The notes beneath the pieces were generated by a model, which did not search any database, was not told the DNA's origin, and saw only the letters and a list, made by a program, of their open reading frames with translations. Made by a program: the position numbers and the translations under genes. DNA of 64,000 bases, taken from Cryobacterium sp. PH31-O1. GTDB lineage: Bacteria; Actinomycetota; Actinomycetes; Actinomycetales; Microbacteriaceae. Below are positions 1-64,000 of this stretch, in pieces. How positions within the stretch are numbered: the first letter of the stretch is position 1; the number at the start of each line of letters is the position of its first letter. The DNA is taken from the NCBI RefSeq assembly GCF_030063455.1, contig NZ_JASITB010000002.1, forward strand, positions 186,001-250,000. Direction: 5' to 3'.

Positions 1-458
1 ACTCCAGGCGGGCGGCCACCGGTATAGGAGAAAATATCGTAGAGCAGCATGCCTGCACCGATATAGAGCCGTTCGGTGAACCGTTTCTTGAGCGGATACA
101 GAAACCGTACCGGCTTCACCAGGTGCGGCGCGATGCGCTGCAGCAGCAGCCCCCGCTCCGTGAGGGCCTCACGCACCAGGCGAAAGTCGAGTTGTTCCAG
201 ATAGCGGATGCCGCCGTGCACGAGTTTGGACGACCGGCTCGAGGTGCCAGACGCCCAGTCCCGCGCTTCAAGGATGCCGACGCTCAGGCCCCGGGTGACG
301 GCATCGAGGGCTGCACCGGCCCCGACGATGCCGCCGCCGACGACGAGGATATCGAGTTCTTTGTCTTTGAGCTTGGCGAGAGCGGCGACCCTCTCCTCAG
401 GCCCCAACTTTGTGGACCTCGTGACTGAATTACCAGTAACCAAATTGTGGGAGGCCAT
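1..458 (-). CDS. glpD: Glycerol-3-phosphate dehydrogenase, N-terminal part (cut by window edge)
   Basis: This is the first 152 or so codons of an FAD-dependent sn-glycerol-3-phosphate dehydrogenase, which oxidises glycerol-3-phosphate to dihydroxyacetone phosphate and feeds electrons to the quinone pool at the membrane. The frame opens MASHNLVTG. Residues 41-48 (GGGIVGAG) are the FAD-binding dinucleotide motif, and residues 76-89 (SSKLVHGGIRYLEQ) are the GlpD family signature. The ATG at 456-458 has an AGGAG about five bases upstream. The reading frame stays open to base 1, so the remaining two thirds or more lie outside the window. Family assignment is firm. The biological partner (glycerol uptake or lipid turnover) cannot be judged from here. 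Confidence 0.9.
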   Translation of the reverse strand, partial: MASHNLVTGNSVTRSTKLGPEERVAALAKLKDKELDILVVGGGIVGAGAALDAVTRGLSVGILEARDWASGTSSRSSKLVHGGIRYLEQLDFRLVREALTERGLLLQRIAPHLVKPVRFLYPLKKRFTERLYIGAGMLLYDIFSYTGGRPPG

Positions 459-569
459 TGCTGCTCCTGTTCAGACTCAGTGTTCAAGACGAGCGGTCAG
501 GGGAAGTGCGACGAACAACTGCGACATCATTGTTGCGGGTAATGCTGAAAAGAACGTCTGTCTTCGACG

Positions 570-1688
570 CTAGTTCACTCGGTACGGCGCGACAACCACT
601 TCAACCCGTTGAAATTCTTTGAGATCGGAGTATCCCGTGGTCGCCATCGACCGGCGCAGCGCGCCGATCAGGTTGGCCGTTCCGTCGGCGACGGGTGCCG
701 GGCCGTAGAGAATCTCTTCGAGCGGGGCCACGGTGCCGACCTCGACCCGCTTGCCGCGCGGAAGCTGCGGGTGGTGCGCCTCGGCGCCCCAGTGGAATCC
801 GCCGCCGGGGGCATCCGTTGCCCGGGCCAGGGCGGTACCGAGCATAACGGCGTCGGCGCCGCAGGCGACGGCCTTGACGATGTCACCCGAGGTGCCGAGG
901 CCGCCGTCGGCGATGACGTGTACGTAACGACCGCCGGACTCATCCATATAGTCGCGACGCGCGCCGGCGACATCCGCTACGGCCGTGGCCATCGGGGCGT
1001 GGATGCCGAGGGTAGCGCGGGTGGTCGACGCGGCTCCTCCGCCGAAACCGACCAGAACACCGGCCGCGCCGGTGCGCATGAGGTGCAACGCTGCCGTGTA
1101 GGTGGCCGCACCGCCGACGATAACGGGGACATCGAGTTCGTAGATGAACTTCTTGAGGTTGAGCGGTTCCTGGTTCTGCGACACATGCTCGGCCGACACG
1201 GTCGTGCCGCGAATAACGAACAGGTCAACGCCGGCAGCTACGACGGTCTCGTAGAGTTCCTGCGTGCGCTGGGGCGAGAGAGCCCCGGCCACCGTCACCC
1301 CGCCCGCGCGGATCTCGGCGAGACGGGCGGTGACCAGCGCCGGCTGGATCGGCGCTGAGTACATGTCCTGCATGCGCGCGGTGGCTTTATCGGCGGGCAG
1401 GCTGCGAATTTCGGCGAGCAACGGCTCGGGGTTCTCGTGCCGGGTCCACAGGCCTTCGAGGTCGAGCACGCCGACGCCGCCCAGCTGGCCCATCATGATG
1501 GCCGTGGTGGGCGAGACGACGGAGTCCATGGGGGCAGCGAGCACCGGAATGGCGAACTGATAGGCGTCGATGGTCCAGCCGACCGACACGTCCTCCGGGT
1601 CTCGGGTGCGCCGACTGGGCACCACCGCGATGTCGTCGAAGGCGTATACGCGGCGAGCACGCTTAGAACGGCCGATCTCGATTTCCAT
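570..1688 (-). CDS. guaB3: GuaB3 family IMP dehydrogenase-related protein
   Basis: This 372-residue TIM-barrel protein belongs to the IMPDH/GMP reductase superfamily and lacks the CBS pair found in true IMPDH. It carries the barrel signatures LAAPMDSVV near residue 50 and GGVGVLDLEGLW near 70. Where IMPDH has its nucleophile in GSICTTR, this protein reads GAASTTR (Ser221), so the catalytic cysteine is replaced by serine. This is the GuaB3 subfamily, paired with guaB in actinobacteria; its exact reaction is less settled than that of GuaB. The start is ATG at 1686-1688. The gene lies 113 bp downstream of guaB on the same strand and may be co-transcribed with it. A direct role in IMP oxidation should not be assumed. 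Confidence 0.88.
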   Translation of the reverse strand: MEIEIGRSKRARRVYAFDDIAVVPSRRTRDPEDVSVGWTIDAYQFAIPVLAAPMDSVVSPTTAIMMGQLGGVGVLDLEGLWTRHENPEPLLAEIRSLPADKATARMQDMYSAPIQPALVTARLAEIRAGGVTVAGALSPQRTQELYETVVAAGVDLFVIRGTTVSAEHVSQNQEPLNLKKFIYELDVPVIVGGAATYTAALHLMRTGAAGVLVGFGGGAASTTRATLGIHAPMATAVADVAGARRDYMDESGGRYVHVIADGGLGTSGDIVKAVACGADAVMLGTALARATDAPGGGFHWGAEAHHPQLPRGKRVEVGTVAPLEEILYGPAPVADGTANLIGALRRSMATTGYSDLKEFQRVEVVVAPYRVN

Positions 1689-1801
1689 GACTTCAGTTTA
1701 GACGACCACCACCGACATCCATTTTTCAGCGGATGCGCCCGCCCGCCACTCTCCCGGTGCCAGCCACCCTGGCGGACTCCGGGCGAAGCGAACCGGCGAA
1801 G

Positions 1802-3487
<1,686 letters not shown>

Positions 3488-3561
3488 TCAACAACGACGT
3501 TGGAAGTACTTGCCCGGCGTCCGCCCGGTTACCCACCGGTCGGCACCCACATGGAGGTCCC

Positions 3562-4866
3562 GTGAAGTCCACTCTTACGGCTCAGAGATACATTCCCAGG
3601 ATGCTGGCTATCCTGTTCGTGACGCTTCTCGCAGCCCTGACCATGGCCACCTTTTCGGTGAGCAGCGCGCACGCCGACGAGGTCGGCACCGAGTTCGATT
3701 TCACCATCTCCGGCAATGTGCAGTTCGACGGTGAGGCCCTCGACGGTGTCGCCGTTGCCGTCGACGGTAATGGCTACAAGGCCGACACCGTGACGGATGC
3801 CGAGGGTAAATGGTCTATCGGAGTTCCCGAGAAGGGTAGTTACGAGGTCACCCTCGACGAAGACACCCTGCCGGAGGGTGTCATCGTGGCCAAGGGCGGC
3901 AACGTCATCGATACCGAGTTCGGACTGACCGACCGCCGCTCGGTGAACTTCTTCCTCGGCGAAGGCACCCGTAACACTGTGAGCTTCTTCGACCAGTTCG
4001 TGAACCGATTCTTCAACGGCTTGAACTTCGGCCTGCTGCTCGCCCTCGCGGCGATCGGCGTGTCGCTGATCTTCGGTACCACCGGGCTGAGCAACTTCGC
4101 CCACGCCGAGCTGATCACCTTTGGTGCGCTGATGACGCTGGTGTTCTCTGTCAATCTGGGGTTGCCGATCTGGCTCGCCATTCTGATCGCCATCCTTCTC
4201 AGCGGCGCGCTCGGGTACAGCCTTGATGCGGTGCTCTGGAAACCGCTGCGCCGTAAGGGCGTGGCGGTGATCCCCCTCATGATCGTGAGCATCGGCCTGT
4301 CGCTCGCCCTGCGCTACCTGTACCAGTACTTCTTCGGCGGCAGCACGAGCCAGCTTCCGGGTGCAGGCATGGCCGATCTCAAGTTCGGTCCGATCTCGCT
4401 CTCCCCCATCGACCTCGCGAGCATGGGCATCAGCATCGTAGTATTGCTCGCCGTGGCCTACTTTCTGCTGCGCACCCGCATCGGCAAAGCCACCCGCGCC
4501 GTGTCCGACAATCCCAGTCTGGCCTCGGCGAGCGGCATCGACGTCGACAACGTCATTCGCATCGTCTGGGTGGTCGGTGCGGCCCTGGCCGGGCTCAGCG
4601 GCGTACTCTGGGCCTACTTCCGCCCGGGTGTCAGCTGGGATATGGGCTTTCAGATGCTGTTGCTGGTCTTCGCCGCCGTGACCCTCGGCGGTCTCGGCAC
4701 GGCGTTCGGCGCCCTCGTCGGCTCTCTCATCGTCGGGCTCTTCGTTGAGCTGTCGACGCTCTGGCTTCCGTCCGACATGAAAATTGTCGGCGCCCTCGTG
4801 ATCTTGATCCTGGTGCTGCTGTTTCGACCGCAGGGCATTCTGGGTCGCAAAGAAAGAATTGGTTAG
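3562..4866 (+). CDS. livH: Branched-chain amino-acid ABC transporter permease LivH with N-terminal secreted domain
   Basis: This is one of two membrane subunits of a high-affinity branched-chain amino-acid importer. The 434-residue product is about 130 residues longer than ordinary LivH. Residues 1-38 look like a signal peptide with an Ala-X-Ala site (SSAHA then DE). Residues about 40-130 form a beta-rich domain (FTISGNVQFDGEALDGVAV, then TDAEGKWSIGVPEKGSYEV) resembling carboxypeptidase-regulatory or transthyretin-like folds. From residue 145 onward it is a normal LivH permease with eight or so membrane segments. The GTG start at 3562-3564 has GGAGG seven bases upstream. It is the first gene of livHMGF, and livM follows after 8 bp. 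The permease call is firm; the fold of the N-terminal domain is inferred from its pattern. Confidence 0.93.
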   Translation: MKSTLTAQRYIPRMLAILFVTLLAALTMATFSVSSAHADEVGTEFDFTISGNVQFDGEALDGVAVAVDGNGYKADTVTDAEGKWSIGVPEKGSYEVTLDEDTLPEGVIVAKGGNVIDTEFGLTDRRSVNFFLGEGTRNTVSFFDQFVNRFFNGLNFGLLLALAAIGVSLIFGTTGLSNFAHAELITFGALMTLVFSVNLGLPIWLAILIAILLSGALGYSLDAVLWKPLRRKGVAVIPLMIVSIGLSLALRYLYQYFFGGSTSQLPGAGMADLKFGPISLSPIDLASMGISIVVLLAVAYFLLRTRIGKATRAVSDNPSLASASGIDVDNVIRIVWVVGAALAGLSGVLWAYFRPGVSWDMGFQMLLLVFAAVTLGGLGTAFGALVGSLIVGLFVELSTLWLPSDMKIVGALVILILVLLFRPQGILGRKERIG

Positions 4867-4874
4867 GGGTTCTC

Positions 4875-5855
4875 ATGGACTGGGGAGCAATCTTCAACAA
4901 CGCCGCCGTCGAGCTGGTCAGCCCGACCACGGCCGCCTACGCACTCGCCGCCCTCGGACTGGCCGTGCACTTCGGTTACACCGGCCTGCTGAACTTCGGC
5001 CAGGCCGGGTTCATGGCCCTCGGAGCTTACGGCTACGCCATTTCGATTCTGACCTTCGGGTTTCCGGTCTGGGGCGCCTTCCTGGTCGGCGTGGGGGCAT
5101 CCGTTGTTTTCGCGCTGATTTTGGGTATTCCCACACTGCGGCTGCGTGCTGACTACCTCGCGATCGTCACAATCGCCGCCGCTGAGATCGTACGGCTGTT
5201 GTTCACGACGAATACCTTCGCCGCGGTCACCGGTTCGGCCAACGGCCTGAGCGGCTACAAGAACGAATTCGCCGCGCTCAACCCGCTCGCGGACGGCAGC
5301 TACGGATTCGGCCCGTTCACGAACAACGCCTACGACACCTGGCTGCGTATCGTGGCCTGGTCGATCGTTATTCTCGCGGCCCTGCTGGTCTGGCAGGTCA
5401 TGCGCAGCCCCTGGGGACGCGTCATCAAGGGCATCCGCGAGGACGAAGACGCCGTGCGTGCGCTCGGCAAAAACGTCTACGCCTACAAGATGCAGTCGCT
5501 CATTTTCGGTGGAGTGCTCGGCACCATCGCCGGCATGATCTTCGCCCTACCGCGAGCGGTCGTGCCGTCGAACTACCAGACGACCCTGACCTTTTTCATC
5601 TACGCCATTTTGCTGCTCGGCGGGGCAGCGACGGTGCTCGGCCCGATCATCGGTTCGATGATCTTCTGGGTGCTGCTTTCGTTTTTCTCCGGCTTCATCG
5701 CCCGGGCCGTTGAGGCCGGCTGGCTGCCGTTCATGACGGCGATCCAGGGCGGGCAGTTGCGCTTCATCCTGGTGGGAGTGGCGATCATGTTGATAGTCAT
5801 CTTTAGACCGCAAGGCATCTTCGGCAACAAGAAGGAGTTGGCTTTTGTCCGCTAG
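4875..5855 (+). CDS. livM: Branched-chain amino-acid ABC transporter permease LivM
   Basis: This is the second membrane permease of the Liv importer and pairs with LivH to form the translocation pore. The 326-residue protein is strongly hydrophobic, with repeated membrane helices and the conserved FGYTGLLNFGQAGFMALGAY near residue 33 and LRLRADYLAIVTIAAAEIVR near residue 90. The cytoplasmic EAA-like loop (MRSPWGRVIKGIREDEDAVRALG, residues about 176-198) contacts the ATPases. It ends in the usual IFRPQGIFG. The ATG at 4875 follows livH by 8 bp. The end overlaps the TTG start of livG, so translation is probably coupled. Length is typical for the family. Confidence 0.95.
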   Translation: MDWGAIFNNAAVELVSPTTAAYALAALGLAVHFGYTGLLNFGQAGFMALGAYGYAISILTFGFPVWGAFLVGVGASVVFALILGIPTLRLRADYLAIVTIAAAEIVRLLFTTNTFAAVTGSANGLSGYKNEFAALNPLADGSYGFGPFTNNAYDTWLRIVAWSIVILAALLVWQVMRSPWGRVIKGIREDEDAVRALGKNVYAYKMQSLIFGGVLGTIAGMIFALPRAVVPSNYQTTLTFFIYAILLLGGAATVLGPIIGSMIFWVLLSFFSGFIARAVEAGWLPFMTAIQGGQLRFILVGVAIMLIVIFRPQGIFGNKKELAFVR

Positions 5856-6801
5856 CGCTGGTCTCGATTCGGCGGCTCCCCTCGAGCCGCCCGTTCCCAC
5901 TCAAAAGCCGATCAAGACGACCGGCCTGCACATCGGCGAGGCCGAGCCAGGCTGCCGCAAGGTCGACCCGATTCTCGTCGTTGACAACGTGCGGCGAACC
6001 TTCGGCGGTCTGACCGCCGTTGATGTCGACCACGTAGAAGTTCCGCGCGGCGCAATTACCGCCCTGATCGGCCCGAACGGTGCCGGCAAGACGACCCTGT
6101 TCAATCTGCTGACCGGTTTCGACAAGCCCGACGACGGCAAGTGGACCTTTGACGGGCGTTCCCTCGCCGGCGTTCCCGCTTACAAGGTCGCCCGCATGGG
6201 CCAAATTCGCACCTTTCAGCTCACCAAGGCGCTTGGGTTACTGACCGTAATGGACAACATGCTGCTCGGTGCCAAGGGCCAGACCGGCGAGAACATGTTC
6301 CGCGCGCTGATGCCGTTTCTCTGGCGCAACCAAGAGGAGGAGAATCGGGCCAAAGCGCTCGACCTGCTCACCCGGTTCAAGCTCGACACCAAGAAAGATG
6401 ACTACGCGGCGAGCCTTTCCGGCGGGCAGCGCAAGCTGCTCGAAATGGCGCGGGCGCTCATGAGCGACCCAACCCTGGTGATGCTCGATGAGCCGATGGC
6501 CGGGGTTAACCCGGCGCTGACCCAGTCGCTGCTCGACCACATTCTCAACCTCAAGTCCCAGGGCATGACCGTTTTGTTCGTGGAGCACGACATGCACATG
6601 GTGCGCCACATTGCGGACTGGGTGATAGTGATGGCCGAGGGCAAGGTGGTCGCCGAGGGCGATCCGCACGAGGTGATGAAGAACCCGGCCGTGATCGACG
6701 CCTATTTGGGCCAGCACCACGACGAAGATATCGGCGAAGACCCGGGTACCGAGACCGAGAACGTGTCAGCCATAAAGGAGTTGCTCGATGACGAACGCTA
6801 A
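5845..6801 (+). CDS. livG: Branched-chain amino-acid ABC transporter ATP-binding protein LivG
   Basis: This is an ATPase subunit of the Liv importer, driving transport at the inner face of the membrane. The 318-residue protein has a Walker A motif GPNGAGKTT at residues 76-84, the signature LSGGQRK, Walker B LVMLDEP and the switch histidine in VLFVEHDMH. About 45 poorly conserved residues precede the ABC domain, and a short acidic tail follows it. The TTG start at 5845-5847 overlaps the livM stop and has GAAGGAG about eight bases upstream, which supports it despite the weak codon. A later start is possible because the first 45 residues are not family-specific. The end overlaps livF by 14 bases. 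Confidence 0.93.
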   Translation: MSASAGLDSAAPLEPPVPTQKPIKTTGLHIGEAEPGCRKVDPILVVDNVRRTFGGLTAVDVDHVEVPRGAITALIGPNGAGKTTLFNLLTGFDKPDDGKWTFDGRSLAGVPAYKVARMGQIRTFQLTKALGLLTVMDNMLLGAKGQTGENMFRALMPFLWRNQEEENRAKALDLLTRFKLDTKKDDYAASLSGGQRKLLEMARALMSDPTLVMLDEPMAGVNPALTQSLLDHILNLKSQGMTVLFVEHDMHMVRHIADWVIVMAEGKVVAEGDPHEVMKNPAVIDAYLGQHHDEDIGEDPGTETENVSAIKELLDDER

Positions 6802-7555
6802 TCCTATGACCGCGCCGGCTCCGACCGAGACCCGGGAAGCGGTCGTCGAAGTCAAAAACGTGACGGCCGGCTACGTCACCGGCGTCAACATTCTCAACTC
6901 CTGCTCGCTGACCGCTTACGCGGGCGAGCTGATCGGCATCATCGGCCCGAACGGTGCCGGCAAGTCGACGCTGCTCAAGTCGATCTTCGGCCAGGTGAAG
7001 GTTCGCGACGGCGTGATTCTGCTGCGCGGCAAGAACATCACCAACCTCAAGGCCAACAAGCTGGTCGCGCAGGGGGTGGGCTTCGTTCCTCAGAACAACA
7101 ACGTCTTCCCCACCCTGACCATTCGCGAGAACCTCGAGATGGGCATCTTCCAGAAACCCAAGGGACTCATCGAGAGGCTCGAGTTTGTCACCGAGATTTT
7201 CCCCGAGCTGAGCAAGCGGATGTCACAGCGCGCTGGGTCGCTCTCCGGCGGCGAACGGCAGATGGTTGCCATGAGCCGCGCGCTCATGATGGGCCCACAC
7301 GTGCTGCTGCTCGACGAGCCGAGCGCCGGCCTCTCCCCCGTGCGTCAGGACGAAGCCTTTCTGCGGGTGAAGGAAATCAACAAGGCCGGCGTGACCACGA
7401 TCATGGTCGAACAGAACGCCCGTCGCTGCTTGCAAATCTGCGACCGCGGCTATGTGCTCGACCAGGGCCGTGATGCCTACACCGGAACCGGACGTGAGCT
7501 TTTGAACGACCCCAAGGTGATCGGCCTGTACCTCGGCACCCTCGGGCAGGACTAA
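6788..7555 (+). CDS. livF: Branched-chain amino-acid ABC transporter ATP-binding protein LivF
   Basis: This is the second ATPase of the Liv importer. The 255-residue protein has Walker A GPNGAGKST at residues 53-61, Q-loop GVGFVPQNNNVFPTL (typical of LivF), signature LSGGERQ, and Walker B VLLLDEPSAG followed by LSP. The ATG at 6788 lies inside the end of livG, with AAGGAG just upstream, indicating translational coupling. It is the last gene of the livHMGF unit, and a hairpin with a T-rich tail follows at 7584-7621. The solute-binding partner livJ is encoded convergently, immediately beyond the terminators. Confidence 0.95.
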   Translation: MTNANPMTAPAPTETREAVVEVKNVTAGYVTGVNILNSCSLTAYAGELIGIIGPNGAGKSTLLKSIFGQVKVRDGVILLRGKNITNLKANKLVAQGVGFVPQNNNVFPTLTIRENLEMGIFQKPKGLIERLEFVTEIFPELSKRMSQRAGSLSGGERQMVAMSRALMMGPHVLLLDEPSAGLSPVRQDEAFLRVKEINKAGVTTIMVEQNARRCLQICDRGYVLDQGRDAYTGTGRELLNDPKVIGLYLGTLGQD

Positions 7556-7583
7556 CACCCGAAATTTGCTGTACCAGCCTGTG

Positions 7584-7621
7584 GCGGCGTCTGAGATGTT
7601 CTCGGACGCCGCTTCTCTTTG
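7584..7621 (+). terminator. Probable Rho-independent terminator of livHMGF
   Basis: An 8-bp perfect stem (7584-7591 with 7605-7612, GCGGCGTC/GACGCCGC) around a 13-base loop is followed by TTCTCTTTG. It lies 29 bases after the livF stop, as expected for the end of the livHMGF transcript. Confidence 0.7.
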
Positions 7622-7670
7622 TGTCGGTGACAGACGTCCATAGCTGGCGCCTCCAGGGGACCTGGTACGC

Positions 7671-7704
7671 AGAAGGGCCCCGGCCGAAGCCGGGGCCCTT
7701 CAAC
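7671..7704. terminator. Bidirectional terminator between convergent livF and livJ
   Basis: A 12-bp perfect GC-rich stem pairs 7673-7684 with 7689-7700 around a four-base loop, CGAA on plus and thus TTCG on the minus transcript, a very stable tetraloop. It lies 22 bases downstream of the livJ stop on the minus strand and backs up the livF terminator on the plus strand. Confidence 0.8.
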
Positions 7705-7721
7705 TCAGTAAAGCGGTGAAG

Positions 7722-9023
7722 CTAGTTGATGCGGGTGTACTTGTTGTCGGCACCGAACTCGTAGACGCCGATGGTTGCTTCGGTGGGGTCGCCGTTCTCA
7801 TCGAACGTGATCGGACCGGAGAAGCCGTCGTAGTCCACCTGGTCGCCAGCCTTCAACGCCGCAGCGGCCTCAGCGAAGTCAGTGACCGTAGCGCCTTCTC
7901 CACTGCCGCCGGAGACCTGGCGGAGGTAGCTCGCGATCGATTCTCCTGAAGTGTCGTTGGCTGCGTAGGCAGCCAGGGCGATCAGGATCACGGCGTCGTA
8001 CGACTCGGCAGCGTAGCTGTAGTCAGTCAGCGTCGGGTCGACCTCGAGGAGGCGGGTGGTGAAGTCACCGAGAGTGGTGGTGTCGAGGCCGGGCAGCGTG
8101 CCCTTGGAGCCCTCGATGAGGCCAGCCGCGAAGTCGGCACTGTAGTCGGAGACGTTACCGTCGACGAAATACAGCTTGTCGCCGGGGAAACCGGAACCGA
8201 CCAGGGCTGGGGTGATGACCTTGGCCTGGTCGAACGTGACGAGCGCGATCGCGTCGGGGGCTGCCGCGGTGACTTCGGCGATCTGCGAGGCAAAGTTGGA
8301 ATCGCCCTCGTTGAACAGCGAGGTCGCAACGACTGTGCCGCCAGCGGCCTCGAAGGCATCGCTGGTGTACTTGGCCAGGCCGGTGCCGTACGCATCGTTG
8401 AGCACGATCAGACCGAGGGTGGCGTTGCCGTCGTCAGCGATCTGGGTGCCGAGCACTTCGCCCTGCAGAACGTCAGACGGAGCCGTACGCCAGTACAGGC
8501 CATTATCGTCGTAGGTCGTGAAGGCGTCCGAGGTGTTGGCCGGGGAGAACTGCACGACGCCGGCGCCGGTGATCTGGTCGATCACGGTCTTGGAGACACC
8601 AGAGGAGGCCGCACCGATGATGGCCGAGACATCCTGCGACAGCAGGTCGGTCACGGAGACGGTGGCGGTGTCGGTCGTGGTGTCGCCAGAGTCGCGGAAG
8701 ATGGCTTCAACGTCGATACCGAGGCCGGCCGCGTTGATGTCGTTGACGGCGAGCTGAACGCCGGCTTCTTCGGGCGGGCCGAGGAAGGCCAGTCCACCAC
8801 TCTGCGGGAGGATGGTGCCGATCTTAAGGGACAGATCGCGGTCACCGGCCTCCACCGGCTGAAAGTCTGCGGCATCCGCCGACGGTGCCGCCGAATCGCT
8901 GGGCGCCGTAGCGGCGCCGTTGCTGCAGCCGGTGAGCACGAGTGCGCTCACTCCGACCAGTGCGATACCGGTAACGAGGGTACGAACTGAGCGGGAGGCC
9001 GAGGCCTTCGCGAATACGCTCAT
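7722..9023 (-). CDS. livJ: Branched-chain amino-acid ABC transporter solute-binding lipoprotein
   Basis: This is the extracytoplasmic binding protein that delivers ligand to LivHMGF. The 433-residue protein begins with a lipoprotein signal ending in the lipobox LVLTGC near residue 33, so it is probably lipid-anchored. It is followed by a Ser/Ala-rich linker and a periplasmic-binding-protein type 1 fold starting at LKIGTILPQSGG. It carries the usual SYAAESYDAV near the second lobe. The ATG at 9021-9023 has AAGGAG six or so bases upstream. The gene is convergent with livF, not part of that operon, so it has its own promoter and can be expressed at a different level from the permease. Ligand specificity cannot be read from the sequence. 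Confidence 0.93.
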   Translation of the reverse strand: MSVFAKASASRSVRTLVTGIALVGVSALVLTGCSNGAATAPSDSAAPSADAADFQPVEAGDRDLSLKIGTILPQSGGLAFLGPPEEAGVQLAVNDINAAGLGIDVEAIFRDSGDTTTDTATVSVTDLLSQDVSAIIGAASSGVSKTVIDQITGAGVVQFSPANTSDAFTTYDDNGLYWRTAPSDVLQGEVLGTQIADDGNATLGLIVLNDAYGTGLAKYTSDAFEAAGGTVVATSLFNEGDSNFASQIAEVTAAAPDAIALVTFDQAKVITPALVGSGFPGDKLYFVDGNVSDYSADFAAGLIEGSKGTLPGLDTTTLGDFTTRLLEVDPTLTDYSYAAESYDAVILIALAAYAANDTSGESIASYLRQVSGGSGEGATVTDFAEAAAALKAGDQVDYDGFSGPITFDENGDPTEATIGVYEFGADNKYTRIN

Positions 9024-9150
9024 TTTGCTCCTTGATAGTTGAAGAGAGGTAACTCTGGTCAGCCGATTGACTGCCGTGGTGTCAGAGTAGGCAATCGAGA
9101 GCTCCGAAACCTACCTGTGCGTGTTACAACCGTGTAAAGCGACCAAATCG

Positions 9151-9858
9151 TTACGAACGAACGCCGGTGATCCCCTGATAGTCAATGATCTGCTTTTCAG
9201 CCAGGGCGAACACACACTCTCCCCAAGAGGCGCACACCGCGCTTCCCGAAATCACCTGCGGCCAGCCCGCTGCGAGCGATGCACCGCCGTCATCGCCGGT
9301 GATGAGGGCGGCCAGAGCTGCAGTGACCACCCCGTCGTAGGCTTCCGCGCCGCCGTCGGTGCCGGCCAGGCCGGGGTCGGCGGTCTTCAGCCGGGCGGTG
9401 AATGCCTTATCGGCGGCGAGCGGTGTGCCGCCGTTGGCGAAGTCGCCGAGGGCCACCATAGTGGCGTTGCCGACGGTGCTGTCAGCATCCGCTGGTAATG
9501 CTGTCGTCGCGTCCCACAGCACCAGGTCGACTCCGCGTGCCACCAGGTCGGCGTAGGCGGCAGCGAGGTCGCCGGCCGAGTTTCGATGGATGAGCTGCAC
9601 GGGCTGGGTCGGCGTGGTTTGCTCGGCGAGGATGTCACGCACCGCCAGTTCGGTGCCGGCCACCTGGGCGGCGCCGCTCGCGGCGTTGTCTCCGGTCATG
9701 GGAAAGAGCGTTCCGATAAGAAGCGTTCCGTCGCCGGAGGGTGCTGCTGTCGCGGCCGTCGTCGGGGTGGGACTCGGTGAGGCGGCCGGGGTGCTCGTGC
9801 AACCGGTGAGGGCGAGGGCGCCAAACAGTACGGCGACGATGAGCGGGCGACGGGGCAT
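9151..9858 (-). CDS. Shortened solute-binding-protein-like lipoprotein
   Basis: This 235-residue putative lipoprotein has a signal ending in the lipobox LALTGC near residue 20, followed by a Pro/Thr/Ala linker. The first part (LLIGTLFPMTGDNAASGAAQ) matches the beginning of a LivJ-type binding protein. After VARGVDLVLWDATTAL the sequence jumps to a region resembling the far C-terminal lobe (FTARLKTADPGL, then GGAEAYDGVVTAALAAL and IDYQGITG). Compared with the neighbouring livJ, roughly 150 central residues are missing. The ATG at 9856-9858 with AAAGGA upstream is preferred to an upstream TTG at 9882. It lies 127 bp upstream of livJ on the same strand. Function is unknown; it may be a remnant or a small accessory binder. 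Confidence 0.75.
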   Translation of the reverse strand: MPRRPLIVAVLFGALALTGCTSTPAASPSPTPTTAATAAPSGDGTLLIGTLFPMTGDNAASGAAQVAGTELAVRDILAEQTTPTQPVQLIHRNSAGDLAAAYADLVARGVDLVLWDATTALPADADSTVGNATMVALGDFANGGTPLAADKAFTARLKTADPGLAGTDGGAEAYDGVVTAALAALITGDDGGASLAAGWPQVISGSAVCASWGECVFALAEKQIIDYQGITGVRS

Positions 9859-9903
9859 CTGGATCCTTTGGTGCGAGGGCAAGTAGTTTCAGGGTATCGA
9901 TGC

Positions 9904-10848
9904 TCAGGCTGGTTCGAGGGCGCTGCGGCGCGGTGCACGACCGGAGGCGATCATGTCGATGGTCAAAATGATCAGGGCCACCCAGACCAGGCCGAAGCCG
10001 ACCCAGCGTTCGACCGGCATCGCCTCGTTCAGGATGAACACGCCGACGAGAAACTGAATGACGGGCGCGACGAACTGGATAAGCCCGAGCACCGTCAGCG
10101 GCAGCCGACGCGCAGCGGCAGCGAACAACAGCAGCGGAACCGCGGTAATGACACCGGCAGCGAGCAGGCCCATGGTGTGCACCGGTGAGACCGTACCGAA
10201 AGTGAGGCCGGACACGGTCGCCACGACCAGCAGCTGCACAACAGCGACCGGGGCTAGCCAGGCCGTTTCAAGGGTGAGGCCGGTCACAGCGTCGACGTTT
10301 GGGCCGACGCGCTTCTTGATCAGGCCGTAGAACCCGAACGAGAATGCGAGGATCAGCGAGATCCAGGGCAGTGTTCCGTAGCCGACGGCGAGTACCACCA
10401 CCGCGAGAAAACTGATTCCAATGGCCACCCATTGCAGGCGGCGCAGGTGTTCGCGCAGCACAAAAACGCCCAGCAGCACGGTGACGATGGGGTTGATGAA
10501 GTAGCCGAGGGCGGCCTCGACGACGTGCCCGGTGGTCGCGGCAATCACGTAGGTCTGCCAGTTGATGAAGATGAACACCCCGGCCAGCCCCATGGTCCAG
10601 ACCAGGCGTGGCTGTTTGAGGGCCCGCCCGAGCACGCCCCAGGTGCGGGTGAGGGTGATGATCAGGGCGCAGAAGACCAGCGAGAACAGCACCCGCCAGG
10701 CCACGATTTCAAAGGCACCTGAGGGGGCGAGGAGCAGAAAGTAGAGCGGCAGCACACCCCAGAGGGCGTAGGCGAGGCCGCCGAAACCGAGGCCGGCGCG
10801 GTGGGTGGAACGAGCCGCCATCTCGGCTGGGGCGGCGGCATCCGTCAT
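9904..10848 (-). CDS. rarD: EamA-family transporter RarD
   Basis: This 314-residue integral membrane protein of the drug/metabolite transporter superfamily has about ten predicted helices in two EamA repeats. Typical RarD features are the opening GLAYALWGVLPLYFLLL near residue 25, WRVLFSLVFCALIITLTR, and NWQTYVIAATTGHVVEAALGYFINP, which is diagnostic for RarD. The substrate is not established for the family; chloramphenicol sensitivity was the historical phenotype. The start ATG at 10846-10848 has AGGAGA seven bases upstream. It lies downstream of groES but is separated from it by a strong terminator, so it is probably a separate unit. Confidence 0.92.
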   Translation of the reverse strand: MTDAAAPAEMAARSTHRAGLGFGGLAYALWGVLPLYFLLLAPSGAFEIVAWRVLFSLVFCALIITLTRTWGVLGRALKQPRLVWTMGLAGVFIFINWQTYVIAATTGHVVEAALGYFINPIVTVLLGVFVLREHLRRLQWVAIGISFLAVVVLAVGYGTLPWISLILAFSFGFYGLIKKRVGPNVDAVTGLTLETAWLAPVAVVQLLVVATVSGLTFGTVSPVHTMGLLAAGVITAVPLLLFAAAARRLPLTVLGLIQFVAPVIQFLVGVFILNEAMPVERWVGFGLVWVALIILTIDMIASGRAPRRSALEPA

Positions 10849-10884
10849 GAGTTATCTCCTGCGCTACACGAAATGGGCAAACAA

Positions 10885-10918
10885 AAAACTCCCGGATGGC
10901 AAGGCCATCCGGGAGTTT
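10885..10918. terminator. Terminator downstream of groES
   Basis: A long perfect stem reads AAACTCCCGGATGGC and its complement around a two-base centre, flanked by A-rich DNA on the left and T-rich on the right. Read on minus, it ends the groES transcript about 50 bases after the stop and ends in TTTTTTG. Confidence 0.85.
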
Positions 10919-10967
10919 CAGTCTAGAGACTAGTTTCAGGCTCTAGATAACGAAGTGAAGAACCTAC

Positions 10968-11264
10968 TTAGCGTACGACCACGGCGAGCACGTCGCGAGC
11001 GGAGAGAACCAGAAGGTCATCGCCACCGAACTTGACCTCGGTTCCGCCGTATTTGGAGTAGATGACCTTGTCGCCGACGGCGATGTCGAGGGGAACGCGG
11101 TTGCCGTTGTCGTCGATACGGCCGGGGCCGACGGCAACAACTTCGCCCTCCTGGGGCTTTTCCTTCGCGGTGTCAGGAATGACCAGACCTGATGCGGTGG
11201 TCTGCTCGGCGTCGACCTGCTTGATGACGATGCGATCTTCGAGCGGCTTAATGGAGACCGACAC
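10968..11264 (-). CDS. groES: Co-chaperonin GroES (Hsp10)
   Basis: This is the heptameric 10-kDa lid of the GroEL folding chamber in the cytosol. The 98-residue protein has the classical opening [20 protein letters not shown], the mobile loop [20 protein letters not shown], and the end [25 protein letters not shown]. The open frame extends upstream, but the GTG at 11262-11264 with AAAGAGG just before it matches the family start. groEL is not adjacent, since the next gene upstream is divergent and unrelated. Two CIRCE-type inverted repeats lie in the leader, so HrcA repression with heat induction is expected. It is terminated by the hairpin at 10885-10918. Confidence 0.97.
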
Positions 11265-11289
11265 GGTTGACCTCTTTCTAAGATTTGGG

Positions 11290-11316
11290 TTAGCAGACTC
11301 ACAGCGAGAGTGCCAA
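11290..11316. promoter_or_regulatory. Imperfect CIRCE (HrcA) operator, proximal
   Basis: The half-sites TTAGCAGAC (11290-11298) and GAGTGCCAA (11308-11316) are separated by the canonical nine bases. The left arm differs from the CIRCE half-site at two positions. On the minus strand the right arm overlaps a possible -35 (TTGGCA) with TAACCC as a possible -10 eighteen bases on, so bound HrcA could block the promoter. Confidence 0.65.
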
Positions 11317-11334
11317 GTGAAGTTTAGGGGGCTT

Positions 11335-11361
11335 CTGGCACTCACGCAACGTGAGTGCCAG
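11335..11361. promoter_or_regulatory. CIRCE (HrcA) operator, distal
   Basis: A perfect nine-base inverted repeat, CTGGCACTC and GAGTGCCAG, is separated by exactly nine bases, the geometry and core (GCACTC-N9-GAGTGC) of the heat-shock CIRCE element. It lies 71 bases upstream of the groES start and 29 bases before the divergent gene at 11390, which it might also influence. Confidence 0.9.
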
Positions 11362-11389
11362 AACGGGGTCATTTTGGTAGCGTTGCAGC

Positions 11390-12595
11390 ATGGATCGAAC
11401 CGAACTCGTTGAGCTGCTGTCCCCCGCGAGTTTGCGGCTGCTGGACTCCCTGCCGCCCTATGACAGCAACGGTGACGTGCTGAAACTCGTGAGCGATCTG
11501 CGCAAGGCCGGGCACACGGCCGGCCTTGTGTCGGCCGTGCTCAGCCAGTCCAGGCTACGGGCGAAGGCCTCGGCCAAGTTCGGTGAATTCGCCGAGCGGA
11601 TGCTGTTCACCGAGGCCGGCCTGGAGCAGGCGACCCGGTTGCGGGTGGCCGCACTGCACGCTGGCCGGTTCGCCGGACTCGGTGCCACCCTCCATCGAGC
11701 GCCGCGGGTAGCCGACCTCGGCTGCGGCATCGGCGGCGACGCGATGGCCCTCGCGGCGATGGATCTGCCGGTCGTCGCCGTCGACGCCGACGAGGTCACG
11801 GCAACCGTGGCGAGTTTCAACCTCGCGCCGTTCCCCAATGCGTCTGCGCTCCAAGCCGATGCGGAGACCGTAGATCTGACTGATTTCGATGCGGTTTGGC
11901 TCGACCCGGCTCGCCGCACGAGCGGGCACAGCAACACCACGCGGCTGACTCGCTCCGAGGACTATTCGCCCTCGTTGGACTTCGCCTATCTGCTGGCCAC
12001 TCGCCTGCCGCTCGGCATGAAGCTCGGGCCCGGCCACGACCGCGATCAGATTCCGGTCGACGCCGAGGCCCAATGGGTCTCGGTGGATGGCCAGCTGGTG
12101 GAGATGGGACTGTGGTTTGGCGCCCTCGCTCGCCCGGGCATTCGTCGGGCGGCACTGCTCCTGACCGCGGGGGGCGTGCACGAACTTACAGCTGGCGCCG
12201 ACAGCGACGACGCCGTGGTGGGCGCCCTCGGCAGCTACGTGTACGAGCCAGACGGCGCGGTGATTCGGGCGCGCCTGATCGGCGACCTGGCCCGCTCGCT
12301 CGATGCCCGCATGCTGAGCGAGTCAATCGCCTACCTGACCAACGACACCCTCACGCCGACGCCGTTCGCGAGTGCGTTCCGGGTGCTGGAAACCCTGCCC
12401 TTCGATGAGAAAAAGCTGCGGCTGGCGCTGCTTGAGCGCCACATCGGCACGCTCGAGATCAAGAAGCGCGGCGTCGACGTGGATCCGGCGACGCTGCGCA
12501 CCCGGCTGAAGCTCAAGGGGCCGGAGTCGGCGACGCTGATTCTGACGCGCACGAACGGGCATCGGGTGGCGCTGCTCGTGGAGCGCGTGCGCTGA
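11390..12595 (+). CDS. Class I SAM-dependent methyltransferase with THUMP-like C-terminal domain
   Basis: The protein has 401 residues. A helical N-terminal region (residues 1-95) precedes a Rossmann methyltransferase core. SAM motif I is [15 protein letters not shown] near residue 106, an acidic residue follows in VVAVDADE, and VWLDPARR lies near residue 168 in the motif IV position. The C-terminal third ([23 protein letters not shown]) matches the THUMP-like domain seen in such proteins. RNA is a plausible substrate, because THUMP-type domains bind RNA, but no target is known to me. It is divergent from groES and shares a 125-bp control region with it. It ends eight bases before the convergent gene at 12604. 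Confidence 0.8.
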
Positions 12596-12603
12596 CTGAA
12601 CGG

Positions 12604-13005
12604 CTAGAGCAACGGCAGTACGATCTGGCTGATGTAGACAATCCAGCCGGCCGCGAGCAGAACCCCGACGAGGCCGCTCAGGAGCCCGCTCAACCAGAGG
12701 GTGCGCGCCCGGTTCTCTGTGCTGCGTGCTATCAGAGCGAGGGTGATCGCGCCCAGTGCGATCGGCAGTCCGAACACACCGATCACGCCGAGGGCGAGCC
12801 CGACCAGCCCACAGACCACGGAGGCGAGCGAGAGCCGACGGCGGCCGGTGACGCGCGCGACCTCAGCCTCGGTGTAGGAATAGGGCACGAACTCGGTCGG
12901 AGCGGTTACCGTCGATGCCCAGTCCAGCTGACTGCCGGGCGGCGCCGGGGCGCGCGTGTAATCCAGCTGCGCCGAGGCGTCTTCGTGCTGGTGGGGTGTG
13001 GTCAT
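12604..13005 (-). CDS. DUF4190-type small membrane protein
   Basis: This 133-residue protein of unknown function has a polar N-terminus of about 60 residues followed by two hydrophobic stretches: SLASVVCGLVGLALGVIGVF with its continuation into a Gly/Ala-rich helix, and LWLSGLLSGLVGVLLAAGWIV. The pattern of two helices with a short basic loop (RSTENRAR) matches DUF4190. The ATG is at 13003-13005. The next gene on the strand (13098-13544) has the same general plan, so the two may be distant paralogues in one unit. Confidence 0.7.
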   Translation of the reverse strand: MTTPHQHEDASAQLDYTRAPAPPGSQLDWASTVTAPTEFVPYSYTEAEVARVTGRRRLSLASVVCGLVGLALGVIGVFGLPIALGAITLALIARSTENRARTLWLSGLLSGLVGVLLAAGWIVYISQIVLPLL

Positions 13006-13097
13006 GGCTGTCCTCTGGCCTGAAGTCGCAGTCGCAGCCGCAGCCGCAGTCGCTCAGCCCGGCCGGTCGAGTCGGACCGGGCTGGATCGAGTTCTGG

Positions 13098-13544
13098 TTA
13101 GTAGGTGGAACCGGTGGTGGCAGCCCCACTAACGATAATCGCGATCAAAATGAACACGCCGATGATGCTGATGACGATACCGAGGTAGCCCAGGATCAAA
13201 CCCCACAGGGCCAGACCGTAGCCCTTTTCACCGGTCTTCTTGATCTGGCTCATCGCCATGTGTCCGGTGATGACCGCCACTAGCGAGATGAAGAATGCGC
13301 TCACGAGCGAGATGATCGCCAGAACGTTGTACTTGTCCTGGGGGTTCTGCTGCCCGTATGGGTTCTGGCCGTACGCGGGCGGCTGGCCGTAGGCGGGCGC
13401 TGCCGGGGTGCCCGGTGCCGGGTAGCTGGGGTAGGCCGGGGCTGCGGGCACTCCATTCACCGGCGGTACGCTCGGGCCGGCAGGCTGCGAGCTTATCGGG
13501 TCGCTGTTCGTCGGGTCGACGGGGGGCTGGGTGGGATCAGACAT
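13098..13544 (-). CDS. DUF4190-type membrane protein with Pro/Ala/Tyr-rich N-terminus
   Basis: The protein has 148 residues. Residues 1-72 are low-complexity and rich in Pro, Ala, Tyr and Gln (repeats of PAYG and NPYGQQNP), probably an unstructured cytoplasmic tail. Two membrane helices follow: LAIISLVSAFFISLVAVITGH and LILGYLGIVISIIGVFILIA. The loop between them (MSQIKKTGEKGYGLA) is the conserved DUF4190 segment. Proteins of this plan are common in actinobacteria and their role is not known. The start ATG at 13542-13544 has GGAGA upstream. It may be co-transcribed with the gene at 12604. Confidence 0.75.
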   Translation of the reverse strand: MSDPTQPPVDPTNSDPISSQPAGPSVPPVNGVPAAPAYPSYPAPGTPAAPAYGQPPAYGQNPYGQQNPQDKYNVLAIISLVSAFFISLVAVITGHMAMSQIKKTGEKGYGLALWGLILGYLGIVISIIGVFILIAIIVSGAATTGSTY

Positions 13545-13596
13545 CGGCGGTCTCCTTCATGATTTCGTTCGGTGGTCGCTCGGCCAGATTATCGTG

Positions 13597-14712
13597 TTAC
13601 GGCGCGCCGAGCGACTGGGCCGCGTTCGAGACCTGGATCTGGTCGACCGGCAGGGTGGAATCGGCGCCGAATTCGAGCGTCGAGGGCTCGTGCCCGGCCA
13701 TGATCAGCTGTGCGCCGAGGGCGGCGATCATGGCGCCGTTATCGGTGCACAGGGAGAGCGGCGGGATGCGCAAAACCACGCCGGCGGCATCCGTTCTCTC
13801 GGTCGCGACCTGACGCAACCGAGCATTGGCAATGACCCCGCCGCCGAGCAACAGCCGCGGCACGTTGTAGTCGGCGCACGCCGCGAGGGCTTTGGTCAGC
13901 AGGATGTCCACGACGGCCTCACGAAAACTGGCCGCGACATCGCTGATCGGCACGGGCTCGCCCGCGTCCTGGCGCTGTTCGACGAAACGGGCGACCGAGG
14001 TCTTCAGTCCCGAAAAGGAGAAATCGTAGCGGTGCGCGGCCATGTCCTTGGGCTTGCTGAGTCCGCGCGGAAAGCGAATCGCTTTCGGGTTGCCGGAGGC
14101 AGCGACCCGGTCGATCTGCGGCCCGCCGGGGTAGGGCAGGGACAGCAGGCGGGCGACCTTGTCGAAGGCCTCGCCGGCAGCGTCGTCAATGGTCTCGCCG
14201 AGAAGTTCCACATCGCTGACCAGGTCGCGCACGAGTAGCAGCGAGGTGTGTCCACCGGAGACGAGCAGGGCTATGGTGGGATATTCCAGCGGTTCGGAGT
14301 CGCTGACGTCGCCCCTGCTGTGCAGCAGGTCGGCGCCGACGTGGCCGACCAGGTGGTTGACAGCGTAGATCGGCTTGTCGAGCGCGACGGCGAGCGCCTT
14401 CGCGGCGCCAACCCCGACCATGAGGGCACCGGAGAGTCCCGGTCCGCTGGTGACGGCTATGGCGTCGAGATCGCTTAACCGGATGCCCGCCTCGGCGACG
14501 GCCGCGTTAATGGCCGGCACGAGTTCGTCGAGGTGGGCCCTGGCCGCGATCTCGGGCACGACGCCGCCGTAGCGGGCGTGCTCGTCCATGGAGCTGGCGA
14601 TGGTGTTCGAGAGCAGCGCGGTGCCGCGCACGATGCCGATCCCGGTCTCATCGCACGAGGTCTCAATGCCGAGCACGAGAGGGTCTGATCGATTCATAGC
14701 GGTGCGGTTCAT
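13597..14712 (-). CDS. tsaD: tRNA threonylcarbamoyladenosine transferase subunit TsaD
   Basis: This is the catalytic subunit that transfers the threonylcarbamoyl group to A37 of ANN-decoding tRNAs, working with TsaB and TsaE. The 371-residue protein has an ASKHA fold: [14 protein letters not shown] near residue 15, the metal-ligand region [20 protein letters not shown] with the second histidine pair, and [10 protein letters not shown] near residue 150. The ATG at 14710-14712 overlaps the rimI stop as ATGA; a second in-frame ATG five codons on is an equally possible start. The operon order is tsaB-rimI-tsaD. Length is slightly over the usual 340 residues. Confidence 0.96.
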
Positions 14713-15215
14713 GAGGGCACCGATTCTATGGGGGTCACGAGCATAGATTCCAGTTCGGGAATATTTAGGCGCATGACGATCGCGTCGACGTTGTCGGGCT
14801 GGTAGTACCCTCGGCGCACCCCGATGTCGATGAATCCGAGGCGCTCGTAGAGGCGCTGGGCGCCCGGGTTATCGGCCCGAACCTCGAGGAAGACGAGCCG
14901 GGCACCGCGTTTGCGAGCCTCGCTGATGAGGGCCTGCATGATCGTGCGCCCCAGCCCGTGGCCGCGCGCCGCTGCGGCGACGGCGATGGTCTGAATATCG
15001 CCCTCGAGGCTTCTCTGGGGGGCGAGCAGCCCGGCGTAGGCCTCTATTCTGGCCGGATCGTCGGGTGGGAACGCCACGAGGTAGTAACAGGCGGGGTCGC
15101 CGAGGTCGCGCATCATCATCGACGCCGACCAGGCATCGTTCTCGAAGATGCTGGTCTCCAGCGCCATGATGGCCGAAAGGTCGGCCTCGTGCGCGCGGCG
15201 CAGCTGCCAGGTCAT
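14709..15215 (-). CDS. rimI: Ribosomal protein S18-alanine N-acetyltransferase
   Basis: This is a GNAT-fold enzyme of 168 residues. The acetyl-CoA-binding loop is [20 protein letters not shown] (near residue 76) with the Q/RxxGxG/A pattern RGHGLG. The end [20 protein letters not shown] is the RimI signature, followed by [18 protein letters not shown]. RimI acetylates N-termini such as that of S18. Its place between tsaB and tsaD, with ATGA overlaps on both sides, is the common bacterial arrangement. Other GNAT substrates remain possible. Confidence 0.93.
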
Positions 15216-15847
15216 CGGCTGACCCGCTTGGGCCCGTTCGAGAGCGTGACATCGGGCGACCGCAAATAAAGCGGCTCATTGGCCGCGAACGGGCGATCGT
15301 GGGCGTGGCTCAGTTCGGCGACCAGACCGAGTTCGCCAGCCGAGACAGTGGCGGCGTCGAGCCGAGGCCAGCGCGCGTGCAGCCAGGTCGGGGCGTCGAG
15401 GTCGGCCGGTTTGGCCAAGCCGGGCGGGCCGACGCGCACGGGCAGGCCGACGGCATCCGCTTGCGAATAGGCGCTCCAATAGATTTCGCGGCGGCGGGCG
15501 TCGGTGACAACCACGAGCGGGCCCACGTGGCCGCGGCGATAGTGACCGTAGGCGATGGCGTCGTGGCTGATCACCGGAACGAGCCGTTTGCCGGCACCGA
15601 GGGCGAAGACGCGGGCCGCAGCGATACCGACACGCAGCCCGGTGAACGGGCCGGGGCCCATGCCGCCGACCACGCCGGAAAGGTCCGCCGGAACGATCTT
15701 GGCTTCGCGCAGGCAGTCCAGGATGAAGGGGCCGACGATCTCGGCGTGACGCATGGTGTCGGCTTCGCCGCGTTCGGCGATGACCCCACGGCCTCGGTCG
15801 ACGACGGCGACGCTCGTGCCGGCGGAGGTATCGATGGCGAGTAGCAC
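15212..15847 (-). CDS. tsaB: tRNA threonylcarbamoyladenosine biosynthesis protein TsaB
   Basis: TsaB is the non-catalytic partner that dimerises with TsaD. The 211-residue ASKHA-fold protein begins LLAIDTSAGTSVAVV and has the conserved GVVGGMGPGPFTGLRVGIAAA near residue 64. It lacks the metal ligands of TsaD, as expected. The start GTG is at 15845-15847 and its stop overlaps the rimI ATG. It lies 51 bp downstream of the TauE/SafE gene, which separates it from tsaE. Confidence 0.94.
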   Translation of the reverse strand: MLLAIDTSAGTSVAVVDRGRGVIAERGEADTMRHAEIVGPFILDCLREAKIVPADLSGVVGGMGPGPFTGLRVGIAAARVFALGAGKRLVPVISHDAIAYGHYRRGHVGPLVVVTDARRREIYWSAYSQADAVGLPVRVGPPGLAKPADLDAPTWLHARWPRLDAATVSAGELGLVAELSHAHDRPFAANEPLYLRSPDVTLSNGPKRVSR

Positions 15848-15898
15848 CCGTTCAGCCTAGCTTTAGTGGGGCCAGCGCTTCGCGCGGCGGCGCCTGGG

Positions 15899-16714
15899 TC
15901 AGCTCGCAGCGGGCTTCGGCGCGCGCTGGGCACGCACGGCCTTGATGCTCAGTTGCACCACGGCCAGGATCAGCAGCCCGGCAAAGAGGATGCCAGAGAG
16001 CCGTGGCGGAATGATGAGCGCAAGCGCCACGCCGGGGGCGGAGACGAGGGTTGCGGCGACTCCGACCACGAGACCGGCGCGCACGTCGACCCGGCGGCCA
16101 CGAATGTTCGAGACGGTACCGACGATGCCGGTCGGCAGCATCACGAGCAGCGACGTGCCCTTGGCGATCAGGTCGCTCGCGCCGAAGAGGGCGATCAGGC
16201 CGGGCACGGCGATGACACCGCCACCGATCCCGAACAGACCCGACGCGATGCCCATGAACAGGCCCAGGACAATGTAGCCGACGACGACATACCAGGTGAG
16301 GTCGACGGCTTCTCCGCGAACCGGGGCGACCAGCAACAGGCGAGCGGCCACCACCACGAGCAGGCCGATGAACATCCAGCGCAGCCAGACCAGCGGGATG
16401 CGGCGCAGCAGCCTGGTGCCGATGATCGCACCGACGACGGCGCCGATGACGATGAAGCCCGCGGCAACGAGGTCGACATGTCCGTTGAGAAAGTAGGTGG
16501 TGGCGCCGACCGCTGAAGCCGGCACAATGGCCACGAGCGAGGTGGCGGCGGCGCGGCGCTGGTCCATCTGGGCCAGCCCCACGAGCAGGGGCACCATCAC
16601 GATGCCGCCACCGACACCGAACATGCCCGAGAGGAAACCGCCGATCATGCCGATCAGGGCAAGGACAAACCAGTACCGAACGCCCGCTGAGGGCAGGCCG
16701 GAATCAGGTGTCAC
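15899..16714 (-). CDS. TauE/SafE family membrane permease
   Basis: This 271-residue membrane protein has about eight helices and two copies of the family motif: GGFLSGMFGVGGGIVMVPLL near residue 19 and GIASGLFGIGGGVIAVPGLI near residue 155. TauE/SafE proteins are proposed exporters of sulfite or sulfur-containing organic acids, but the substrate here cannot be told. The start GTG is at 16712-16714. It sits in the same orientation between tsaE and tsaB, an unexpected place with no obvious functional link to tRNA modification. Confidence 0.9.
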   Translation of the reverse strand: MTPDSGLPSAGVRYWFVLALIGMIGGFLSGMFGVGGGIVMVPLLVGLAQMDQRRAAATSLVAIVPASAVGATTYFLNGHVDLVAAGFIVIGAVVGAIIGTRLLRRIPLVWLRWMFIGLLVVVAARLLLVAPVRGEAVDLTWYVVVGYIVLGLFMGIASGLFGIGGGVIAVPGLIALFGASDLIAKGTSLLVMLPTGIVGTVSNIRGRRVDVRAGLVVGVAATLVSAPGVALALIIPPRLSGILFAGLLILAVVQLSIKAVRAQRAPKPAAS

Positions 16715-16758
16715 GGGAGCGCACGAAGCGGGCAGCGGGATACGGGCATGGCTTCAGC

Positions 16759-17295
16759 CTAGGCGGGTTCCGTTGGCAGCAACTCCGTCAGACCACTCCA
16801 GCGCTGCCCATGGCCGCTGATTGTCAGGGTTCGTGGCTCGTCGAAATCGTGGTCAAGATCGAGAACGAATTTCGCGGCATCCGCTTCGCCTGCTGCGAGC
16901 GACCGGCCCTGCGGCCGCTCGATCTCGATGTCGAGCCAACACTCGGTCACGCCGTCGAGCAGGCCGCGGCCCCACTCCACCACCACGATGGATCGGTCGA
17001 AATCGATGTCGAGGTCGTCGAGTTCCATGGCGCTGCCGAGACGATAGGCGTCAACGTGCACGAACGGCGGCCCCCCGACCAGGCTCGGATGGGTGCGCGC
17101 GAGCACGAAGGTCGGGCTCGTGACGGCGCCGCGCACTTGGAGGCCCTCGCCGAGGCCGCGCGTGAGGGTGGTCTTGCCGGCGCCGAGCGGGCCGGTCAGC
17201 ACGATCAGATCACCGGCCTGCAGGAGGCGAGCGAGGTTGACGCCGAATCGGTGCATCGCCGCTGCATCGGCAATCGTGCGGCGTACCTCAGCCAT
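16759..17295 (-). CDS. tsaE: tRNA threonylcarbamoyladenosine biosynthesis ATPase TsaE
   Basis: TsaE is the ATPase that resets the TsaB-TsaD complex. The protein has 178 residues when started at the ATG at 17293-17295. Walker A is GPLGAGKTT at residues 35-43, followed by the family signatures VTSPTFVLARTH, FVHVDAYRL and VVVEWGRGLL. The longer open frame reaching 17424 is antisense-like filler and lacks family similarity. The start overlaps the alr stop by eight bases, so alr and tsaE are probably co-translated. Confidence 0.95.
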   Translation of the reverse strand: MAEVRRTIADAAAMHRFGVNLARLLQAGDLIVLTGPLGAGKTTLTRGLGEGLQVRGAVTSPTFVLARTHPSLVGGPPFVHVDAYRLGSAMELDDLDIDFDRSIVVVEWGRGLLDGVTECWLDIEIERPQGRSLAAGEADAAKFVLDLDHDFDEPRTLTISGHGQRWSGLTELLPTEPA

Positions 17296-18409
17296 TGATG
17301 TGCCGCCGGGGCACCCTGTGCCCGATGCGGGTGACGATCTCATAGTTAATGGTGCCGGCGGCGTTGGCCCAGTCGGTGGCGCTCGGCGCTCCGGTGCTCG
17401 GGTCACCGAACAGCACGACCGCATCGCCGACGGTTACCGCGGGGCTGTCGAAGCCGAGATTGACCACGAACTGGTCCATCGCCACCCGGCCGACCAGGGG
17501 ATAGTTCTCACCGTGAATGTGCACACGTGCCGCGCCAGAAGCCTGCCGCGGAATGCCGTCGGCATAGCCGAGCGGCACGAGCACGAGCGTCGAATCGTGC
17601 GGCGCCCGCCACAGGTAGTCGTACGAGACGCCGGCCCCAGCGTTCACCCGACGGACGAGCGCTACCCGGCCGCGCAGGGTCATGGCCGGAATTAGACCGA
17701 GGTCGGTGCTGGTCGCATCGTCGAAGGGAGACAGCCCATACACGGTGATACCGAACCGCACCATGGTGAACCGGGCGGCCGGCAGCCGCAGCGCTGCAGC
17801 GGACGACGCGAGGTGCACGAGCGTGGGGGTCAGTCCGGCGATGCGCGCGGCGGCGACTCCTCGTTCGAAGCATTCGAGGGCCTGCTGGTCGTCGAACGCT
17901 GAGGCGTTGGCGAGGTGGCTCATGACACCGTCGACCCGCAGCAGACCGTCCCGTTCGAGTTCAACGGCGAGCGCAAACACCTCGGCCCAGTCGTTCTCGT
18001 GCACGCCGTTGCGGCTGAGACCGGTTTCGAGTTTCAGGTGAACGGATGCCGTCTGGCCGAGTTCCGCCGCAGCATCCGCTACCTGCTGCACCTGGCGGGC
18101 TGAGGAGAGCCCGAGGGTGACGTCATCGTCGATGGCGGCGCTGAAATCGGCATCGGGATCGTGCAGCCAGGCCAGGATGGGCGCGTCGATGCCGGCGTCC
18201 CGCAGGGCGAGGGCCTCATCGATGTCGGCAACGCCCAGCCAGTCGGCCCCGCCGGCGAGGGCAGCGCGCGCCACCGGGACCGCGCCGTGACCGTAGGCGT
18301 TGGCCTTGATCACCGCCATCGCGTGCGGAGTGCCGACGAGTTGGCGCAAGTGGGCCATGTTATGGCGGATCGCGGCGAGGTCGATCACGGCTTCGCGAAA
18401 CCCGCTCAC
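17288..18409 (-). CDS. alr: Alanine racemase
   Basis: This PLP enzyme makes D-alanine for peptidoglycan. The protein has 373 residues when started at the GTG at 18407-18409, which overlaps the acpS stop as GTGA and has GAGGGGGAG just upstream. A start ten codons further up would give only an Arg-rich leader. The PLP lysine is K35 in VIKANAYGHG, and the second catalytic residue is the tyrosine in AGVSYDYLW. The order acpS-alr-tsaE is widespread in actinobacteria. All key residues are present. Confidence 0.96.
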   Translation of the reverse strand: MSGFREAVIDLAAIRHNMAHLRQLVGTPHAMAVIKANAYGHGAVPVARAALAGGADWLGVADIDEALALRDAGIDAPILAWLHDPDADFSAAIDDDVTLGLSSARQVQQVADAAAELGQTASVHLKLETGLSRNGVHENDWAEVFALAVELERDGLLRVDGVMSHLANASAFDDQQALECFERGVAAARIAGLTPTLVHLASSAAALRLPAARFTMVRFGITVYGLSPFDDATSTDLGLIPAMTLRGRVALVRRVNAGAGVSYDYLWRAPHDSTLVLVPLGYADGIPRQASGAARVHIHGENYPLVGRVAMDQFVVNLGFDSPAVTVGDAVVLFGDPSTGAPSATDWANAAGTINYEIVTRIGHRVPRRHING

Positions 18410-18762
18410 AGCTCCCCCTCGGCGACGACGAAGGCGCAAGCCACCCCGGCATCGTGGGTCATTGTGACGTGAACCCGGCTGATGCCACGAGCGGTGAGCG
18501 CCAGGAGGGCAGTCCCGCTGAGTTTGAATTCGGGATTGCCGTGCGGGTCGTTCACGATTTCCATTTCTTGCCAGGTGGCCCCCGCACTGTCGCCGAGGGC
18601 CTTGATCAAGGCTTCTTTCGCCGCAAAGCGCGCCGCAAGGGAATGCACCGGGAGACCCCGCTCGCTTTCGGTGAACAAGCGCGAAACCAGACGCGGTGTG
18701 CGCTCGACCTGCCGGGTGAACCGCGCCAGGTCGACAACGTCCACCCCGATGCCCTTGATCAT
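18406..18762 (-). CDS. acpS: Holo-[acyl-carrier-protein] synthase
   Basis: AcpS transfers the 4'-phosphopantetheine arm of coenzyme A to the acyl carrier protein of fatty-acid synthesis. The 118-residue trimer-type protein has the magnesium-binding opening GIGVDVVDLARF and the second motif RFAAKEALIKALG near residue 43, then VTMTHDAGVACAFVV at the end. The ATG is at 18760-18762. It lies 19 bp downstream of glmS on the same strand, so glmS-acpS-alr-tsaE may form one transcript. Confidence 0.94.
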   Translation of the reverse strand: MIKGIGVDVVDLARFTRQVERTPRLVSRLFTESERGLPVHSLAARFAAKEALIKALGDSAGATWQEMEIVNDPHGNPEFKLSGTALLALTARGISRVHVTMTHDAGVACAFVVAEGEL

Positions 18763-18780
18763 GGAACTTTTCGGCCGTTC

Positions 18781-20631
<1,851 letters not shown>

Positions 20632-20665
20632 GGAAGTCGATTTTAGTCGGACTAAGCTTGGGGGA

Positions 20666-21622
20666 ATGTCCGAACCGGTGCTGACCCCTGTAATGAACGG
20701 TCACCGCACCCCTTTTGTTGAGCTCGATCGAGCCGACTGGGCGGCGCTTGCACCGACCACCCTGCTGCCGCTCAAAGAGACCGAGATCGTGCAGTTGCGC
20801 GGCCTCGGCGAGCCGCTCGACATCAACGAGGTGAAGGATGTCTACCTTCCGCTCAGTCGGCTGCTCAACCTCTACGCGGCGAACGCCCGCACCCTGCACC
20901 GTGCGACGAGTAGTTTTCTGGGTGAACGCGCCCGCCCCACCCCCTTTGTAATCGGTGTGGCCGGCTCGGTCGCGGTCGGCAAATCGACCACCGCCCGGCT
21001 GCTGCGCGAGATGCTTGCCCGCTGGGAGGACACTCCCCGGGTCGAACTCGTCACGACCGATGGTTTTCTGTTTCCCAATGCCGAGCTGAACCGTCGCGGT
21101 CTGATGGAACGCAAGGGATTTCCCGAGTCGTACGACCGGCGCGCCCTGCTGCGATTCGTCAGTGCGGTTAAGAGCGGCGCCCCCGAGGTACGGTCACCGT
21201 TCTACTCGCACTTGAGCTACGACATCGTGCCTGACGCGCAGATCGTGGTACGGCAACCCGACATTCTCATCGTCGAGGGTCTCAACGTGCTGCAGCCGCC
21301 CGGCCCTGGCCATGGACTCTCGGTCAGTGATCTGTTCGACTTCACCATCTATGTCGATGCCCGCACCCAGGACATCGCCCGCTGGTATGAAGAACGCTTT
21401 CTCAAGCTGCAACGGGGGGCCTTTGCCAATCCCAACTCGTTCTTTCACCGTTACGCCGCGTTGACCGAGGATGAGGCCCGCGCCAAGGCGCGCACCATCT
21501 GGACCAGCATCAATCAGCCCAACCTGCTGCAGAACATTCGTCCCACCCGGTCGCGCGCGACCCTCGTGCTGCGCAAAAACCCCACGCACGCCGTCTCGAC
21601 GGTGCTGCTGCGCAAGGTCTGA
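20666..21622 (+). CDS. coaA: Type I pantothenate kinase
   Basis: CoaA phosphorylates pantothenate, the first step of coenzyme A synthesis. The protein has 318 residues when started at the ATG at 20666, which has GGGGGA just upstream; an ATG at 20630 would overlap glmS and adds no family sequence. The P-loop is [10 protein letters not shown] at residues 99-108, followed by [11 protein letters not shown] and [33 protein letters not shown] and the end [17 protein letters not shown] are also characteristic. It is divergent from glmS and convergent with glmM; palindromic repeats fill the 147-bp gap after it. Confidence 0.96.
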
Positions 21623-21646
21623 CCCCCGCGCACGTACGCACTCTGC

Positions 21647-21718
21647 GGACGGGGCCCGGGCCCGGACCCCGGGCCCAGTTTATAAACTGGGCCCACGGAC
21701 GGGGCCCGGGCCCCGTCC
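21647..21718. repeat. GGGCCC-rich composite palindromic element (copy at coaA/glmM)
   Basis: Three linked blocks are present. A partial copy of the GGACGGGGCCC block is at 21647-21663. A perfect 24-bp palindrome at 21671-21694 has arms GGGCCCAGTTTA. A perfect 22-bp palindrome at 21697-21718 has arms GGACGGGGCCC. The 24-bp palindrome is identical to 57056-57079 and the 22-bp one to 57032-57053. It lies between convergent coaA and glmM and may terminate both. Confidence 0.85.
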
Positions 21719-21721
21719 GGT

Positions 21722-21769
21722 AGGGGGCAGCCGGGCAGGGGGCAGTCGGGGAGGGGGCAGCCGGGGAGG
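21722..21769. repeat. Tandem 15-bp repeat, three copies
   Basis: Three head-to-tail copies of AGGGGGCAGCCGGGG lie at 21722-21736, 21737-21751 and 21752-21766, with one substitution each in copies 1 and 2, plus three bases of a fourth. The array abuts the glmM stop codon. Confidence 0.85.
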
Positions 21770-23131
21770 CTAGCGGGTTAGGCGGGCACGCACTACGTCG
21801 GCCAGGGAGTGCGCCAGCCGGTCGGCAGTGGGCTGGTCGGCGGCTTCCACCATCACCCGCACCATCGGCTCGGTGCCGGAAGGGCGCAGCAGCACCCGGC
21901 CGGTGTCACCAAGTTCGGTTTCTGCGGCGATAACAGCCTCGGCGATGACCGCGTCGGCACCGAGCGCCTTGTGGTCAACGCCCCGCACGTTCACGAGAAT
22001 CTGCGGATACACCGTCATAACGGATGCCAGTTCGGCGAGCGTCTTACCCGTGCGCGCCATTTCGGCGACGAGATGCAACCCGGTGAGGATGCCGTCGCCG
22101 GTCGTGGCGAACTTGGTCATGATCACGTGGCCGCTCTGCTCGCCGCCGAGGGAATACCCGTGGGCGTTGAGCTCTTCGAGCACGTAACGGTCGCCGACCT
22201 TGGTCTGCACCATGGTGATGTCGTTGGCCGCCATGGCCTTGCGCAAGCCGAGGTTGCTCATGACGGTCGCCACGAGCGTGCGGTCCTTGAGAACACCGCG
22301 TTCGGCCATCGACACGGCCAGAATGGCCATGATCTGGTCGCCGTCAACGATGTTGCCGTCGCCGTCCACCGCGAGACAGCGGTCGGCATCGCCGTCGTGG
22401 GCGATGCCGATGTCGGCGCCGTGCTCAAGCACGGCTTTGGCGAGGTTGTCGAGGTGGGTCGAACCCACGCCGTCGTTGATGTTGAGACCGTCGGGGTCGG
22501 CGCCAATCACGGTGAGGCGAGCACCGGCATCCGTGAACACCTGCGGTGAGACACCGGCAGCGGCACCGTGGGCGCAGTCGAGCACGACGTGGATGCCGTC
22601 GAGGCGGTGAGGCAGGGTCGTGAGCAGGTGCACAACGTAACGGTCTTCGGCGTCGGCAAAGCGACGGATGCGTCCGACGTCGCCGGCGATCGGCATCAGC
22701 GTGTCACGACCGATGTAGGACTCGATGCGGTCCTCGACGTCGTCGGGAAGTTTGGTTCCGCCAAAGGCGAAGATCTTAATGCCGTTGTCGGGCGCAGCGT
22801 TGTGTGAGGCAGAAATCATCACACCGAAGTCGGCACCGATATCGTTGATCAAAAAGGCTGCAGCGGGGGTGGGGATGACGCCGGCGTCGAGGACGTCAAC
22901 ACCGCTGGAGGCCAGGCCGGCCGAAACGGCAGCGGTGAGGAATTCACCGGAGATTCGCGGGTCGCGAGCGACCACGGCGACGGGCCGCCGACCCTCGGCA
23001 AGACGTGCTTGGGCACGACGTCCCTTGGTCAGCACCGCGGCGCTGGCCTGGGCAAGGCTCAGGGCCAGGCCAGCCGTGAGATCACGGTTGGCCAAGCCCC
23101 GAACGCCGTCCGTGCCGAACAGACGAGTCAT
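21770..23131 (-). CDS. glmM: Phosphoglucosamine mutase
   Basis: GlmM converts glucosamine-6-phosphate to glucosamine-1-phosphate, the step after GlmS. The 453-residue alpha-D-phosphohexomutase has the opening [10 protein letters not shown], the phosphoserine motif [12 protein letters not shown] with Ser109, the metal loop DGDADR near residue 245, the sugar-binding GGEQSGHVI and the phosphate-binding [11 protein letters not shown]. The ATG is at 23129-23131. It follows rpsI by 19 bp on the same strand, an order (rplM-rpsI-glmM) common in actinobacteria, so it may read through from the ribosomal genes. Confidence 0.97.
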
Positions 23132-23150
23132 TTCGTCGTCGGCTATCGGG

Positions 23151-23636
23151 TTAGCGCTTGCTGAACTGAGGTGCCTTACGGGCCTTCTTGAGTCCGGCCT
23201 TCTTACGCTCCTTGACTCGAGCGTCGCGGCTGAGGAAGCCGTTCTTCTTGAGGATGGCGCGGTTGTTCTCTTCGTCGATCAGGTTCAGGCAGCGTGCGAT
23301 GCCGAGGCGCAGCGCGCCAGCCTGGCCGGACGGGCCACCACCGGTGATGCGGGCGATGACATCGTACGAGCCGAGCAGGTCGAGGACCTTGAACGGGTCG
23401 TTGATGAGCTGCTGGTGCAGCTTGTTCGGAAAGTAGTCGGCAAACTCGCGGCCGTTGACAACGATCGTGCCGGAGCCGGGGACGATGCGCACGCGGGCGA
23501 TGGCCTGCTTGCGACGGCCGACGGCTGCGCCGGGAACGTTGAGAACGGCGCGGGGCACCTTGGTTACGGTTTCGGCCGGAGTCTCGGTGGAGTAGCTCTC
23601 CGGAGCCTGGTCAATCTGGTCTGCGATCTTCGCCAC
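23151..23636 (-). CDS. rpsI: 30S ribosomal protein S9
   Basis: This small-subunit head protein has a C-terminal tail that reaches the P-site tRNA. Of 161 residues, the first 35 or so are a non-conserved extension, and the family core starts at [19 protein letters not shown]. The end, [18 protein letters not shown], is the conserved basic tail ending in SKR. The start is GTG at 23634-23636 with AAAGGA upstream. It is co-transcribed with rplM, 50 bp upstream, the universal pair. Confidence 0.96.
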
Positions 23637-23686
23637 GATGATGGGAATCCTTTTTATCTAAGAGTCGAGAAGTCTGGGTGCCGGCG

Positions 23687-24133
23687 CTACTGCGCGACCT
23701 GGCTGAGCGTGTACGGCTTGGGCTGCTGAGCGGAGTGCGGGTGCTCAGGGCCGGCGTACACCTTCAGCTTGGTGAGCTGGGCGCGACCGAGCGAGTTCTT
23801 CGGCAGCATGCCGCGGATCGCTTTTTCGACCGCACGGGTCGGGTGCTTCTCGAGCATCTCGGAGTAGTTGGTCGCCGTGAGTCCGCCCGGGTAACCGGAG
23901 TGGCGGTACGCGATCTTCAGGTCGAGCTTCTTGCCGGTGAGGGCAACCTTCTCGGCGTTGACGATGATGACGAAGTCACCACCATCCATGTGCGGGGAGA
24001 AGGTGGCCTTGTGCTTGCCGCGCAGCAGGATTGCCGCGTGGCTGGCCAGACGTCCGAGAACGATATCGGTGGCATCGATGACAACCCAGTCGTGCTGGAG
24101 TTCGCTTGCCTTGGGGGTGTAAGTGCGCGTCAC
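23687..24133 (-). CDS. rplM: 50S ribosomal protein L13
   Basis: This is an early-assembly protein of the large subunit. The 148-residue family-length protein begins [20 protein letters not shown] at the GTG at 24131-24133. The conserved [35 protein letters not shown] region follows, and then [14 protein letters not shown] near residue 105. The longer frame to 24262 is not supported. It pairs with rpsI. The 138-bp leader upstream may carry the promoter and L13 feedback site, but I recognise no specific structure. Confidence 0.96.
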
Positions 24134-24271
24134 TAGTGTGCTGCTTTCTTCTTTTTCGAACGGAGGTGTTCGTGAATCCCGCTCCGGGCATGTTTTCGTA
24201 AAGAGAACACTGTCGATGGAGGGCTCACGTTCGGATGCCGTGCTGCAACGCACAGACACCAAGGGTCAACA

Positions 24272-25216
24272 CTAGTCGGAGGCGGCCGCGGACGCAACCT
24301 GGGCAGCGACCGGCAGCGAGCGCCGGTTGCGGGTGTCCGCGGCGCGCTGGGCCAGGGAAGCGTCGTCGGGGTAGCCGACGTCGATCAGGGTGAGACCGTG
24401 CGCCTGCATCACCTTGAACTCGCTGATGCGGTGCTTGTCGAAGTGCAGGTGGGCGAGGGTGCTGCCGTCGAGGCGCCCCTCCCCCACAGCCACGCAGGCG
24501 CCGACCATGGCGCGCACCATGCTGTGGCAGAAGGCATCCGCTTTAATGGCGGCAATGATGAGGCCGTCGTCGTCGCGGTGCCAGCGAAAGTCCTGCACGG
24601 TGCGGATGGTCGTCGCTCCCGGGCGCGGCTTGCAGTAGGCAGCGAAGTCGTGCAGGCCCACCAGCGTGGCTGCTGCGGCGTCCATGACGGTGAGATCGAG
24701 TTTGAACGGATGCCACGTGGTGCGCAGCCGCTGCTGCGGGTCGTGCAGGGCGAGCGGGTCAGCGATGCGGTATTCGTAGCGACGCCACAGGGCCGAGAAC
24801 CGGGCATCGAACCCACCAGGAACGACCGTGGCCCGGCGCAGCACGATGTCGGGCTTGGTCACCAGGATGCCGCCGAGGCGGCGCAGCACCGCGGTGCCGA
24901 GATCAACCGGAGGGCGATTTCCGGTGCCGCGCTGAATGCGCACGAGCGAGTGCGCCTGTTCGGCGGTGAGGTCGAAATGGGCGACCTGACCGCGGGCATG
25001 CACCCCGGCATCCGTTCGGCCCGCGACGATCAGGGTGGGGTGAGGGGGGAAGCTCTGCAAAATGCCGGCGAGCCCGTTTTCGATGTCGGCCTGCACGGTG
25101 CGAAACCCCGGCTGGCGGGCCCAGCCGGTGAAATCGGTGCCGTCGTAGGCGAGGTCGAGGCGGATGCGCGTGGAGCCCAGCGCTGCATTCGCGGCGCGGG
25201 GCACAAAAAGATTCAC
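24272..25216 (-). CDS. truA: tRNA pseudouridine(38-40) synthase TruA
   Basis: TruA isomerises uridines 38-40 of the tRNA anticodon arm. The core starts IRLDLAYDGTDFTGWARQPG. The catalytic aspartate lies in GRTDAGVHARGQVAHFD, and the C-terminal part has HDFAAYCKPRPGATTIRTV and FCHSMVRAMVGACVAVGEG. I chose the GTG at 25214-25216 (VNLFVPRAANAALG) for 314 residues. The ribosome site there is weak and a start at the GTG at 25204 is also possible; the longer frame to 25462 overlaps the divergent acyltransferase. An insertion near residue 105 (RIQRGTGNRPPVDLGTAVLRR) is a local peculiarity. Confidence 0.92.
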   Translation of the reverse strand: MNLFVPRAANAALGSTRIRLDLAYDGTDFTGWARQPGFRTVQADIENGLAGILQSFPPHPTLIVAGRTDAGVHARGQVAHFDLTAEQAHSLVRIQRGTGNRPPVDLGTAVLRRLGGILVTKPDIVLRRATVVPGGFDARFSALWRRYEYRIADPLALHDPQQRLRTTWHPFKLDLTVMDAAAATLVGLHDFAAYCKPRPGATTIRTVQDFRWHRDDDGLIIAAIKADAFCHSMVRAMVGACVAVGEGRLDGSTLAHLHFDKHRISEFKVMQAHGLTLIDVGYPDDASLAQRAADTRNRRSLPVAAQVASAAASD

Positions 25217-25307
25217 GAGGGTAAGCCTAGGTGGCGCGGGCGGGTTATCGTTGAAACCGGCCCCGGTCCACCCCCATTCTGAGTGCCAAAGAAACCTCGT
25301 CTTGCCC

Positions 25308-27266
25308 ATGACTCGCTCCCCGCGCTCGTTCCCGCTCACCGGGAGGACTCGGTCAACGGCGGCGGTATTCGGGCCAGAGAACGCACCAGTGCTGGGGCCG
25401 AAGAATGTGCAGCGCAGCGGCCGCTTGGCCGGGCTCGACGGTCTGCGCGCCCTCGCCGTCATTGCCGTCGTGGTCTACCATTTTTTTCCGGCTCTGCTGC
25501 CGGGCGGGTTCATCGGAGTCGACGTTTTCTTCGTGATCAGCGGATTTCTGATCACCGGGCTGCTCGTCTCCGAACACACCCGAACCGGGCGCATCTCGCT
25601 GCGCCGTTTCTGGCAACGCCGCGCCCGCCGCCTCGTTCCCCCACTCATCCCGGTGATTCTGATCAGCTGCAGCATCGCATTCTTGATCGGCGGCGACGTG
25701 CTGGTCGGGCTCGGCGCCCAGCTGCTCGGTGCCACGACCTTCGGCTACAACTGGGTGTCGATCGCCAATGACGCCAGCTACTTCAGCGTCAACGAGCCAG
25801 AGCTGCTGCGCAATCTGTGGTCACTTGCCGTGGAAGAGCAGTTCTACCTGGTTTGGCCGCTGCTGCTGCTGGCCGTGCTGCTGCTTCGCCGCCCGCCGGT
25901 GCGTCTGGCCGTCGTTACCGCCCTGTTCATCGCCTCGGCCTTCTGGATGGGCCTGCTGTACCAGCCCGGCGCCGACCCCACCCGCGTGTACTACGGTTCA
26001 GACACGCACAGCTTCGGACTGTTCGCCGGTGCTGCCCTGGCCCTGCTGCTGCGCCGTCCGAGTGGGCACCGCAATGAGTTGCCACGTCTGCGCCCGTGGC
26101 TCGGCGGCGCTGCCGTGCTGGCGATTGCTGCCTTCGCGCTCTGGTTGCCCGAAGACGGCACCGCGACCTTTCGCGGAGGGCTCGTCGCGGTGAGTCTGGC
26201 CACCGCGGTCGCTATCTGGGCTGGCGTGCGCGGCGGCAGGTTTGGACGGCTGCTGGACAGCACGCCATTGCGTTACCTCGGTGAACGCTCCTACGGCATC
26301 TACCTGTGGCACTGGCCGGTGCTCGTATTACTGCAGCTGCTCTGGCCGGCTGCCTCGCGGTCGGGCAGCCTGCTGCCGATCGGACTGCTCGCCGCCACTA
26401 TCACCCTCGTTCTGGCGGTCGTGTCGTATCGCTGGCTCGAAGTACCGATCCGGCGGGTCGGCGTACGCGGCAGCATCCGTCACATTGGCCGTCTCTGGAC
26501 CGGCACCACCCGGCGCCGGCGCCTGGTTGCCGCGGCCGCCGCTCTGTCTCTGCTTCTGGTCGGCGGCACGACTGCCGCCGTGGTCGCGGCGCCCGCACAG
26601 ACCTCGGCCCAGCTACGCATCGAGCGCGGCCAGCGGGCAATGGATGCTGCGGCACGCGCCGCGACACACGCTGCAGCCGCTGCGGAGGCGGCCGCCCAGG
26701 CCGCTGCGACACCGGTGCTCGCGGACGGCCCAATCACGGCCATCGGCGACTCGGTCATGCTGGCTTCAGCTCCGGAATTGCAGGCCACCTTTGCGGGCAT
26801 GACCGTGGACGCCTCGGTCTCACGCGGCATGTATTCTGCGGACGATATATTGCTGGCACTGAAGGCAGCAGGTCAGCTCCAGCCGCTCGTCGTGATCGGG
26901 CTCGGCACCAACGGCCCGATCACCGGCGACGAACTGACCAACATTTTGCGCATACTCGGACCGGATCGGCAGCTCGTGCTCGTCAACGCCTATGCCGAGC
27001 GCGATTGGACCGACGGCGTCAACGCGACGCTCTCCGAGTTCGCTGCGGGCAACCGTCGCGTCGAACTGGCGAACTGGCATGACACGATTGCCGGCCGCCT
27101 CGATCTTTTGGCGGGCGATCACGTGCACCCAGGTCCGATAGGCGGCCAGCTGTACGCGGACGAGGTACGCGCCGCGGCGGATCGTCTCGCGGCGGTGCCG
27201 CCACTGTCCGACTCCAGCTGGCTGCTGCGCTCCCCCGACGCGCCCCGTCCGCCGCCGTTTCGCTGA
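25308..27266 (+). CDS. OafA-type acyltransferase with C-terminal SGNH domain
   Basis: This 652-residue integral membrane O-acyltransferase probably acetylates a cell-envelope glycan. Residues about 40-400 form the acyltransferase-3 domain with ten or so helices. It opens GLDGLRALAVIAVVVYHFFP, where the histidine is the catalytic candidate, followed by FIGVDVFFVISGFLIT, RRARRLVPP and SLAVEEQFYLVWPLLL. An Ala-rich segment follows the last helix. The extracellular SGNH hydrolase-like domain then has the GDS serine near residue 480 (ITAIGDSVML) and DHVHPG near residue 604 with the Asp/His pair. The start ATG at 25308 lacks a strong ribosome site. It is the only plus-strand gene between 21.6 and 36.4 kb. 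The acceptor is unknown. Confidence 0.9.
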   Translation: MTRSPRSFPLTGRTRSTAAVFGPENAPVLGPKNVQRSGRLAGLDGLRALAVIAVVVYHFFPALLPGGFIGVDVFFVISGFLITGLLVSEHTRTGRISLRRFWQRRARRLVPPLIPVILISCSIAFLIGGDVLVGLGAQLLGATTFGYNWVSIANDASYFSVNEPELLRNLWSLAVEEQFYLVWPLLLLAVLLLRRPPVRLAVVTALFIASAFWMGLLYQPGADPTRVYYGSDTHSFGLFAGAALALLLRRPSGHRNELPRLRPWLGGAAVLAIAAFALWLPEDGTATFRGGLVAVSLATAVAIWAGVRGGRFGRLLDSTPLRYLGERSYGIYLWHWPVLVLLQLLWPAASRSGSLLPIGLLAATITLVLAVVSYRWLEVPIRRVGVRGSIRHIGRLWTGTTRRRRLVAAAAALSLLLVGGTTAAVVAAPAQTSAQLRIERGQRAMDAAARAATHAAAAAEAAAQAAATPVLADGPITAIGDSVMLASAPELQATFAGMTVDASVSRGMYSADDILLALKAAGQLQPLVVIGLGTNGPITGDELTNILRILGPDRQLVLVNAYAERDWTDGVNATLSEFAAGNRRVELANWHDTIAGRLDLLAGDHVHPGPIGGQLYADEVRAAADRLAAVPPLSDSSWLLRSPDAPRPPPFR

Positions 27267-27270
27267 AGAA

Positions 27271-28314
27271 TCAGAACTCGAGCACGTAGGCGAGTTCCCG
27301 GTTGGTCGCGAAAAAGCCCATGCCGGTGTATAGATCTAGCGCGCCGGTCGGGCTCGCCGAGTCCACGTCGAGGGTGGCGCGCTCGTGTCCGGCGGCACGG
27401 CTGGCAGCCAGCTGCGCGGCCAACAGTGCCTGCGCGATGTGGCGGCCGCGCCATCCGCTCAGCACGCCGACCAGGCCAATGTAGCTGTTGCGGTAACCGG
27501 CTGCCGCCCAATCCTCTTCGTTCACGGTCGACATGATGAAGCCAACGACCCGCTCGCTGCCGCCCGGCTCCGTTGCGATCGCGACAAACGAGAGCGCGTC
27601 GACAAACGACGGGCCGCTCACGTAGGAATTCCAACTCTCGTCGGGGATGGGCTGACTCGACCAGTGGTCCATAAAGGCGGCGTCGCGCGCGGCGTGCACG
27701 GCGGCCGACAGCTCGGGAATGTACCCAACCAAACGGATGCCGTCGGACAATTCAACTTCGCGTATCGGGTCGGAAAGCATGCGGTCAAGCGACAGAAAGT
27801 ATCGCGTGCAGGCCAGACCTACCCGTTCGTAAAGGCGCGAGGTCTGCGGCGCTCGCTCGTCACACGACGCGACGATCCAACCGGGCAGCAATTTGTTCGA
27901 GGTCACCAATTGCTGCTTGGCACGAGCGACCTGCCAATTCAGAAGTTGACGTCCAATGCCTCTTCCGCGCATCTCGGGGAGCACTCCCCCACCCAGGTTG
28001 GATTTCACTAAGGTCTCTTGCCCCTGCTGGAGCACGACGAGCCCGTGCGCGACCAGACGATTCTGGCTGTCGAAGCCGACCAGAGTGTCCGTGGCAACAT
28101 CGACAAAGGAGAAGTCGAAGGCCTCGCCAACATCCTCCCGCTCGAGAACATAATTGGGATGGTCGGCCCGGCCGATCTCCTTCTCGAGCTGCCAGATGGC
28201 GTCGATATCGGCTCTGCTGGCTGGCCGCCACAGCGCGATATCGGGGTGCTCGGGAACCGGCAGCTGTGCGGGCGCGTTCACGCGCGCTGAGAGCGGGGTC
28301 GTGACATCGGTCAT
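27271..28314 (-). CDS. GNAT family N-acetyltransferase (paralogue 2 of tandem pair)
   Basis: This 347-residue protein has two GNAT-like halves. The N-terminal half carries GVLPEMRGRGIGRQLLNWQV (acetyl-CoA loop RGRGIG, near residue 124) and the C-terminal half carries GVLSGWRGRHIAQALLAAQL near residue 286, ending ALDLYTGMGFFATNRELAYV. The ATG at 28312-28314 was chosen; the longer frame runs into the upstream gene. It is the same length as the gene at 28347 and strikingly similar to it throughout (HPDIALWRPA, AFMDHWSSQP, VGVLSGWRGRHIAQ), so the two arose by tandem duplication. The substrate is unknown. Double-GNAT architecture recalls mycothiol synthase, but MshD identity is not supported. Confidence 0.85.
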   Translation of the reverse strand: MTDVTTPLSARVNAPAQLPVPEHPDIALWRPASRADIDAIWQLEKEIGRADHPNYVLEREDVGEAFDFSFVDVATDTLVGFDSQNRLVAHGLVVLQQGQETLVKSNLGGGVLPEMRGRGIGRQLLNWQVARAKQQLVTSNKLLPGWIVASCDERAPQTSRLYERVGLACTRYFLSLDRMLSDPIREVELSDGIRLVGYIPELSAAVHAARDAAFMDHWSSQPIPDESWNSYVSGPSFVDALSFVAIATEPGGSERVVGFIMSTVNEEDWAAAGYRNSYIGLVGVLSGWRGRHIAQALLAAQLAASRAAGHERATLDVDSASPTGALDLYTGMGFFATNRELAYVLEF

Positions 28315-28346
28315 GCTTAACCCTACCCACGCACCCGCGGTTCGGG

Positions 28347-29390
28347 CTAGAACTGCAGGGTGTACGCCATCTTGCGGTGAGTGGGCACAAAGCCCATACC
28401 GGTGTAGAGGCCGAGGGCTCCGGTCGGGCTGTCCGAGTCGACGGCGAGGGTCACCCGCTCGTGGCCCAAGGCACGGCCTGCCCCGAGCTGGGCAGCCAGC
28501 AGGGACTGGGCGATGTGGCGGCCGCGCCATCCGCTCAACACGCCGACCAGGTCGATGTAGCTGCCGGTGAAACCCTGGGTGGCCCAGACGTTCTCGTTCG
28601 CGGTCGACAGCACGAAGCCGACAACGCGCTCGGTGCCGGATGCGTCTGTACCGTAGGCCACGAACGAGAGGTCGGGGCGAAACCATTTGCCGCCCACGAA
28701 CGCGTTCCAGTTCTCGTCGCTCATCGGCTGGCTGCCCCAGTGGTCCATAAAAGCGTCGTCACGGGTGGCGTGCACCTCGGCCGAGGCCGCGGCAGTAAAC
28801 GCGGCAATGCGGATGCCGGCGGCCGCGGTGATCACCGGCACCGGGGCATCCAGGGGTCGTTCGAGGGTGAGAAAGTAGCGTGTGAGGCTCAGGCCGGCGC
28901 GTTCGAACAGCGCGGCGTTCTGTGGGGAACGTTCGTCGGAATAGCTGACGATCCAGCCGGGCAGGGTCTTCGGCGAAGAGGCGAGCTGCTGCTTCGCCCG
29001 ACCCAGCTGCCAGGCAAGCAGTTGACGACCAACGCCGCGGGCTCGAATCGACGGATGCACCCCGCCGATCGTCATCGAACGCACGAGACTCACCTGACGC
29101 GGCGGAAACATGACCATGCCGACCGCAACCACCTGCCCGGCGGCGTCGAGCCCTACGAGCGAATCGAACTCAGCATGAAAGTGTGAGTAGCCGAAGTCGG
29201 CGGTGATCGCGCCACGGGCGGTCAGAAAGTTAGGGTGGTCTACCCGGCCCATGACCTGCCGAAGCTGCCAGATACCGTCGATATCGTCGATCGTCGCAGG
29301 CCGCCAGAGCGCGACGTCAGGATGCACTGGCAAATCGAGCTGAGCGGGGGCGGTCACGCGTTCATTGAGGGGCCGCAGCACTGAAATCAT
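28347..29390 (-). CDS. GNAT family N-acetyltransferase (paralogue 1 of tandem pair)
   Basis: This 347-residue double-GNAT protein has acetyl-CoA-loop sequences at SIRARGVGRQLLAWQLGRAK (near residue 125) and GWRGRHIAQSLLAAQLGAGR (near residue 290), ending GLYTGMGFVPTHRKMAYTL. It opens MISVLRPLNERVTAPAQLDL. The ATG is at 29388-29390 and the downstream paralogue starts 33 bp after its stop, so the pair is very likely co-transcribed. The strongest conservation with its twin lies in the C-terminal half, suggesting that domain is the active one, though catalytic residues cannot be assigned. Its physiological acceptor is not recognisable. Confidence 0.85.
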   Translation of the reverse strand: MISVLRPLNERVTAPAQLDLPVHPDVALWRPATIDDIDGIWQLRQVMGRVDHPNFLTARGAITADFGYSHFHAEFDSLVGLDAAGQVVAVGMVMFPPRQVSLVRSMTIGGVHPSIRARGVGRQLLAWQLGRAKQQLASSPKTLPGWIVSYSDERSPQNAALFERAGLSLTRYFLTLERPLDAPVPVITAAAGIRIAAFTAAASAEVHATRDDAFMDHWGSQPMSDENWNAFVGGKWFRPDLSFVAYGTDASGTERVVGFVLSTANENVWATQGFTGSYIDLVGVLSGWRGRHIAQSLLAAQLGAGRALGHERVTLAVDSDSPTGALGLYTGMGFVPTHRKMAYTLQF

Positions 29391-29426
29391 GCTTCAACCC
29401 TAACGACCCACCGTTGGCGGGCACAA

Positions 29427-29459
29427 AAAAGGGGACCCGACCGAAGTCGGGCCCCTTCA
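29427..29459 (-). terminator. Terminator of the rplQ transcript
   Basis: A stem GGGG-A-CCCGAC with CGAA loop and GTCGGG-CCCC (29431-29455) is followed on the minus strand by TTTTTTG. It lies just after the rplQ stop and closes the alpha operon. The loop again gives TTCG on the minus transcript. Confidence 0.85.
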
Positions 29460-29473
29460 AGCGAAAACAGTTT

Positions 29474-29998
29474 CTACTTGGCTTCCTCGGCGACGGGTGC
29501 GTCAGCATCCGCTTCGACGACAGCTTCGGAGTCTTCGACAACAACGTCGTCAGCTACGACCTCGTCAACGACAACGTTCTCAGAACCGACCGGGGTCGCG
29601 GCGACGGTCGCGGTCTTGGAGCGCTTGACCTTGGGGGTCAGGGGCTCGAGAACGAGCTCCATCTGCACCATGGACGCGTTGTCACCCTTGCGAAAACCGA
29701 GCTTCGTGATGCGGGTGTAACCGCCCTGACGCTCGTTGACCTGCGGGGCGATGACCGTGAACAGCTCGTGCACGACGGTCTTGTCGGTGATCGTCGCGAG
29801 AACGCGACGACGGGCGTGCAGGTCGCCGCGCTTGGCGAACTGCACCATGCGCTCGGCGAGCGGACGCAGGCGCTTGGCACGCGTCTCGGTCGTCTTGATC
29901 GACTTGTGGGTGAACAGGGCCGCGGCCAGGTTCGCAAGCATGAGGCGCTCGTGCGCCGGGCCGCCCCCGAGACGGGGGCCCTTTGTGGGCTTAGGCAT
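29474..29998 (-). CDS. rplQ: 50S ribosomal protein L17 with acidic C-terminal tail
   Basis: This large-subunit protein lies near the exit tunnel. The 174-residue product has the conserved core [20 protein letters not shown], then [24 protein letters not shown] and [20 protein letters not shown]. Beyond residue 125 it continues into a Val/Glu/Asp/Ala-rich tail of some 45 residues ([20 protein letters not shown], ending DAPVAEEAK), which is longer than in most bacteria. The ATG is at 29996-29998. It is the last gene of the infA-rpmJ-rpsM-rpsK-rpoA-rplQ set and is followed by a terminator. Confidence 0.96.
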
Positions 29999-30048
29999 TG
30001 GTAATCTCCAGTATCAAAAAATCGAAAGGCAGCGTTGAAGCGCGAGCC

Positions 30049-31038
30049 TTAGATGGTCTCTTCTTCGTAGCCGCTGTAGAAGTGCGCGCCGTCGAATCCG
30101 GGAACCGAATCCTTCAGGGACAGGCCGAGCTCAACGAGCTTGTCCTTCACTTCGTCAACCGACTTCTGCCCGAAGTTGCGGATGTTCATCAGCTGGGTCT
30201 CCGAGAGGGCGACCAGTTCGCTGACGTTGTTGATGCCTTCGCGCTTGAGGCAGTTGTACGAGCGCACCGACAGGTCGAGGTCTTCGATCGGAATCGAAAG
30301 CTCGGTCGAGAGCACAGCGTCAACCGGCGCGGGGCCGATCTCGATGCCCTCAGCGGCGGTGTTGAGCTCGCGGGCCAGACCGAACAGCTCGGTCAGGGTG
30401 CGACCAGAGGATGCGATGGCGTCGCGAGGCGAGATAGCCGACTTGGTCTCCACGTCAACGACGAGGCGGTCGAAGTCGGTGCGCTCACCGGCACGAGTTG
30501 CCTCGACGCGGTAGGTCACCTTGAGCACGGGCGAGTAGATCGAGTCGACCGGAATCTGGCCGGCCTCGGAGAACTCATTGCGGTTCTGGGTGCTGGAGAC
30601 GTAACCACGGCCACGCTCAATGGTCAGTTCGAGTTCGAACTTCGCCTTGTCGTTGAGGGTTGCGATGACCAGTTCCGGGTTGTGCACCTCGACGCCGGCC
30701 GGGGCCGAAATGTCAGCTGCGGTAACCTGACCGGAACCCTGCTTACGCAGGTACGCGGTGATGGGCTCGTCGTGCTCGCTCGAGACGACGAGGCCCTTGA
30801 TGTTCAGGATGATCTCGGTGACATCTTCCTTCACCCCGGGGACGGTGCTGAACTCGTGCAGCACGCCATCGATACGGATGCTGGTTACAGCAGCGCCCGG
30901 GATCGAGGAGAGCAGGGTACGGCGAAGTGAGTTGCCGAGGGTGTAGCCGAAGCCAGGTTCGAGCGGCTCGATGATAAACCGTGAACGAAACTCCGAGATG
31001 TTCTCTTCGGTGAGCGTTGGACGCTGTGCAATAAGCAC
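30049..31038 (-). CDS. rpoA: DNA-directed RNA polymerase subunit alpha
   Basis: The alpha subunit dimerises to nucleate core RNA polymerase. Of 329 residues, the N-terminal assembly domain has [20 protein letters not shown] (residues 21-40) and [21 protein letters not shown] linker follows, then the C-terminal domain with [16 protein letters not shown] and [16 protein letters not shown], which binds UP elements and activators. The GTG start at 31036-31038 has GAAAGGAA upstream. A 134-bp gap separates it from rpsK, long for this operon; no structure stood out there. Confidence 0.97.
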
Positions 31039-31172
31039 TGTTGATTCCTTTCGGCTAAGTGTCCGCTATATGACACTTGCAATGACGAGAGAGTGAAAAG
31101 TTGAAAGAAAAGAGTCCCCACGGGCTTCGGCAACAATGCAGTGCCGAGCCCGTGGAGTTGACAGCGAGTGCT

Positions 31173-31571
31173 TTAGACGCGGCGGCGCTTCGGCGGACGG
31201 CATCCGTTGTGGGCCTGGGGCGTCACGTCGTTGATCGAACCGACCTCGAGGCCGGCGGCCTGCAGTGAACGGATCGCGGTCTCGCGGCCTGAGCCGGGTC
31301 CCTTGACGAAGACGTCAACCTTCTTCATTCCGTGTTCCTGCGCCTGGCGGGCGGCCGACTCGGCGGCCAGCTGTGCGGCGAAGGGGGTCGACTTGCGCGA
31401 ACCCTTGAAACCAACCTGGCCCGACGAGGCCCAGCTGATGACAGCTCCTGTCGTGTCAGTGATCGACACGATCGTGTTGTTGAAGGTGCTCTTGATGTGG
31501 GCCTGGCCCACAGCAACGTTCTTCTTTTCTTTCTTACGCGGCTTCCGTACGGCCGACTTGGGTTGTGCCAT
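31173..31571 (-). CDS. rpsK: 30S ribosomal protein S11
   Basis: This platform protein of the small subunit has 132 residues. Conserved [44 protein letters not shown] forms the core, described here by its position at residues 24-67. The C-terminus ends [18 protein letters not shown], the universal S11 end. The ATG is at 31569-31571, 46 bp downstream of rpsM. Nothing unusual in length or motifs. Confidence 0.97.
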
Positions 31572-31617
31572 GAATTTCTCCTGAATCCTAAAGGCGTTAG
31601 CGGGCTAGGCCGGGGGC

Positions 31618-31992
31618 CTAGCGCGCCTTCTTCTTGCCGGCTACGGTGCGCTTCGGACCCTTGCGGGTGCGAGCGTTGGTCTTGGTGCGCTGACCGCGAA
31701 CGGGCAGGCCCTTGCGGTGGCGAATGCCCTCGTAGCTGCCAATTTCAACCTTGCGGCGGATGTCAGCGGCAACCTCACGGCGGAGGTCACCCTCAACCTT
31801 GAAGGTTCCTTCGACGTAGTCGCGGAGAAGGACGAGCTGGTCGTCGCTCAAATCCTTGACGCGGATGTTTCCGTCGATTCCAGTGTCGGCGAGGGTCTTG
31901 AGGGCCCTCGTACGGCCAACACCGTAAATGTAAGTCAATGCAACTTCCACGCGCTTATCGCGCGGGATGTCGACGCCGGCTAGACGTGCCAT
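31618..31992 (-). CDS. rpsM: 30S ribosomal protein S13
   Basis: This head protein contacts the large subunit (bridge B1) and P-site tRNA. The protein has 124 residues from the ATG at 31990-31992. It opens [19 protein letters not shown], has the helix-two-turn-helix [19 protein letters not shown], and ends in the basic tail [20 protein letters not shown]. The longer frame (to 32037) is not conserved. It lies 145 bp downstream of rpmJ. Confidence 0.97.
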
Positions 31993-32137
31993 TGTGTCTC
32001 CTGTTAGTGATGGAGGTCTGTAACAGCTCCTGTACACCGGCCTCCAACCGATGGTGTCACCCGTGACGGGCTCCCGGAACTGCTATTTCAATATTCAGTT
32101 ATTCAGGTAAATCTCGAGGCGACGAATCGCAACGGAT

Positions 32138-32251
32138 TTAACCCTGGCGCTGCTTGTGACGCGGGTTCTCGCAGATGACCATCACGTTGCCGTTACGGCG
32201 GATGACCTTGCACTTGTCACAGATCTTTTTGACGCTGGGCTTGACCTTCAT
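32138..32251 (-). CDS. rpmJ: 50S ribosomal protein L36
   Basis: This 37-residue protein reads [19 protein letters not shown] onward and ends NPRHKQRQG. Four zinc ligands are present (Cys11, Cys14, Cys27, His32), so this is the zinc-binding C+ form. The ATG is at 32249-32251 and the TAA at 32138-32140. It sits between infA and rpsM as usual in actinobacteria. The gene is easily missed because of its size. Confidence 0.97.
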
Positions 32252-32317
32252 GGTGATTCCTTGTTTTCGCTGTCTTCGTACCCTCGGGATGCCGAGGGCC
32301 GTTACTTACAGCAGCCG

Positions 32318-32539
32318 TTACTTGTAGCGGTAGACGATCCGGCCTCGGGTCAGATCGTAAGGACTCAACTCAACGATCACGCGGTCCTCCGGGAGGATGC
32401 GGATGTAGTGCTGACGCATCTTGCCCGAGATGTGGGCAAGAACTCGGTGGCCGTTTGACAGCTCAACGCGAAACATCGCGTTGGGCAGAGCTTCGACTAC
32501 TGCGCCCTCGATTTCGATGACACCGTCTTTTTTGGCCAT
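32318..32539 (-). CDS. infA: Translation initiation factor IF-1
   Basis: IF-1 is a small OB-fold factor that occupies the A site during initiation. The 73-residue protein opens [20 protein letters not shown], contains [20 protein letters not shown], and ends [15 protein letters not shown], all invariant features. The ATG is at 32537-32539; the frame extends upstream to 32611 without conservation. Upstream lie about 215 bp before mtlD, where a candidate promoter on minus can be seen (TTGCTA near 32655, an A/T-rich -10 near 32635). infA therefore probably heads its own transcript instead of reading through from map. Confidence 0.97.
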
Positions 32540-32682
32540 ACCCTCACTGTCGCTCTGTATTGATTGCTGGTCATGCGGGATTGATGCCAGACACGCCACA
32601 AAAGACGACACCAGACACCAAGGATCAATCTTATGGTATGAGATTGCCTTTTAGCAATTCAGTCCTATAATCGCCACCGCAA

Positions 32683-32731
32683 GCGCCCCCGACTCGCCAG
32701 CGGCGGGCTTGACCGCAGGAGTTGGGGGCGC
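32683..32731 (-). terminator. Hairpin downstream of mtlD, possible terminator
   Basis: Arms GCGCCCCCGACTC (32683-32695) and GAGTTGGGGGCGC (32719-32731) pair over 13 positions with one mismatch, around a 23-base loop. It lies 24 bases past the mtlD stop. No T-run follows, so termination is plausible, not proven. Confidence 0.5.
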
Positions 32732-32755
32732 CGATAAAGCGGCTGGGGCGTTTGC

Positions 32756-33910
32756 TCAGCGGCTCACCCGCTGGGCGGCGATGATTTCGCGGCTGACCAA
32801 TTCGAAGAGCGGATGCTCCGGCACCAGCCCGCAGACGACCTCAGCGATCCGCGGCGCGGCTTCCCCGGCCAGCAGCAGCTGAAGTTCCACACTCTGCGCA
32901 TCCTCCGGTACGTCGAACCGGAACGCTGCGCGAATGGCTTCCAGCAGAGCGACCGGATTGGCTCCGCCCTCGGCGAGCTCCGCCGCCGGCCCGATGAACC
33001 GTTCAAAGCGGCTGAGTTTGCGCATCGGTTCCCGCCCAACCCGTACGACGGCGTCCTGCAAAGCCGGGTTCTCGAATCGGGCCAGGATCTTCTCCCGATA
33101 GGCGCGCTGGGCGACCTCGTCCAGACCGTGCTTAGCCACGAGCAGCCCCGAGGTCTCCTCGAGCACCCGACGCGCGGCATCCCGCACGACCGACAGCTCG
33201 AGCGCCTCGCTGATTGTTGCCGCCCCGGCCAGATGACCGAAGTACGCGATGGTCGCGTGCCCGGTGTTCACCGTGAAGAGCTTGCGCTCGATGAATGGCT
33301 CGAGGTTGTCGACGAAGGTCACTCCGGCGATGTCGGGTACCGCGCCCGCAAAGCCGCCGCGCTCGATCACCCACTCGGCGAAGGTCTCCACGGTCACATC
33401 GATGCCGGCATCCGCAGACTGCCCCGGCACGATGCGATCGACGGCGGTGTTGGCGAAGACGACCCGAGCGGTGACGGCTGCCCGATCGGCCGAAAGCACG
33501 TGGGAGAGCACGTGTTCGGCCAGCCGGTCGGTCGCGTTTATGGCGTTCTCGCAGGCGATCACCGGCAACGGCGGCAGGGTCGCCCGCCGTCGCACGAGCC
33601 CGGCCGCGATCACCGGGGCAACGAACTTGAGAATGTTCGGGCCGACCGCCGTGGTGACGATGTCGGCCGTAGCGATCTCGGCGACAAGCTCCTCGGACTG
33701 CGTGTCGCTGTTGATCGCCCGAAAGTTGTCAACGACGTGCACGCTCGATTCACCGCCGACCTCGAACACCCGGTAGCTCGGAGCCGCGTGCAGCGCGTCG
33801 ATCAACGCCGCATTCACGTCGGCGAAAACAACCTCGTAGCCGGCCTCGTGCAGCAGCAGTCCGACGAATCCGCGCCCGATGTTGCCCGCGCCGAAGTGAA
33901 CGGCTTTCAT
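32756..33910 (-). CDS. mtlD: Mannitol-1-phosphate 5-dehydrogenase
   Basis: MtlD oxidises mannitol-1-phosphate, the product of the PTS, to fructose-6-phosphate with NAD+. The 384-residue protein has the Rossmann motif [12 protein letters not shown] at residues 6-17, the polyol-dehydrogenase segment [14 protein letters not shown], and the catalytic-region [20 protein letters not shown] near residue 212 with the conserved lysine, Asn and His. The ATG at 33908-33910 overlaps the mtlF stop by four bases. It is the last gene of the operon IIB-mtlA-mtlF-mtlD. Confidence 0.96.
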
Positions 33911-34347
33911 GCTTCGTTGACCTCCTCGAGCAGTTGAAAGATCTCGTCGGCCGACCCGGCATCGAGGAGTTTCTGCACCTCGTCGGTGTCGGAGAACACG
34001 ATGGCGACCTTGGACAGAATCTCTAGGTGTTCGTTGTTGAGGCCGGCGATGCCAACGGCGAAACGCACCGGTTTGCCGTTCCAGTCGATTGGCTGCGGGT
34101 AGCGCACGAGCGAAAGCGAGGAACGCAGGATCGATTCCTTAGCCTCGTTCGTGCCGTGCGGTATGGCCAGAAAATTGCCCATATAGGTGCTGACCGAAGC
34201 TTCCCGCTCGAACATCGAGTCGATGTAGTCGGGGCGCACCGCGCCTGAGTCCACGAGCAGGGCTCCGGCTTCGCGAATGGCTTCGTCCCGGGTGGTGGCC
34301 GTGCCCTCGGCCACCACGTTGGTGCGGGCGAGGATGTTCTGCGTCAC
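33907..34347 (-). CDS. mtlF: PTS mannitol-specific EIIA component
   Basis: This cytosolic phosphocarrier takes phosphate from HPr and passes it to the IIB domain of MtlA. The 146-residue EIIA-Fru/Mtl fold has its active-site His64 in [17 protein letters not shown]. It also contains [24 protein letters not shown]. The start GTG at 34345-34347 overlaps the mtlA stop as GTGA, and its own stop overlaps the mtlD ATG, so the three genes are translationally coupled. Confidence 0.95.
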
Positions 34348-35909
34348 CGGGTCACCTCGTTGTCGTTCAACATGATCAGCTCGACGACCTCGTCGTACTT
34401 GGGGCTGTTCATGAAGTTCTCCACCGAAATGTGCACCGAGTTCGGCGACTTGGTGCGCGCCCGATCGGTGAGGTCCTGGTGGGTAATAACGAGGTCGGCG
34501 GTTCCGTCGAGGTTCGCGATGGCCTTGTTCACAACCGTGACTCCCTCGATTCCGGCCTTCTTGATCTTGTTGCGCAGTACAGAGGCGCCCATGGCGCTCG
34601 ACCCCATGCCGGCATCGCAGGCGAACACGATGTTGCGCAGCGGTCGACCAGCGCCGACGCCGGCGGCATCCGTTTGGCCGGCGAGGCCGCCGAGCACCGA
34701 ACTGGACTTGCCCTTATAGGCCTCCGTCTGCGCAACCGCAGCGCCAAGGTCACCGGTGCTGCCGGCGGCCAGGTCGCCCTTGCGGCTCGCGCGCAGAATG
34801 ACCGCGGCGATCAGGAACGACACACCGGCCGCGCCGATCACCGAGAGGATGACCCCGACGTAACTGTCGGGCGCGGTTTGGAACAACACGGCGAAGATAC
34901 TGCCCGGCGAAGCTGGAGCACGCAGCCCGGTCTGGAACGCCACGTTGATCGCGACACCGGTCATGCCGCCGCCGATCGCGGCGAGGATGATGATCGGCTT
35001 CATCAGCACGTAGGGGAAGTAGATCTCGTGGATGCCGCCGAGGAACTGGATGATGATGGCACCGGGGGCGCTCGCCTTCGCGATGCCGAGCCCGAAGAAG
35101 GAGTAGGCGAGCAGAATACCCAGGCCAGGGCCGGGGTTGGCCTCGAGCAAAAACAGCAGCGATTTGCCGTTTTGCTCGACCTGCTGAACGCCGAGAGGGG
35201 TGAGTACGCCGTGGTTGATGGCGTTGTTCAAAAACAGCACCTTGCCGGGTTCGATCAGAATGCTCGCCAGCGGCAGCAGGTTGTTTGCGACGAGCCAGTC
35301 GACGGCGGTCTCGAGCACGCTGCTGATGCCGGTCACGACCGGGGCGATGCCAAAGAACGCAGCGATGGCGAGTATGGCGCCGAGGATTCCGGCCGAGAAG
35401 TTGTTGACCAGCATCTCGAAACCGGCTTTGATCTTGCCGTCCCAGATGGCGTCGACCTTCTTGAGCAGCCAGGCCGAGAGCGGGCCCATAATCATGGCGC
35501 CGATGAACATCGGGATGGTGCTGCCGACGATGACACCCATCGTGGCGATCGTTGCGATCACACCGCCGCGGGTGTCATAGATCATGCGGCCACCCATGTT
35601 GGCGATCAGCAGGGGCAGCAGGTAGGTGATCATTGGGCCGACGAGGCCGACATATTGCGGAAACGTGGTGCCGTCTTCTGCGGTGCCGAGCGATGTCGCG
35701 GCACCCTGCCAGCCGACGGCGTTCATGTCGCCGAACCCGCCGAGAATGCCGTTGGGCGCCCAGCCGGTGGGAATGAACAGGGCGGTGATGAGTCCCCAGG
35801 CGATGAACGCGGGAATGTTCGGCATGACCATGCCGCTCAAAAATGTGCCGAAGCGCTGCACGTGCACGCGCGTGCCTGGGCGTTTCGGGTCGACTGACGT
35901 CGTCGTCAT
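34344..35909 (-). CDS. mtlA: PTS mannitol-specific EIICB component
   Basis: This is the membrane permease that imports mannitol with concurrent phosphorylation. Of 521 residues, about 1-350 form the IIC membrane domain (GTFLSGMVMPNIPAFIAWGL near residue 22 and GGIHEIYFPYVLMKP near residue 290, the family's GIHE motif). A Gly/Ala-rich linker follows, then the IIB domain with the phosphorylation cysteine near residue 430 in IVFACDAGMGSSAMG. No IIA domain is fused, and mtlF supplies it. The ATG at 35907-35909 has AGAGGT eight bases upstream. It is the second gene of the operon. Confidence 0.96.
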   Translation of the reverse strand: MTTTSVDPKRPGTRVHVQRFGTFLSGMVMPNIPAFIAWGLITALFIPTGWAPNGILGGFGDMNAVGWQGAATSLGTAEDGTTFPQYVGLVGPMITYLLPLLIANMGGRMIYDTRGGVIATIATMGVIVGSTIPMFIGAMIMGPLSAWLLKKVDAIWDGKIKAGFEMLVNNFSAGILGAILAIAAFFGIAPVVTGISSVLETAVDWLVANNLLPLASILIEPGKVLFLNNAINHGVLTPLGVQQVEQNGKSLLFLLEANPGPGLGILLAYSFFGLGIAKASAPGAIIIQFLGGIHEIYFPYVLMKPIIILAAIGGGMTGVAINVAFQTGLRAPASPGSIFAVLFQTAPDSYVGVILSVIGAAGVSFLIAAVILRASRKGDLAAGSTGDLGAAVAQTEAYKGKSSSVLGGLAGQTDAAGVGAGRPLRNIVFACDAGMGSSAMGASVLRNKIKKAGIEGVTVVNKAIANLDGTADLVITHQDLTDRARTKSPNSVHISVENFMNSPKYDEVVELIMLNDNEVTR

Positions 35910-35984
35910 TTCAGGACCTCTCTTGTTTGGTTTGGTGTGCCGTGGTGAATAAAACGGATGCCCCGCCGCCGACCGCGAGCCGGG

Positions 35985-36314
35985 TCACGGATGCGCCCCC
36001 ATCGCGTTCAGGGCGAGGTCGAGCGCGGCTTCGCCGTCTCGGTCAGTGAAGATCGAGGTGGGCAGCAGTCGAGCCTGCGCCCCATGGTCAGCGCACTGCT
36101 GCGCCATAGCCACAAACGCGGGCGCGAGGTGCGGGCCGATCAGTACGACGTCGACCGGGGAGCGGGCGACGGCGGCGCTGAGTCGCACGAGCAGGTCGGT
36201 TTCGGTGATGGCGGTCACCGAGACGGTGAGACCGCGCAGGGTGGCGCTGCGTCGCAGGCGGAGCGCCACGAACGTGCTCGACGCGCCCGCGCCGCACACC
36301 ACCAGAATCTTCAT
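35985..36314 (-). CDS. Stand-alone PTS EIIB-like protein
   Basis: This 109-residue cytosolic protein has a IIB-type phosphorylation loop at the N-terminus: MKILVVCGAGASSTFVALRL, candidate phosphocysteine Cys7. The pattern and PVDVVLIGPHLAPAF near residue 56 resemble the lactose/cellobiose IIB class. MtlA already has its own IIB, so this is an extra carrier at the head of the mannitol operon, 75 bp before mtlA. It could serve a different IIC elsewhere, or act on the PRD regulator encoded divergently. The ATG is at 36312-36314. Confidence 0.8.
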   Translation of the reverse strand: MKILVVCGAGASSTFVALRLRRSATLRGLTVSVTAITETDLLVRLSAAVARSPVDVVLIGPHLAPAFVAMAQQCADHGAQARLLPTSIFTDRDGEAALDLALNAMGAHP

Positions 36315-36349
36315 CGATTCGCCCTTCCGACGCTTGCGATCCTGTCAAA

Positions 36350-36360
36350 ATGCTGAGCAT
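36350..36360. promoter_or_regulatory. Palindrome ATGCTGAGCAT in the mtl divergent control region
   Basis: This perfect 11-bp palindrome (odd centre) lies 36 bp upstream of the IIB-like gene and 64 bp before mtlR. It is a candidate operator, with position as the only support. Confidence 0.3.
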
Positions 36361-36394
36361 TAATCCAAGATCACAATTTCCGCACCCCCGGAAA

Positions 36395-36409
36395 GGGCCC
36401 CCGGGGCCC
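36395..36409. repeat. GGGCCCC/GGGGCCC palindrome before mtlR
   Basis: This 15-bp palindrome has one central base and is followed by AAAA and then the likely ribosome site of mtlR (AGGTGGG). It resembles the GGGCCC-rich intergenic elements elsewhere in the window but lacks their TTTATAAA centre. Confidence 0.45.
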
Positions 36410-36423
36410 AAAAGGTGGGCACA

Positions 36424-38412
36424 ATGGTCGCAGAAACGACGAACCGGGGTTCGATCATGGCCGACAAGCAGACGAGGATGCTGGATTACCTCGTGCGCAC
36501 GCCTGCCTGGGTCACGGCCGGCGAACTCGCCGATGCGCTCGGGGTCACGCCGCGCAGTGTGCGCAGTTACGTCACCAACCTGAAGGCGGCGGCGCATCCG
36601 CTCGCCGTGATCGAGTCTGGACCGTTGGGGTACCGTCTGAACCGCACCGCCTACGCCACATTCGTGCAGACACCGCCTTCGGAGACGACGGATTCACCGC
36701 AAAACCGGGTGTACCAGCTCGTGCGGCGACTCACCGACAGCGTGGGTTTCGAAGGCGCCGGCGGGCTCGATTTGTATACCCTCGCCGAAGACCTGTTCGT
36801 GAGCGACTCAACCATTGAGGCCGACCTTGTGCGCTTGCGCGCGCTGCTCCAGGGTTCGGAACTGGAACTGACCCGGCGCGGCAACATCGTGGGGCTGGCC
36901 GGCTCGGAGACCGAACGTCGCCGGCTGCTCGGGCGCATGTTCCGGGACGAGAGCAAGCGTGGGTTCCTGGAGCTTGCCGCCATCTCGCGCGAGTTCGATT
37001 CCCACCAACTGGGCGCGTTCAAGACCGACCTTCTCGCCGCCCTCGACGTTTCGGGCTATTTCATCAACGAGTTCGGCACTGACGGCGTGCTGCTGCACCT
37101 CGCCATCGCCGTCGATCGCGCGCGCAAACGGGCGCCAGCAGCACCCCTGACCCCGCTAAACGATCCCCCACCGGACGGTCCCACGCCGACCGATCCCCCG
37201 CCGGAACTGGCCAGCACCCTCGCCGACCTCGTCGTCACGCACTTCGACCTCGTGCTCGACCCGGCCGAACTCGACTACCTCGCGGTATTGCTGCGCACCC
37301 GGGTGCTCGCGCCGGGACACGACCTGCCGGCGCAAGCGGCGGCATCCGCTTTCGCCCGACCGCAGGATCTCGCGGTCGTGCGCCGCATCGTGGCCCAGGC
37401 CAGCGCTGAGTACCTCGTCGACCTGACCGACGAGGACTTCATCGCCCGCCTCACCCTGCACGTTCGCAACCTCATCGATCGGGCCGGGCAGAGTTCCTTC
37501 TCACGCAACCCCCTCACGCGCTCGCTGAAGACGTCCTACCCGATGACCTATGAACTTGCCGTCTACATCGCGAGCGAACTGCAGCGCCACGAGCGAATCG
37601 TGATCAACGACGACGAGATCGCCTATATCGCCATGCATGTCGGCGCCCACCTCGAGCAGCAGCAACGGCAGGAGCAGCGGGTGCGCACGGTGCTGGTCTG
37701 CCCGAATTACTACGACCTGCAGGCGGTGCTGCGCGAGCGTATTGAGGGCGCGCTCGGCGCCGACCTCGACGTCGTCGGCGTCATCACGCGCGCCGACGTG
37801 GACTGGGACCGGATCGATGCCCCGCTCGTGCTGACCACGATCGAGCCGCCTCGGCCGGTCGACGGGGCCCTCGTGATCCATCCGTTCCTGACCGAGGTCG
37901 ATGTGAGCAACATTCGCCAGTTCGTCAGCCGGGTGCGCCGCAGCGGACGCCGCGCCCTGATCAAAGACGAGTTGCTGCGCTTCTTCGACGAAGACCTGTT
38001 TCTGCGCAACTTCTACCCCGCCGACGCCGCGGCCATGATTCGCGCCCTCGGCGAGCGGATGCGCAAACGCGGCATCATCACCCAGGCCTACGTCGACGGC
38101 GCCCTCGACCGCGAACGGATGTCATCGACCGCGTTCACCGACAACCTCGCGGTGCCGCACGCCATGGAGATGACCGCCCTGCGAACGTCCATCGCCATCG
38201 TGCTGAACGACATACCGATGGACTGGGGCGAAAGCCGGGTCACGGTCGTCGCGATGATCGCGTTCAGCGCCGCCGGGCGCTCGTCATTCCAGGTGGTGTT
38301 CGACCAGTTCGTCGAGGTGTTCGCCGACCGGGCCGATGTGCACCGGCTGGTGCAACGCTCGGGCGATTTCGCGAGCTTTATCGACCAACTCGTGCATCTG
38401 ATGGACCAGTAG
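36424..38412 (+). CDS. mtlR: PRD-domain transcriptional regulator, probable mannitol operon activator
   Basis: This 662-residue BglG/MtlR-type regulator is controlled by PTS phosphorylation. An N-terminal HTH (ADKQTRMLDYLVRTPAWVTA, then GELADALGVTPRSVRSYV) and a second HTH-like region (LYTLAEDLFVSDSTIEADL) mark it as a DNA-binding activator, not an RNA antiterminator. Two PRDs follow, then a IIB-like segment (VLVCPNYYDLQAVLRERIEG), and at the C-terminus an EIIA-like domain with TDNLAVPHAMEM, its phosphohistidine candidate. ATGs at 36415, 36424 and 36457 are possible; I chose 36424 for the AGGTGGG site. It is divergent from the mannitol operon, so MtlR function is the natural inference. Confidence 0.85.
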   Translation: MVAETTNRGSIMADKQTRMLDYLVRTPAWVTAGELADALGVTPRSVRSYVTNLKAAAHPLAVIESGPLGYRLNRTAYATFVQTPPSETTDSPQNRVYQLVRRLTDSVGFEGAGGLDLYTLAEDLFVSDSTIEADLVRLRALLQGSELELTRRGNIVGLAGSETERRRLLGRMFRDESKRGFLELAAISREFDSHQLGAFKTDLLAALDVSGYFINEFGTDGVLLHLAIAVDRARKRAPAAPLTPLNDPPPDGPTPTDPPPELASTLADLVVTHFDLVLDPAELDYLAVLLRTRVLAPGHDLPAQAAASAFARPQDLAVVRRIVAQASAEYLVDLTDEDFIARLTLHVRNLIDRAGQSSFSRNPLTRSLKTSYPMTYELAVYIASELQRHERIVINDDEIAYIAMHVGAHLEQQQRQEQRVRTVLVCPNYYDLQAVLRERIEGALGADLDVVGVITRADVDWDRIDAPLVLTTIEPPRPVDGALVIHPFLTEVDVSNIRQFVSRVRRSGRRALIKDELLRFFDEDLFLRNFYPADAAAMIRALGERMRKRGIITQAYVDGALDRERMSSTAFTDNLAVPHAMEMTALRTSIAIVLNDIPMDWGESRVTVVAMIAFSAAGRSSFQVVFDQFVEVFADRADVHRLVQRSGDFASFIDQLVHLMDQ

Positions 38413-38458
38413 TCGCACCCAAACGCTGCGCGGGCGCCCTCGCCGGCAGCTTGGGGCG

Positions 38459-39289
38459 TTAGGGGATGGGAACGGGGATGATGCCGAACTGGGCGAGCCC
38501 TGCGGCTCCGCCGTCTTCGGCGGTGAGCACCCAGATACCGTCTTTGTGTACCGCAATACTGTGTTCCCAGTGCGCGGCGGCCTTACCGTCGCTCGTGGCG
38601 ACAGTCCAGTCGTCGTCGCGGGTGTAAGTGTCGATCGATCCGAGCACGACCATCGGCTCGATGGCGACAACCAGGCCGGGCTTCACGTCGGGGCCCTTCT
38701 GGCGCACACGGTAGTTGAACACCGGCGGGGCCTCGTGCATGGAGCGACCGATGCCGTGGCCGACATAGTCGGTAAGAATTCCGTAGGTGCCCTGCGATTC
38801 GATGTAATCTTCGATGGCTTCACCGACCTCATTGAGGTGGCGGGCGGTGTGCAGCCGGGCGATGCCGTGCCAGAGTGACTGCTCGGTCACGTCGGACAGT
38901 TTCTGGCGTTCGGCCACGAGCTCGGGCCGGCTCGGGTCGGGGATCACATAGCTGAAGGCGGCGTCGCCGTTCCAGCCCTCGATAATCGCACCGCTGTCGA
39001 TCGAGACGATGTCTCCGGCACCGAGGCGGCGAGCGGAGGGTATGCCGTGCACGACGTCGTCGTTGACCGACGCGCACACGGTGTGGTGGTAGCCCTCTTC
39101 AAGCTTAAAGTTCGGCTTTCCACCGAGCGCGACGATGGCGGCCTCAGCCGCAGCGTCAAGGTCGAGGGTCGTCGCGCCGATGACCATGGCCGCGCGGGCA
39201 GCCACGAGCGATGCCGCGGTGGCCAGGCCCGGTGCCACCATGAGGCGCAACTGGGCCGGGTTCTTGTAGATGGAACGTCGAAGACTCAC
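38459..39289 (-). CDS. map: Type I methionine aminopeptidase
   Basis: Map removes the initiator methionine from nascent proteins. The 276-residue cytosolic metalloenzyme has the substrate histidine in EEGYHHTVCASVNDDVVHGI, metal ligands in VSIDSGAIIEGWNGDAAFSY (two aspartates), the histidine of VGHGIGRSMHEAP and the two glutamates downstream (AIEPM and HWEHSIAV). The start GTG is at 39287-39289. It lies 125 bp downstream of adk. In many actinobacteria infA follows map; here the mannitol locus intervenes. Confidence 0.95.
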   Translation of the reverse strand: MSLRRSIYKNPAQLRLMVAPGLATAASLVAARAAMVIGATTLDLDAAAEAAIVALGGKPNFKLEEGYHHTVCASVNDDVVHGIPSARRLGAGDIVSIDSGAIIEGWNGDAAFSYVIPDPSRPELVAERQKLSDVTEQSLWHGIARLHTARHLNEVGEAIEDYIESQGTYGILTDYVGHGIGRSMHEAPPVFNYRVRQKGPDVKPGLVVAIEPMVVLGSIDTYTRDDDWTVATSDGKAAAHWEHSIAVHKDGIWVLTAEDGGAAGLAQFGIIPVPIP

Positions 39290-39414
39290 TGATTGCCTAC
39301 AAACTAGCTCCGAACAGGGGAGCGATATTTTTATGATTGTTCACATGGTGATGGGCCGAGCCGCGAGGCCCGGCCCGGCCCGAACGGGTGAAGCAGTTTT
39401 AGAGCGTTGTGGTG

Positions 39415-40011
39415 CTACTGCGCCTTGGAACTGGCCAGGAGGCCGCGTTCGGCCAGCGCGGCGAGAATACGGTCGGTGACCACTTCAACGGCGCCGAGGC
39501 CGTCGATGGTGACGACGAGGCCGCGGGCGCTGTACACATCGATAAGCGGAGCAGTCTGCTCTGCGTAGACATCGAGACGGTGACGGATGACGTCGGCCGT
39601 GTCGTCCGCGCGGCCCTGCTCGGCGGCCCGCTTGAGCAGTCGGGCGACGACCTCATCGGTGTCGGCGGTGATCAGCACGACCACGTCGAGCTGGGTGCCC
39701 TCCGCGACGAGAATACGGTCGAGCTCGGCCACCTGATCGGTCGTGCGTGGGTAGCCGTCGAGCAGAAAGCCGCTGGCGGCATCCGCTTCATTCAACCGGT
39801 CGGCGACGATCGCGTTGGTGAGGCTGTCTGGCACGTAGGCCCCGGCGTCCATGAACGACTTGACCTCGAGCCCCAGCGGGGTGTTGTTGGTCACGTTGTA
39901 ACGAAAGATGTCACCGGTGGAAATAGCCGGAACGTCGAAGGCGAGCGCGAGGCGCTCGGCCTGAGTACCCTTGCCCGCGCCGGGCGGGCCGATCAGTAGT
40001 AAGCGCGTCAT
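39415..40011 (-). CDS. adk: Adenylate kinase
   Basis: Adk interconverts ATP and AMP with two ADP. The 198-residue short form has the P-loop GPPGAGKGTQAERLA at residues 8-22, the AMP-binding ISTGDIFRYNV, and LLDGYPRTTDQVAELD near residue 84. The LID is the short type without a zinc site. The ATG at 40009-40011 overlaps the secY stop as ATGA, a very common actinobacterial arrangement with coupled translation. Confidence 0.96.
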   Translation of the reverse strand: MTRLLLIGPPGAGKGTQAERLALAFDVPAISTGDIFRYNVTNNTPLGLEVKSFMDAGAYVPDSLTNAIVADRLNEADAASGFLLDGYPRTTDQVAELDRILVAEGTQLDVVVLITADTDEVVARLLKRAAEQGRADDTADVIRHRLDVYAEQTAPLIDVYSARGLVVTIDGLGAVEVVTDRILAALAERGLLASSKAQ

Positions 40012-41330
40012 TTAAGAAGCCCCTCATAGTGTCGCTGTTGCAGTTGCGAGTCGATCTGCTTGACCGTCTCGAGCCCCACCCCGACGACGATGAGAATGCT
40101 CGCGCCGCCGAACGGGAAGTTCTGGTCGGCGCCAATGACCGAGAAGGCGATCAGCGGTATGAGCGCGATCAGGCCCAGGTAGATCGAGCCCGGCAAGGTG
40201 ATGCGGGTCAGCACGAAGTCGAGGTACTCGGCGGTCGGGCGGCCCGCACGGATGCCGGGAATGAAGCCGCCGTACTTCTTCATGTTGTCGGCGACTTCTT
40301 CGGGGTTGAACGTGATGGCCACGTAGAAGTAGGTGAAGCCGATGATGAGCAGGAAGTACATGGCCATGTACAGCGGCTGATCGCCACCGGTGAGGTTCTG
40401 AGAGATCCAGACCACCCAGGCCGGGGCTTCGGATCCGGCGGCCGGCTGGTTGAACTGCGCGAGCAGGGCCGGCAGGTAGAGCAGCGAGGAGGCGAAGATC
40501 ACGGGGATGACGCCCGCCATGTTGACCTTGATCGGAATGTAGGTGTTGTTGCCGCCATAGGTACGCCGCCCAACCATGCGTTTGGCGTATTGCACCGGGA
40601 TTCGTCGCTGGGATTGTTCGACGAAGACGACGCCGGCGACCACCAGTACTCCCACGATCAGCACAATGATGAGGGTGTCGAAGCCCTGCTGCTGGCCGAT
40701 CGCGGTCAGCGAACCGGGGAAGAGCGCGGCGATCGAGACGAAGATCATGAGGGACATGCCGTTGCCGACGCCGCGTTCCGTGACGAGCTCACCCATCCAC
40801 ATGATGACGCCGGTGCCGGCGGTCATGGTGATGACCATGAGCATGATCGCGTACCAGGCGTCGTTGGTGATCAGCTGGGTGCACTCGGTACTGGCGGAGG
40901 TGCCGAACAGGGCGCCGCTGCGAGCCACCGTGATCAGGGTGGTCGACTGGAGGATGCCGAGGGCGATGGTGAGGTACCGCGTGTACTGGGTCAGAGTGCT
41001 CTGACCGGACGCACCCTCCTTGTAGAGGGTGTCGAAGTGAGGAATGACCACGCGCAGCAGCTGCACGATGATCGAGGCCGTGATGTACGGCATGATGCCG
41101 AGCGCGAAGACGCTGAGCTGGAGCAGTGCGCCACCGCTGAACAGGTTGACGAGCTCGTAGAGTCCGCTCGTGCCCTGATTGGCTGCCAGACACAGTTGCA
41201 CGTTGCCGAAGTCCACGAACGGTGCCGGAATGAACGAGCCCAGACGGAACAGAGCAATGATGCCCAGGGTGAAGCCGATCTTCTTGCGAAGGTCGGGCGT
41301 GCGGAAGATCCGCGCAATGGCGCTAAACAA
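40008..41330 (-). CDS. secY: Protein translocase subunit SecY
   Basis: SecY is the channel of the Sec translocon, with ten membrane helices. The protein has 440 residues from a TTG start at 41328-41330 (FSAIARIFRTPDLRKKIGFT), chosen because GGAGG lies six bases upstream. The GTG at 41366 would add 12 uncharacteristic residues. Typical segments include SQSTLTQYTRYLTIALGILQ, TAGTGVIMWMGELVTERGVG and FNPEEVADNMKKYGGFIPGI. A 17-bp inverted repeat separates it from rplO upstream. Confidence 0.96.
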   Translation of the reverse strand: MFSAIARIFRTPDLRKKIGFTLGIIALFRLGSFIPAPFVDFGNVQLCLAANQGTSGLYELVNLFSGGALLQLSVFALGIMPYITASIIVQLLRVVIPHFDTLYKEGASGQSTLTQYTRYLTIALGILQSTTLITVARSGALFGTSASTECTQLITNDAWYAIMLMVITMTAGTGVIMWMGELVTERGVGNGMSLMIFVSIAALFPGSLTAIGQQQGFDTLIIVLIVGVLVVAGVVFVEQSQRRIPVQYAKRMVGRRTYGGNNTYIPIKVNMAGVIPVIFASSLLYLPALLAQFNQPAAGSEAPAWVVWISQNLTGGDQPLYMAMYFLLIIGFTYFYVAITFNPEEVADNMKKYGGFIPGIRAGRPTAEYLDFVLTRITLPGSIYLGLIALIPLIAFSVIGADQNFPFGGASILIVVGVGLETVKQIDSQLQQRHYEGLLK

Positions 41331-41382
41331 AAAGGCCTCCAGATTTTTACGCAGATCGACCCGCACAGGTCGTCTTAAAGCG

Positions 41383-41441
41383 ATCGAGCTTGTCGAATCA
41401 CACCAAACGATTTACTCGTTGACGGATTCGACAAGCTCGAT
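41383..41441. repeat. 17-bp inverted repeat between rplO and secY
   Basis: Perfect arms at 41383-41399 (ATCGAGCTTGTCGAATC) and 41425-41441 flank a 25-base loop. On minus it could fold in the rplO-secY mRNA leader. No T-run follows, so it is not a standard terminator. The arm TTCGACAAGCTCGAT resembles dispersed repeats I associate with Microbacteriaceae genomes. Confidence 0.8.
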
Positions 41442-41456
41442 TGAGCGTCTACGGAC

Positions 41457-42032
41457 TTACTTTACAGATCCACCCGCGGCGACAATTTTCTGCTCAGCTG
41501 AAGCAGAGACCTTGTCGACCGTCACGTTCAGCTTAACGGTAATTTCACCGGTTCCAAGAACCTTGACTTTTTCGTTGTCACGAACTGCACCCTTGGCGAT
41601 CAGGCCGGCAATGGTGACATCGCCGCCGTTCGGGTAGAGCAGTTCGAGTTTTTCCAGGTTGACAACCTGGTACTCGACGCGGAACGGGTTCTTGAATCCA
41701 CGCAGTTTCGGGGTGCGCATGTGCAGGGGCATCTGCCCACCCTCGAAGCCGACGCGCACGGTGTAGCGTGCCTTCGTGCCCTTGGTGCCTCGACCCGCGG
41801 TCTTACCCTTGGATCCTTCACCACGGCCAACGCGCTGGCGGGCCTTCTTCGCTCCGGGGGCCGGGCGAAGGTGGTGTACCTTCAGCACGTGCTCACGGGG
41901 CTCAGTGGGCTCTGCTGCAACAGCGGCCTTTTTGGGAGCTGCGGCCTTTTTGGGGGCAGCGGCCTTCTTCGTGGCGGGCTTGTCGGCACCAGGCTGGTCC
42001 ACTACGCGGGTAGCTTCCTTCTCCTCAGCCAT
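41457..42032 (-). CDS. rplO: 50S ribosomal protein L15 with Ala/Lys-rich N-terminal extension
   Basis: This large-subunit assembly protein has 191 residues against about 145-150 usually. Residues 1-48 are an extension with the repeats [17 protein letters not shown] at about 22-38. The family core starts at [20 protein letters not shown] and continues [20 protein letters not shown]. The ATG at 42030-42032 overlaps the rpmD stop as TAATG-type coupling, which argues that the extension is truly translated. A downstream start would leave a gap. Confidence 0.95.
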
Positions 42033-42214
42033 TAATCTATCTCCTCGACCTTTACGAGGTGAGCGACGGTGTTGACGTAGCCACGGTTCTGCGAGTTGTC
42101 CTCGCGGATCGTGACGGCGCCAATGCGTCGCAGACCCAGGCTGCGAAGAGTGTCGCGCTGGTTCTGCTTCTCACTAATTTTGGACTTGATCTGTGTGATC
42201 TTCAGCTGGGCCAT
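42032..42214 (-). CDS. rpmD: 50S ribosomal protein L30
   Basis: This 60-residue large-subunit protein begins [19 protein letters not shown] and contains [19 protein letters not shown] and [14 protein letters not shown], the normal bacterial L30 pattern. Its ATG overlaps the end of rpsE and its stop overlaps the start of rplO, consistent with tight translational coupling in the spc operon. Confidence 0.96.
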
Positions 42215-42921
42215 CAGGCACCTGCCTTCGTGGTTGCGGCCGCTGCAGCTGCAGCAGCGTCGGCACGAAGAAAACGGGCCGGAGCCACGTCTTCATAGGC
42301 GAGGCCACGGCGAGCCGCAACCGCACGGGGCTCTTCGAGCTGGTGCAGGGCCTCGACCGTGGCGTGCACGATGTTGATGGTGTTCGACGAACCGAGCGAC
42401 TTGCTCAGCACGTCGTGGATACCAGCGCATTCGAGTACGGCGCGCACCGGGCCACCGGCGATAACGCCGGTACCTGCTGCTGCCGGACGAAGCAGAACGA
42501 CGCCGGCTGCGGCCTCACCCTGTACGGGGTGCGGGATGGTCAGGCCGACGCGAGGAACGCGGAAGAAGTTCTTCTTCGCCTCTTCGACGCCCTTGGAGAT
42601 AGCGGTCGGGACCTCGCGGGCCTTACCGTATCCAACGCCGACCAGGCCGTTTCCGTCGCCGACGACGACGAGAGCGGTGAAGCTAAAGCGACGACCACCC
42701 TTGACGACCTTCGACACGCGGTTGATGGTGACGACGCGCTCCAGGAACTGGCTCTTGTCGGCATCGCGGCTTCCGCGGTCCTTGTTCGGATTGCGCTCAC
42801 GTCCACCACGACGAGCCTCGCGGGGCTCGTTCTGCGGCGGGGTCGTGGAGGCAGCGGTTTCAACCGGCGCCTCGGCAACGGCAGCAACAGGTGCTGTGGT
42901 TTCGATCTTTTCAGTGCTCAC
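42214..42921 (-). CDS. rpsE: 30S ribosomal protein S5 with low-complexity N-terminus
   Basis: This decoding-fidelity protein of the small subunit has 235 residues. Residues 1-58 form a low-complexity extension ([20 protein letters not shown], then Arg-rich [17 protein letters not shown]). The core begins [20 protein letters not shown] and includes [20 protein letters not shown]. An Ala-rich tail ends the protein. The start GTG is at 42919-42921 and overlaps the rplR stop. The nine-residue string APVAAVAEA also ends S3. Confidence 0.95.
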
Positions 42922-43289
42922 AGGTTCAATCCACCCTCTCGAGCTCCCTCGGCGATGGCTGCGACGCGTCCTGCGTACTTGCTGCCACCACGGTCAAATA
43001 CAACGGCTTCGATGCCGGCGGCTTTCGCACGCTCAGCAACAAGCTCACCGACCTTGCGGGCCTTGGCGGTCTTGTCACCATCGAAGGTGCGCAAATCCGT
43101 TTCGAGCGTGGATGCCGACGCAAGGGTGAAACCCTTGCTGTCGTCGACGACCTGCACGAATACGTGGCGAGCCGAACGCGTGACAACGAGGCGCGGGCGA
43201 AGCGCCGTTCCCTCAATCTTCTTGCGAAGACGTGTGTGTCGACGTCCGCGGGCTGCGGCCTTGCTCTTGCCTCTAGTTCCGAGTCCCAT
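42918..43289 (-). CDS. rplR: 50S ribosomal protein L18
   Basis: L18 binds 5S rRNA in the central protuberance. The 123-residue protein has a basic start ([20 protein letters not shown]), the core [20 protein letters not shown], and ends [20 protein letters not shown] followed by AREGGLNL, the universal L18 end. The ATG is at 43287-43289, two bases after the rplF stop. Typical length. Confidence 0.97.
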
Positions 43290-43291
43290 GG

Positions 43292-43828
43292 TTACTTACC
43301 GCTCTTTCCGGCCTTGCGGCGAACAATCTCGCCGGCGTAACGCACACCCTTGCCCTTATAGGGCTCTGGCTTGCGAATCTTACGGATGTTGGCGGCAACC
43401 TCGCCGACGGCCTGCTTGTCGATTCCGCTGACCGTGAGCTTGTTGACGCTCTCCACGGTCAGGACGATGCCGACGGGCGGCTCGACGACGACCGGGTGCG
43501 AGAAGCCGAGGGCGAACTCAACGGAGGTGCCCTTCTGCGCCGCGCGGTAACCGGTACCGACGATTTCAAGACCCTTGGAGTAACCAACAGTTACGCCGAT
43601 GATCTGGTTGTTGATCAGGGTGCGGGTCAGACCGTGCAGCGAACGCGACTGGCGTTCGTCGTTCGGACGGGTGACGAGAACGTGACCGTCCTCGATCGAC
43701 ACCGAGATGGGGTTGGAAACGACGAGCGAGAGCTCGCCCTTCGGGCCCTTGACGGAGACGGCCTGGCCGTCAGCCACAACCGTGACCCCTGCGGGGATCG
43801 GGATGGGGAGTCTTCCAATACGTGACAT
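43292..43828 (-). CDS. rplF: 50S ribosomal protein L6
   Basis: L6 lies near the GTPase centre and the sarcin-ricin loop. The 178-residue protein begins [15 protein letters not shown] and has [20 protein letters not shown] and the conserved C-terminal [20 protein letters not shown] with [11 protein letters not shown]. The ATG is at 43826-43828, six bases after the rpsH stop. Length and sequence are standard. Confidence 0.97.
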
Positions 43829-43834
43829 TCTCAG

Positions 43835-44233
43835 TTACCACACGTAGGCGAGAACTTCTCCGCCTACGCCCTTCTTCTCAGCCTGGCGGTCGGTAAGCAG
43901 ACCGCTGGAGGTGGACAGGATGGCAACGCCGAGGCCGCCGAGAACCGTGGGGATCTCGGTCGACTTTGCGTACACGCGAAGGCCGGGCTTGGAAACCCGC
44001 TTGATGCCTACGATGGAACGCTCACGGTTCGGACCGAACTTGAGGTCCAGCGTGAGGGTCTTGCCTACTGTTGCATCCTTGACGGTCCAGGCGGAGATGT
44101 AACCCTGAGCCTTGAGGATGTCAGCGATGTGCGCTTTCAATTTGCTATGCGGCATCGACACGGTGTCGTGGTACGCCGAGTTCGCGTTGCGCAGTCTGGT
44201 CAGCATGTCTGCGACCGGATCTGTCATTGTCAT
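43835..44233 (-). CDS. rpsH: 30S ribosomal protein S8
   Basis: This 16S-binding assembly protein represses the spc operon in E. coli. The protein has 132 residues from the ATG at 44231-44233: [20 protein letters not shown], then [20 protein letters not shown], ending [20 protein letters not shown]. The upstream frame to 44266 is not conserved. A second ATG two codons in is also possible. A 205-bp gap without rpsN precedes it, containing two hairpins. Confidence 0.97.
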
Positions 44234-44376
44234 TTTGTGGTGCCTTTCTCGCCTGGTTTCGCCCATCCGTTACACGAATGACGACCTGTGGTGGTGAGGA
44301 AACCGATCGGTTGATCAGCTTCCGGGGTGAAAATCTGTGTGCGCCCGCGATTTTTCTACGAGCGAGTCCAACCGCG

Positions 44377-44406
44377 GTTGGGAGCCTGCAAGCGCAAGCT
44401 CCCAAC
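44377..44406. repeat. Hairpin between rplE and rpsH
   Basis: Arms GTTGGGAGC (44377-44385) and GCTCCCAAC (44398-44406) enclose a second short stem (TGC/GCA) with an AAGC loop. No T-run follows on minus. A 6-bp hairpin GTTCCT/AGGAAC at 44419-44438 precedes it, directly after the rplE stop. It occupies the place where rpsN is found in many genomes and may act in mRNA processing or feedback. Confidence 0.7.
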
Positions 44407-44438
44407 TCTAGTTGAAAATGTTCCTGCGTAGTGAGGAA

Positions 44439-45047
44439 CTACTTCTTGACGTCGTCCGACTTGAACGGGAAGCCGAGCGCCTTGAGCAGCGCGCGACCCT
44501 CATCATTGGTCTTCGCGGTCGTGACGACCGTGATGTCCATACCGCGTACGCGGTCGATGCGGTCCTGGTCGATCTCGTGGAACATGACCTGCTCGGTCAG
44601 GCCGAAGGTGTAGTTGCCCGCACCATCGAACTGCTTGTCGGACAGACCGCGGAAGTCACGGATACGAGGAAGGGCCAGGCTGAGCAGCCGGTCCAGGAAC
44701 TCCCACATGCGGTCGCCACGAAGTGTGACGTGGGCGCCGATGGGCTGTCCCTCACGCAGTTTGAACTGCGCGATGGACTTGCGGGCCTTGGTGACCTGCG
44801 GCTTCTGGCCGGTGATCTTGGTGAGGTCAGAAACCGCACCGTCCATCACCTTGCCGTCGCGTGCTGCTTCGCCGACACCCATGTTGACAACGATCTTCGT
44901 CAGGGTGGGGATGCGGTGCACGTTGGTGAAGCCGAGTTCCTCGGAGAGCTTGGCACTGATCTCATCGCGGTACTTCTGCTTCAGACGCGGCAGGGCTTTG
45001 ACGGGCTCGGTGCCCACAGCGCCTTCAACAACTGCGGTATCAGCCAT
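44439..45047 (-). CDS. rplE: 50S ribosomal protein L5
   Basis: This 5S-rRNA-binding protein has 202 residues, with about 20 extra at the N-terminus before [20 protein letters not shown]. The core has [40 protein letters not shown] and [20 protein letters not shown]. The ATG is at 45045-45047 and overlaps the rplX stop by one base. It is followed by the hairpin gap instead of rpsN. Confidence 0.97.
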
Positions 45048-45406
45048 TAGAGGTCCTTCCCTGACTTCTTGGCGTAACGAATGCGGACCGTCTTGGTGAC
45101 GCCGTCCTTCGTTACCTCTTCCTGGCGGAAGCCGACGCGGGTCGGCTTCTTGGTCTCCGGATCGACGATCGCAACGTTGGACACGTGGATGGCGGCTTCG
45201 AAGGTCTCGATGCCACCCGTCTTGGTGCCGCGCTGGGTCTGGCCGACGCGAACGTGCTTGGTCACGAAGTTGATGCCCTCAACGAGGACACGGTTCTTCT
45301 CGACGTCGACGGAGATGATCTTGCCCTGCTTGCCACGGTCTCCGCCGCGAGCCTGGCTGCGGCCGCTGATGACCTGAACGAGGTCACCCTTTTTGATTCT
45401 GGCCAT
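45047..45406 (-). CDS. rplX: 50S ribosomal protein L24
   Basis: L24 initiates assembly of the large subunit and carries a KOW motif. The 119-residue protein opens [20 protein letters not shown], followed by [20 protein letters not shown] (the KOW region) and [20 protein letters not shown]. The ATG at 45404-45406 is two bases from the rplN stop. Slightly longer than the 105 residues usual, at the C-terminus. Confidence 0.97.
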
Positions 45407-45408
45407 GA

Positions 45409-45777
45409 TTAAATAACCTCCGGTGCCAGCGAGATGATCTTCATGAACTTCTTGTCGCGAAGCTCGCGACCGACCGGTCCGAAGATTCGGGTGCCGCGGG
45501 GGTCACCGTCTGCCTTCAAGATCACTGCAGCGTTCTCATCGAACTTGATGTAGGAACCGTCTGAACGACGGGTCTCTTTCTTGGTACGAACGATGACAGC
45601 TTTGACGATGTCACCCTTCTTGACGTTTCCGCCCGGAATGGCGTCCTTGACCGTGGCGACGATGACGTCGCCGAGGCCCGCGTAGCGGCGGCCGGAGCCA
45701 CCGAGAACGCGGATGGTCAGGAGTTCCTTGGCGCCGCTGTTATCAGCGACCCTGACTCGTGATTCTTGCTGAAGCAT
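45409..45777 (-). CDS. rplN: 50S ribosomal protein L14
   Basis: This protein of the subunit interface is 122 residues long, the standard size. It opens [20 protein letters not shown] and contains [20 protein letters not shown] and [20 protein letters not shown]. The ATG is at 45775-45777. It heads the spc-type set after rpsQ, 34 bp downstream. Confidence 0.97.
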
Positions 45778-45811
45778 TTCTTATCTCCCTATGGACAAGT
45801 AAGCGCGAGGC

Positions 45812-46111
45812 TTACTTGGCCTTCTCAAGGATCTCGACCAGGCGCCAGCGCTTGGAAGCGCTGAGCGGCCGAGTCTCGCTGATCAGGACGAGGTCGCCAA
45901 TGCCGGCTGCGTTCAGCTCATCGTGCGCCTTCAGCTTGGACGTACGGCGGATGACCTTGCCGTACAGCGGGTGCTTCACGCGGTCTTCGACCACAACAAT
46001 GATGGTCTTATCCATCTTGTCGCTGGTCACATAACCACGCAGAGTCTTGCGGTAACCGCGTACGAGCTCGGTGGCTTCGCCCGCGACGACCGTTTCGTCA
46101 GTCTTCGCCAT
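45812..46111 (-). CDS. rpsQ: 30S ribosomal protein S17
   Basis: This OB-fold small-subunit protein has 99 residues. About 20 N-terminal residues are non-conserved; the core starts at [20 protein letters not shown] and continues [20 protein letters not shown] and [19 protein letters not shown], the signature end. The ATG is at 46109-46111, two bases after the rpmC stop. Confidence 0.97.
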
Positions 46112-46113
46112 GA

Positions 46114-46458
46114 CTAGGCCTCCTTCGTCTCGACGGTCTCAGCTGCAGCGTCGTCGGTGGACTCCACTACGGCCTTGGCCTTCTTGGTCTTCTTTTCGGC
46201 CTTCTCAGCCTTGGCCGGAGCCGGGGCTGCAACCGGGGTGGCACGAATGCCCAGCTCGCGCTCACGGAGAACCGTGTAGATGCGAGCGATGTCGCGCTTG
46301 ACCGCACGGAGGCGGCCGTGGCTCTCAAGCTGACCGGTGGCCGACTGAAAGCGCAGGTTGAACAGCTCTTCCTTGGCCTTCTTCAGCTCTTCGAACAGCT
46401 TTTCATTGTCAAAAGTGTCGAGCTCGACTGGGGCGAGCTCCTTGGTTCCGATCGCCAT
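46114..46458 (-). CDS. rpmC: 50S ribosomal protein L29 with long C-terminal extension
   Basis: This protein lies at the nascent-chain exit tunnel. It has 114 residues from the ATG at 46456-46458, against 65-80 usually. The core is [20 protein letters not shown], then [20 protein letters not shown]. After residue 70 a low-complexity tail ([20 protein letters not shown], then acidic [15 protein letters not shown]) is added. The start overlaps the rplP stop. Because L29 forms part of the docking site for SRP and trigger factor, a charged tail here is worth noting. Confidence 0.95.
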
Positions 46459-46877
46459 TATGCGTCGCCCTCCTCGCGCTTGATGATGCGTGCCTTGAGG
46501 GGCAGCTTGTGAATAGCGCGGGTCAGCGCCTCTTTCGCAACGGCGTCGGTGACACCGCTGAGCTCGAACAGAACGCGACCCGGCTTGACGTTGGCAACCC
46601 ACCACTCGACCGAACCCTTACCGGAACCCATGCGGGTTTCGGCCGGCTTCTTGGTCAGCGGGCGGTCGGGGTAGATGTTAATCCACACCTTTCCGCCACG
46701 CTTAATGTGACGCGTCATGGCGATACGAGCGGACTCGATCTGACGGTTGGTCACATAAGCGGGGGTCATCGCCTGAATACCGTACTCACCGAAGGACACC
46801 GTGGTGCCACCGGTAGCGTGACCGGTACGACCCGGGTGGTGCTGCTTACGGTGCTTGACTCTACGTGGAATCAACAT
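46458..46877 (-). CDS. rplP: 50S ribosomal protein L16
   Basis: L16 stabilises A-site tRNA. The 139-residue protein begins [20 protein letters not shown] and has [40 protein letters not shown]-type sequence, and [20 protein letters not shown]. The ATG at 46875-46877 overlaps the rpsC stop. Length and motifs are standard; no unusual features. Confidence 0.97.
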
Positions 46878-47656
46878 TATTTAGCCTCCGCGACTGCTGC
46901 GACCGGAGCCGCTGCCGCTGCAACCGGGGCATCTGCCCGCGGTGCACGGCGTGGTCGATCGTCACGACGCTCGGGGCGGGACGACTTAGCGTTGGCCTGC
47001 TCGCGAGCGAGTTCCTTGTTGGTGATGTCGCCCTTGTAGATCCAGACCTTCACGCCGATACGGCCGAAGGTGGTCTTGGCTTCGTAGAAGCCGTAGTCGA
47101 TGTTCGCGCGAAGGGTGTGCAGTGGCACGCGGCCTTCGCGGTAGAACTCGCTGCGGCTCATTTCGGCGCCACCCAGACGACCGGAGACCTGGATGCGAAC
47201 ACCCTTCGCTCCGGCGCGCTGTGCACCCTGCAGGCCCTTACGCATCGCGCGGCGGAAAGCCACACGAGCGGAGAGCTGCTCGGCAATACCCTGCGCGACG
47301 AGCTGGGCATCCTGCTCGGGGTTCTTGACCTCGAGGATGTTCAGCTGGATCTGCTTGGCGGTGAGCTTCTCAAGGTCAGAGCGGATGCGCTCTGCCTCGG
47401 CGCCGCGACGACCAATCACAATGCCCGGACGGGCGGTGTGAATGTCAACGCGAACGCGGTCACGGGTGCGCTCGATCTCGATGCGGCTGACGCCGGCGCG
47501 GTCGAGGCTGGTGCTCAGCAGGCGACGGATCTTGACGTCTTCTGCAACAAAATCAGCGTAACGCTGACCCGGCTTGGTCGAGTCAGAGAACCAACGCGAC
47601 ACGTGATCGGTGGTGATTCCCAGACGGAAGCCATAGGGATTTACTTTCTGACCCAT
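46877..47656 (-). CDS. rpsC: 30S ribosomal protein S3 with Ala-rich tail
   Basis: S3 lines the mRNA entry tunnel. The 259-residue protein opens [20 protein letters not shown], has the KH-domain GXXG in [20 protein letters not shown], and the C-terminal domain [20 protein letters not shown]. The last 40 residues are an Arg-rich patch followed by an Ala/Val tail ([18 protein letters not shown]). The ATG at 47654-47656 overlaps the rplV stop. The tail shares APVAAVAEA with the N-terminus of S5. Confidence 0.97.
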
Positions 47657-48021
47657 TACTTCGTACCCTCCTCAGGAGTGGTGAGCACAACCGTGATGTG
47701 GCTGGTGCGCTTCTTGATTTCGAAAGCGCGACCCTGGGCACGAGCCTGGAAACGCTTGAGGGTCGTACCCTCATCAACGAATGCCCGGCTAATGAACAGG
47801 TCCTGCTCGTCCAGATATGTGTTGGCTGCATCTGCCTTGACCCGGGCGTTGGCGATGGCCGAAGCCACCAGCTTGTACACGGGATCGCTTGCGCCCTGGG
47901 GCGCAAACTTCAGAATTCCCAGCGCTTCCTGCGCCTGCTTGCCGCGGATCATGTTGACAACGCGACGAGCCTTCTGGGGGGTAACGCGGATGTGACGCAC
48001 GCGTGCGATCGACTCCACCAT
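47656..48021 (-). CDS. rplV: 50S ribosomal protein L22
   Basis: The beta-hairpin of L22 reaches into the exit tunnel. The 121-residue protein has [20 protein letters not shown] at the start, [20 protein letters not shown], and the tunnel hairpin region with [20 protein letters not shown]. The ATG is at 48019-48021. It lies 26 bp downstream of rpsS. The hairpin shows no deletions suggestive of macrolide resistance. Confidence 0.97.
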
Positions 48022-48047
48022 TTCTTCTCCTCCTTCACGTCCCCGCG

Positions 48048-48329
48048 TTAGCGGCGACGGCCCTTCTTGTCGTCCTTCACGTGTCCACGGAAGGTGCGGG
48101 TAGGCGCAAACTCGCCGAGCTTGTGACCGACCATGCTCTCGGTGACGAACACCGGGATGTGCTTGCGGCCGTCGTGCACTGCGATGGTGTGTCCGAGCAT
48201 GTCGGGGATGATCATCGAGCGGCGCGACCAGGTCTTGATTACGTTCTTGCTCTTGGCTTCGTTCGCCGTGAACACCTTGCGAAGCAGGTGGTCGTCAACG
48301 AAAGGGCCCTTCTTAAGACTTCTTGGCAT
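48048..48329 (-). CDS. rpsS: 30S ribosomal protein S19
   Basis: This small-subunit head protein has 93 residues, the standard length. It opens [20 protein letters not shown] and contains [20 protein letters not shown] and [20 protein letters not shown], followed by [12 protein letters not shown]. The ATG is at 48327-48329, nine bases after the rplB stop. Confidence 0.97.
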
Positions 48330-48338
48330 CGTCTACTC

Positions 48339-49178
48339 CTACTTACGCTTCTTGCCGACGGTACGGCGACGAACGATGAGCTTGTCGCTTTCCTTATTCG
48401 GGTGGCGGGTGCGCCCTTCCTTCTGGCCCCAGGGGCTGACGGGGTGACGTCCACCGGACGTCTTACCCTCACCACCACCGTGCGGGTGATCGACCGGGTT
48501 CATGGCAACACCACGAACGGTCGGGCGAACGCCTTTCCAGCGCATACGTCCGGCCTTGCCCCAGTTGATGTTCGACTGCTCGGCGTTACCGACCTCGCCG
48601 ATCGTCGCGCGGCAGCGAGCATCCACGTTGCGGATTTCACCAGACGGCAGACGAAGCTGGGCGTAGACGCCCTCCTTCGCAACGAGGCGAACCGACGAAC
48701 CGGCGGAGCGGGCCATCTTGGCGCCACCACCCGGACGCAGCTCGATCGCGTGAATGATGGTACCGGTGGGGATGTTCTTCAACGGCAGGTTGTTACCGGG
48801 CTTGATGTCAGCCCCGGCTCCCGACTCGATGATGTCGCCCTGGCTCAGCTTGTTCGGCGCGATGATGTAACGCTTCGTGCCGTCGATGAAGTGCAAGAGC
48901 GCGATGCGCGCCGTGCGGTTCGGGTCGTATTCAATTTCAGCGACGCGGGCGTTGACGCCGTCCTTGTCGTTGCGCTTGAAGTCGATCACACGGTACTGGC
49001 GCTTGTGGCCACCACCGATGTGACGGGTCGTGATGCGGCCCTGGTTGTTACGTCCACCGGTCTTGGAGAGCGGGCGCAGAAGCGACTTCTCCGGGGTGGA
49101 ACGCGTGATTTCCGCGAAGTCGGCAACGGATGATCCGCGTCGACCCGGGGTCGTGGGCTTGTACTTACGAATAGCCAT
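48339..49178 (-). CDS. rplB: 50S ribosomal protein L2
   Basis: L2 is needed for subunit association and peptidyl transfer. The 279-residue protein opens [20 protein letters not shown] and has [20 protein letters not shown] and the conserved histidine region [20 protein letters not shown] near residue 222. It ends [12 protein letters not shown]. The ATG is at 49176-49178, 22 bp after rplW. Standard length and motifs. Confidence 0.97.
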
Positions 49179-49200
49179 TAGTTATCCCTCTGCCTGTCGC

Positions 49201-49503
49201 TTAGCCGACGGCCGTGAAGATGTCGATGGAGCCAGACTTGAGCGTGACAATGGCACGCTTGGTGTCCTTGCGCTTGCCCATGCCGAACTTGGTGCGGCGC
49301 GTCTTGCCCACACGATTCAGGGTGTTGATCGAAGCGACCTGCACCTTGAAGATCGATTCGATCGCGAGCTTGATCTCCGTCTTGTTCGAACGGGGGTCAA
49401 CGATGAAGGTGTACTTGCCCTCGTCAATCAGGCCGTAGCTCTTCTCAGAGACAACCGGAGAGATGATGATGTCGCGGGGGTCCTTGTTGGTCGCGATAGT
49501 CAT
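49201..49503 (-). CDS. rplW: 50S ribosomal protein L23
   Basis: This exit-tunnel protein is the docking site for trigger factor and SRP. The 100-residue protein contains [20 protein letters not shown], the docking loop region EKSY, and [20 protein letters not shown]. The ATG at 49501-49503 overlaps the rplD stop by one base. Typical of bacterial L23. Confidence 0.97.
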
Positions 49504-50153
49504 TATGCGGCCACCTCTTCCTTCTTGGTCTTGCTCTCCACGAACGCGTTGAACGCGCCGGTGGTGAAGACGATGTCATCGCTGACGAGCACGTCGTAGG
49601 CGTTGAGCTGATCCCACGAGAGGATGTGCACCGTCGGGATGTTGCGAATGCTGCGCAACGTGGTCTCGTCGGTACGCTCGAGAACGACCAGCACGTGCTT
49701 GCTCGTGGCGATCTGCGTGAGCAGCTCCAGGGCAACCTTCGTGTTGGGGGTCTCCGCCGTGAACAGTGCCTCGACGATGTGCAGGCGGCCACCGCGGGCG
49801 CGGTCGCTCAGTGCACCCTTGAGGGCTGCGGCGATCATCTTTTTCGGGGTGCGCTGGTCGTAGCTGCGCGGGGTCGGTCCGTGGACGATTCCACCACCGG
49901 TCATCTGGGGAGCGCGAATCGAGCCCTGACGAGCGCGACCGGTTCCTTTCTGCTTGAACGGCTTGCGGCCGGCACCGGAAACTTCTCCACGGCGCTTGAC
50001 CTTGCTCGTTCCCTGGCGTGCGGCAGCGAGCTGCGCGACAACGACCTGGTGGATGAGGGGAATGTTGGCGGGAACGTCGAAGAGCTCGTCGGGAAGCTCG
50101 GCAGAGCCTGCCTTCTTGCCCTTGGCGTCAATGATGTCGAGTGCTGTAGCCAT
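49503..50153 (-). CDS. rplD: 50S ribosomal protein L4
   Basis: L4 has a tunnel loop and in E. coli also represses the S10 operon. The 216-residue protein has the loop region [20 protein letters not shown] near residue 60, then [20 protein letters not shown]. No deletion is seen in the tunnel loop, so the macrolide-sensitive form is likely. The ATG at 50151-50153 lies five bases after the rplC stop. Confidence 0.97.
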
Positions 50154-50158
50154 TATGA

Positions 50159-50818
50159 CTAGGCTCCCTTCACTGCGTTGCGAACGAATACGAGGCGGCC
50201 ACGAGCACCGGGAACGGCACCCTTGACGAGCATGAGGCCCTTGTCGGCGTCAATAGCGTGCACCTTGAGGTTCAGCACGGTAACGCGCTCGCCACCCATA
50301 CGACCGGCCATGCGCATGCCCTTGAAGACACGGCTCGGGGTCGAGGAAGCACCGATGGAACCGGGCTTGCGGTGGTTGCGGTGCGAACCGTGAGAGGAGG
50401 AGACGCCCTTGAAGTTGTGACGCTTCATAACACCGGCGAAACCCTTACCCTTGCTGGTGCCCATGACATCAACCTTGGTGCCGGCAGCGAAGACACCGTC
50501 AACGGTGAGCTCCTGGCCCAGGTTGTAGTCAGCGGCATCCGCGGTGCGGAGCTCGGTGATGTGGCGACGCGGCGTGACGCCAGCCTTGTCGAAGTGACCG
50601 GCAAGGGGCTTGTTGACCTTGCGCGGGTCGATGGGACCAGCGGCGATCTGAACGCCGTTGTAGCCGTCGACGGCCTTGGTGCGAATCTGCGTGACAACGT
50701 TCGGCGCGATCTCGATGACGGTAACGGGAACAAGCTTGTTGTTCTCGTCCCACACCTGGGTCATGCCGAGCTTCTTGCCGAGGAGACCCTTGGTGGTCTT
50801 GGTATCGGAGTAAGACAT
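50159..50818 (-). CDS. rplC: 50S ribosomal protein L3
   Basis: This early-assembly protein near the peptidyl-transferase centre has 219 residues. It opens with a short variable part, then [40 protein letters not shown] and [20 protein letters not shown], the conserved L3 loop. The ATG is at 50816-50818, eight bases after rpsJ. Confidence 0.97.
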
Positions 50819-50826
50819 CGCGGGCC

Positions 50827-51135
50827 CTAGAGCTTGATCTCGATGTTGACGTCGGCCGGAAGGTCGAGGCGCATGAGCGAGTCGACAGCCTTCGGGGTCG
50901 GGTCAATGATGTCGATCAGACGCTTGTGGGTGCGCATTTCAAAGTGCTCCCGGCTGTCCTTGTACTTGTGAGGGGAACGGATGACACACACCACGTTCTT
51001 CTCGGTCGGAAGCGGCACCGGGCCGACGACTGTAGCGCCCGCACGGGTCACTGTGTCGACGATCTTGCGCGCCGAAATGTCGATGACCTCGTGGTCATAC
51101 GACTTAAGTCGAATGCGGATCTTTTGTCCCGCCAT
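50827..51135 (-). CDS. rpsJ: 30S ribosomal protein S10
   Basis: S10 is the first gene of the S10 operon; the protein also serves as a transcription antitermination factor (NusE). The 102-residue standard-length protein opens [20 protein letters not shown] and contains [20 protein letters not shown] and [20 protein letters not shown], ending DVNIEIKL. The ATG is at 51133-51135 with AGAGAG upstream. It is preceded by a 483-bp non-coding stretch holding the operon promoter. Confidence 0.97.
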
Positions 51136-51218
51136 GTCGAACTCTCTCTCTGTCGAGGCGTCTTACAGACAACGGCACGATTTGCCGAGGTTGCATTGGA
51201 CGCCGTAGTAGCACTGCT

Positions 51219-51246
51219 GCTATTAGCACCACTGTTCATATGTCAA
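51219..51246 (-). promoter_or_regulatory. Candidate S10 operon promoter
   Basis: On minus, a perfect -35 TTGACA (complement of 51241-51246) is followed after 15 bases by TAATAG (51220-51225) as a possible -10. It lies about 85 bp upstream of rpsJ. The spacing is short, so the true -10 may be a neighbouring hexamer. Confidence 0.5.
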
Positions 51247-51562
51247 TTTCGATTTCGCGCCGAATAACCGACGCTCATCGTCAACGTCGACTCCCGGAAG
51301 CAGACTCTGGGGGACGGCACGGTTTTACCCACGCCGACCAGATCGTTGATTTATGCTGCGCTCTGCTCCCCGCGGCCTAGCCTGCAATCAGCACTTCTCG
51401 ACAAGTGTTCTTCGAAAGAGTGTGACGCGACTATGCACTGCCTGGCAGTGATTTCGGCGACGCGTAGCGCACGCCGAAAGTGTTGAACTAGAAGAGTCTG
51501 CCACACAGTTGCCATTACATGCAACCCGGGCGTGTCGCGCTCGGCGTGTCGCACGATATACG

Positions 51563-51600
51563 AGCGGATGCCTGCGGCCGGCCCGCCGCGGGCATCCGCT
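51563..51600. terminator. Hairpin made of an inverted pair of the AGCGGATGCC motif
   Basis: Arms AGCGGATGCC (51563-51572) and GGCATCCGCT (51591-51600) are exact complements, with an inner GCGGC/GCCGC stem. It lies 19 bp beyond the stop of the minus gene ending at 51619 and could terminate it. The arms are the genome-wide over-represented octamer in opposite orientations. Confidence 0.7.
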
Positions 51601-51618
51601 TTCGTACGATTGTCGCGG

Positions 51619-52062
51619 CTAGCCCTGGGTGATCCCGGCGGCCACGCGTGGGCTCTGGTCTGGGCAGCTCTTCACGGTGGATTCGGTGAGCACGCGCTGG
51701 GCCATAATCTGGCGGGATTGGTCTGACAAACCGGTGGTCGGGTATTCGGCGAGCACCTTGGTGATGATCTCGGGAATGCTGAGGGTGGCGTATTCCTTCA
51801 GGCTGTCGCAGACCAACACGCTGTAGACGCTGACGGTGCTGGCCACGATGTTGTCGAGAATCTGCTGCTCGGTCTGCGCGGTGGGCGACGGGGTCGGTGT
51901 GGTGATCGCGGTCGGGATCGGGGTCGGCGTCACCTCGGTGACAGCAGATTGGGCAGCGGGAGCGGATCCGGCCAGGCGCGGCACGATCACCACGGCGAGG
52001 ATACCAATCACAACGACGGCGATCAGCATCAGGATGCGCATTTCCAGTTTCGATATCTGCAT
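51619..52062 (-). CDS. Small single-pass membrane protein of unknown function
   Basis: This 147-residue protein has one N-terminal helix (MRILMLIAVVVIGILAVVIV), a Thr/Pro-rich linker (TPTPIPTAITTPTPSPTAQT) and an extracellular domain of about 80 residues containing two cysteines (LVCDSLKEYA and VKSCPDQSP). I do not recognise the family. The ATG at 52060-52062 was chosen; frames to 52119 or 52155 are open but begin inside the tuf terminator area. It sits alone between tuf and the S10 operon, a place usually without a gene, and reads in the same direction. Confidence 0.65.
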   Translation of the reverse strand: MQISKLEMRILMLIAVVVIGILAVVIVPRLAGSAPAAQSAVTEVTPTPIPTAITTPTPSPTAQTEQQILDNIVASTVSVYSVLVCDSLKEYATLSIPEIITKVLAEYPTTGLSDQSRQIMAQRVLTESTVKSCPDQSPRVAAGITQG

Positions 52063-52153
52063 GCGCAGACCATAACCGGATATCGCGATTCGCGCCCCGG
52101 GTAAGCGAGCAATCGTCATCCGCTTGAAATGTGCGGCAACGTACGCAGGGTGC

Positions 52154-52191
52154 AAAAAAGGGGGCCGGGCCCGAGGGCCCGACCCCCTTTT
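52154..52191 (-). terminator. Terminator of the str operon after tuf
   Basis: A stem GGGGG-C-CGGGCCC/GGGCCCG-A-CCCCC (52160-52187) is followed on minus by TTTTTTG. It lies 23 bp past the tuf stop and separates the str operon from the gene at 51619. Confidence 0.88.
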
Positions 52192-52213
52192 CAGAGATCG
52201 AAGTAGAAGAAGA

Positions 52214-53407
52214 CTACTTGATGATCTTGGTCACCGTGCCGGCGCCGACGGTGCGGCCACCTTCACGGATAGCGAAGCCGAGGCCCTCTTCCATGGCGAT
52301 CGGCTGAATCAGCGCGACAGTCAGGTCGGTGGTGTCGCCAGGCATGACCATCTCGGTGCCCTCGGGCAGCGTGATGACGCCGGTGACGTCCGTAGTGCGG
52401 AAGTAGAACTGCGGGCGGTAGTTCGCGTAGAACGGGTTGTGACGGCCACCCTCGTTCTTGCTGAGGATGTACGCGGTGCCCTCGAAGTCGGTGTGCGGCG
52501 TAACCGAACCCGGCTTGACGACGACCTGGCCGCGCTCAACGTCTTCGCGCTTGGTGCCACGAAGAAGAAGTCCACAGTTCTCGCCGGCCCAAGCCTCGTC
52601 GAGCTGCTTGTGGAACATCTCAATACCGGTAACCGTGGTCTTCTGCGTCGGGCGGATGCCGACGATCTCGATCTCGGAGTTGATCTTGAGGGTTCCACGC
52701 TCGGCGCGGCCCGTAACAACGGTGCCACGGCCGGTGATCGTGAAGACGTCCTCGATCGGCATCAAGAACGGCTTGTCCTTGTCGCGAATCGGGTCAGGAA
52801 TGAACTCGTCAACGGCCTTCATGAGCTCAAGGATGTTGGCGGTCCACTTCTCGTCGCCCTCAAGCGCCTTGAGTGCGGAAACCGCAACGACGGGGGCGTT
52901 GTCGCCATCGAAGCCCTGGCTGGAGAGAAGTTCACGAACTTCGAGCTCGACGAGCTCCATGATCTCTTCGTCATCAACCATGTCGGCCTTGTTCAACGCG
53001 ACGAGCAGGGTCGGAACGCCGACCTGCTTGGCGAGAAGAACGTGCTCACGGGTCTGAGCCATCGGGCCGTCAGTAGCGGCAACCACGAGGATTGCGCCGT
53101 CCATCTGAGCAGCACCGGTGATCATGTTCTTGATGTAGTCAGCGTGGCCCGGAGCATCGACGTGCGCATAGTGACGCTTGTCGGTCTCGTACTCAACATG
53201 CGAAATGTTGATCGTAATGCCGCGCTGGCGTTCTTCCGGAGCCGAGTCAATCGACGCGAAGTCGCGCTGAACGTTGATCTTGGACGGGAACTTATCGGCA
53301 AGAACCTTGGAGATCGCTGCAGTCAGCGTGGTCTTTCCGTGGTCAACGTGACCGATCGTTCCGATGTTTACGTGCGGCTTTGTCCGCTCGAACTTGGCCT
53401 TGGCCAC
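52214..53407 (-). CDS. tuf: Elongation factor Tu
   Basis: EF-Tu is the GTPase that carries aminoacyl-tRNA to the ribosome. The 397-residue protein has the P-loop [15 protein letters not shown] near residue 18, the switch region [40 protein letters not shown] (G3) and the G4 motif NKAD near residue 137, then domains II and III ending [11 protein letters not shown]. The GTG start is at 53405-53407 with GAGGA upstream. The last gene of rpsL-rpsG-fusA-tuf. Residues of the kirromycin-binding interface were not analysed. Confidence 0.98.
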
Positions 53408-53500
53408 TGTGGGTCCTCCTCAGGACTCGCGTGCAAATTCACGGCCGCCGTTATGAGCGGCCGGTATGCGCTGGATGTGTCTACTTATGTTACTCGGGCC

Positions 53501-53536
53501 AGGTGGCCTAAGCGATTTCGGGCCCGAAGGCCACCT
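53501..53536. repeat. Hairpin between fusA and tuf
   Basis: Arms AGGTGGCC (53501-53508) and GGCCACCT (53529-53536) flank a 20-base loop that contains CGGGCCCG. It lies just after the fusA stop on the minus transcript. There is no T-run; a processing or partial-termination site that tunes tuf expression is possible. Confidence 0.6.
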
Positions 53537-53542
53537 TAGGGG

Positions 53543-55657
53543 TTATTCGCCCTTGTTTTTGTTGATGATCTCGTCGGCAACAGCCTTCGGGACCTCCGCA
53601 TAGCTCTCGAACGTCATCGAGTACACCGCACGGCCTGAGGTCTTCGACCGCAGGTCACCGATGTAGCCGAACATTTCCGACAGTGGAACGTGAGCGCGAA
53701 TTACCTTCACGCCCTGCGCATCCTCCATGGTCTGGATCTGCCCACGACGCGAGTTGAGGTCTCCGATTACGTCACCCATGTATTCCTCAGGGGTACGAAC
53801 TTCGACCGCCATCAGCGGCTCGAGCAGAACGGGGTTCGCCTTACGAACGGCTTCCTTGAAGCCCATCGAGCCGGCAATCTTGAAGGCCATCTCCGAAGAG
53901 TCGACGTCGTGCGCAGCGCCGTCAAGCAGGCTGGCTCGAACGCCCACCATCGGGTAGCCGGCCAGGATGCCTACGCGGAGCGCATCCTGAATTCCAGCAT
54001 CCACCGAGGGGATGTACTCGCGCGGGATACGGCCACCGGTGACCTTGTTGAGGAACTCGTACGACTTCTCAGCAGTGATTTCCATCGGCTCGATCGCGAT
54101 CTGAATCTTCGCGAACTGGCCGGATCCACCGGTCTGCTTCTTGTGCGTGTAGTCGTGACGCTCAACGGCCTTGCGGATCGTTTCGCGGTAGGCCACCTGG
54201 GGCTTGCCGACGTTCGCCTCAACGTTGAATTCACGCTTCATGCGGTCGACCAGGATGTCCAGGTGAAGTTCACCCATTCCCTTGATTACCGTCTGGCCAG
54301 TTTCCTGGTTCTGCTCGGTACGGAACGTGGGGTCTTCTTCGGCGAGCTTCTGAATGGCAAGGCCCAGCTTTTCCTGGTCCTGCTTGGTCTTGGGCTCGAT
54401 GGCGACCTCGATAACCGGGTCAGGGAATGTCATGGACTCGAGTACGACCTGGTTGTTCGGGTCGCACAGGGTGTCGCCCGTGGTGGTGTCCTTGAGGCCG
54501 ATGACCGCGTAGATGTGACCGGCGGTCACGAAGGCCACCGGGTTCTCCTTGTTGGCGTGCATCTGGAAGATCTTGCCGATGCGCTCTTTCTTGCCCTTGG
54601 TCGAGTTGATGACCTGGGCTCCGGAGTCGAGACGGCCCGAGTACACGCGCACGTAGGTGAGGCGACCGAAGAACGGGTGCACCGCAACCTTGAACGCGAG
54701 AGCCGTGAACGGCTCCTCGGCGTCGGGGTGACGCATGATGATCTTTTCTTCGTCGCGAACGTCGTGCGCCTCAATGGCTGCCACGTCGAGCGGAGTCGGA
54801 AGGTAGTCAACGACAGCGTCGAGCATCGGCTGAACGCCACGGTTCTTGAACGCAGAACCACAGAGAACCGGGTAGATCTCACTGTTGATGGTGAGCTTGC
54901 GGATGGCGCCCTTGATCTCGGCAACGCTCAGCTCTTCACCGGCGAAGTAGCGCTCCATGAGGTCGTCGTCGGTTTCGGCGACGGTCTCGAGCAGGAGCTT
55001 GCGGTACTCGGCAGCCTTCTCGACGAGGTCAGCGGGGATCTCTTCGATGGCGTACTTCGCACCCATCTCCACGTCACCCTTGGAGTCGCCGCGCCAGGTC
55101 AGCGCACGCATCTGAACGAGGTCAACGACACCCTCGAATTCAGACTCTGCACCGATCGGCAGCTGGATGACCAGCGGCTTCGCGCCGAGGCGCTTGATGA
55201 TGGTGTCGACCGTGAAGTAGAAGTCGGCGCCGAGCTTGTCCATCTTGTTGACGAAGCAAATGCGGGGCACGTCGTACTTGTCAGCCTGACGCCACACGGT
55301 TTCGGACTGGGGCTCAACGCCCTCCTTGCCGTCGAACACGGCAACGGCACCGTCGAGGACGCGGAGCGAACGCTCCACCTCCACGGTGAAGTCCACGTGT
55401 CCGGGGGTGTCGATGATGTTGATCTGGTTGTTGTCCCAGAAACACGTCGTCGCAGCGGAGGTGATCGTGATGCCACGTTCCTGCTCCTGCGCCATCCAGT
55501 CCATCGTCGAGGCGCCGTCGTGGGTCTCGCCGATCTTGTGGTTGACACCCGTGTAGAACAGGATGCGCTCAGTCGTGGTGGTCTTGCCAGCATCAATGTG
55601 AGCCATGATGCCGATATTGCGGACCTTACTCAGGTCGGTGAGCACGTCAAGTGCCAC
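53543..55657 (-). CDS. fusA: Elongation factor G
   Basis: EF-G is the GTPase that drives translocation and, with RRF, ribosome recycling. The 704-residue protein has the P-loop [19 protein letters not shown] near residue 19, [20 protein letters not shown], the G3 [20 protein letters not shown] and G4 NKMDK near residue 140, followed by domains II-V including [20 protein letters not shown]. The start GTG is at 55655-55657 with GGAGG upstream. The length is normal and the third gene of the str operon. Confidence 0.98.
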
Positions 55658-55702
55658 GGGGGTCCTCCGGAAGGGTAGGGGTGGGGAGTGCGGAACAGGG
55701 CC

Positions 55703-55756
55703 GTAAGCATCCGCTTACCAGTGAGCAGGCGCGCGCAAAACGTGCACGCGCCTGCT
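55703..55756. repeat. Two hairpins between rpsG and fusA
   Basis: A perfect 6-bp hairpin GTAAGC-ATCC-GCTTAC spans 55703-55718. A second has arms AGCAGGCGCG (55724-55733) and CGCGCCTGCT (55747-55756) around a 13-base loop. They fill the 128-bp spacer of the str operon. No T-run follows, so attenuation or RNA processing is more likely than full termination. Confidence 0.7.
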
Positions 55757-55785
55757 TGGTGATCAGGAAAGCTCGATGGATCTAA

Positions 55786-56256
55786 CTACCAGCGGTAGTG
55801 AGCGAAGGCCTTGTTCGCTTCAGCCATCTTGTGAGTGTCTTCACGACGCTTGACAGCGGCACCGAGGCCGTTGCTCGCGTCGAGGATCTCGTTGGTGAGA
55901 CGCTCGGTCATGGTCTTCTCGCGACGGGCCTTGGCGTAGCTGGTCAACCAGCGAAGGGCCAGGGTGTTGGCGCGGTGCGGCTTGACTTCAACCGGAACCT
56001 GATATGTGGAACCACCGACGCGGCGCGAACGCACCTCGAGGGTCGGACGCACGTTGTCGAGTGCCTTCTTCAAGGTGACGACGGCATCGAGCTCGTTCTT
56101 GGCGGAGACTCCGGCGAGGGCATCGTAAACGATGCGCTCGGCGAGGCCCTTTTTGCCATCGAGAAGGATCTTGTTGACGAGCTGGCTGACGATGGGTGCA
56201 CCGTAAACCGGGTCGGCAATGACAGGGCGCTTGGGAGCGGGTCCTTTACGGGGCAT
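55786..56256 (-). CDS. rpsG: 30S ribosomal protein S7
   Basis: S7 nucleates the small-subunit head and is the feedback repressor of the str operon in E. coli. The 156-residue standard-length protein opens [20 protein letters not shown], has [20 protein letters not shown] and [20 protein letters not shown], and ends [20 protein letters not shown] then [10 protein letters not shown]. The ATG at 56254-56256 overlaps the rpsL stop by one base. Confidence 0.98.
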
Positions 56257-56630
56257 TACTTCTTCTCCATCTTTGCGCCGTAGCGGCTACGTGCCTGCTT
56301 GCGGTTCTTGACGGCCTGGGTGTCCAGTGCGCCGCGAATGATTTTGTAACGCACACCGGGGAGGTCCTTAACACGGCCTCCGCGCACGAGCACCATGGAG
56401 TGCTCCTGCAGGTTGTGGCCCTCGCCGGGAATGTAGGCGGTGACCTCGGTGCCGTTGGAGAGCTTGACGCGGGCGACCTTGCGCAGAGCCGAGTTCGGCT
56501 TCTTCGGGGTGGTCGTGTAAACGCGGGTGCAAACGCCGCGCTGCTGCGGATTGGACTTCAGGGCGGGAGCCTTGGTCTTGGTGACCTTGGGGCTACGGCC
56601 CTTCCTGACCAACTGCTGAATGGTGGGCAC
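56256..56630 (-). CDS. rpsL: 30S ribosomal protein S12
   Basis: S12 is the decoding-centre protein and streptomycin target. The 124-residue protein has [20 protein letters not shown] and [20 protein letters not shown] then [17 protein letters not shown]. The lysines that mutate to give streptomycin resistance in other species (in TPKKPNS and GGRVKDLPG) are wild type here. The start GTG is at 56628-56630 with AAGGAG seven bases upstream. It is the first gene of the str operon, whose promoter must lie in the following gap; I could not place it confidently. Confidence 0.98.
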
Positions 56631-56946
56631 TAATTACTCCTTGTTATTGCTGCACGGTGACAGCTTTGTGATGGTTAGCATTCGACCTTCGTCTTTCGAC
56701 TGAGGTCGAGTTCATCTGGACCCGCTTGAACTCACACGATTGCTCGTGGGAGTTTTGGTGGGTATGCCGTGGGGGCAAGGTCGAAGACCCGCCCTACATG
56801 TGTGGAATCTCGGCCTGTGCTCTCAAGAGGGCATAATTCAGGCGCACGACAAAGCGCACACCGGATAATTCTAGCCCGGCGGTGCCTGCCCGGTCAAATG
56901 GGTTGCGCCCCGCGACACCGGTGCCGACCGGCGTGCCCTTCGCCCC

Positions 56947-57005
56947 GTTCTCGTCTGCGCGCCCGGTTCTCGTCTGCGCGCCCCGGTTCTCGTCTGCGCG
57001 CCCCG
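56947..57005. repeat. Tandem 20-bp repeat, three copies
   Basis: Three head-to-tail copies of GTTCTCGTCTGCGCGCCCCG lie at 56947-56965 (one C shorter), 56966-56985 and 56986-57005. No spacers are present, so this is not a CRISPR array. Confidence 0.9.
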
Positions 57006-57043
57006 GCCTTTCGGACGGGGCCCGGCCTTTCGGACGGGGCCCG
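57006..57043. repeat. Tandem 19-bp repeat, two copies
   Basis: Two adjoining identical copies of GCCTTTCGGACGGGGCCCG (57006-57024 and 57025-57043). The second runs into the left block of the palindromic element, suggesting that slippage or local duplication copied the element's edge. Confidence 0.9.
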
Positions 57044-57101
57044 GGCCCCGTCCCTGGGCCCAGTTTATAAACTGGGCCCATGTTCATAGGGTGGGCCCGG
57101 T
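57032..57101. repeat. GGGCCC-rich palindromic element, copy 1 of direct pair
   Basis: The 22-bp palindrome (57032-57053, arms GGACGGGGCCC), two bases, then the 24-bp palindrome (57056-57079, arms GGGCCCAGTTTA), then ATGTTCATAGGGTGGGCCCG to 57101. Both palindromes recur exactly at 21671-21718, in swapped order. Confidence 0.92.
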
Positions 57102-57136
57102 GGCTTCAGCAGTCGACGCACCGCCCGTTCACGTGC

Positions 57137-57204
57137 ACGGGGCCCGGGCCCCGTCCCTGGGCCCGGTTTATAGACTGGGCCCATGTTCATAGGGTGGGCC
57201 CGGT
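57137..57204. repeat. GGGCCC-rich palindromic element, copy 2 of direct pair
   Basis: This 68-bp segment matches 57034-57101 at all but two positions; both differences fall in the TTTATA-centred palindrome (GGGCCCGGTTTATAGACTGG). It is separated from copy 1 by 35 bp of unique sequence and is in the same orientation. Confidence 0.92.
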
Positions 57205-57232
57205 CGAGAACAGAGTGGATGCCGCAGCTCGG

Positions 57233-57937
57233 CTAGGGATTGCGCGGCCAGAGCGGGGAGTCCAGGGTGCTCTCAAGGTCGGCGAGCAGGGCCTGCACCT
57301 GCGGCTCGACGAACTGCGCGATCGCCGCGAGCAGCCGCGGCCGCTCGCGCGTGAGCTGGGCACACACTCGAATCCCGACCTGGGTAGCGAAGTCGTCGGC
57401 GAGCTGCATTTCGGCCTTCAGGATGGCCTTCTCCTCGGGGCTGAGTGGCGGAAGCGGCTCGGCGGGTGCGAGTGGCTCGTTAACATCGGGCTTCACGGAG
57501 CGTCGGGGGGCTGGCTGCGGTTCGGGGGGCTGCTGGTCGGCGAGCTCGCTGAAGGTGAAGAGGTAGGGGGCATCCGCTGCCGGTTGGGGGTCTAGGTCGA
57601 GACCGCGAAACTCCGGGTCGAGCCCCTCGGCGGGCCGATAGGCCTGGGCGGATTCGCGCCGCTCACTCAGGTTGAGCTCGTGCGCGAGCATGGGCAGGTT
57701 TAGTTCGGTGTATTCGTCGACCGAGGCGTCGATCACAATCTTCATGCGCATCGACAGCGCATGCTGCACAACATGGGGCACGTCGACGGCCAGTCCGGCC
57801 GAGGCAATGATCGGCGATCCGAAGCACTGACGGCAGAGGCGGGACCGACCGCGGTGCGTCGCGGGGCGCCACCGGGTGATCCAACGCAGCCAGTTCTCAA
57901 CCTCGTGGTTGACGCGCGACTCGATGGACCTATCCAT
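57233..57937 (-). CDS. Uncharacterised 234-residue protein
   Basis: I do not recognise this family. It is soluble and Leu/Pro/Arg-rich, with a CxxC pair near residue 35 (RSRLCRQCFGSP). A central segment KIVIDASVDEYTELNLPMLA is followed by a Pro-rich low-complexity region (residues about 130-165). A helical C-terminal part follows (LSPEEKAILKAEMQLADDFA to FVEPQVQALLADLESTL). The ATG at 57935-57937 is the frame's first. Codon usage fits its neighbours. The single CxxC could bind metal or be redox-active, which is speculation. It lies on minus upstream of the repeats and may be a single-gene unit. Confidence 0.6.
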   Translation of the reverse strand: MDRSIESRVNHEVENWLRWITRWRPATHRGRSRLCRQCFGSPIIASAGLAVDVPHVVQHALSMRMKIVIDASVDEYTELNLPMLAHELNLSERRESAQAYRPAEGLDPEFRGLDLDPQPAADAPYLFTFSELADQQPPEPQPAPRRSVKPDVNEPLAPAEPLPPLSPEEKAILKAEMQLADDFATQVGIRVCAQLTRERPRLLAAIAQFVEPQVQALLADLESTLDSPLWPRNP

Positions 57938-57991
57938 AGTGCATAAGGGTACTCGTACGCGGTCACGCGTGGGATGGCAACGACGCGCGGG

Positions 57992-58483
57992 CTAGTTGTC
58001 GTCGTTCTTTTGCCAGGGCCATTCAGGAGCGCCCGAGCCTGACGGTTTGGCGAGCAGCACGACGAAGAACAGGAACGCGATCAGCCAGCCGCTCACCGCC
58101 ACGGCGATTGCGAACGGACTCATCATCTCCCCGCCGATGAAGACGACCGAGCGAAAGAGTTCGCCGGCGCCGAGGCTGTAAAACACTCCCCCGGAGACGC
58201 AGTAGCCCAGATAGGCGGCAACCCCGGCCAGGAAGATCGGCAGCGGCGGAACCTGCCTGAGGCGCTCGGGCGAACGCAGCACCGCGCTGAGCATGACCCA
58301 GACCAGTGCGAGGACCGCCGTGGTGACCATAATGGGGCCAAGGAGGGCGCCGGCATCCGTCTCGTTGATGACATCGCGATTGAGCAGCAGGCTGAGCACC
58401 CCGAACGCCGCCACGATGAGGGCCACGTACAGGGCCACCGAGAAGGCCGCCATGGTGACCGCGTACTTTCGGTATTCCCGCAT
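57992..58483 (-). CDS. Small membrane protein with four helices, function unknown
   Basis: This 163-residue protein was started at the ATG at 58481-58483 (MREYRKYAVTMAAFSVALYV). Predicted helices lie at about residues 8-32, 45-70, 77-100 and 115-145, the last being IAVAVSGWLIAFLFFVVLLA, followed by a short hydrophilic tail ending WPWQKNDDN. The family is not recognised with confidence. Frames continuing upstream to 58621 are encoded by the GC-rich palindromes and are not protein-like. It precedes the gene at 57233 on the same strand, 54 bp apart. Confidence 0.65.
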   Translation of the reverse strand: MREYRKYAVTMAAFSVALYVALIVAAFGVLSLLLNRDVINETDAGALLGPIMVTTAVLALVWVMLSAVLRSPERLRQVPPLPIFLAGVAAYLGYCVSGGVFYSLGAGELFRSVVFIGGEMMSPFAIAVAVSGWLIAFLFFVVLLAKPSGSGAPEWPWQKNDDN

Positions 58484-58565
58484 GGCTCCAGCGTAGGCCA
58501 GCGCGGGGCAGCGCGGATGCTCCGGCCCGGCCTGACCGACGCCGCTGACGTCGGCGTCGGTTGGC

Positions 58566-58652
58566 GGGCCCGGGGACGGGGCCCAGGCCCCGTCCCCGTC
58601 CCCGGGCCCAGGTTCTATCATGGGCCCGCGTTCCGGGCCCGGGCCCCGTCCG
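58566..58652. repeat. Degenerate GGGCCC-rich palindromic element
   Basis: A 26-bp palindrome (58572-58597; arms GGGGACGGGGCC) is followed by GGGCCCAGGTTCTATCATGG (58604 on), a decayed relative of the 24-bp palindrome, and a final CGGGCCCGGGCCCCGTCCG. It is related to the copies at 21.6 and 57.0 kb, with the centre altered. The final block can pair with GGACGG just beyond it. Confidence 0.75.
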
Positions 58653-58683
58653 AAAAAAAGACGGACGGGAGACGAAAACCACG

Positions 58684-58713
58684 AAGCCCCGACTGCCGAG
58701 GCAGCCGGGGCTT
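58684..58713 (-). terminator. Terminator after the gene at 58749
   Basis: A stem AAGCCCCG-A-CTGCC/GCAG-C-CGGGGCTT closes around a GAG loop. It lies 36 bp past the stop of the minus gene ending at 58749, and a run of seven T appears on minus shortly after (58653-58659 on plus as A). Confidence 0.8.
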
Positions 58714-58748
58714 ACGAGTGAAACCGGGTATTACGGGCGCAAGACCTC

Positions 58749-59810
58749 TTAGGGGCGGGTGAGGTGCGGGCCGTCGGCGAGCAGGCGCTCGTACTCGGTG
58801 CGCGCCTCGAGGTTCTTAGCAGTGACGCGGCGTCCGCGGCGGGCGATCCAGGCTCCGGCCCAGATCGGTACCTCCCGGGCGATGAGCCCGGCGGCGATCG
58901 CCCCGGGGTTCAGCCACAGGGTGCTGACGATGCGGCTGAGTTCGCCCGGGCTGAGTCCGTCGGACCGGCCGTCGAGGACGAGGCCGAGCATGGCCGCGCC
59001 GATGTAGGACAAGTAGACGACGACGGCGACGAGGAATCCGAACAGTACGTAGGCCCACCAACCGCCCCGGTTGACCAGGGCGATCAGGGCGCTGTAGGCC
59101 AGAAAGAAGAAGATGACCGGAATGTAGAACACCGGCAGCGCGGCGAACTCGGTGAACCCGTTGACGGTGTCAGCTACGGTCGTGCTCGTCACACCGATGA
59201 TGATGAACGCCGCAACAGCGTAGAGCACCGCAAAGACGACCGTGGCGAGCAGCGCGATCAGAATGCCGCCGCCCCGGTTGCTGCGGTCCTTTGGCTTGGT
59301 GGGCGCCTGCACATAAATGGGCGACTGGGCTGACGGGGTGTAGGCCGGGGTGGTCTCCACCGGCACGTCAGGGGTGTACGCGCCGGATGCAGCGTCAGCG
59401 GCAGCCGTGGTCTCCACGACGCGCGCCTCCGGCACAATCTGTACGACCGGCTCCGAGTCGAAAGCCGTGCTCGTGGCAGGAACCGTCTCGGCCGGAGCAT
59501 AGGAATCGGCGTAGTCATCGGCGAGGCTCGGCGCGTCGGCATCAGCAGGCGCAACCGGGGCGGCCGTCGACATGGGCGCGAGGTTGCGGGCCGCTTCCGA
59601 GGCGGTCGCGGCATCCGCGCGCTCAGCCGCGCTCAGGTTGGCGTTGATGGCGTCATAGTCGATGACGATGGGCTCCGGCACAACCGGCGCGGACGGCGCG
59701 GCGTGCTCGCCCTGACCGCTGGAACCGTGCTCGGCCGGGCTCAAATCGGGCGCTGCGGCAGCATCCGTTTCAGGGTTCTTCTTGCCGTCGGTGGGCGTGT
59801 TGTCGCTCAT
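58749..59810 (-). CDS. Membrane protein with long low-complexity N-terminal region, function unknown
   Basis: This 353-residue protein is of unknown function. Residues 1-170 are a disordered-looking Ala/Pro/Glu/Thr/Asp-rich region starting MSDNTPTDGKKNPETDAAAA. Four or so helices follow from residue 180 (GGGILIALLATVVFAVLYAV, ALPVFYIPVIFFFLAYSALI, and YVLFGFLVAVVVYLSYIGAA). The end is a cytoplasmic tail (RRGRRVTAKNLEARTEYERL). The ATG is at 59808-59810 with GGAG upstream. It lies 87 bp downstream of pilO on the same strand, but no functional link to pili is visible. Confidence 0.75.
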   Translation of the reverse strand: MSDNTPTDGKKNPETDAAAAPDLSPAEHGSSGQGEHAAPSAPVVPEPIVIDYDAINANLSAAERADAATASEAARNLAPMSTAAPVAPADADAPSLADDYADSYAPAETVPATSTAFDSEPVVQIVPEARVVETTAAADAASGAYTPDVPVETTPAYTPSAQSPIYVQAPTKPKDRSNRGGGILIALLATVVFAVLYAVAAFIIIGVTSTTVADTVNGFTEFAALPVFYIPVIFFFLAYSALIALVNRGGWWAYVLFGFLVAVVVYLSYIGAAMLGLVLDGRSDGLSPGELSRIVSTLWLNPGAIAAGLIAREVPIWAGAWIARRGRRVTAKNLEARTEYERLLADGPHLTRP

Positions 59811-59897
59811 GCTGCACTCCTCGTGGCCTTCGCCGTGACTGACTTCTACTGTACCAAGGGCGCAGCAAATGCCCTGAAGACTCGGCGCGCCGCCGCA

Positions 59898-60557
59898 TTA
59901 TCCAGCGGATGCCGGCGCCGCTGCCACGAGCGAATACACCAGCCCGGAGACGGTCGCGTTCACCAGGCCAGGCAGCCCGGGCGCTGCAACGGAGTCGAGG
60001 CCACTGACCAGGAACAATCGGCTTCCGGATTGCAGACGGGAGACGAAGTCGAGCACCTCGGCATAGCTGCCCGTCACGGTGACCTGCAGCGGGAAGGCAG
60101 CAAAGTTGGCCGCGGTGACCGCTGTCGTGACCGCCGGCGTCGCTACAACCGCAGTTGGAACCGCCGCTGGAACCGCCGCAGCCTCAATTGGCACCTCCGC
60201 CGGAAGGACCGACGAGTACGCCACCGCCTCGGTCACGGTCATTCCGGTCAGGGTGAGGCCGGCGGCAAAGGCCTCGGCGTCGAGCTGGTCGACCAGGGCC
60301 GGCATCGCCGAGCCGCTCGGCACTGACTCGGCGAGGGCATCCGCTGTCGTGGTGAGAGCGTCGAGGTTCGCGAAGTCGTGCTTGAGGCGGCCGAGCAGGG
60401 CGACGTGCCCCTCATTCGTCGCCTGCACGGCGATGCGACTCGCGTTGGCCGCGTTCATGGTCTCGAGCTGCGGCTGAATTCCAAGCAGAACGCCGAGCAC
60501 GACAATGACACTCGTCACTAGCGCCGAGCCGATGAGCCAGAGTTTGTTGTGATTCAT
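59898..60557 (-). CDS. pilO: Type IV pilus assembly protein PilO-like
   Basis: This is a bitopic inner-membrane component of the type IV pilus alignment complex that dimerises with PilN. The protein has 219 residues from the ATG at 60555-60557, which overlaps the pilN stop as ATGA. A single helix near the N-terminus (LWLIGSALVTSVIVVLGVLL), a coiled-coil stretch, and a ferredoxin-like domain with FPLQVTVTGSYAEVLDFVSR and LQSGSRLFLVSGLD follow, the typical PilO end. The central region carries an Ala/Val/Pro-rich insert (EAAAVPAAVPTAVVATPAVT). Assigned mainly by context and pattern. Confidence 0.85.
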   Translation of the reverse strand: MNHNKLWLIGSALVTSVIVVLGVLLGIQPQLETMNAANASRIAVQATNEGHVALLGRLKHDFANLDALTTTADALAESVPSGSAMPALVDQLDAEAFAAGLTLTGMTVTEAVAYSSVLPAEVPIEAAAVPAAVPTAVVATPAVTTAVTAANFAAFPLQVTVTGSYAEVLDFVSRLQSGSRLFLVSGLDSVAAPGLPGLVNATVSGLVYSLVAAAPASAG

Positions 60558-61228
60558 GGCTGCTTCTCTTCCGTCGGGTCGAAACGATGCGCGAAGGCTA
60601 GGTCGTTGACGTGCATGGTGATGGTGACCGTGTAGATGCCGGTGGTCTGGTCGAGCGCAACCGAGCCGGGCAGTGCGTCGGCGAAGCCGTCGAGGGTGCC
60701 GAGCGCGCTCAGCCAGGCCGGAATATCCGGCAACACGGTGCTCGTGGCGGTAAACGACACCGTCGCCACCCGCAAGCCCTGTAACGGCGCGGTCGCCTGG
60801 GTGTACGCCGCGAGCGGTGTAGCCGAGTCGACCTGCACGGAGCTGATGGCCACGCTGCGCGGAAGGGTGCCCTGCACGGCTCCCAGATACACCTTCCAGT
60901 CGATCTCGGTGGAGGCCCCCACACGCTGCGCCGCCTCGGTGAGTGTGACCTGGTTTTGCAGGGCCCGCACGGCAAAGTACTGGCCCTGCTCGGTCAGCAG
61001 TGTCGCCGTGCGCGCCTGCTCGCTGGCCAGGTCGGCCTGCGCCGTCAGCGAGAGCGCCGTCACCGAGCCCACGAGCAGGCCGACGACCACGGCCACCCCG
61101 CCGACGCCGAGGCTGAGGCGTCGTCGTTGCTGCTGGTCGCGCCGCTCCGCGCGCACCTCGGGCGGCAGCAGGTCGAGCCGCTGGTCGCCGCCGATGACGA
61201 GCGCGTCTACCTTCGCGCGGCGGCTCAT
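60554..61228 (-). CDS. pilN: Type IV pilus assembly protein PilN-like
   Basis: This bitopic membrane protein links PilM in the cytosol to PilO. Of 224 residues, the cytoplasmic N-terminus (DQRLDLLPPEVRAERRDQQQ) carries the conserved LLPPE-type PilM-binding motif near residue 18. One helix (VAVVVGLLVGSVTALSLTAQ) and an extracellular coiled-coil plus ferredoxin-like domain follow (TEIDWKVYLGAVQGTLPRSV). The ATG at 61226-61228 overlaps the pilM stop and its own stop overlaps pilO, so the three are coupled. Confidence 0.87.
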   Translation of the reverse strand: MSRRAKVDALVIGGDQRLDLLPPEVRAERRDQQQRRRLSLGVGGVAVVVGLLVGSVTALSLTAQADLASEQARTATLLTEQGQYFAVRALQNQVTLTEAAQRVGASTEIDWKVYLGAVQGTLPRSVAISSVQVDSATPLAAYTQATAPLQGLRVATVSFTATSTVLPDIPAWLSALGTLDGFADALPGSVALDQTTGIYTVTITMHVNDLAFAHRFDPTEEKQP

Positions 61229-62331
61229 GCGGCACGCCCGAGCGCAAGTCCGAGGGCCACGGTGTAGGCGGCGCTGCCGAGACGCAGCCCCTCAGCGTCA
61301 ATAGTGGATGCCAGCCCCACCGTCGACAACGGATCTCCCGTGGACACCCCCAACCGGGTAAGTTTCGACACGGCCTCCGGGAGCCCCGGCAGTTGGGCTC
61401 CCCCACCGCTGAGCACGATCGCGGACACCGGATCGCTCGGCCGGGTGCTCGCGTAATAGCTGAGGGTGTTGACCACACTGCCGAGTTGGTCGTTCATGAC
61501 CTCGGCGATGATGTGGGCACCGGCCGCGTCGATCGGGCCCGATCCGCCGGCGATGACCCCGTCGAAGGGGACGTCGTTGCGTGCAGCGCCGGAGGCGGCG
61601 GTCGCGGCCAGCAGGCCGACGCGACGCTTGATCAGGTCAGCGGTGGCGGCATCCGTTTTCAAGCCGGCGGCGAGCGCCTGGGTGACGTCGTCGCCACCGG
61701 TGGGGATGATGCGCACGAACTGCGGCACGCCCTGCCGGGTGATGACCACGCTCGTGGTGGTGGCGCCAAGGTCGATCACGGCGACGACGCCGTCGAGACC
61801 AGGGCGGGTGACCAACAGTCGACTGACCGCGAACGGAATCAGGTCGACGTCGATCGTGGTGAGGCCGGCCAGACGGGCCGCCGACACGTTGGCAAGGACC
61901 GCGGCCTTGACCGCCGCGATGAGCAGCCCGTTCACCGTTGGCCCGTGCTCGGTGGTGGATTCGGAGATGGGGTAGAAATCGAGCAGGGCGTCGGCGACGG
62001 GAACAGGGAGAAGATCCTGCACCTCAAACGGAAGCGACTGGCGAATGCGGGCCAGCGACATTTTGGGCACGCTCAGGTCGCGGGCGAGCACCCTCTGGCT
62101 GCCCATTCCCAGCACGACCTGGCGAGAACGAAACCCGCCACTCGACCACAGCGCTTTGAGCGCGGCCGCGACGGTGTGCGGCTCGAGCACCTCGCCGCCG
62201 CTGACGGCCCCAGGAGGCAGCGGCACCTCGTGGTAGCGCAGCACGGTGGGCCTGGTCTTGCCGGGGTTTCGAACCTCCACTGCGCGCAGATGCGCGGTAC
62301 CGATATCTATTCCTACAACGCTCTGGGCCAC
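61225..62331 (-). CDS. pilM: Type IV pilus assembly ATPase-like protein PilM
   Basis: This cytosolic actin/FtsA-fold protein binds PilN at the pilus base. The 368-residue product opens SVVGIDIGTAHLRAVEVRNP (phosphate-1 motif) and has SLPFEVQDLLPVPVADALLD near residue 103 and VVAVIDLGATTTSVVITRQG near residue 184. The phosphate/adenosine region is SAIVLSGGGAQLPGLPEAVS near residue 315. The start is GTG at 62329-62331. It lies 32 bp downstream of the pilX-like gene. A pilus function is supported by the pilMNO order. Confidence 0.92.
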   Translation of the reverse strand: MAQSVVGIDIGTAHLRAVEVRNPGKTRPTVLRYHEVPLPPGAVSGGEVLEPHTVAAALKALWSSGGFRSRQVVLGMGSQRVLARDLSVPKMSLARIRQSLPFEVQDLLPVPVADALLDFYPISESTTEHGPTVNGLLIAAVKAAVLANVSAARLAGLTTIDVDLIPFAVSRLLVTRPGLDGVVAVIDLGATTTSVVITRQGVPQFVRIIPTGGDDVTQALAAGLKTDAATADLIKRRVGLLAATAASGAARNDVPFDGVIAGGSGPIDAAGAHIIAEVMNDQLGSVVNTLSYYASTRPSDPVSAIVLSGGGAQLPGLPEAVSKLTRLGVSTGDPLSTVGLASTIDAEGLRLGSAAYTVALGLALGRAA

Positions 62332-62363
62332 GAGATGTTCTCCTTAATAGAGGGGTACGAAAA

Positions 62364-64000
62364 TCACGGAACGATCGCGCCCGTCGCGCTGAAGGCCGAG
62401 CTGACTTCGACGAGACGACTGATGCCGTAAGTGGCGGCGACCGGCGACAGGTATTTCGGCGGGGCAATGTAAAGAAATCGGGGATCGTAGGTGTAGTTCT
62501 TGATGTACCCATTACCGACGCCGCCCACGGTGCTGTGTACAATCCCCCGATACTTCTGGGCCAACGAGCCGTTGATGGTGAGCACACCCTGTTCACCGCC
62601 ACGGTTGTAGTTCTGCACCTGCACGGTGTGGTCGAGCGAGAGCATGGCCGCGTCGATGCGCCGGTTGTCGGGCAGAATAGCGCCGCCGCCGGCCGGGCAG
62701 CTGCCGCCGGCACAGACCGGGTTCCAGATCCACAGGGCGTTTTGGGCGACCAGTCCGAGCACATCGGCAGCGGCGTCCTCATAGGTGATATCGCCGGTGA
62801 CGTAGACAAAATTGTCGGTAGCGACGGTCATAGTGCCCGCCAGCGTGCCCTTCACGAAGGCATCGCCGTGGCGGCACCCATACGATGTGGGCACGGAGGC
62901 CACGTCTTCGTTTGCCAGCGGAAAGCCGAGGCCGTTGCCGCCGGCACAGGTGGCGGCGCTCTGGCCAACGGGCCAGGCGGTGTCGCTCGTAAAGTTGGGG
63001 TCGGCCGCCAGCAGCGGCACGCTCTGCACGAAGAGCAGGTTGGCATCGAGTACCGGTACGGTGGCCCCGACTGCGGAGCCAAGAGCCCCGGCGCCGGTTC
63101 CCGGCATGCCGCAGGCCGCCGGGGTGCTGCCCGACGTGGCCGGTTCGCCGGCAACCCGGGTGGCCTTGCTCCACGGGGAGCGGATGGTCATGGTGCCGCC
63201 GGTGTTCAGCACGATGCTGGTGGGCCCGGTATAGAGGCAGCCGGGTTCAGCGACGCCGGCATCGGTGCGGGTTTCGCCCTGCAATGACGCGTTAGTGGCG
63301 GGCATCGCGATGACCGGGCTGTTCTGGGGCGGTCCACCATTGAAAACCTGGCCACCGCAGGGCGATCCGTTGGAGTTTTCGCGCCGATAGTTGACCCCGG
63401 GCAGCGCCGGATTGCCCGTGGTCACCCTGCCATTAAAGGTGGCGTCGCAGACCCGAAGGGTGTCGTTCGAGTGCACCGGGCCATTCACCACGTCGCCACC
63501 ACCGAACGCAACGTCGCTACACACTGTGGAGCCGCCCGCCGGCGACGGTCGGCCCGCCCACGCGTAGGTGTTTGCGCACCCTGCAGCGGTGACACCGCTC
63601 TGGGCCGGATCCTGAATCTCGTACATTGTGAAGTACAGATAGTCGATGAACCCAGCCTGCCTGAGGTTTGCCACAACACTGCGCGTTTTAGTTCCAACTC
63701 GACCGGTTGAGCGGATGCGCAGCACTCCCGACGACGAGTACGCCGAGTTATCGACCTCGTAACGAAAAGACGCGGTGCCGTCGCTGCCGGCGACACGTGC
63801 CCAGCCGCCGGCGGCACCGACCTCGAAGGCTGGGTTCGCCACGGTGGGAGCGGTGAGGGTGCTGCCGACGCTGAAGGCTGCCGCGGAATTGCCGAACCGG
63901 TAGTAGGTGTTGTCGTTGGCCAGTCGGCTCTCGTATTCATCAACACCGGCGTAGGCGGCGGCCATGGCGCCGTTCCAGTTCTGATCACCGGTGGCTTTAA
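62364..64000 (-). CDS. PilX-like pilus-associated protein, C-terminal part (cut by window edge)
   Basis: At least 545 residues of a large secreted or membrane-anchored protein, open to the right edge, so its N-terminus (expected to carry a prepilin-type or PilX N-domain) lies outside. The visible part begins ATGDQNWNGAMAAAYAGVDE, followed by YESRLANDNTYYRFGN, a pattern I associate with PilX-type pilus-assembly proteins. It has several cysteine pairs (for example ADVC-less VCAGGSCPAGGG) and Gly/Asn-rich beta segments. Being directly upstream of pilMNO supports a role as minor pilin or adhesin. An ATG at 63963-63965 exists but the frame is open beyond it. Function is inferred. Confidence 0.72.
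   Translation of the reverse strand, partial: KATGDQNWNGAMAAAYAGVDEYESRLANDNTYYRFGNSAAAFSVGSTLTAPTVANPAFEVGAAGGWARVAGSDGTASFRYEVDNSAYSSSGVLRIRSTGRVGTKTRSVVANLRQAGFIDYLYFTMYEIQDPAQSGVTAAGCANTYAWAGRPSPAGGSTVCSDVAFGGGDVVNGPVHSNDTLRVCDATFNGRVTTGNPALPGVNYRRENSNGSPCGGQVFNGGPPQNSPVIAMPATNASLQGETRTDAGVAEPGCLYTGPTSIVLNTGGTMTIRSPWSKATRVAGEPATSGSTPAACGMPGTGAGALGSAVGATVPVLDANLLFVQSVPLLAADPNFTSDTAWPVGQSAATCAGGNGLGFPLANEDVASVPTSYGCRHGDAFVKGTLAGTMTVATDNFVYVTGDITYEDAAADVLGLVAQNALWIWNPVCAGGSCPAGGGAILPDNRRIDAAMLSLDHTVQVQNYNRGGEQGVLTINGSLAQKYRGIVHSTVGGVGNGYIKNYTYDPRFLYIAPPKYLSPVAATYGISRLVEVSSAFSATGAIVP

Follow-up and report, generated by a model that had tools for sequence, protein, structure and literature searches.

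A Cryobacterium family of REP-like hairpin elements at fixed intergenic sites, present in two forms that replace each other

In the window (the whole stretch of 64,000 nucleotides from Cryobacterium sp. PH31-O1 that was analysed), four intergenic elements are built around GGGCCC blocks:

21646..21719, no strand assigned: composite (type II) element of form A, consisting of a palindrome, the core (21671-21694) and a second palindrome
57032..57098, minus strand: type I element of form A, with its end palindrome at 57032-57053 and its core at 57056-57079
57137..57201, minus strand: second type I copy of form A, in tandem with the preceding one and with 97% identity to it, core at 57159-57182
58566..58651, no strand assigned: composite copy, A/B hybrid, with palindromes at 58574-58595 and 58628-58651 and its core at 58604-58627 (GGGCCCAGGTTCTATCATGGGCCC)

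The element at 21646..21719 is a 74-nt near-perfect inverted repeat between a coaA-like gene (20666-21622, plus strand) and a glmM-like gene (21770-23131, minus strand), whose 3' ends converge; it folds with -72.2 kcal/mol (z -9.67). The element at 57032..57098 stands downstream of a minus-strand gene (57233-57937), its distal third piece ends with GGTGGGCCC at 57098, and its folds have z values of -4.20 and -3.67, one per strand. Leading into this copy, positions 56943-57034 hold short units of 19-20 bp in tandem, first CCCGGTTCTCGTCTGCGCG and further on GGCCTTTCGGACGGGGCCC. The first-pass annotation had described the tandem pair as 68-bp copies at 57034-57101 and 57137-57204, and these coordinates are correct, with a mutual identity of 97%. 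The two further copies that it had claimed were located at 21646-21719 and 58566-58651, and the 24-mer GGGCCCAGTTTATAAACTGGGCCC is indeed the same at 21671 and 57056. The 58566 copy, which had been called decayed, is rather a composite, A-like in one half and B-like in the other. When up to 2 mismatches are allowed, GGGCCCRGTTTAT is found 9 times in the window, where 1.54 occurrences would be expected, and 0 of 100 shuffles reach this number. For GGGGCCYGGGCCCC with up to 1 mismatch, the expectation is 0.17 and the count is 12, at 6 places on both strands, and all 12 fall within the four copies.

The elements follow a common plan. The core consists of two GGGCCC blocks 12 nt apart, and its halves pair; a short junction follows, and then an end palindrome of 22 nt, GGACGGGGCCCGGGCCCCGTCC. 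The palindromes that flank the core are rich in GGGCCC. In type I copies the side opposite the end palindrome bears a distal "third piece" (GGGCCCACCTTATG...); type II copies have a palindrome at each side of the core. All five copies for which RNA folding was tested are stabler than each of 200 shuffles (z -3.7 to -9.7).

The elements belong to a large family. Searches with three window copies and the core pattern yielded at least 65 copies in the 3.64 Mb genome to which the window belongs (G000, where the window starts at position 186001 of contig 10), a count that leaves out the copy C17:25, which is cut by a contig start; one of 66 matches, lying inside a gene, was dropped because it overlaps a real copy at C12:155333. 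Many more copies than those in the window thus exist, and the earlier proposal of a dispersed, REP/BIME-like intergenic family is borne out. A looser sorting of the 65 copies gives 48 of type I and 17 of type II, a stricter one 51 and 9, with 5 uncertain. That only intergenic places are used holds for all 65: none lies inside a gene called by our purpose-written gene caller, which was checked by eye on the window genes. The gaps of the 61 copies with a called gene on each side are convergent in 26 cases, tandem in 31 and divergent in 4, compared with 11, 69 and 17 among 97 background gaps of two regions (chi-square p 8e-14, although tandem copies are not independent of one another). Of 83 gene 3' ends, 63 have the core centre no more than 100 nt away, compared with 8 of 39 gene starts, and in the tandem context the copy is closer to the end of the upstream gene in 27 of 31 cases. 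Several G000 copies are found no more than 1.5 kb from contig ends (C10:501 and 642, C12:400174-400245, C13:329200, C16:1407, C17:25), and those at the end of C12 and the start of C17 may represent one place that was broken in the assembly.

The family appears to be restricted to Cryobacterium in the data that we searched. With up to 3 mismatches, the core of form A is present in 19 of 57 Cryobacterium genomes, with at least 13 forward matches in 12 of these 19, and the core of form B is also present in 19 of the 57. A generic core pattern was found in 3 of 398 Microbacteriaceae genomes; all 3 are among the 10 Cryobacterium genomes sampled, and the 388 other genomes of the family contain none. 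In the genome_contigs collection, which may omit records of or near the window's own genome, an exact core variant is present in 31 stretches, all from Cryobacterium. Carriage by viruses was considered and rejected, as the exact form-A core occurs in 0 viral contig stretches. The first-pass annotation knew of no described family with this core. We likewise found none in Rfam, whose models have 0 matches to the window when gathering scores are applied, or among the literature matches listed; Cryobacterium does not occur among these, which does not prove its absence from print.

The places occupied by the family were followed along syntenic stretches in two regions of G000, the surroundings of coaA-glmM (region 1, 124 kb, compared with 14 relatives) and a contig 11 cluster of copies (region 2, 60 kb, compared with 13). 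Together (184 kb) they contain 97 gaps of at least 60 nt, of which 8 hold copies in G000. These 8 gaps are filled in 64 of 75 comparisons with relatives, a figure that includes weak matches (39-46 bits) and palindrome-only cases. Occupancy is 9/12, 5/7 and 6/6 for gaps 55, 101 and 103 of region 1, and 10/11, 11/11, 11/11, 11/13 and 1/4 for gaps 8, 13, 14, 24 and 36 of region 2. A single palindrome or a remnant accounts for four of the matches, one at gap 103 and three of the nine at gap 55, which is the coaA-glmM gap. The gap of the 57032 element is filled in 5 of 7 compared relatives, and that of the 58566 copy contains a related copy in each of the 6 relatives compared, with the 22-bp palindrome alone left in one of these. 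The other 89 gaps gave one weak match only, at gap 39 of region 1 in G030, a genome without the family. Some core matches, at gaps 39, 62, 63 and 74 of region 1, turned out to be unrelated hairpins. Orientation is identical in 62 of 62 copies across the six gaps with type I copies and is undefined in the other two, where the composite copies are symmetric; at the 57034/57137 pair, 8 of 8 copies share one orientation. This gap holds a single copy in the compared carriers G011, G034, G035 and G053, and two copies of different form in G020. Two gaps of region 2 are filled in some species only: gap 36 has copies in G000 and G020 and none in G038, G053 and G048, and gap 7 (55 nt in G000) has copies in G035 and G019 only. 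A comparison of occupied and empty versions of gap 36 met with divergence too great for insertion borders. Gaps 7 and 36 thus show gain or loss; otherwise the copies of the compared regions occupy inherited, fixed positions immediately behind genes and do not seem to move freely. In four stretches, L157 (G015), L165 (G050), L166 (G026) and L167 (G033), the coaA-glmM gap contains another repeat, with CTCGACCAGCG and GGTCTCGAGACGCTCGC motifs.

Family members come in two forms. Form A has the core AGTTTATAAACT and GRCC/GGAC junctions, form B has the core ATGATNNATCAT, GGAA/TTCC junctions and an end with GGAAA or GGTC. Whole-genome A/B counts, based on forward matches with up to 3 mismatches each, so that hybrids may count twice, identify A-rich genomes (G000 62/5, G006 55/3, G011 63/9, G053 47/1), mixed genomes (G020 32/25, G035 31/24, G029 22/19) and B-rich genomes (G015 7/61, G048 8/52, G019 14/42). 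Further counts are 36/1 in G034, 38/1 in G038, 13/3 in G027 and 13/0 in G026, and 1/76 in G050, 2/17 in G037 and 0/9 in G046. In a FastTree phylogeny of 72 concatenated genes from regions 1 and 2, from which G050, G026 and G046 were left out, the B-rich G015, G048 and G019 are separated by A-rich species: the sister of G015 is G000 plus G020, that of G048 is G011, that of G019 is G037, and that of the mixed G029 is G053. On this tree, at least 13 form switches are needed over 9 sites, at least 4 of them at gap 13 of region 2. Agreement of form across sites within a species is 0.79 against 0.62 expected, a value reached in 0 of 5000 permutations that ignore the relatedness of the species. A and B therefore replace each other at shared places, in concert within a genome and repeatedly across lineages. 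About a dozen of 168 distinct copies, including the 58566 copy of the window, are hybrids with one half of each form, and in G020 A and B copies are adjacent in two gaps. In stretch L098 of genome G012, four identical GGGCGCAGTTTCTATACTGCGCCC matches lie around position 1500 on the minus strand; the one inspected lies in a long perfect inverted repeat and may belong to another hairpin family.

Copies at different gaps of the same genome are more similar than under label permutation (0.801 vs 0.761, 0/2000, again ignoring relatedness), and this excess is due to the two forms. General concerted evolution inside form A had been expected and was not found. Within this form, orthologous copies have an identity of 0.896, compared with 0.847 between different sites, and form A alone gives no clear concerted signal, as same-genome copies at different sites are 0.853 identical against a null value of 0.848 (204 of 2000 permutations); with five species, 50 of 2000 permutations reach the observed value.

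The replacement can be followed site by site between G015 and G000. Stretches of G015, chosen from the listed form-B matches, contain 45 copies, namely 39 of form B, 5 of form A and 1 undecided. For 26 of the 39 B copies, both flanks match the flanks of a form-A copy in G000 (with a tolerance of 700 nt), and these 26 correspond to 24 distinct G000 copies. Of the others, 2 have a match on one flank, 3 have flanks that match G000 without a copy there, and 8 match no G000 stretch among those compared; 11 of the 39 lack a form-A partner in the compared G000 DNA. Even the spacing of tandem copies can be similar, since the G000 pair C11:333191/333338 (147) corresponds to a B pair in G015 with a spacing of 141. 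Nine A/B pairs were aligned, and in several of them the flanks reach the element on the third-piece side. An ungapped comparison of 21 A/B pairs shows how far site identity extends. It is kept by the distal third piece (0.869 vs 0.797, 0/1000 shuffles) and by the outer flank next to it (0.389 vs 0.292, 0/1000), and weakly by the proximal part (9/1000). It is absent, in the same 21 pairs, from the core (152/1000), the right junction (640/1000), the end palindrome (889/1000) and the outer flank on the end-palindrome side (185/1000). One border of the exchanged tract therefore lies inside the element, and only this border, on the third-piece side, can be placed.

The GGGCCC framework is common to the two forms, and most base pairs are retained between them. 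Among the 168 distinct copies, core pairs 1, 2, 4 and 5 are nearly invariant (98-99%), and Watson-Crick pairing is found at core pairs 7-9 in 66-83% compared with 43-52% after shuffling, and at junction pair -3 in 91% compared with 55%. The evidence for conserved pairing is mostly the A/B contrast: in G000 alone, two variable pairs adjacent to the core covary weakly, with 219 and 156 of 2000 shuffles reaching the observed values.

The family resembles the REP/BIME elements of Escherichia coli and Pseudomonas in being made up of short, multi-copy intergenic palindromes, mostly near gene 3' ends, and in the broad sense of the term both the palindromes and the 3'-end preference are found. It differs from them in its GGGCCC framework, in the lack of a tag conserved between forms, in the lack of a RAYT in 57 genomes, and in having two whole-family forms that swap at fixed sites. 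Gene conversion was reportedly proposed to play a part in REP/BIME evolution by Higgins et al. in 1988. MITEs are short, non-autonomous inverted-repeat elements with many copies; in contrast to them, the Cryobacterium sites show no mobility in the compared regions beyond two gaps. REPINs are described as intergenic inverted-repeat hairpin units of about 70-110 nt that persist within genomes and are duplicated by RAYTs (PMC3116915, PMC8049555). The Cryobacterium elements are likewise persistent intergenic hairpin units of this size range, but the 57 genomes have no match to a Y1 transposase, and the positions are common to species. For the CGTC-tagged REPs, PMC3733652 describes an unpaired tag, an apparent lack of a dedicated transposase and an occurrence in Proteobacteria, Chlorobi, Bacteroidetes, Spirochaetes and Thermotogae. 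Form A contains CGTC as well, yet in a paired arm (folds of 57032-57103 and 21646-21719), and the motif is missing from the form-B consensus, so that neither an unpaired GTAG nor an unpaired CGTC end tag is present. The elements are best read as a Cryobacterium-specific family of REP-like hairpin elements.

Several explanations for the exchange of forms have to be weighed. A REPIN- or MITE-like mobile element, with a transposase that inserts the current form at hot spots behind genes while old copies are lost, would agree with the varying copy number between species, with gaps 36 and 7 of region 2, with the frequent tandem pairs and with the A copies beside B copies in two G020 gaps, which make insertion of a neighbour followed by deletion possible. 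We nevertheless consider it unlikely. The same gaps are filled in 64 of 75 comparisons, with the same orientation where it is defined, and in A/B pairs one flank and the third piece remain specific to their site. Mobilisation by a RAYT or Y1 transposase, as the first-pass annotation had suggested, did not hold up: PF01797, the one transposase family searched, has 0 matches in G000 and in all 57 Cryobacterium genomes (a search control matched in 5 of 14 genomes), and the positions are common to species instead of scattered. The adjacent A and B copies in G020 and the tandem pairs of several species could also be remnants of an ancestral A+B tandem at most sites, from which lineages lost one form or the other. 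This is highly improbable. Where a gap has two copies, both are A in G000 and both are B in G015 or G048, at much the same spacing, and if one form had disappeared from dozens of sites throughout a genome, that too would call for a concerted cause. Alternatively, the sites might mutate to follow the exchange of a DNA- or RNA-binding protein with two specificities. The nearly invariant GGGCCC framework (core pairs 1, 2, 4 and 5), the concordance of forms within species and the two sharply different consensus sequences are what such selection by a trans-acting factor would predict. Against it, dozens of sites would need many base changes each between relatives as close as those compared (flanks about 89-92% identical in single-flank matches, 94% for the query gene), and intermediates are few, with hybrids making up about a dozen of 168 copies. 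We know of no trans-acting factor for the A/B hairpins, and regard this explanation as quite improbable.

The elements could also be ordinary GC-rich, repeated bidirectional terminators, with A and B arising by drift of a non-coding hairpin. The location fits, as the copies follow stop codons and are in excess between convergent genes (43% of the copies), and the folds are stable. The U-tract expected of a terminator is absent: just beyond the end palindrome, a few positions are rich in A where T-rich sequence would be required, and no T-rich stretch follows the 65 copies on either side. Of the earlier suggestion of a bidirectional terminator, the placement therefore stands and the expected tail does not. 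A terminator scan marked nothing inside the copies at 57032-57201 and 58566-58651. In the region scanned it found 2 sites, against 1.2 expected from shuffles, and the following hairpin comes before the 58566 copy:

58684..58713, minus strand: ordinary terminator-like hairpin, located between the 58566 copy and the stop codon of the minus-strand gene 58749-59810; its tail is T-rich

This hairpin argues, weakly on its own, against the 58566 element as the terminator there. Moreover, near-identity of sequence at 65 places is more than terminators require, and drift would not yield two discrete forms that are concordant within genomes. Overall, ordinary terminators are a very unlikely explanation.

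Ordinary jumping of repeats does not explain a different version at the same places. From the fixed sites, the two forms, their concordance within genomes, the recurrent switches and the retained third piece, we infer copying in place that resembles gene conversion. The reading that we prefer, and to which we give about an even chance, is that REP-like 3'-end hairpins at fixed sites are rewritten by such gene-conversion-like copying and are kept for a use at gene 3' ends. An extruded hairpin element might, for instance, break, and the broken site might be repaired with another copy of the family as template, so that one form would be copied over the other in situ. Copies would be retained because the hairpin is useful at transcript 3' ends, through end protection or attenuation. 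Cleavage of extruded hairpins by SbcCD in E. coli is described in PMC3733652. A and B have in common only the short GGGCCC blocks, which are poor substrates for ordinary homologous recombination. Any role, for example at the mRNA 3' end, as a terminator or as a protein site, is putative. More tentatively, the data may hint at an unrecognised Cryobacterium copy-over system, in which around 60 fixed loci are rewritten site by site without transposition by a form-specific enzyme or binding protein. It is just as tentative to see in this a concerted-evolution or drive process that spares the distal piece and its flank.

It is a long-standing question whether transposition spreads REP-type repeats or gene conversion homogenises them. 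The combination of no known REP transposase, fixed orthologous sites and two discrete forms makes this question testable, since scoring sites as A or B across species and strains would tell copying in place from insertion and from loss. If copying is confirmed, bacteria are able to rewrite regulatory hairpins at dozens of dispersed places in concert.

Two other repeats or hairpins of the window may be mentioned. At 7676-7699, a hairpin with GGGCCCCGGCCGAAGCCGGGGCCC lies between convergent genes, and a related hairpin is present in most relatives compared; it resembles an ordinary terminator stem and stands outside the GGGCCC family. The octamer GCGGATGC has 32 occurrences in the window, where 7.0 would be expected, and 0 of 100 shuffles attain that number; its places include 204-211, 58513-58520 and 59905-59912, and it also recurs beside several elements of the GGGCCC family.
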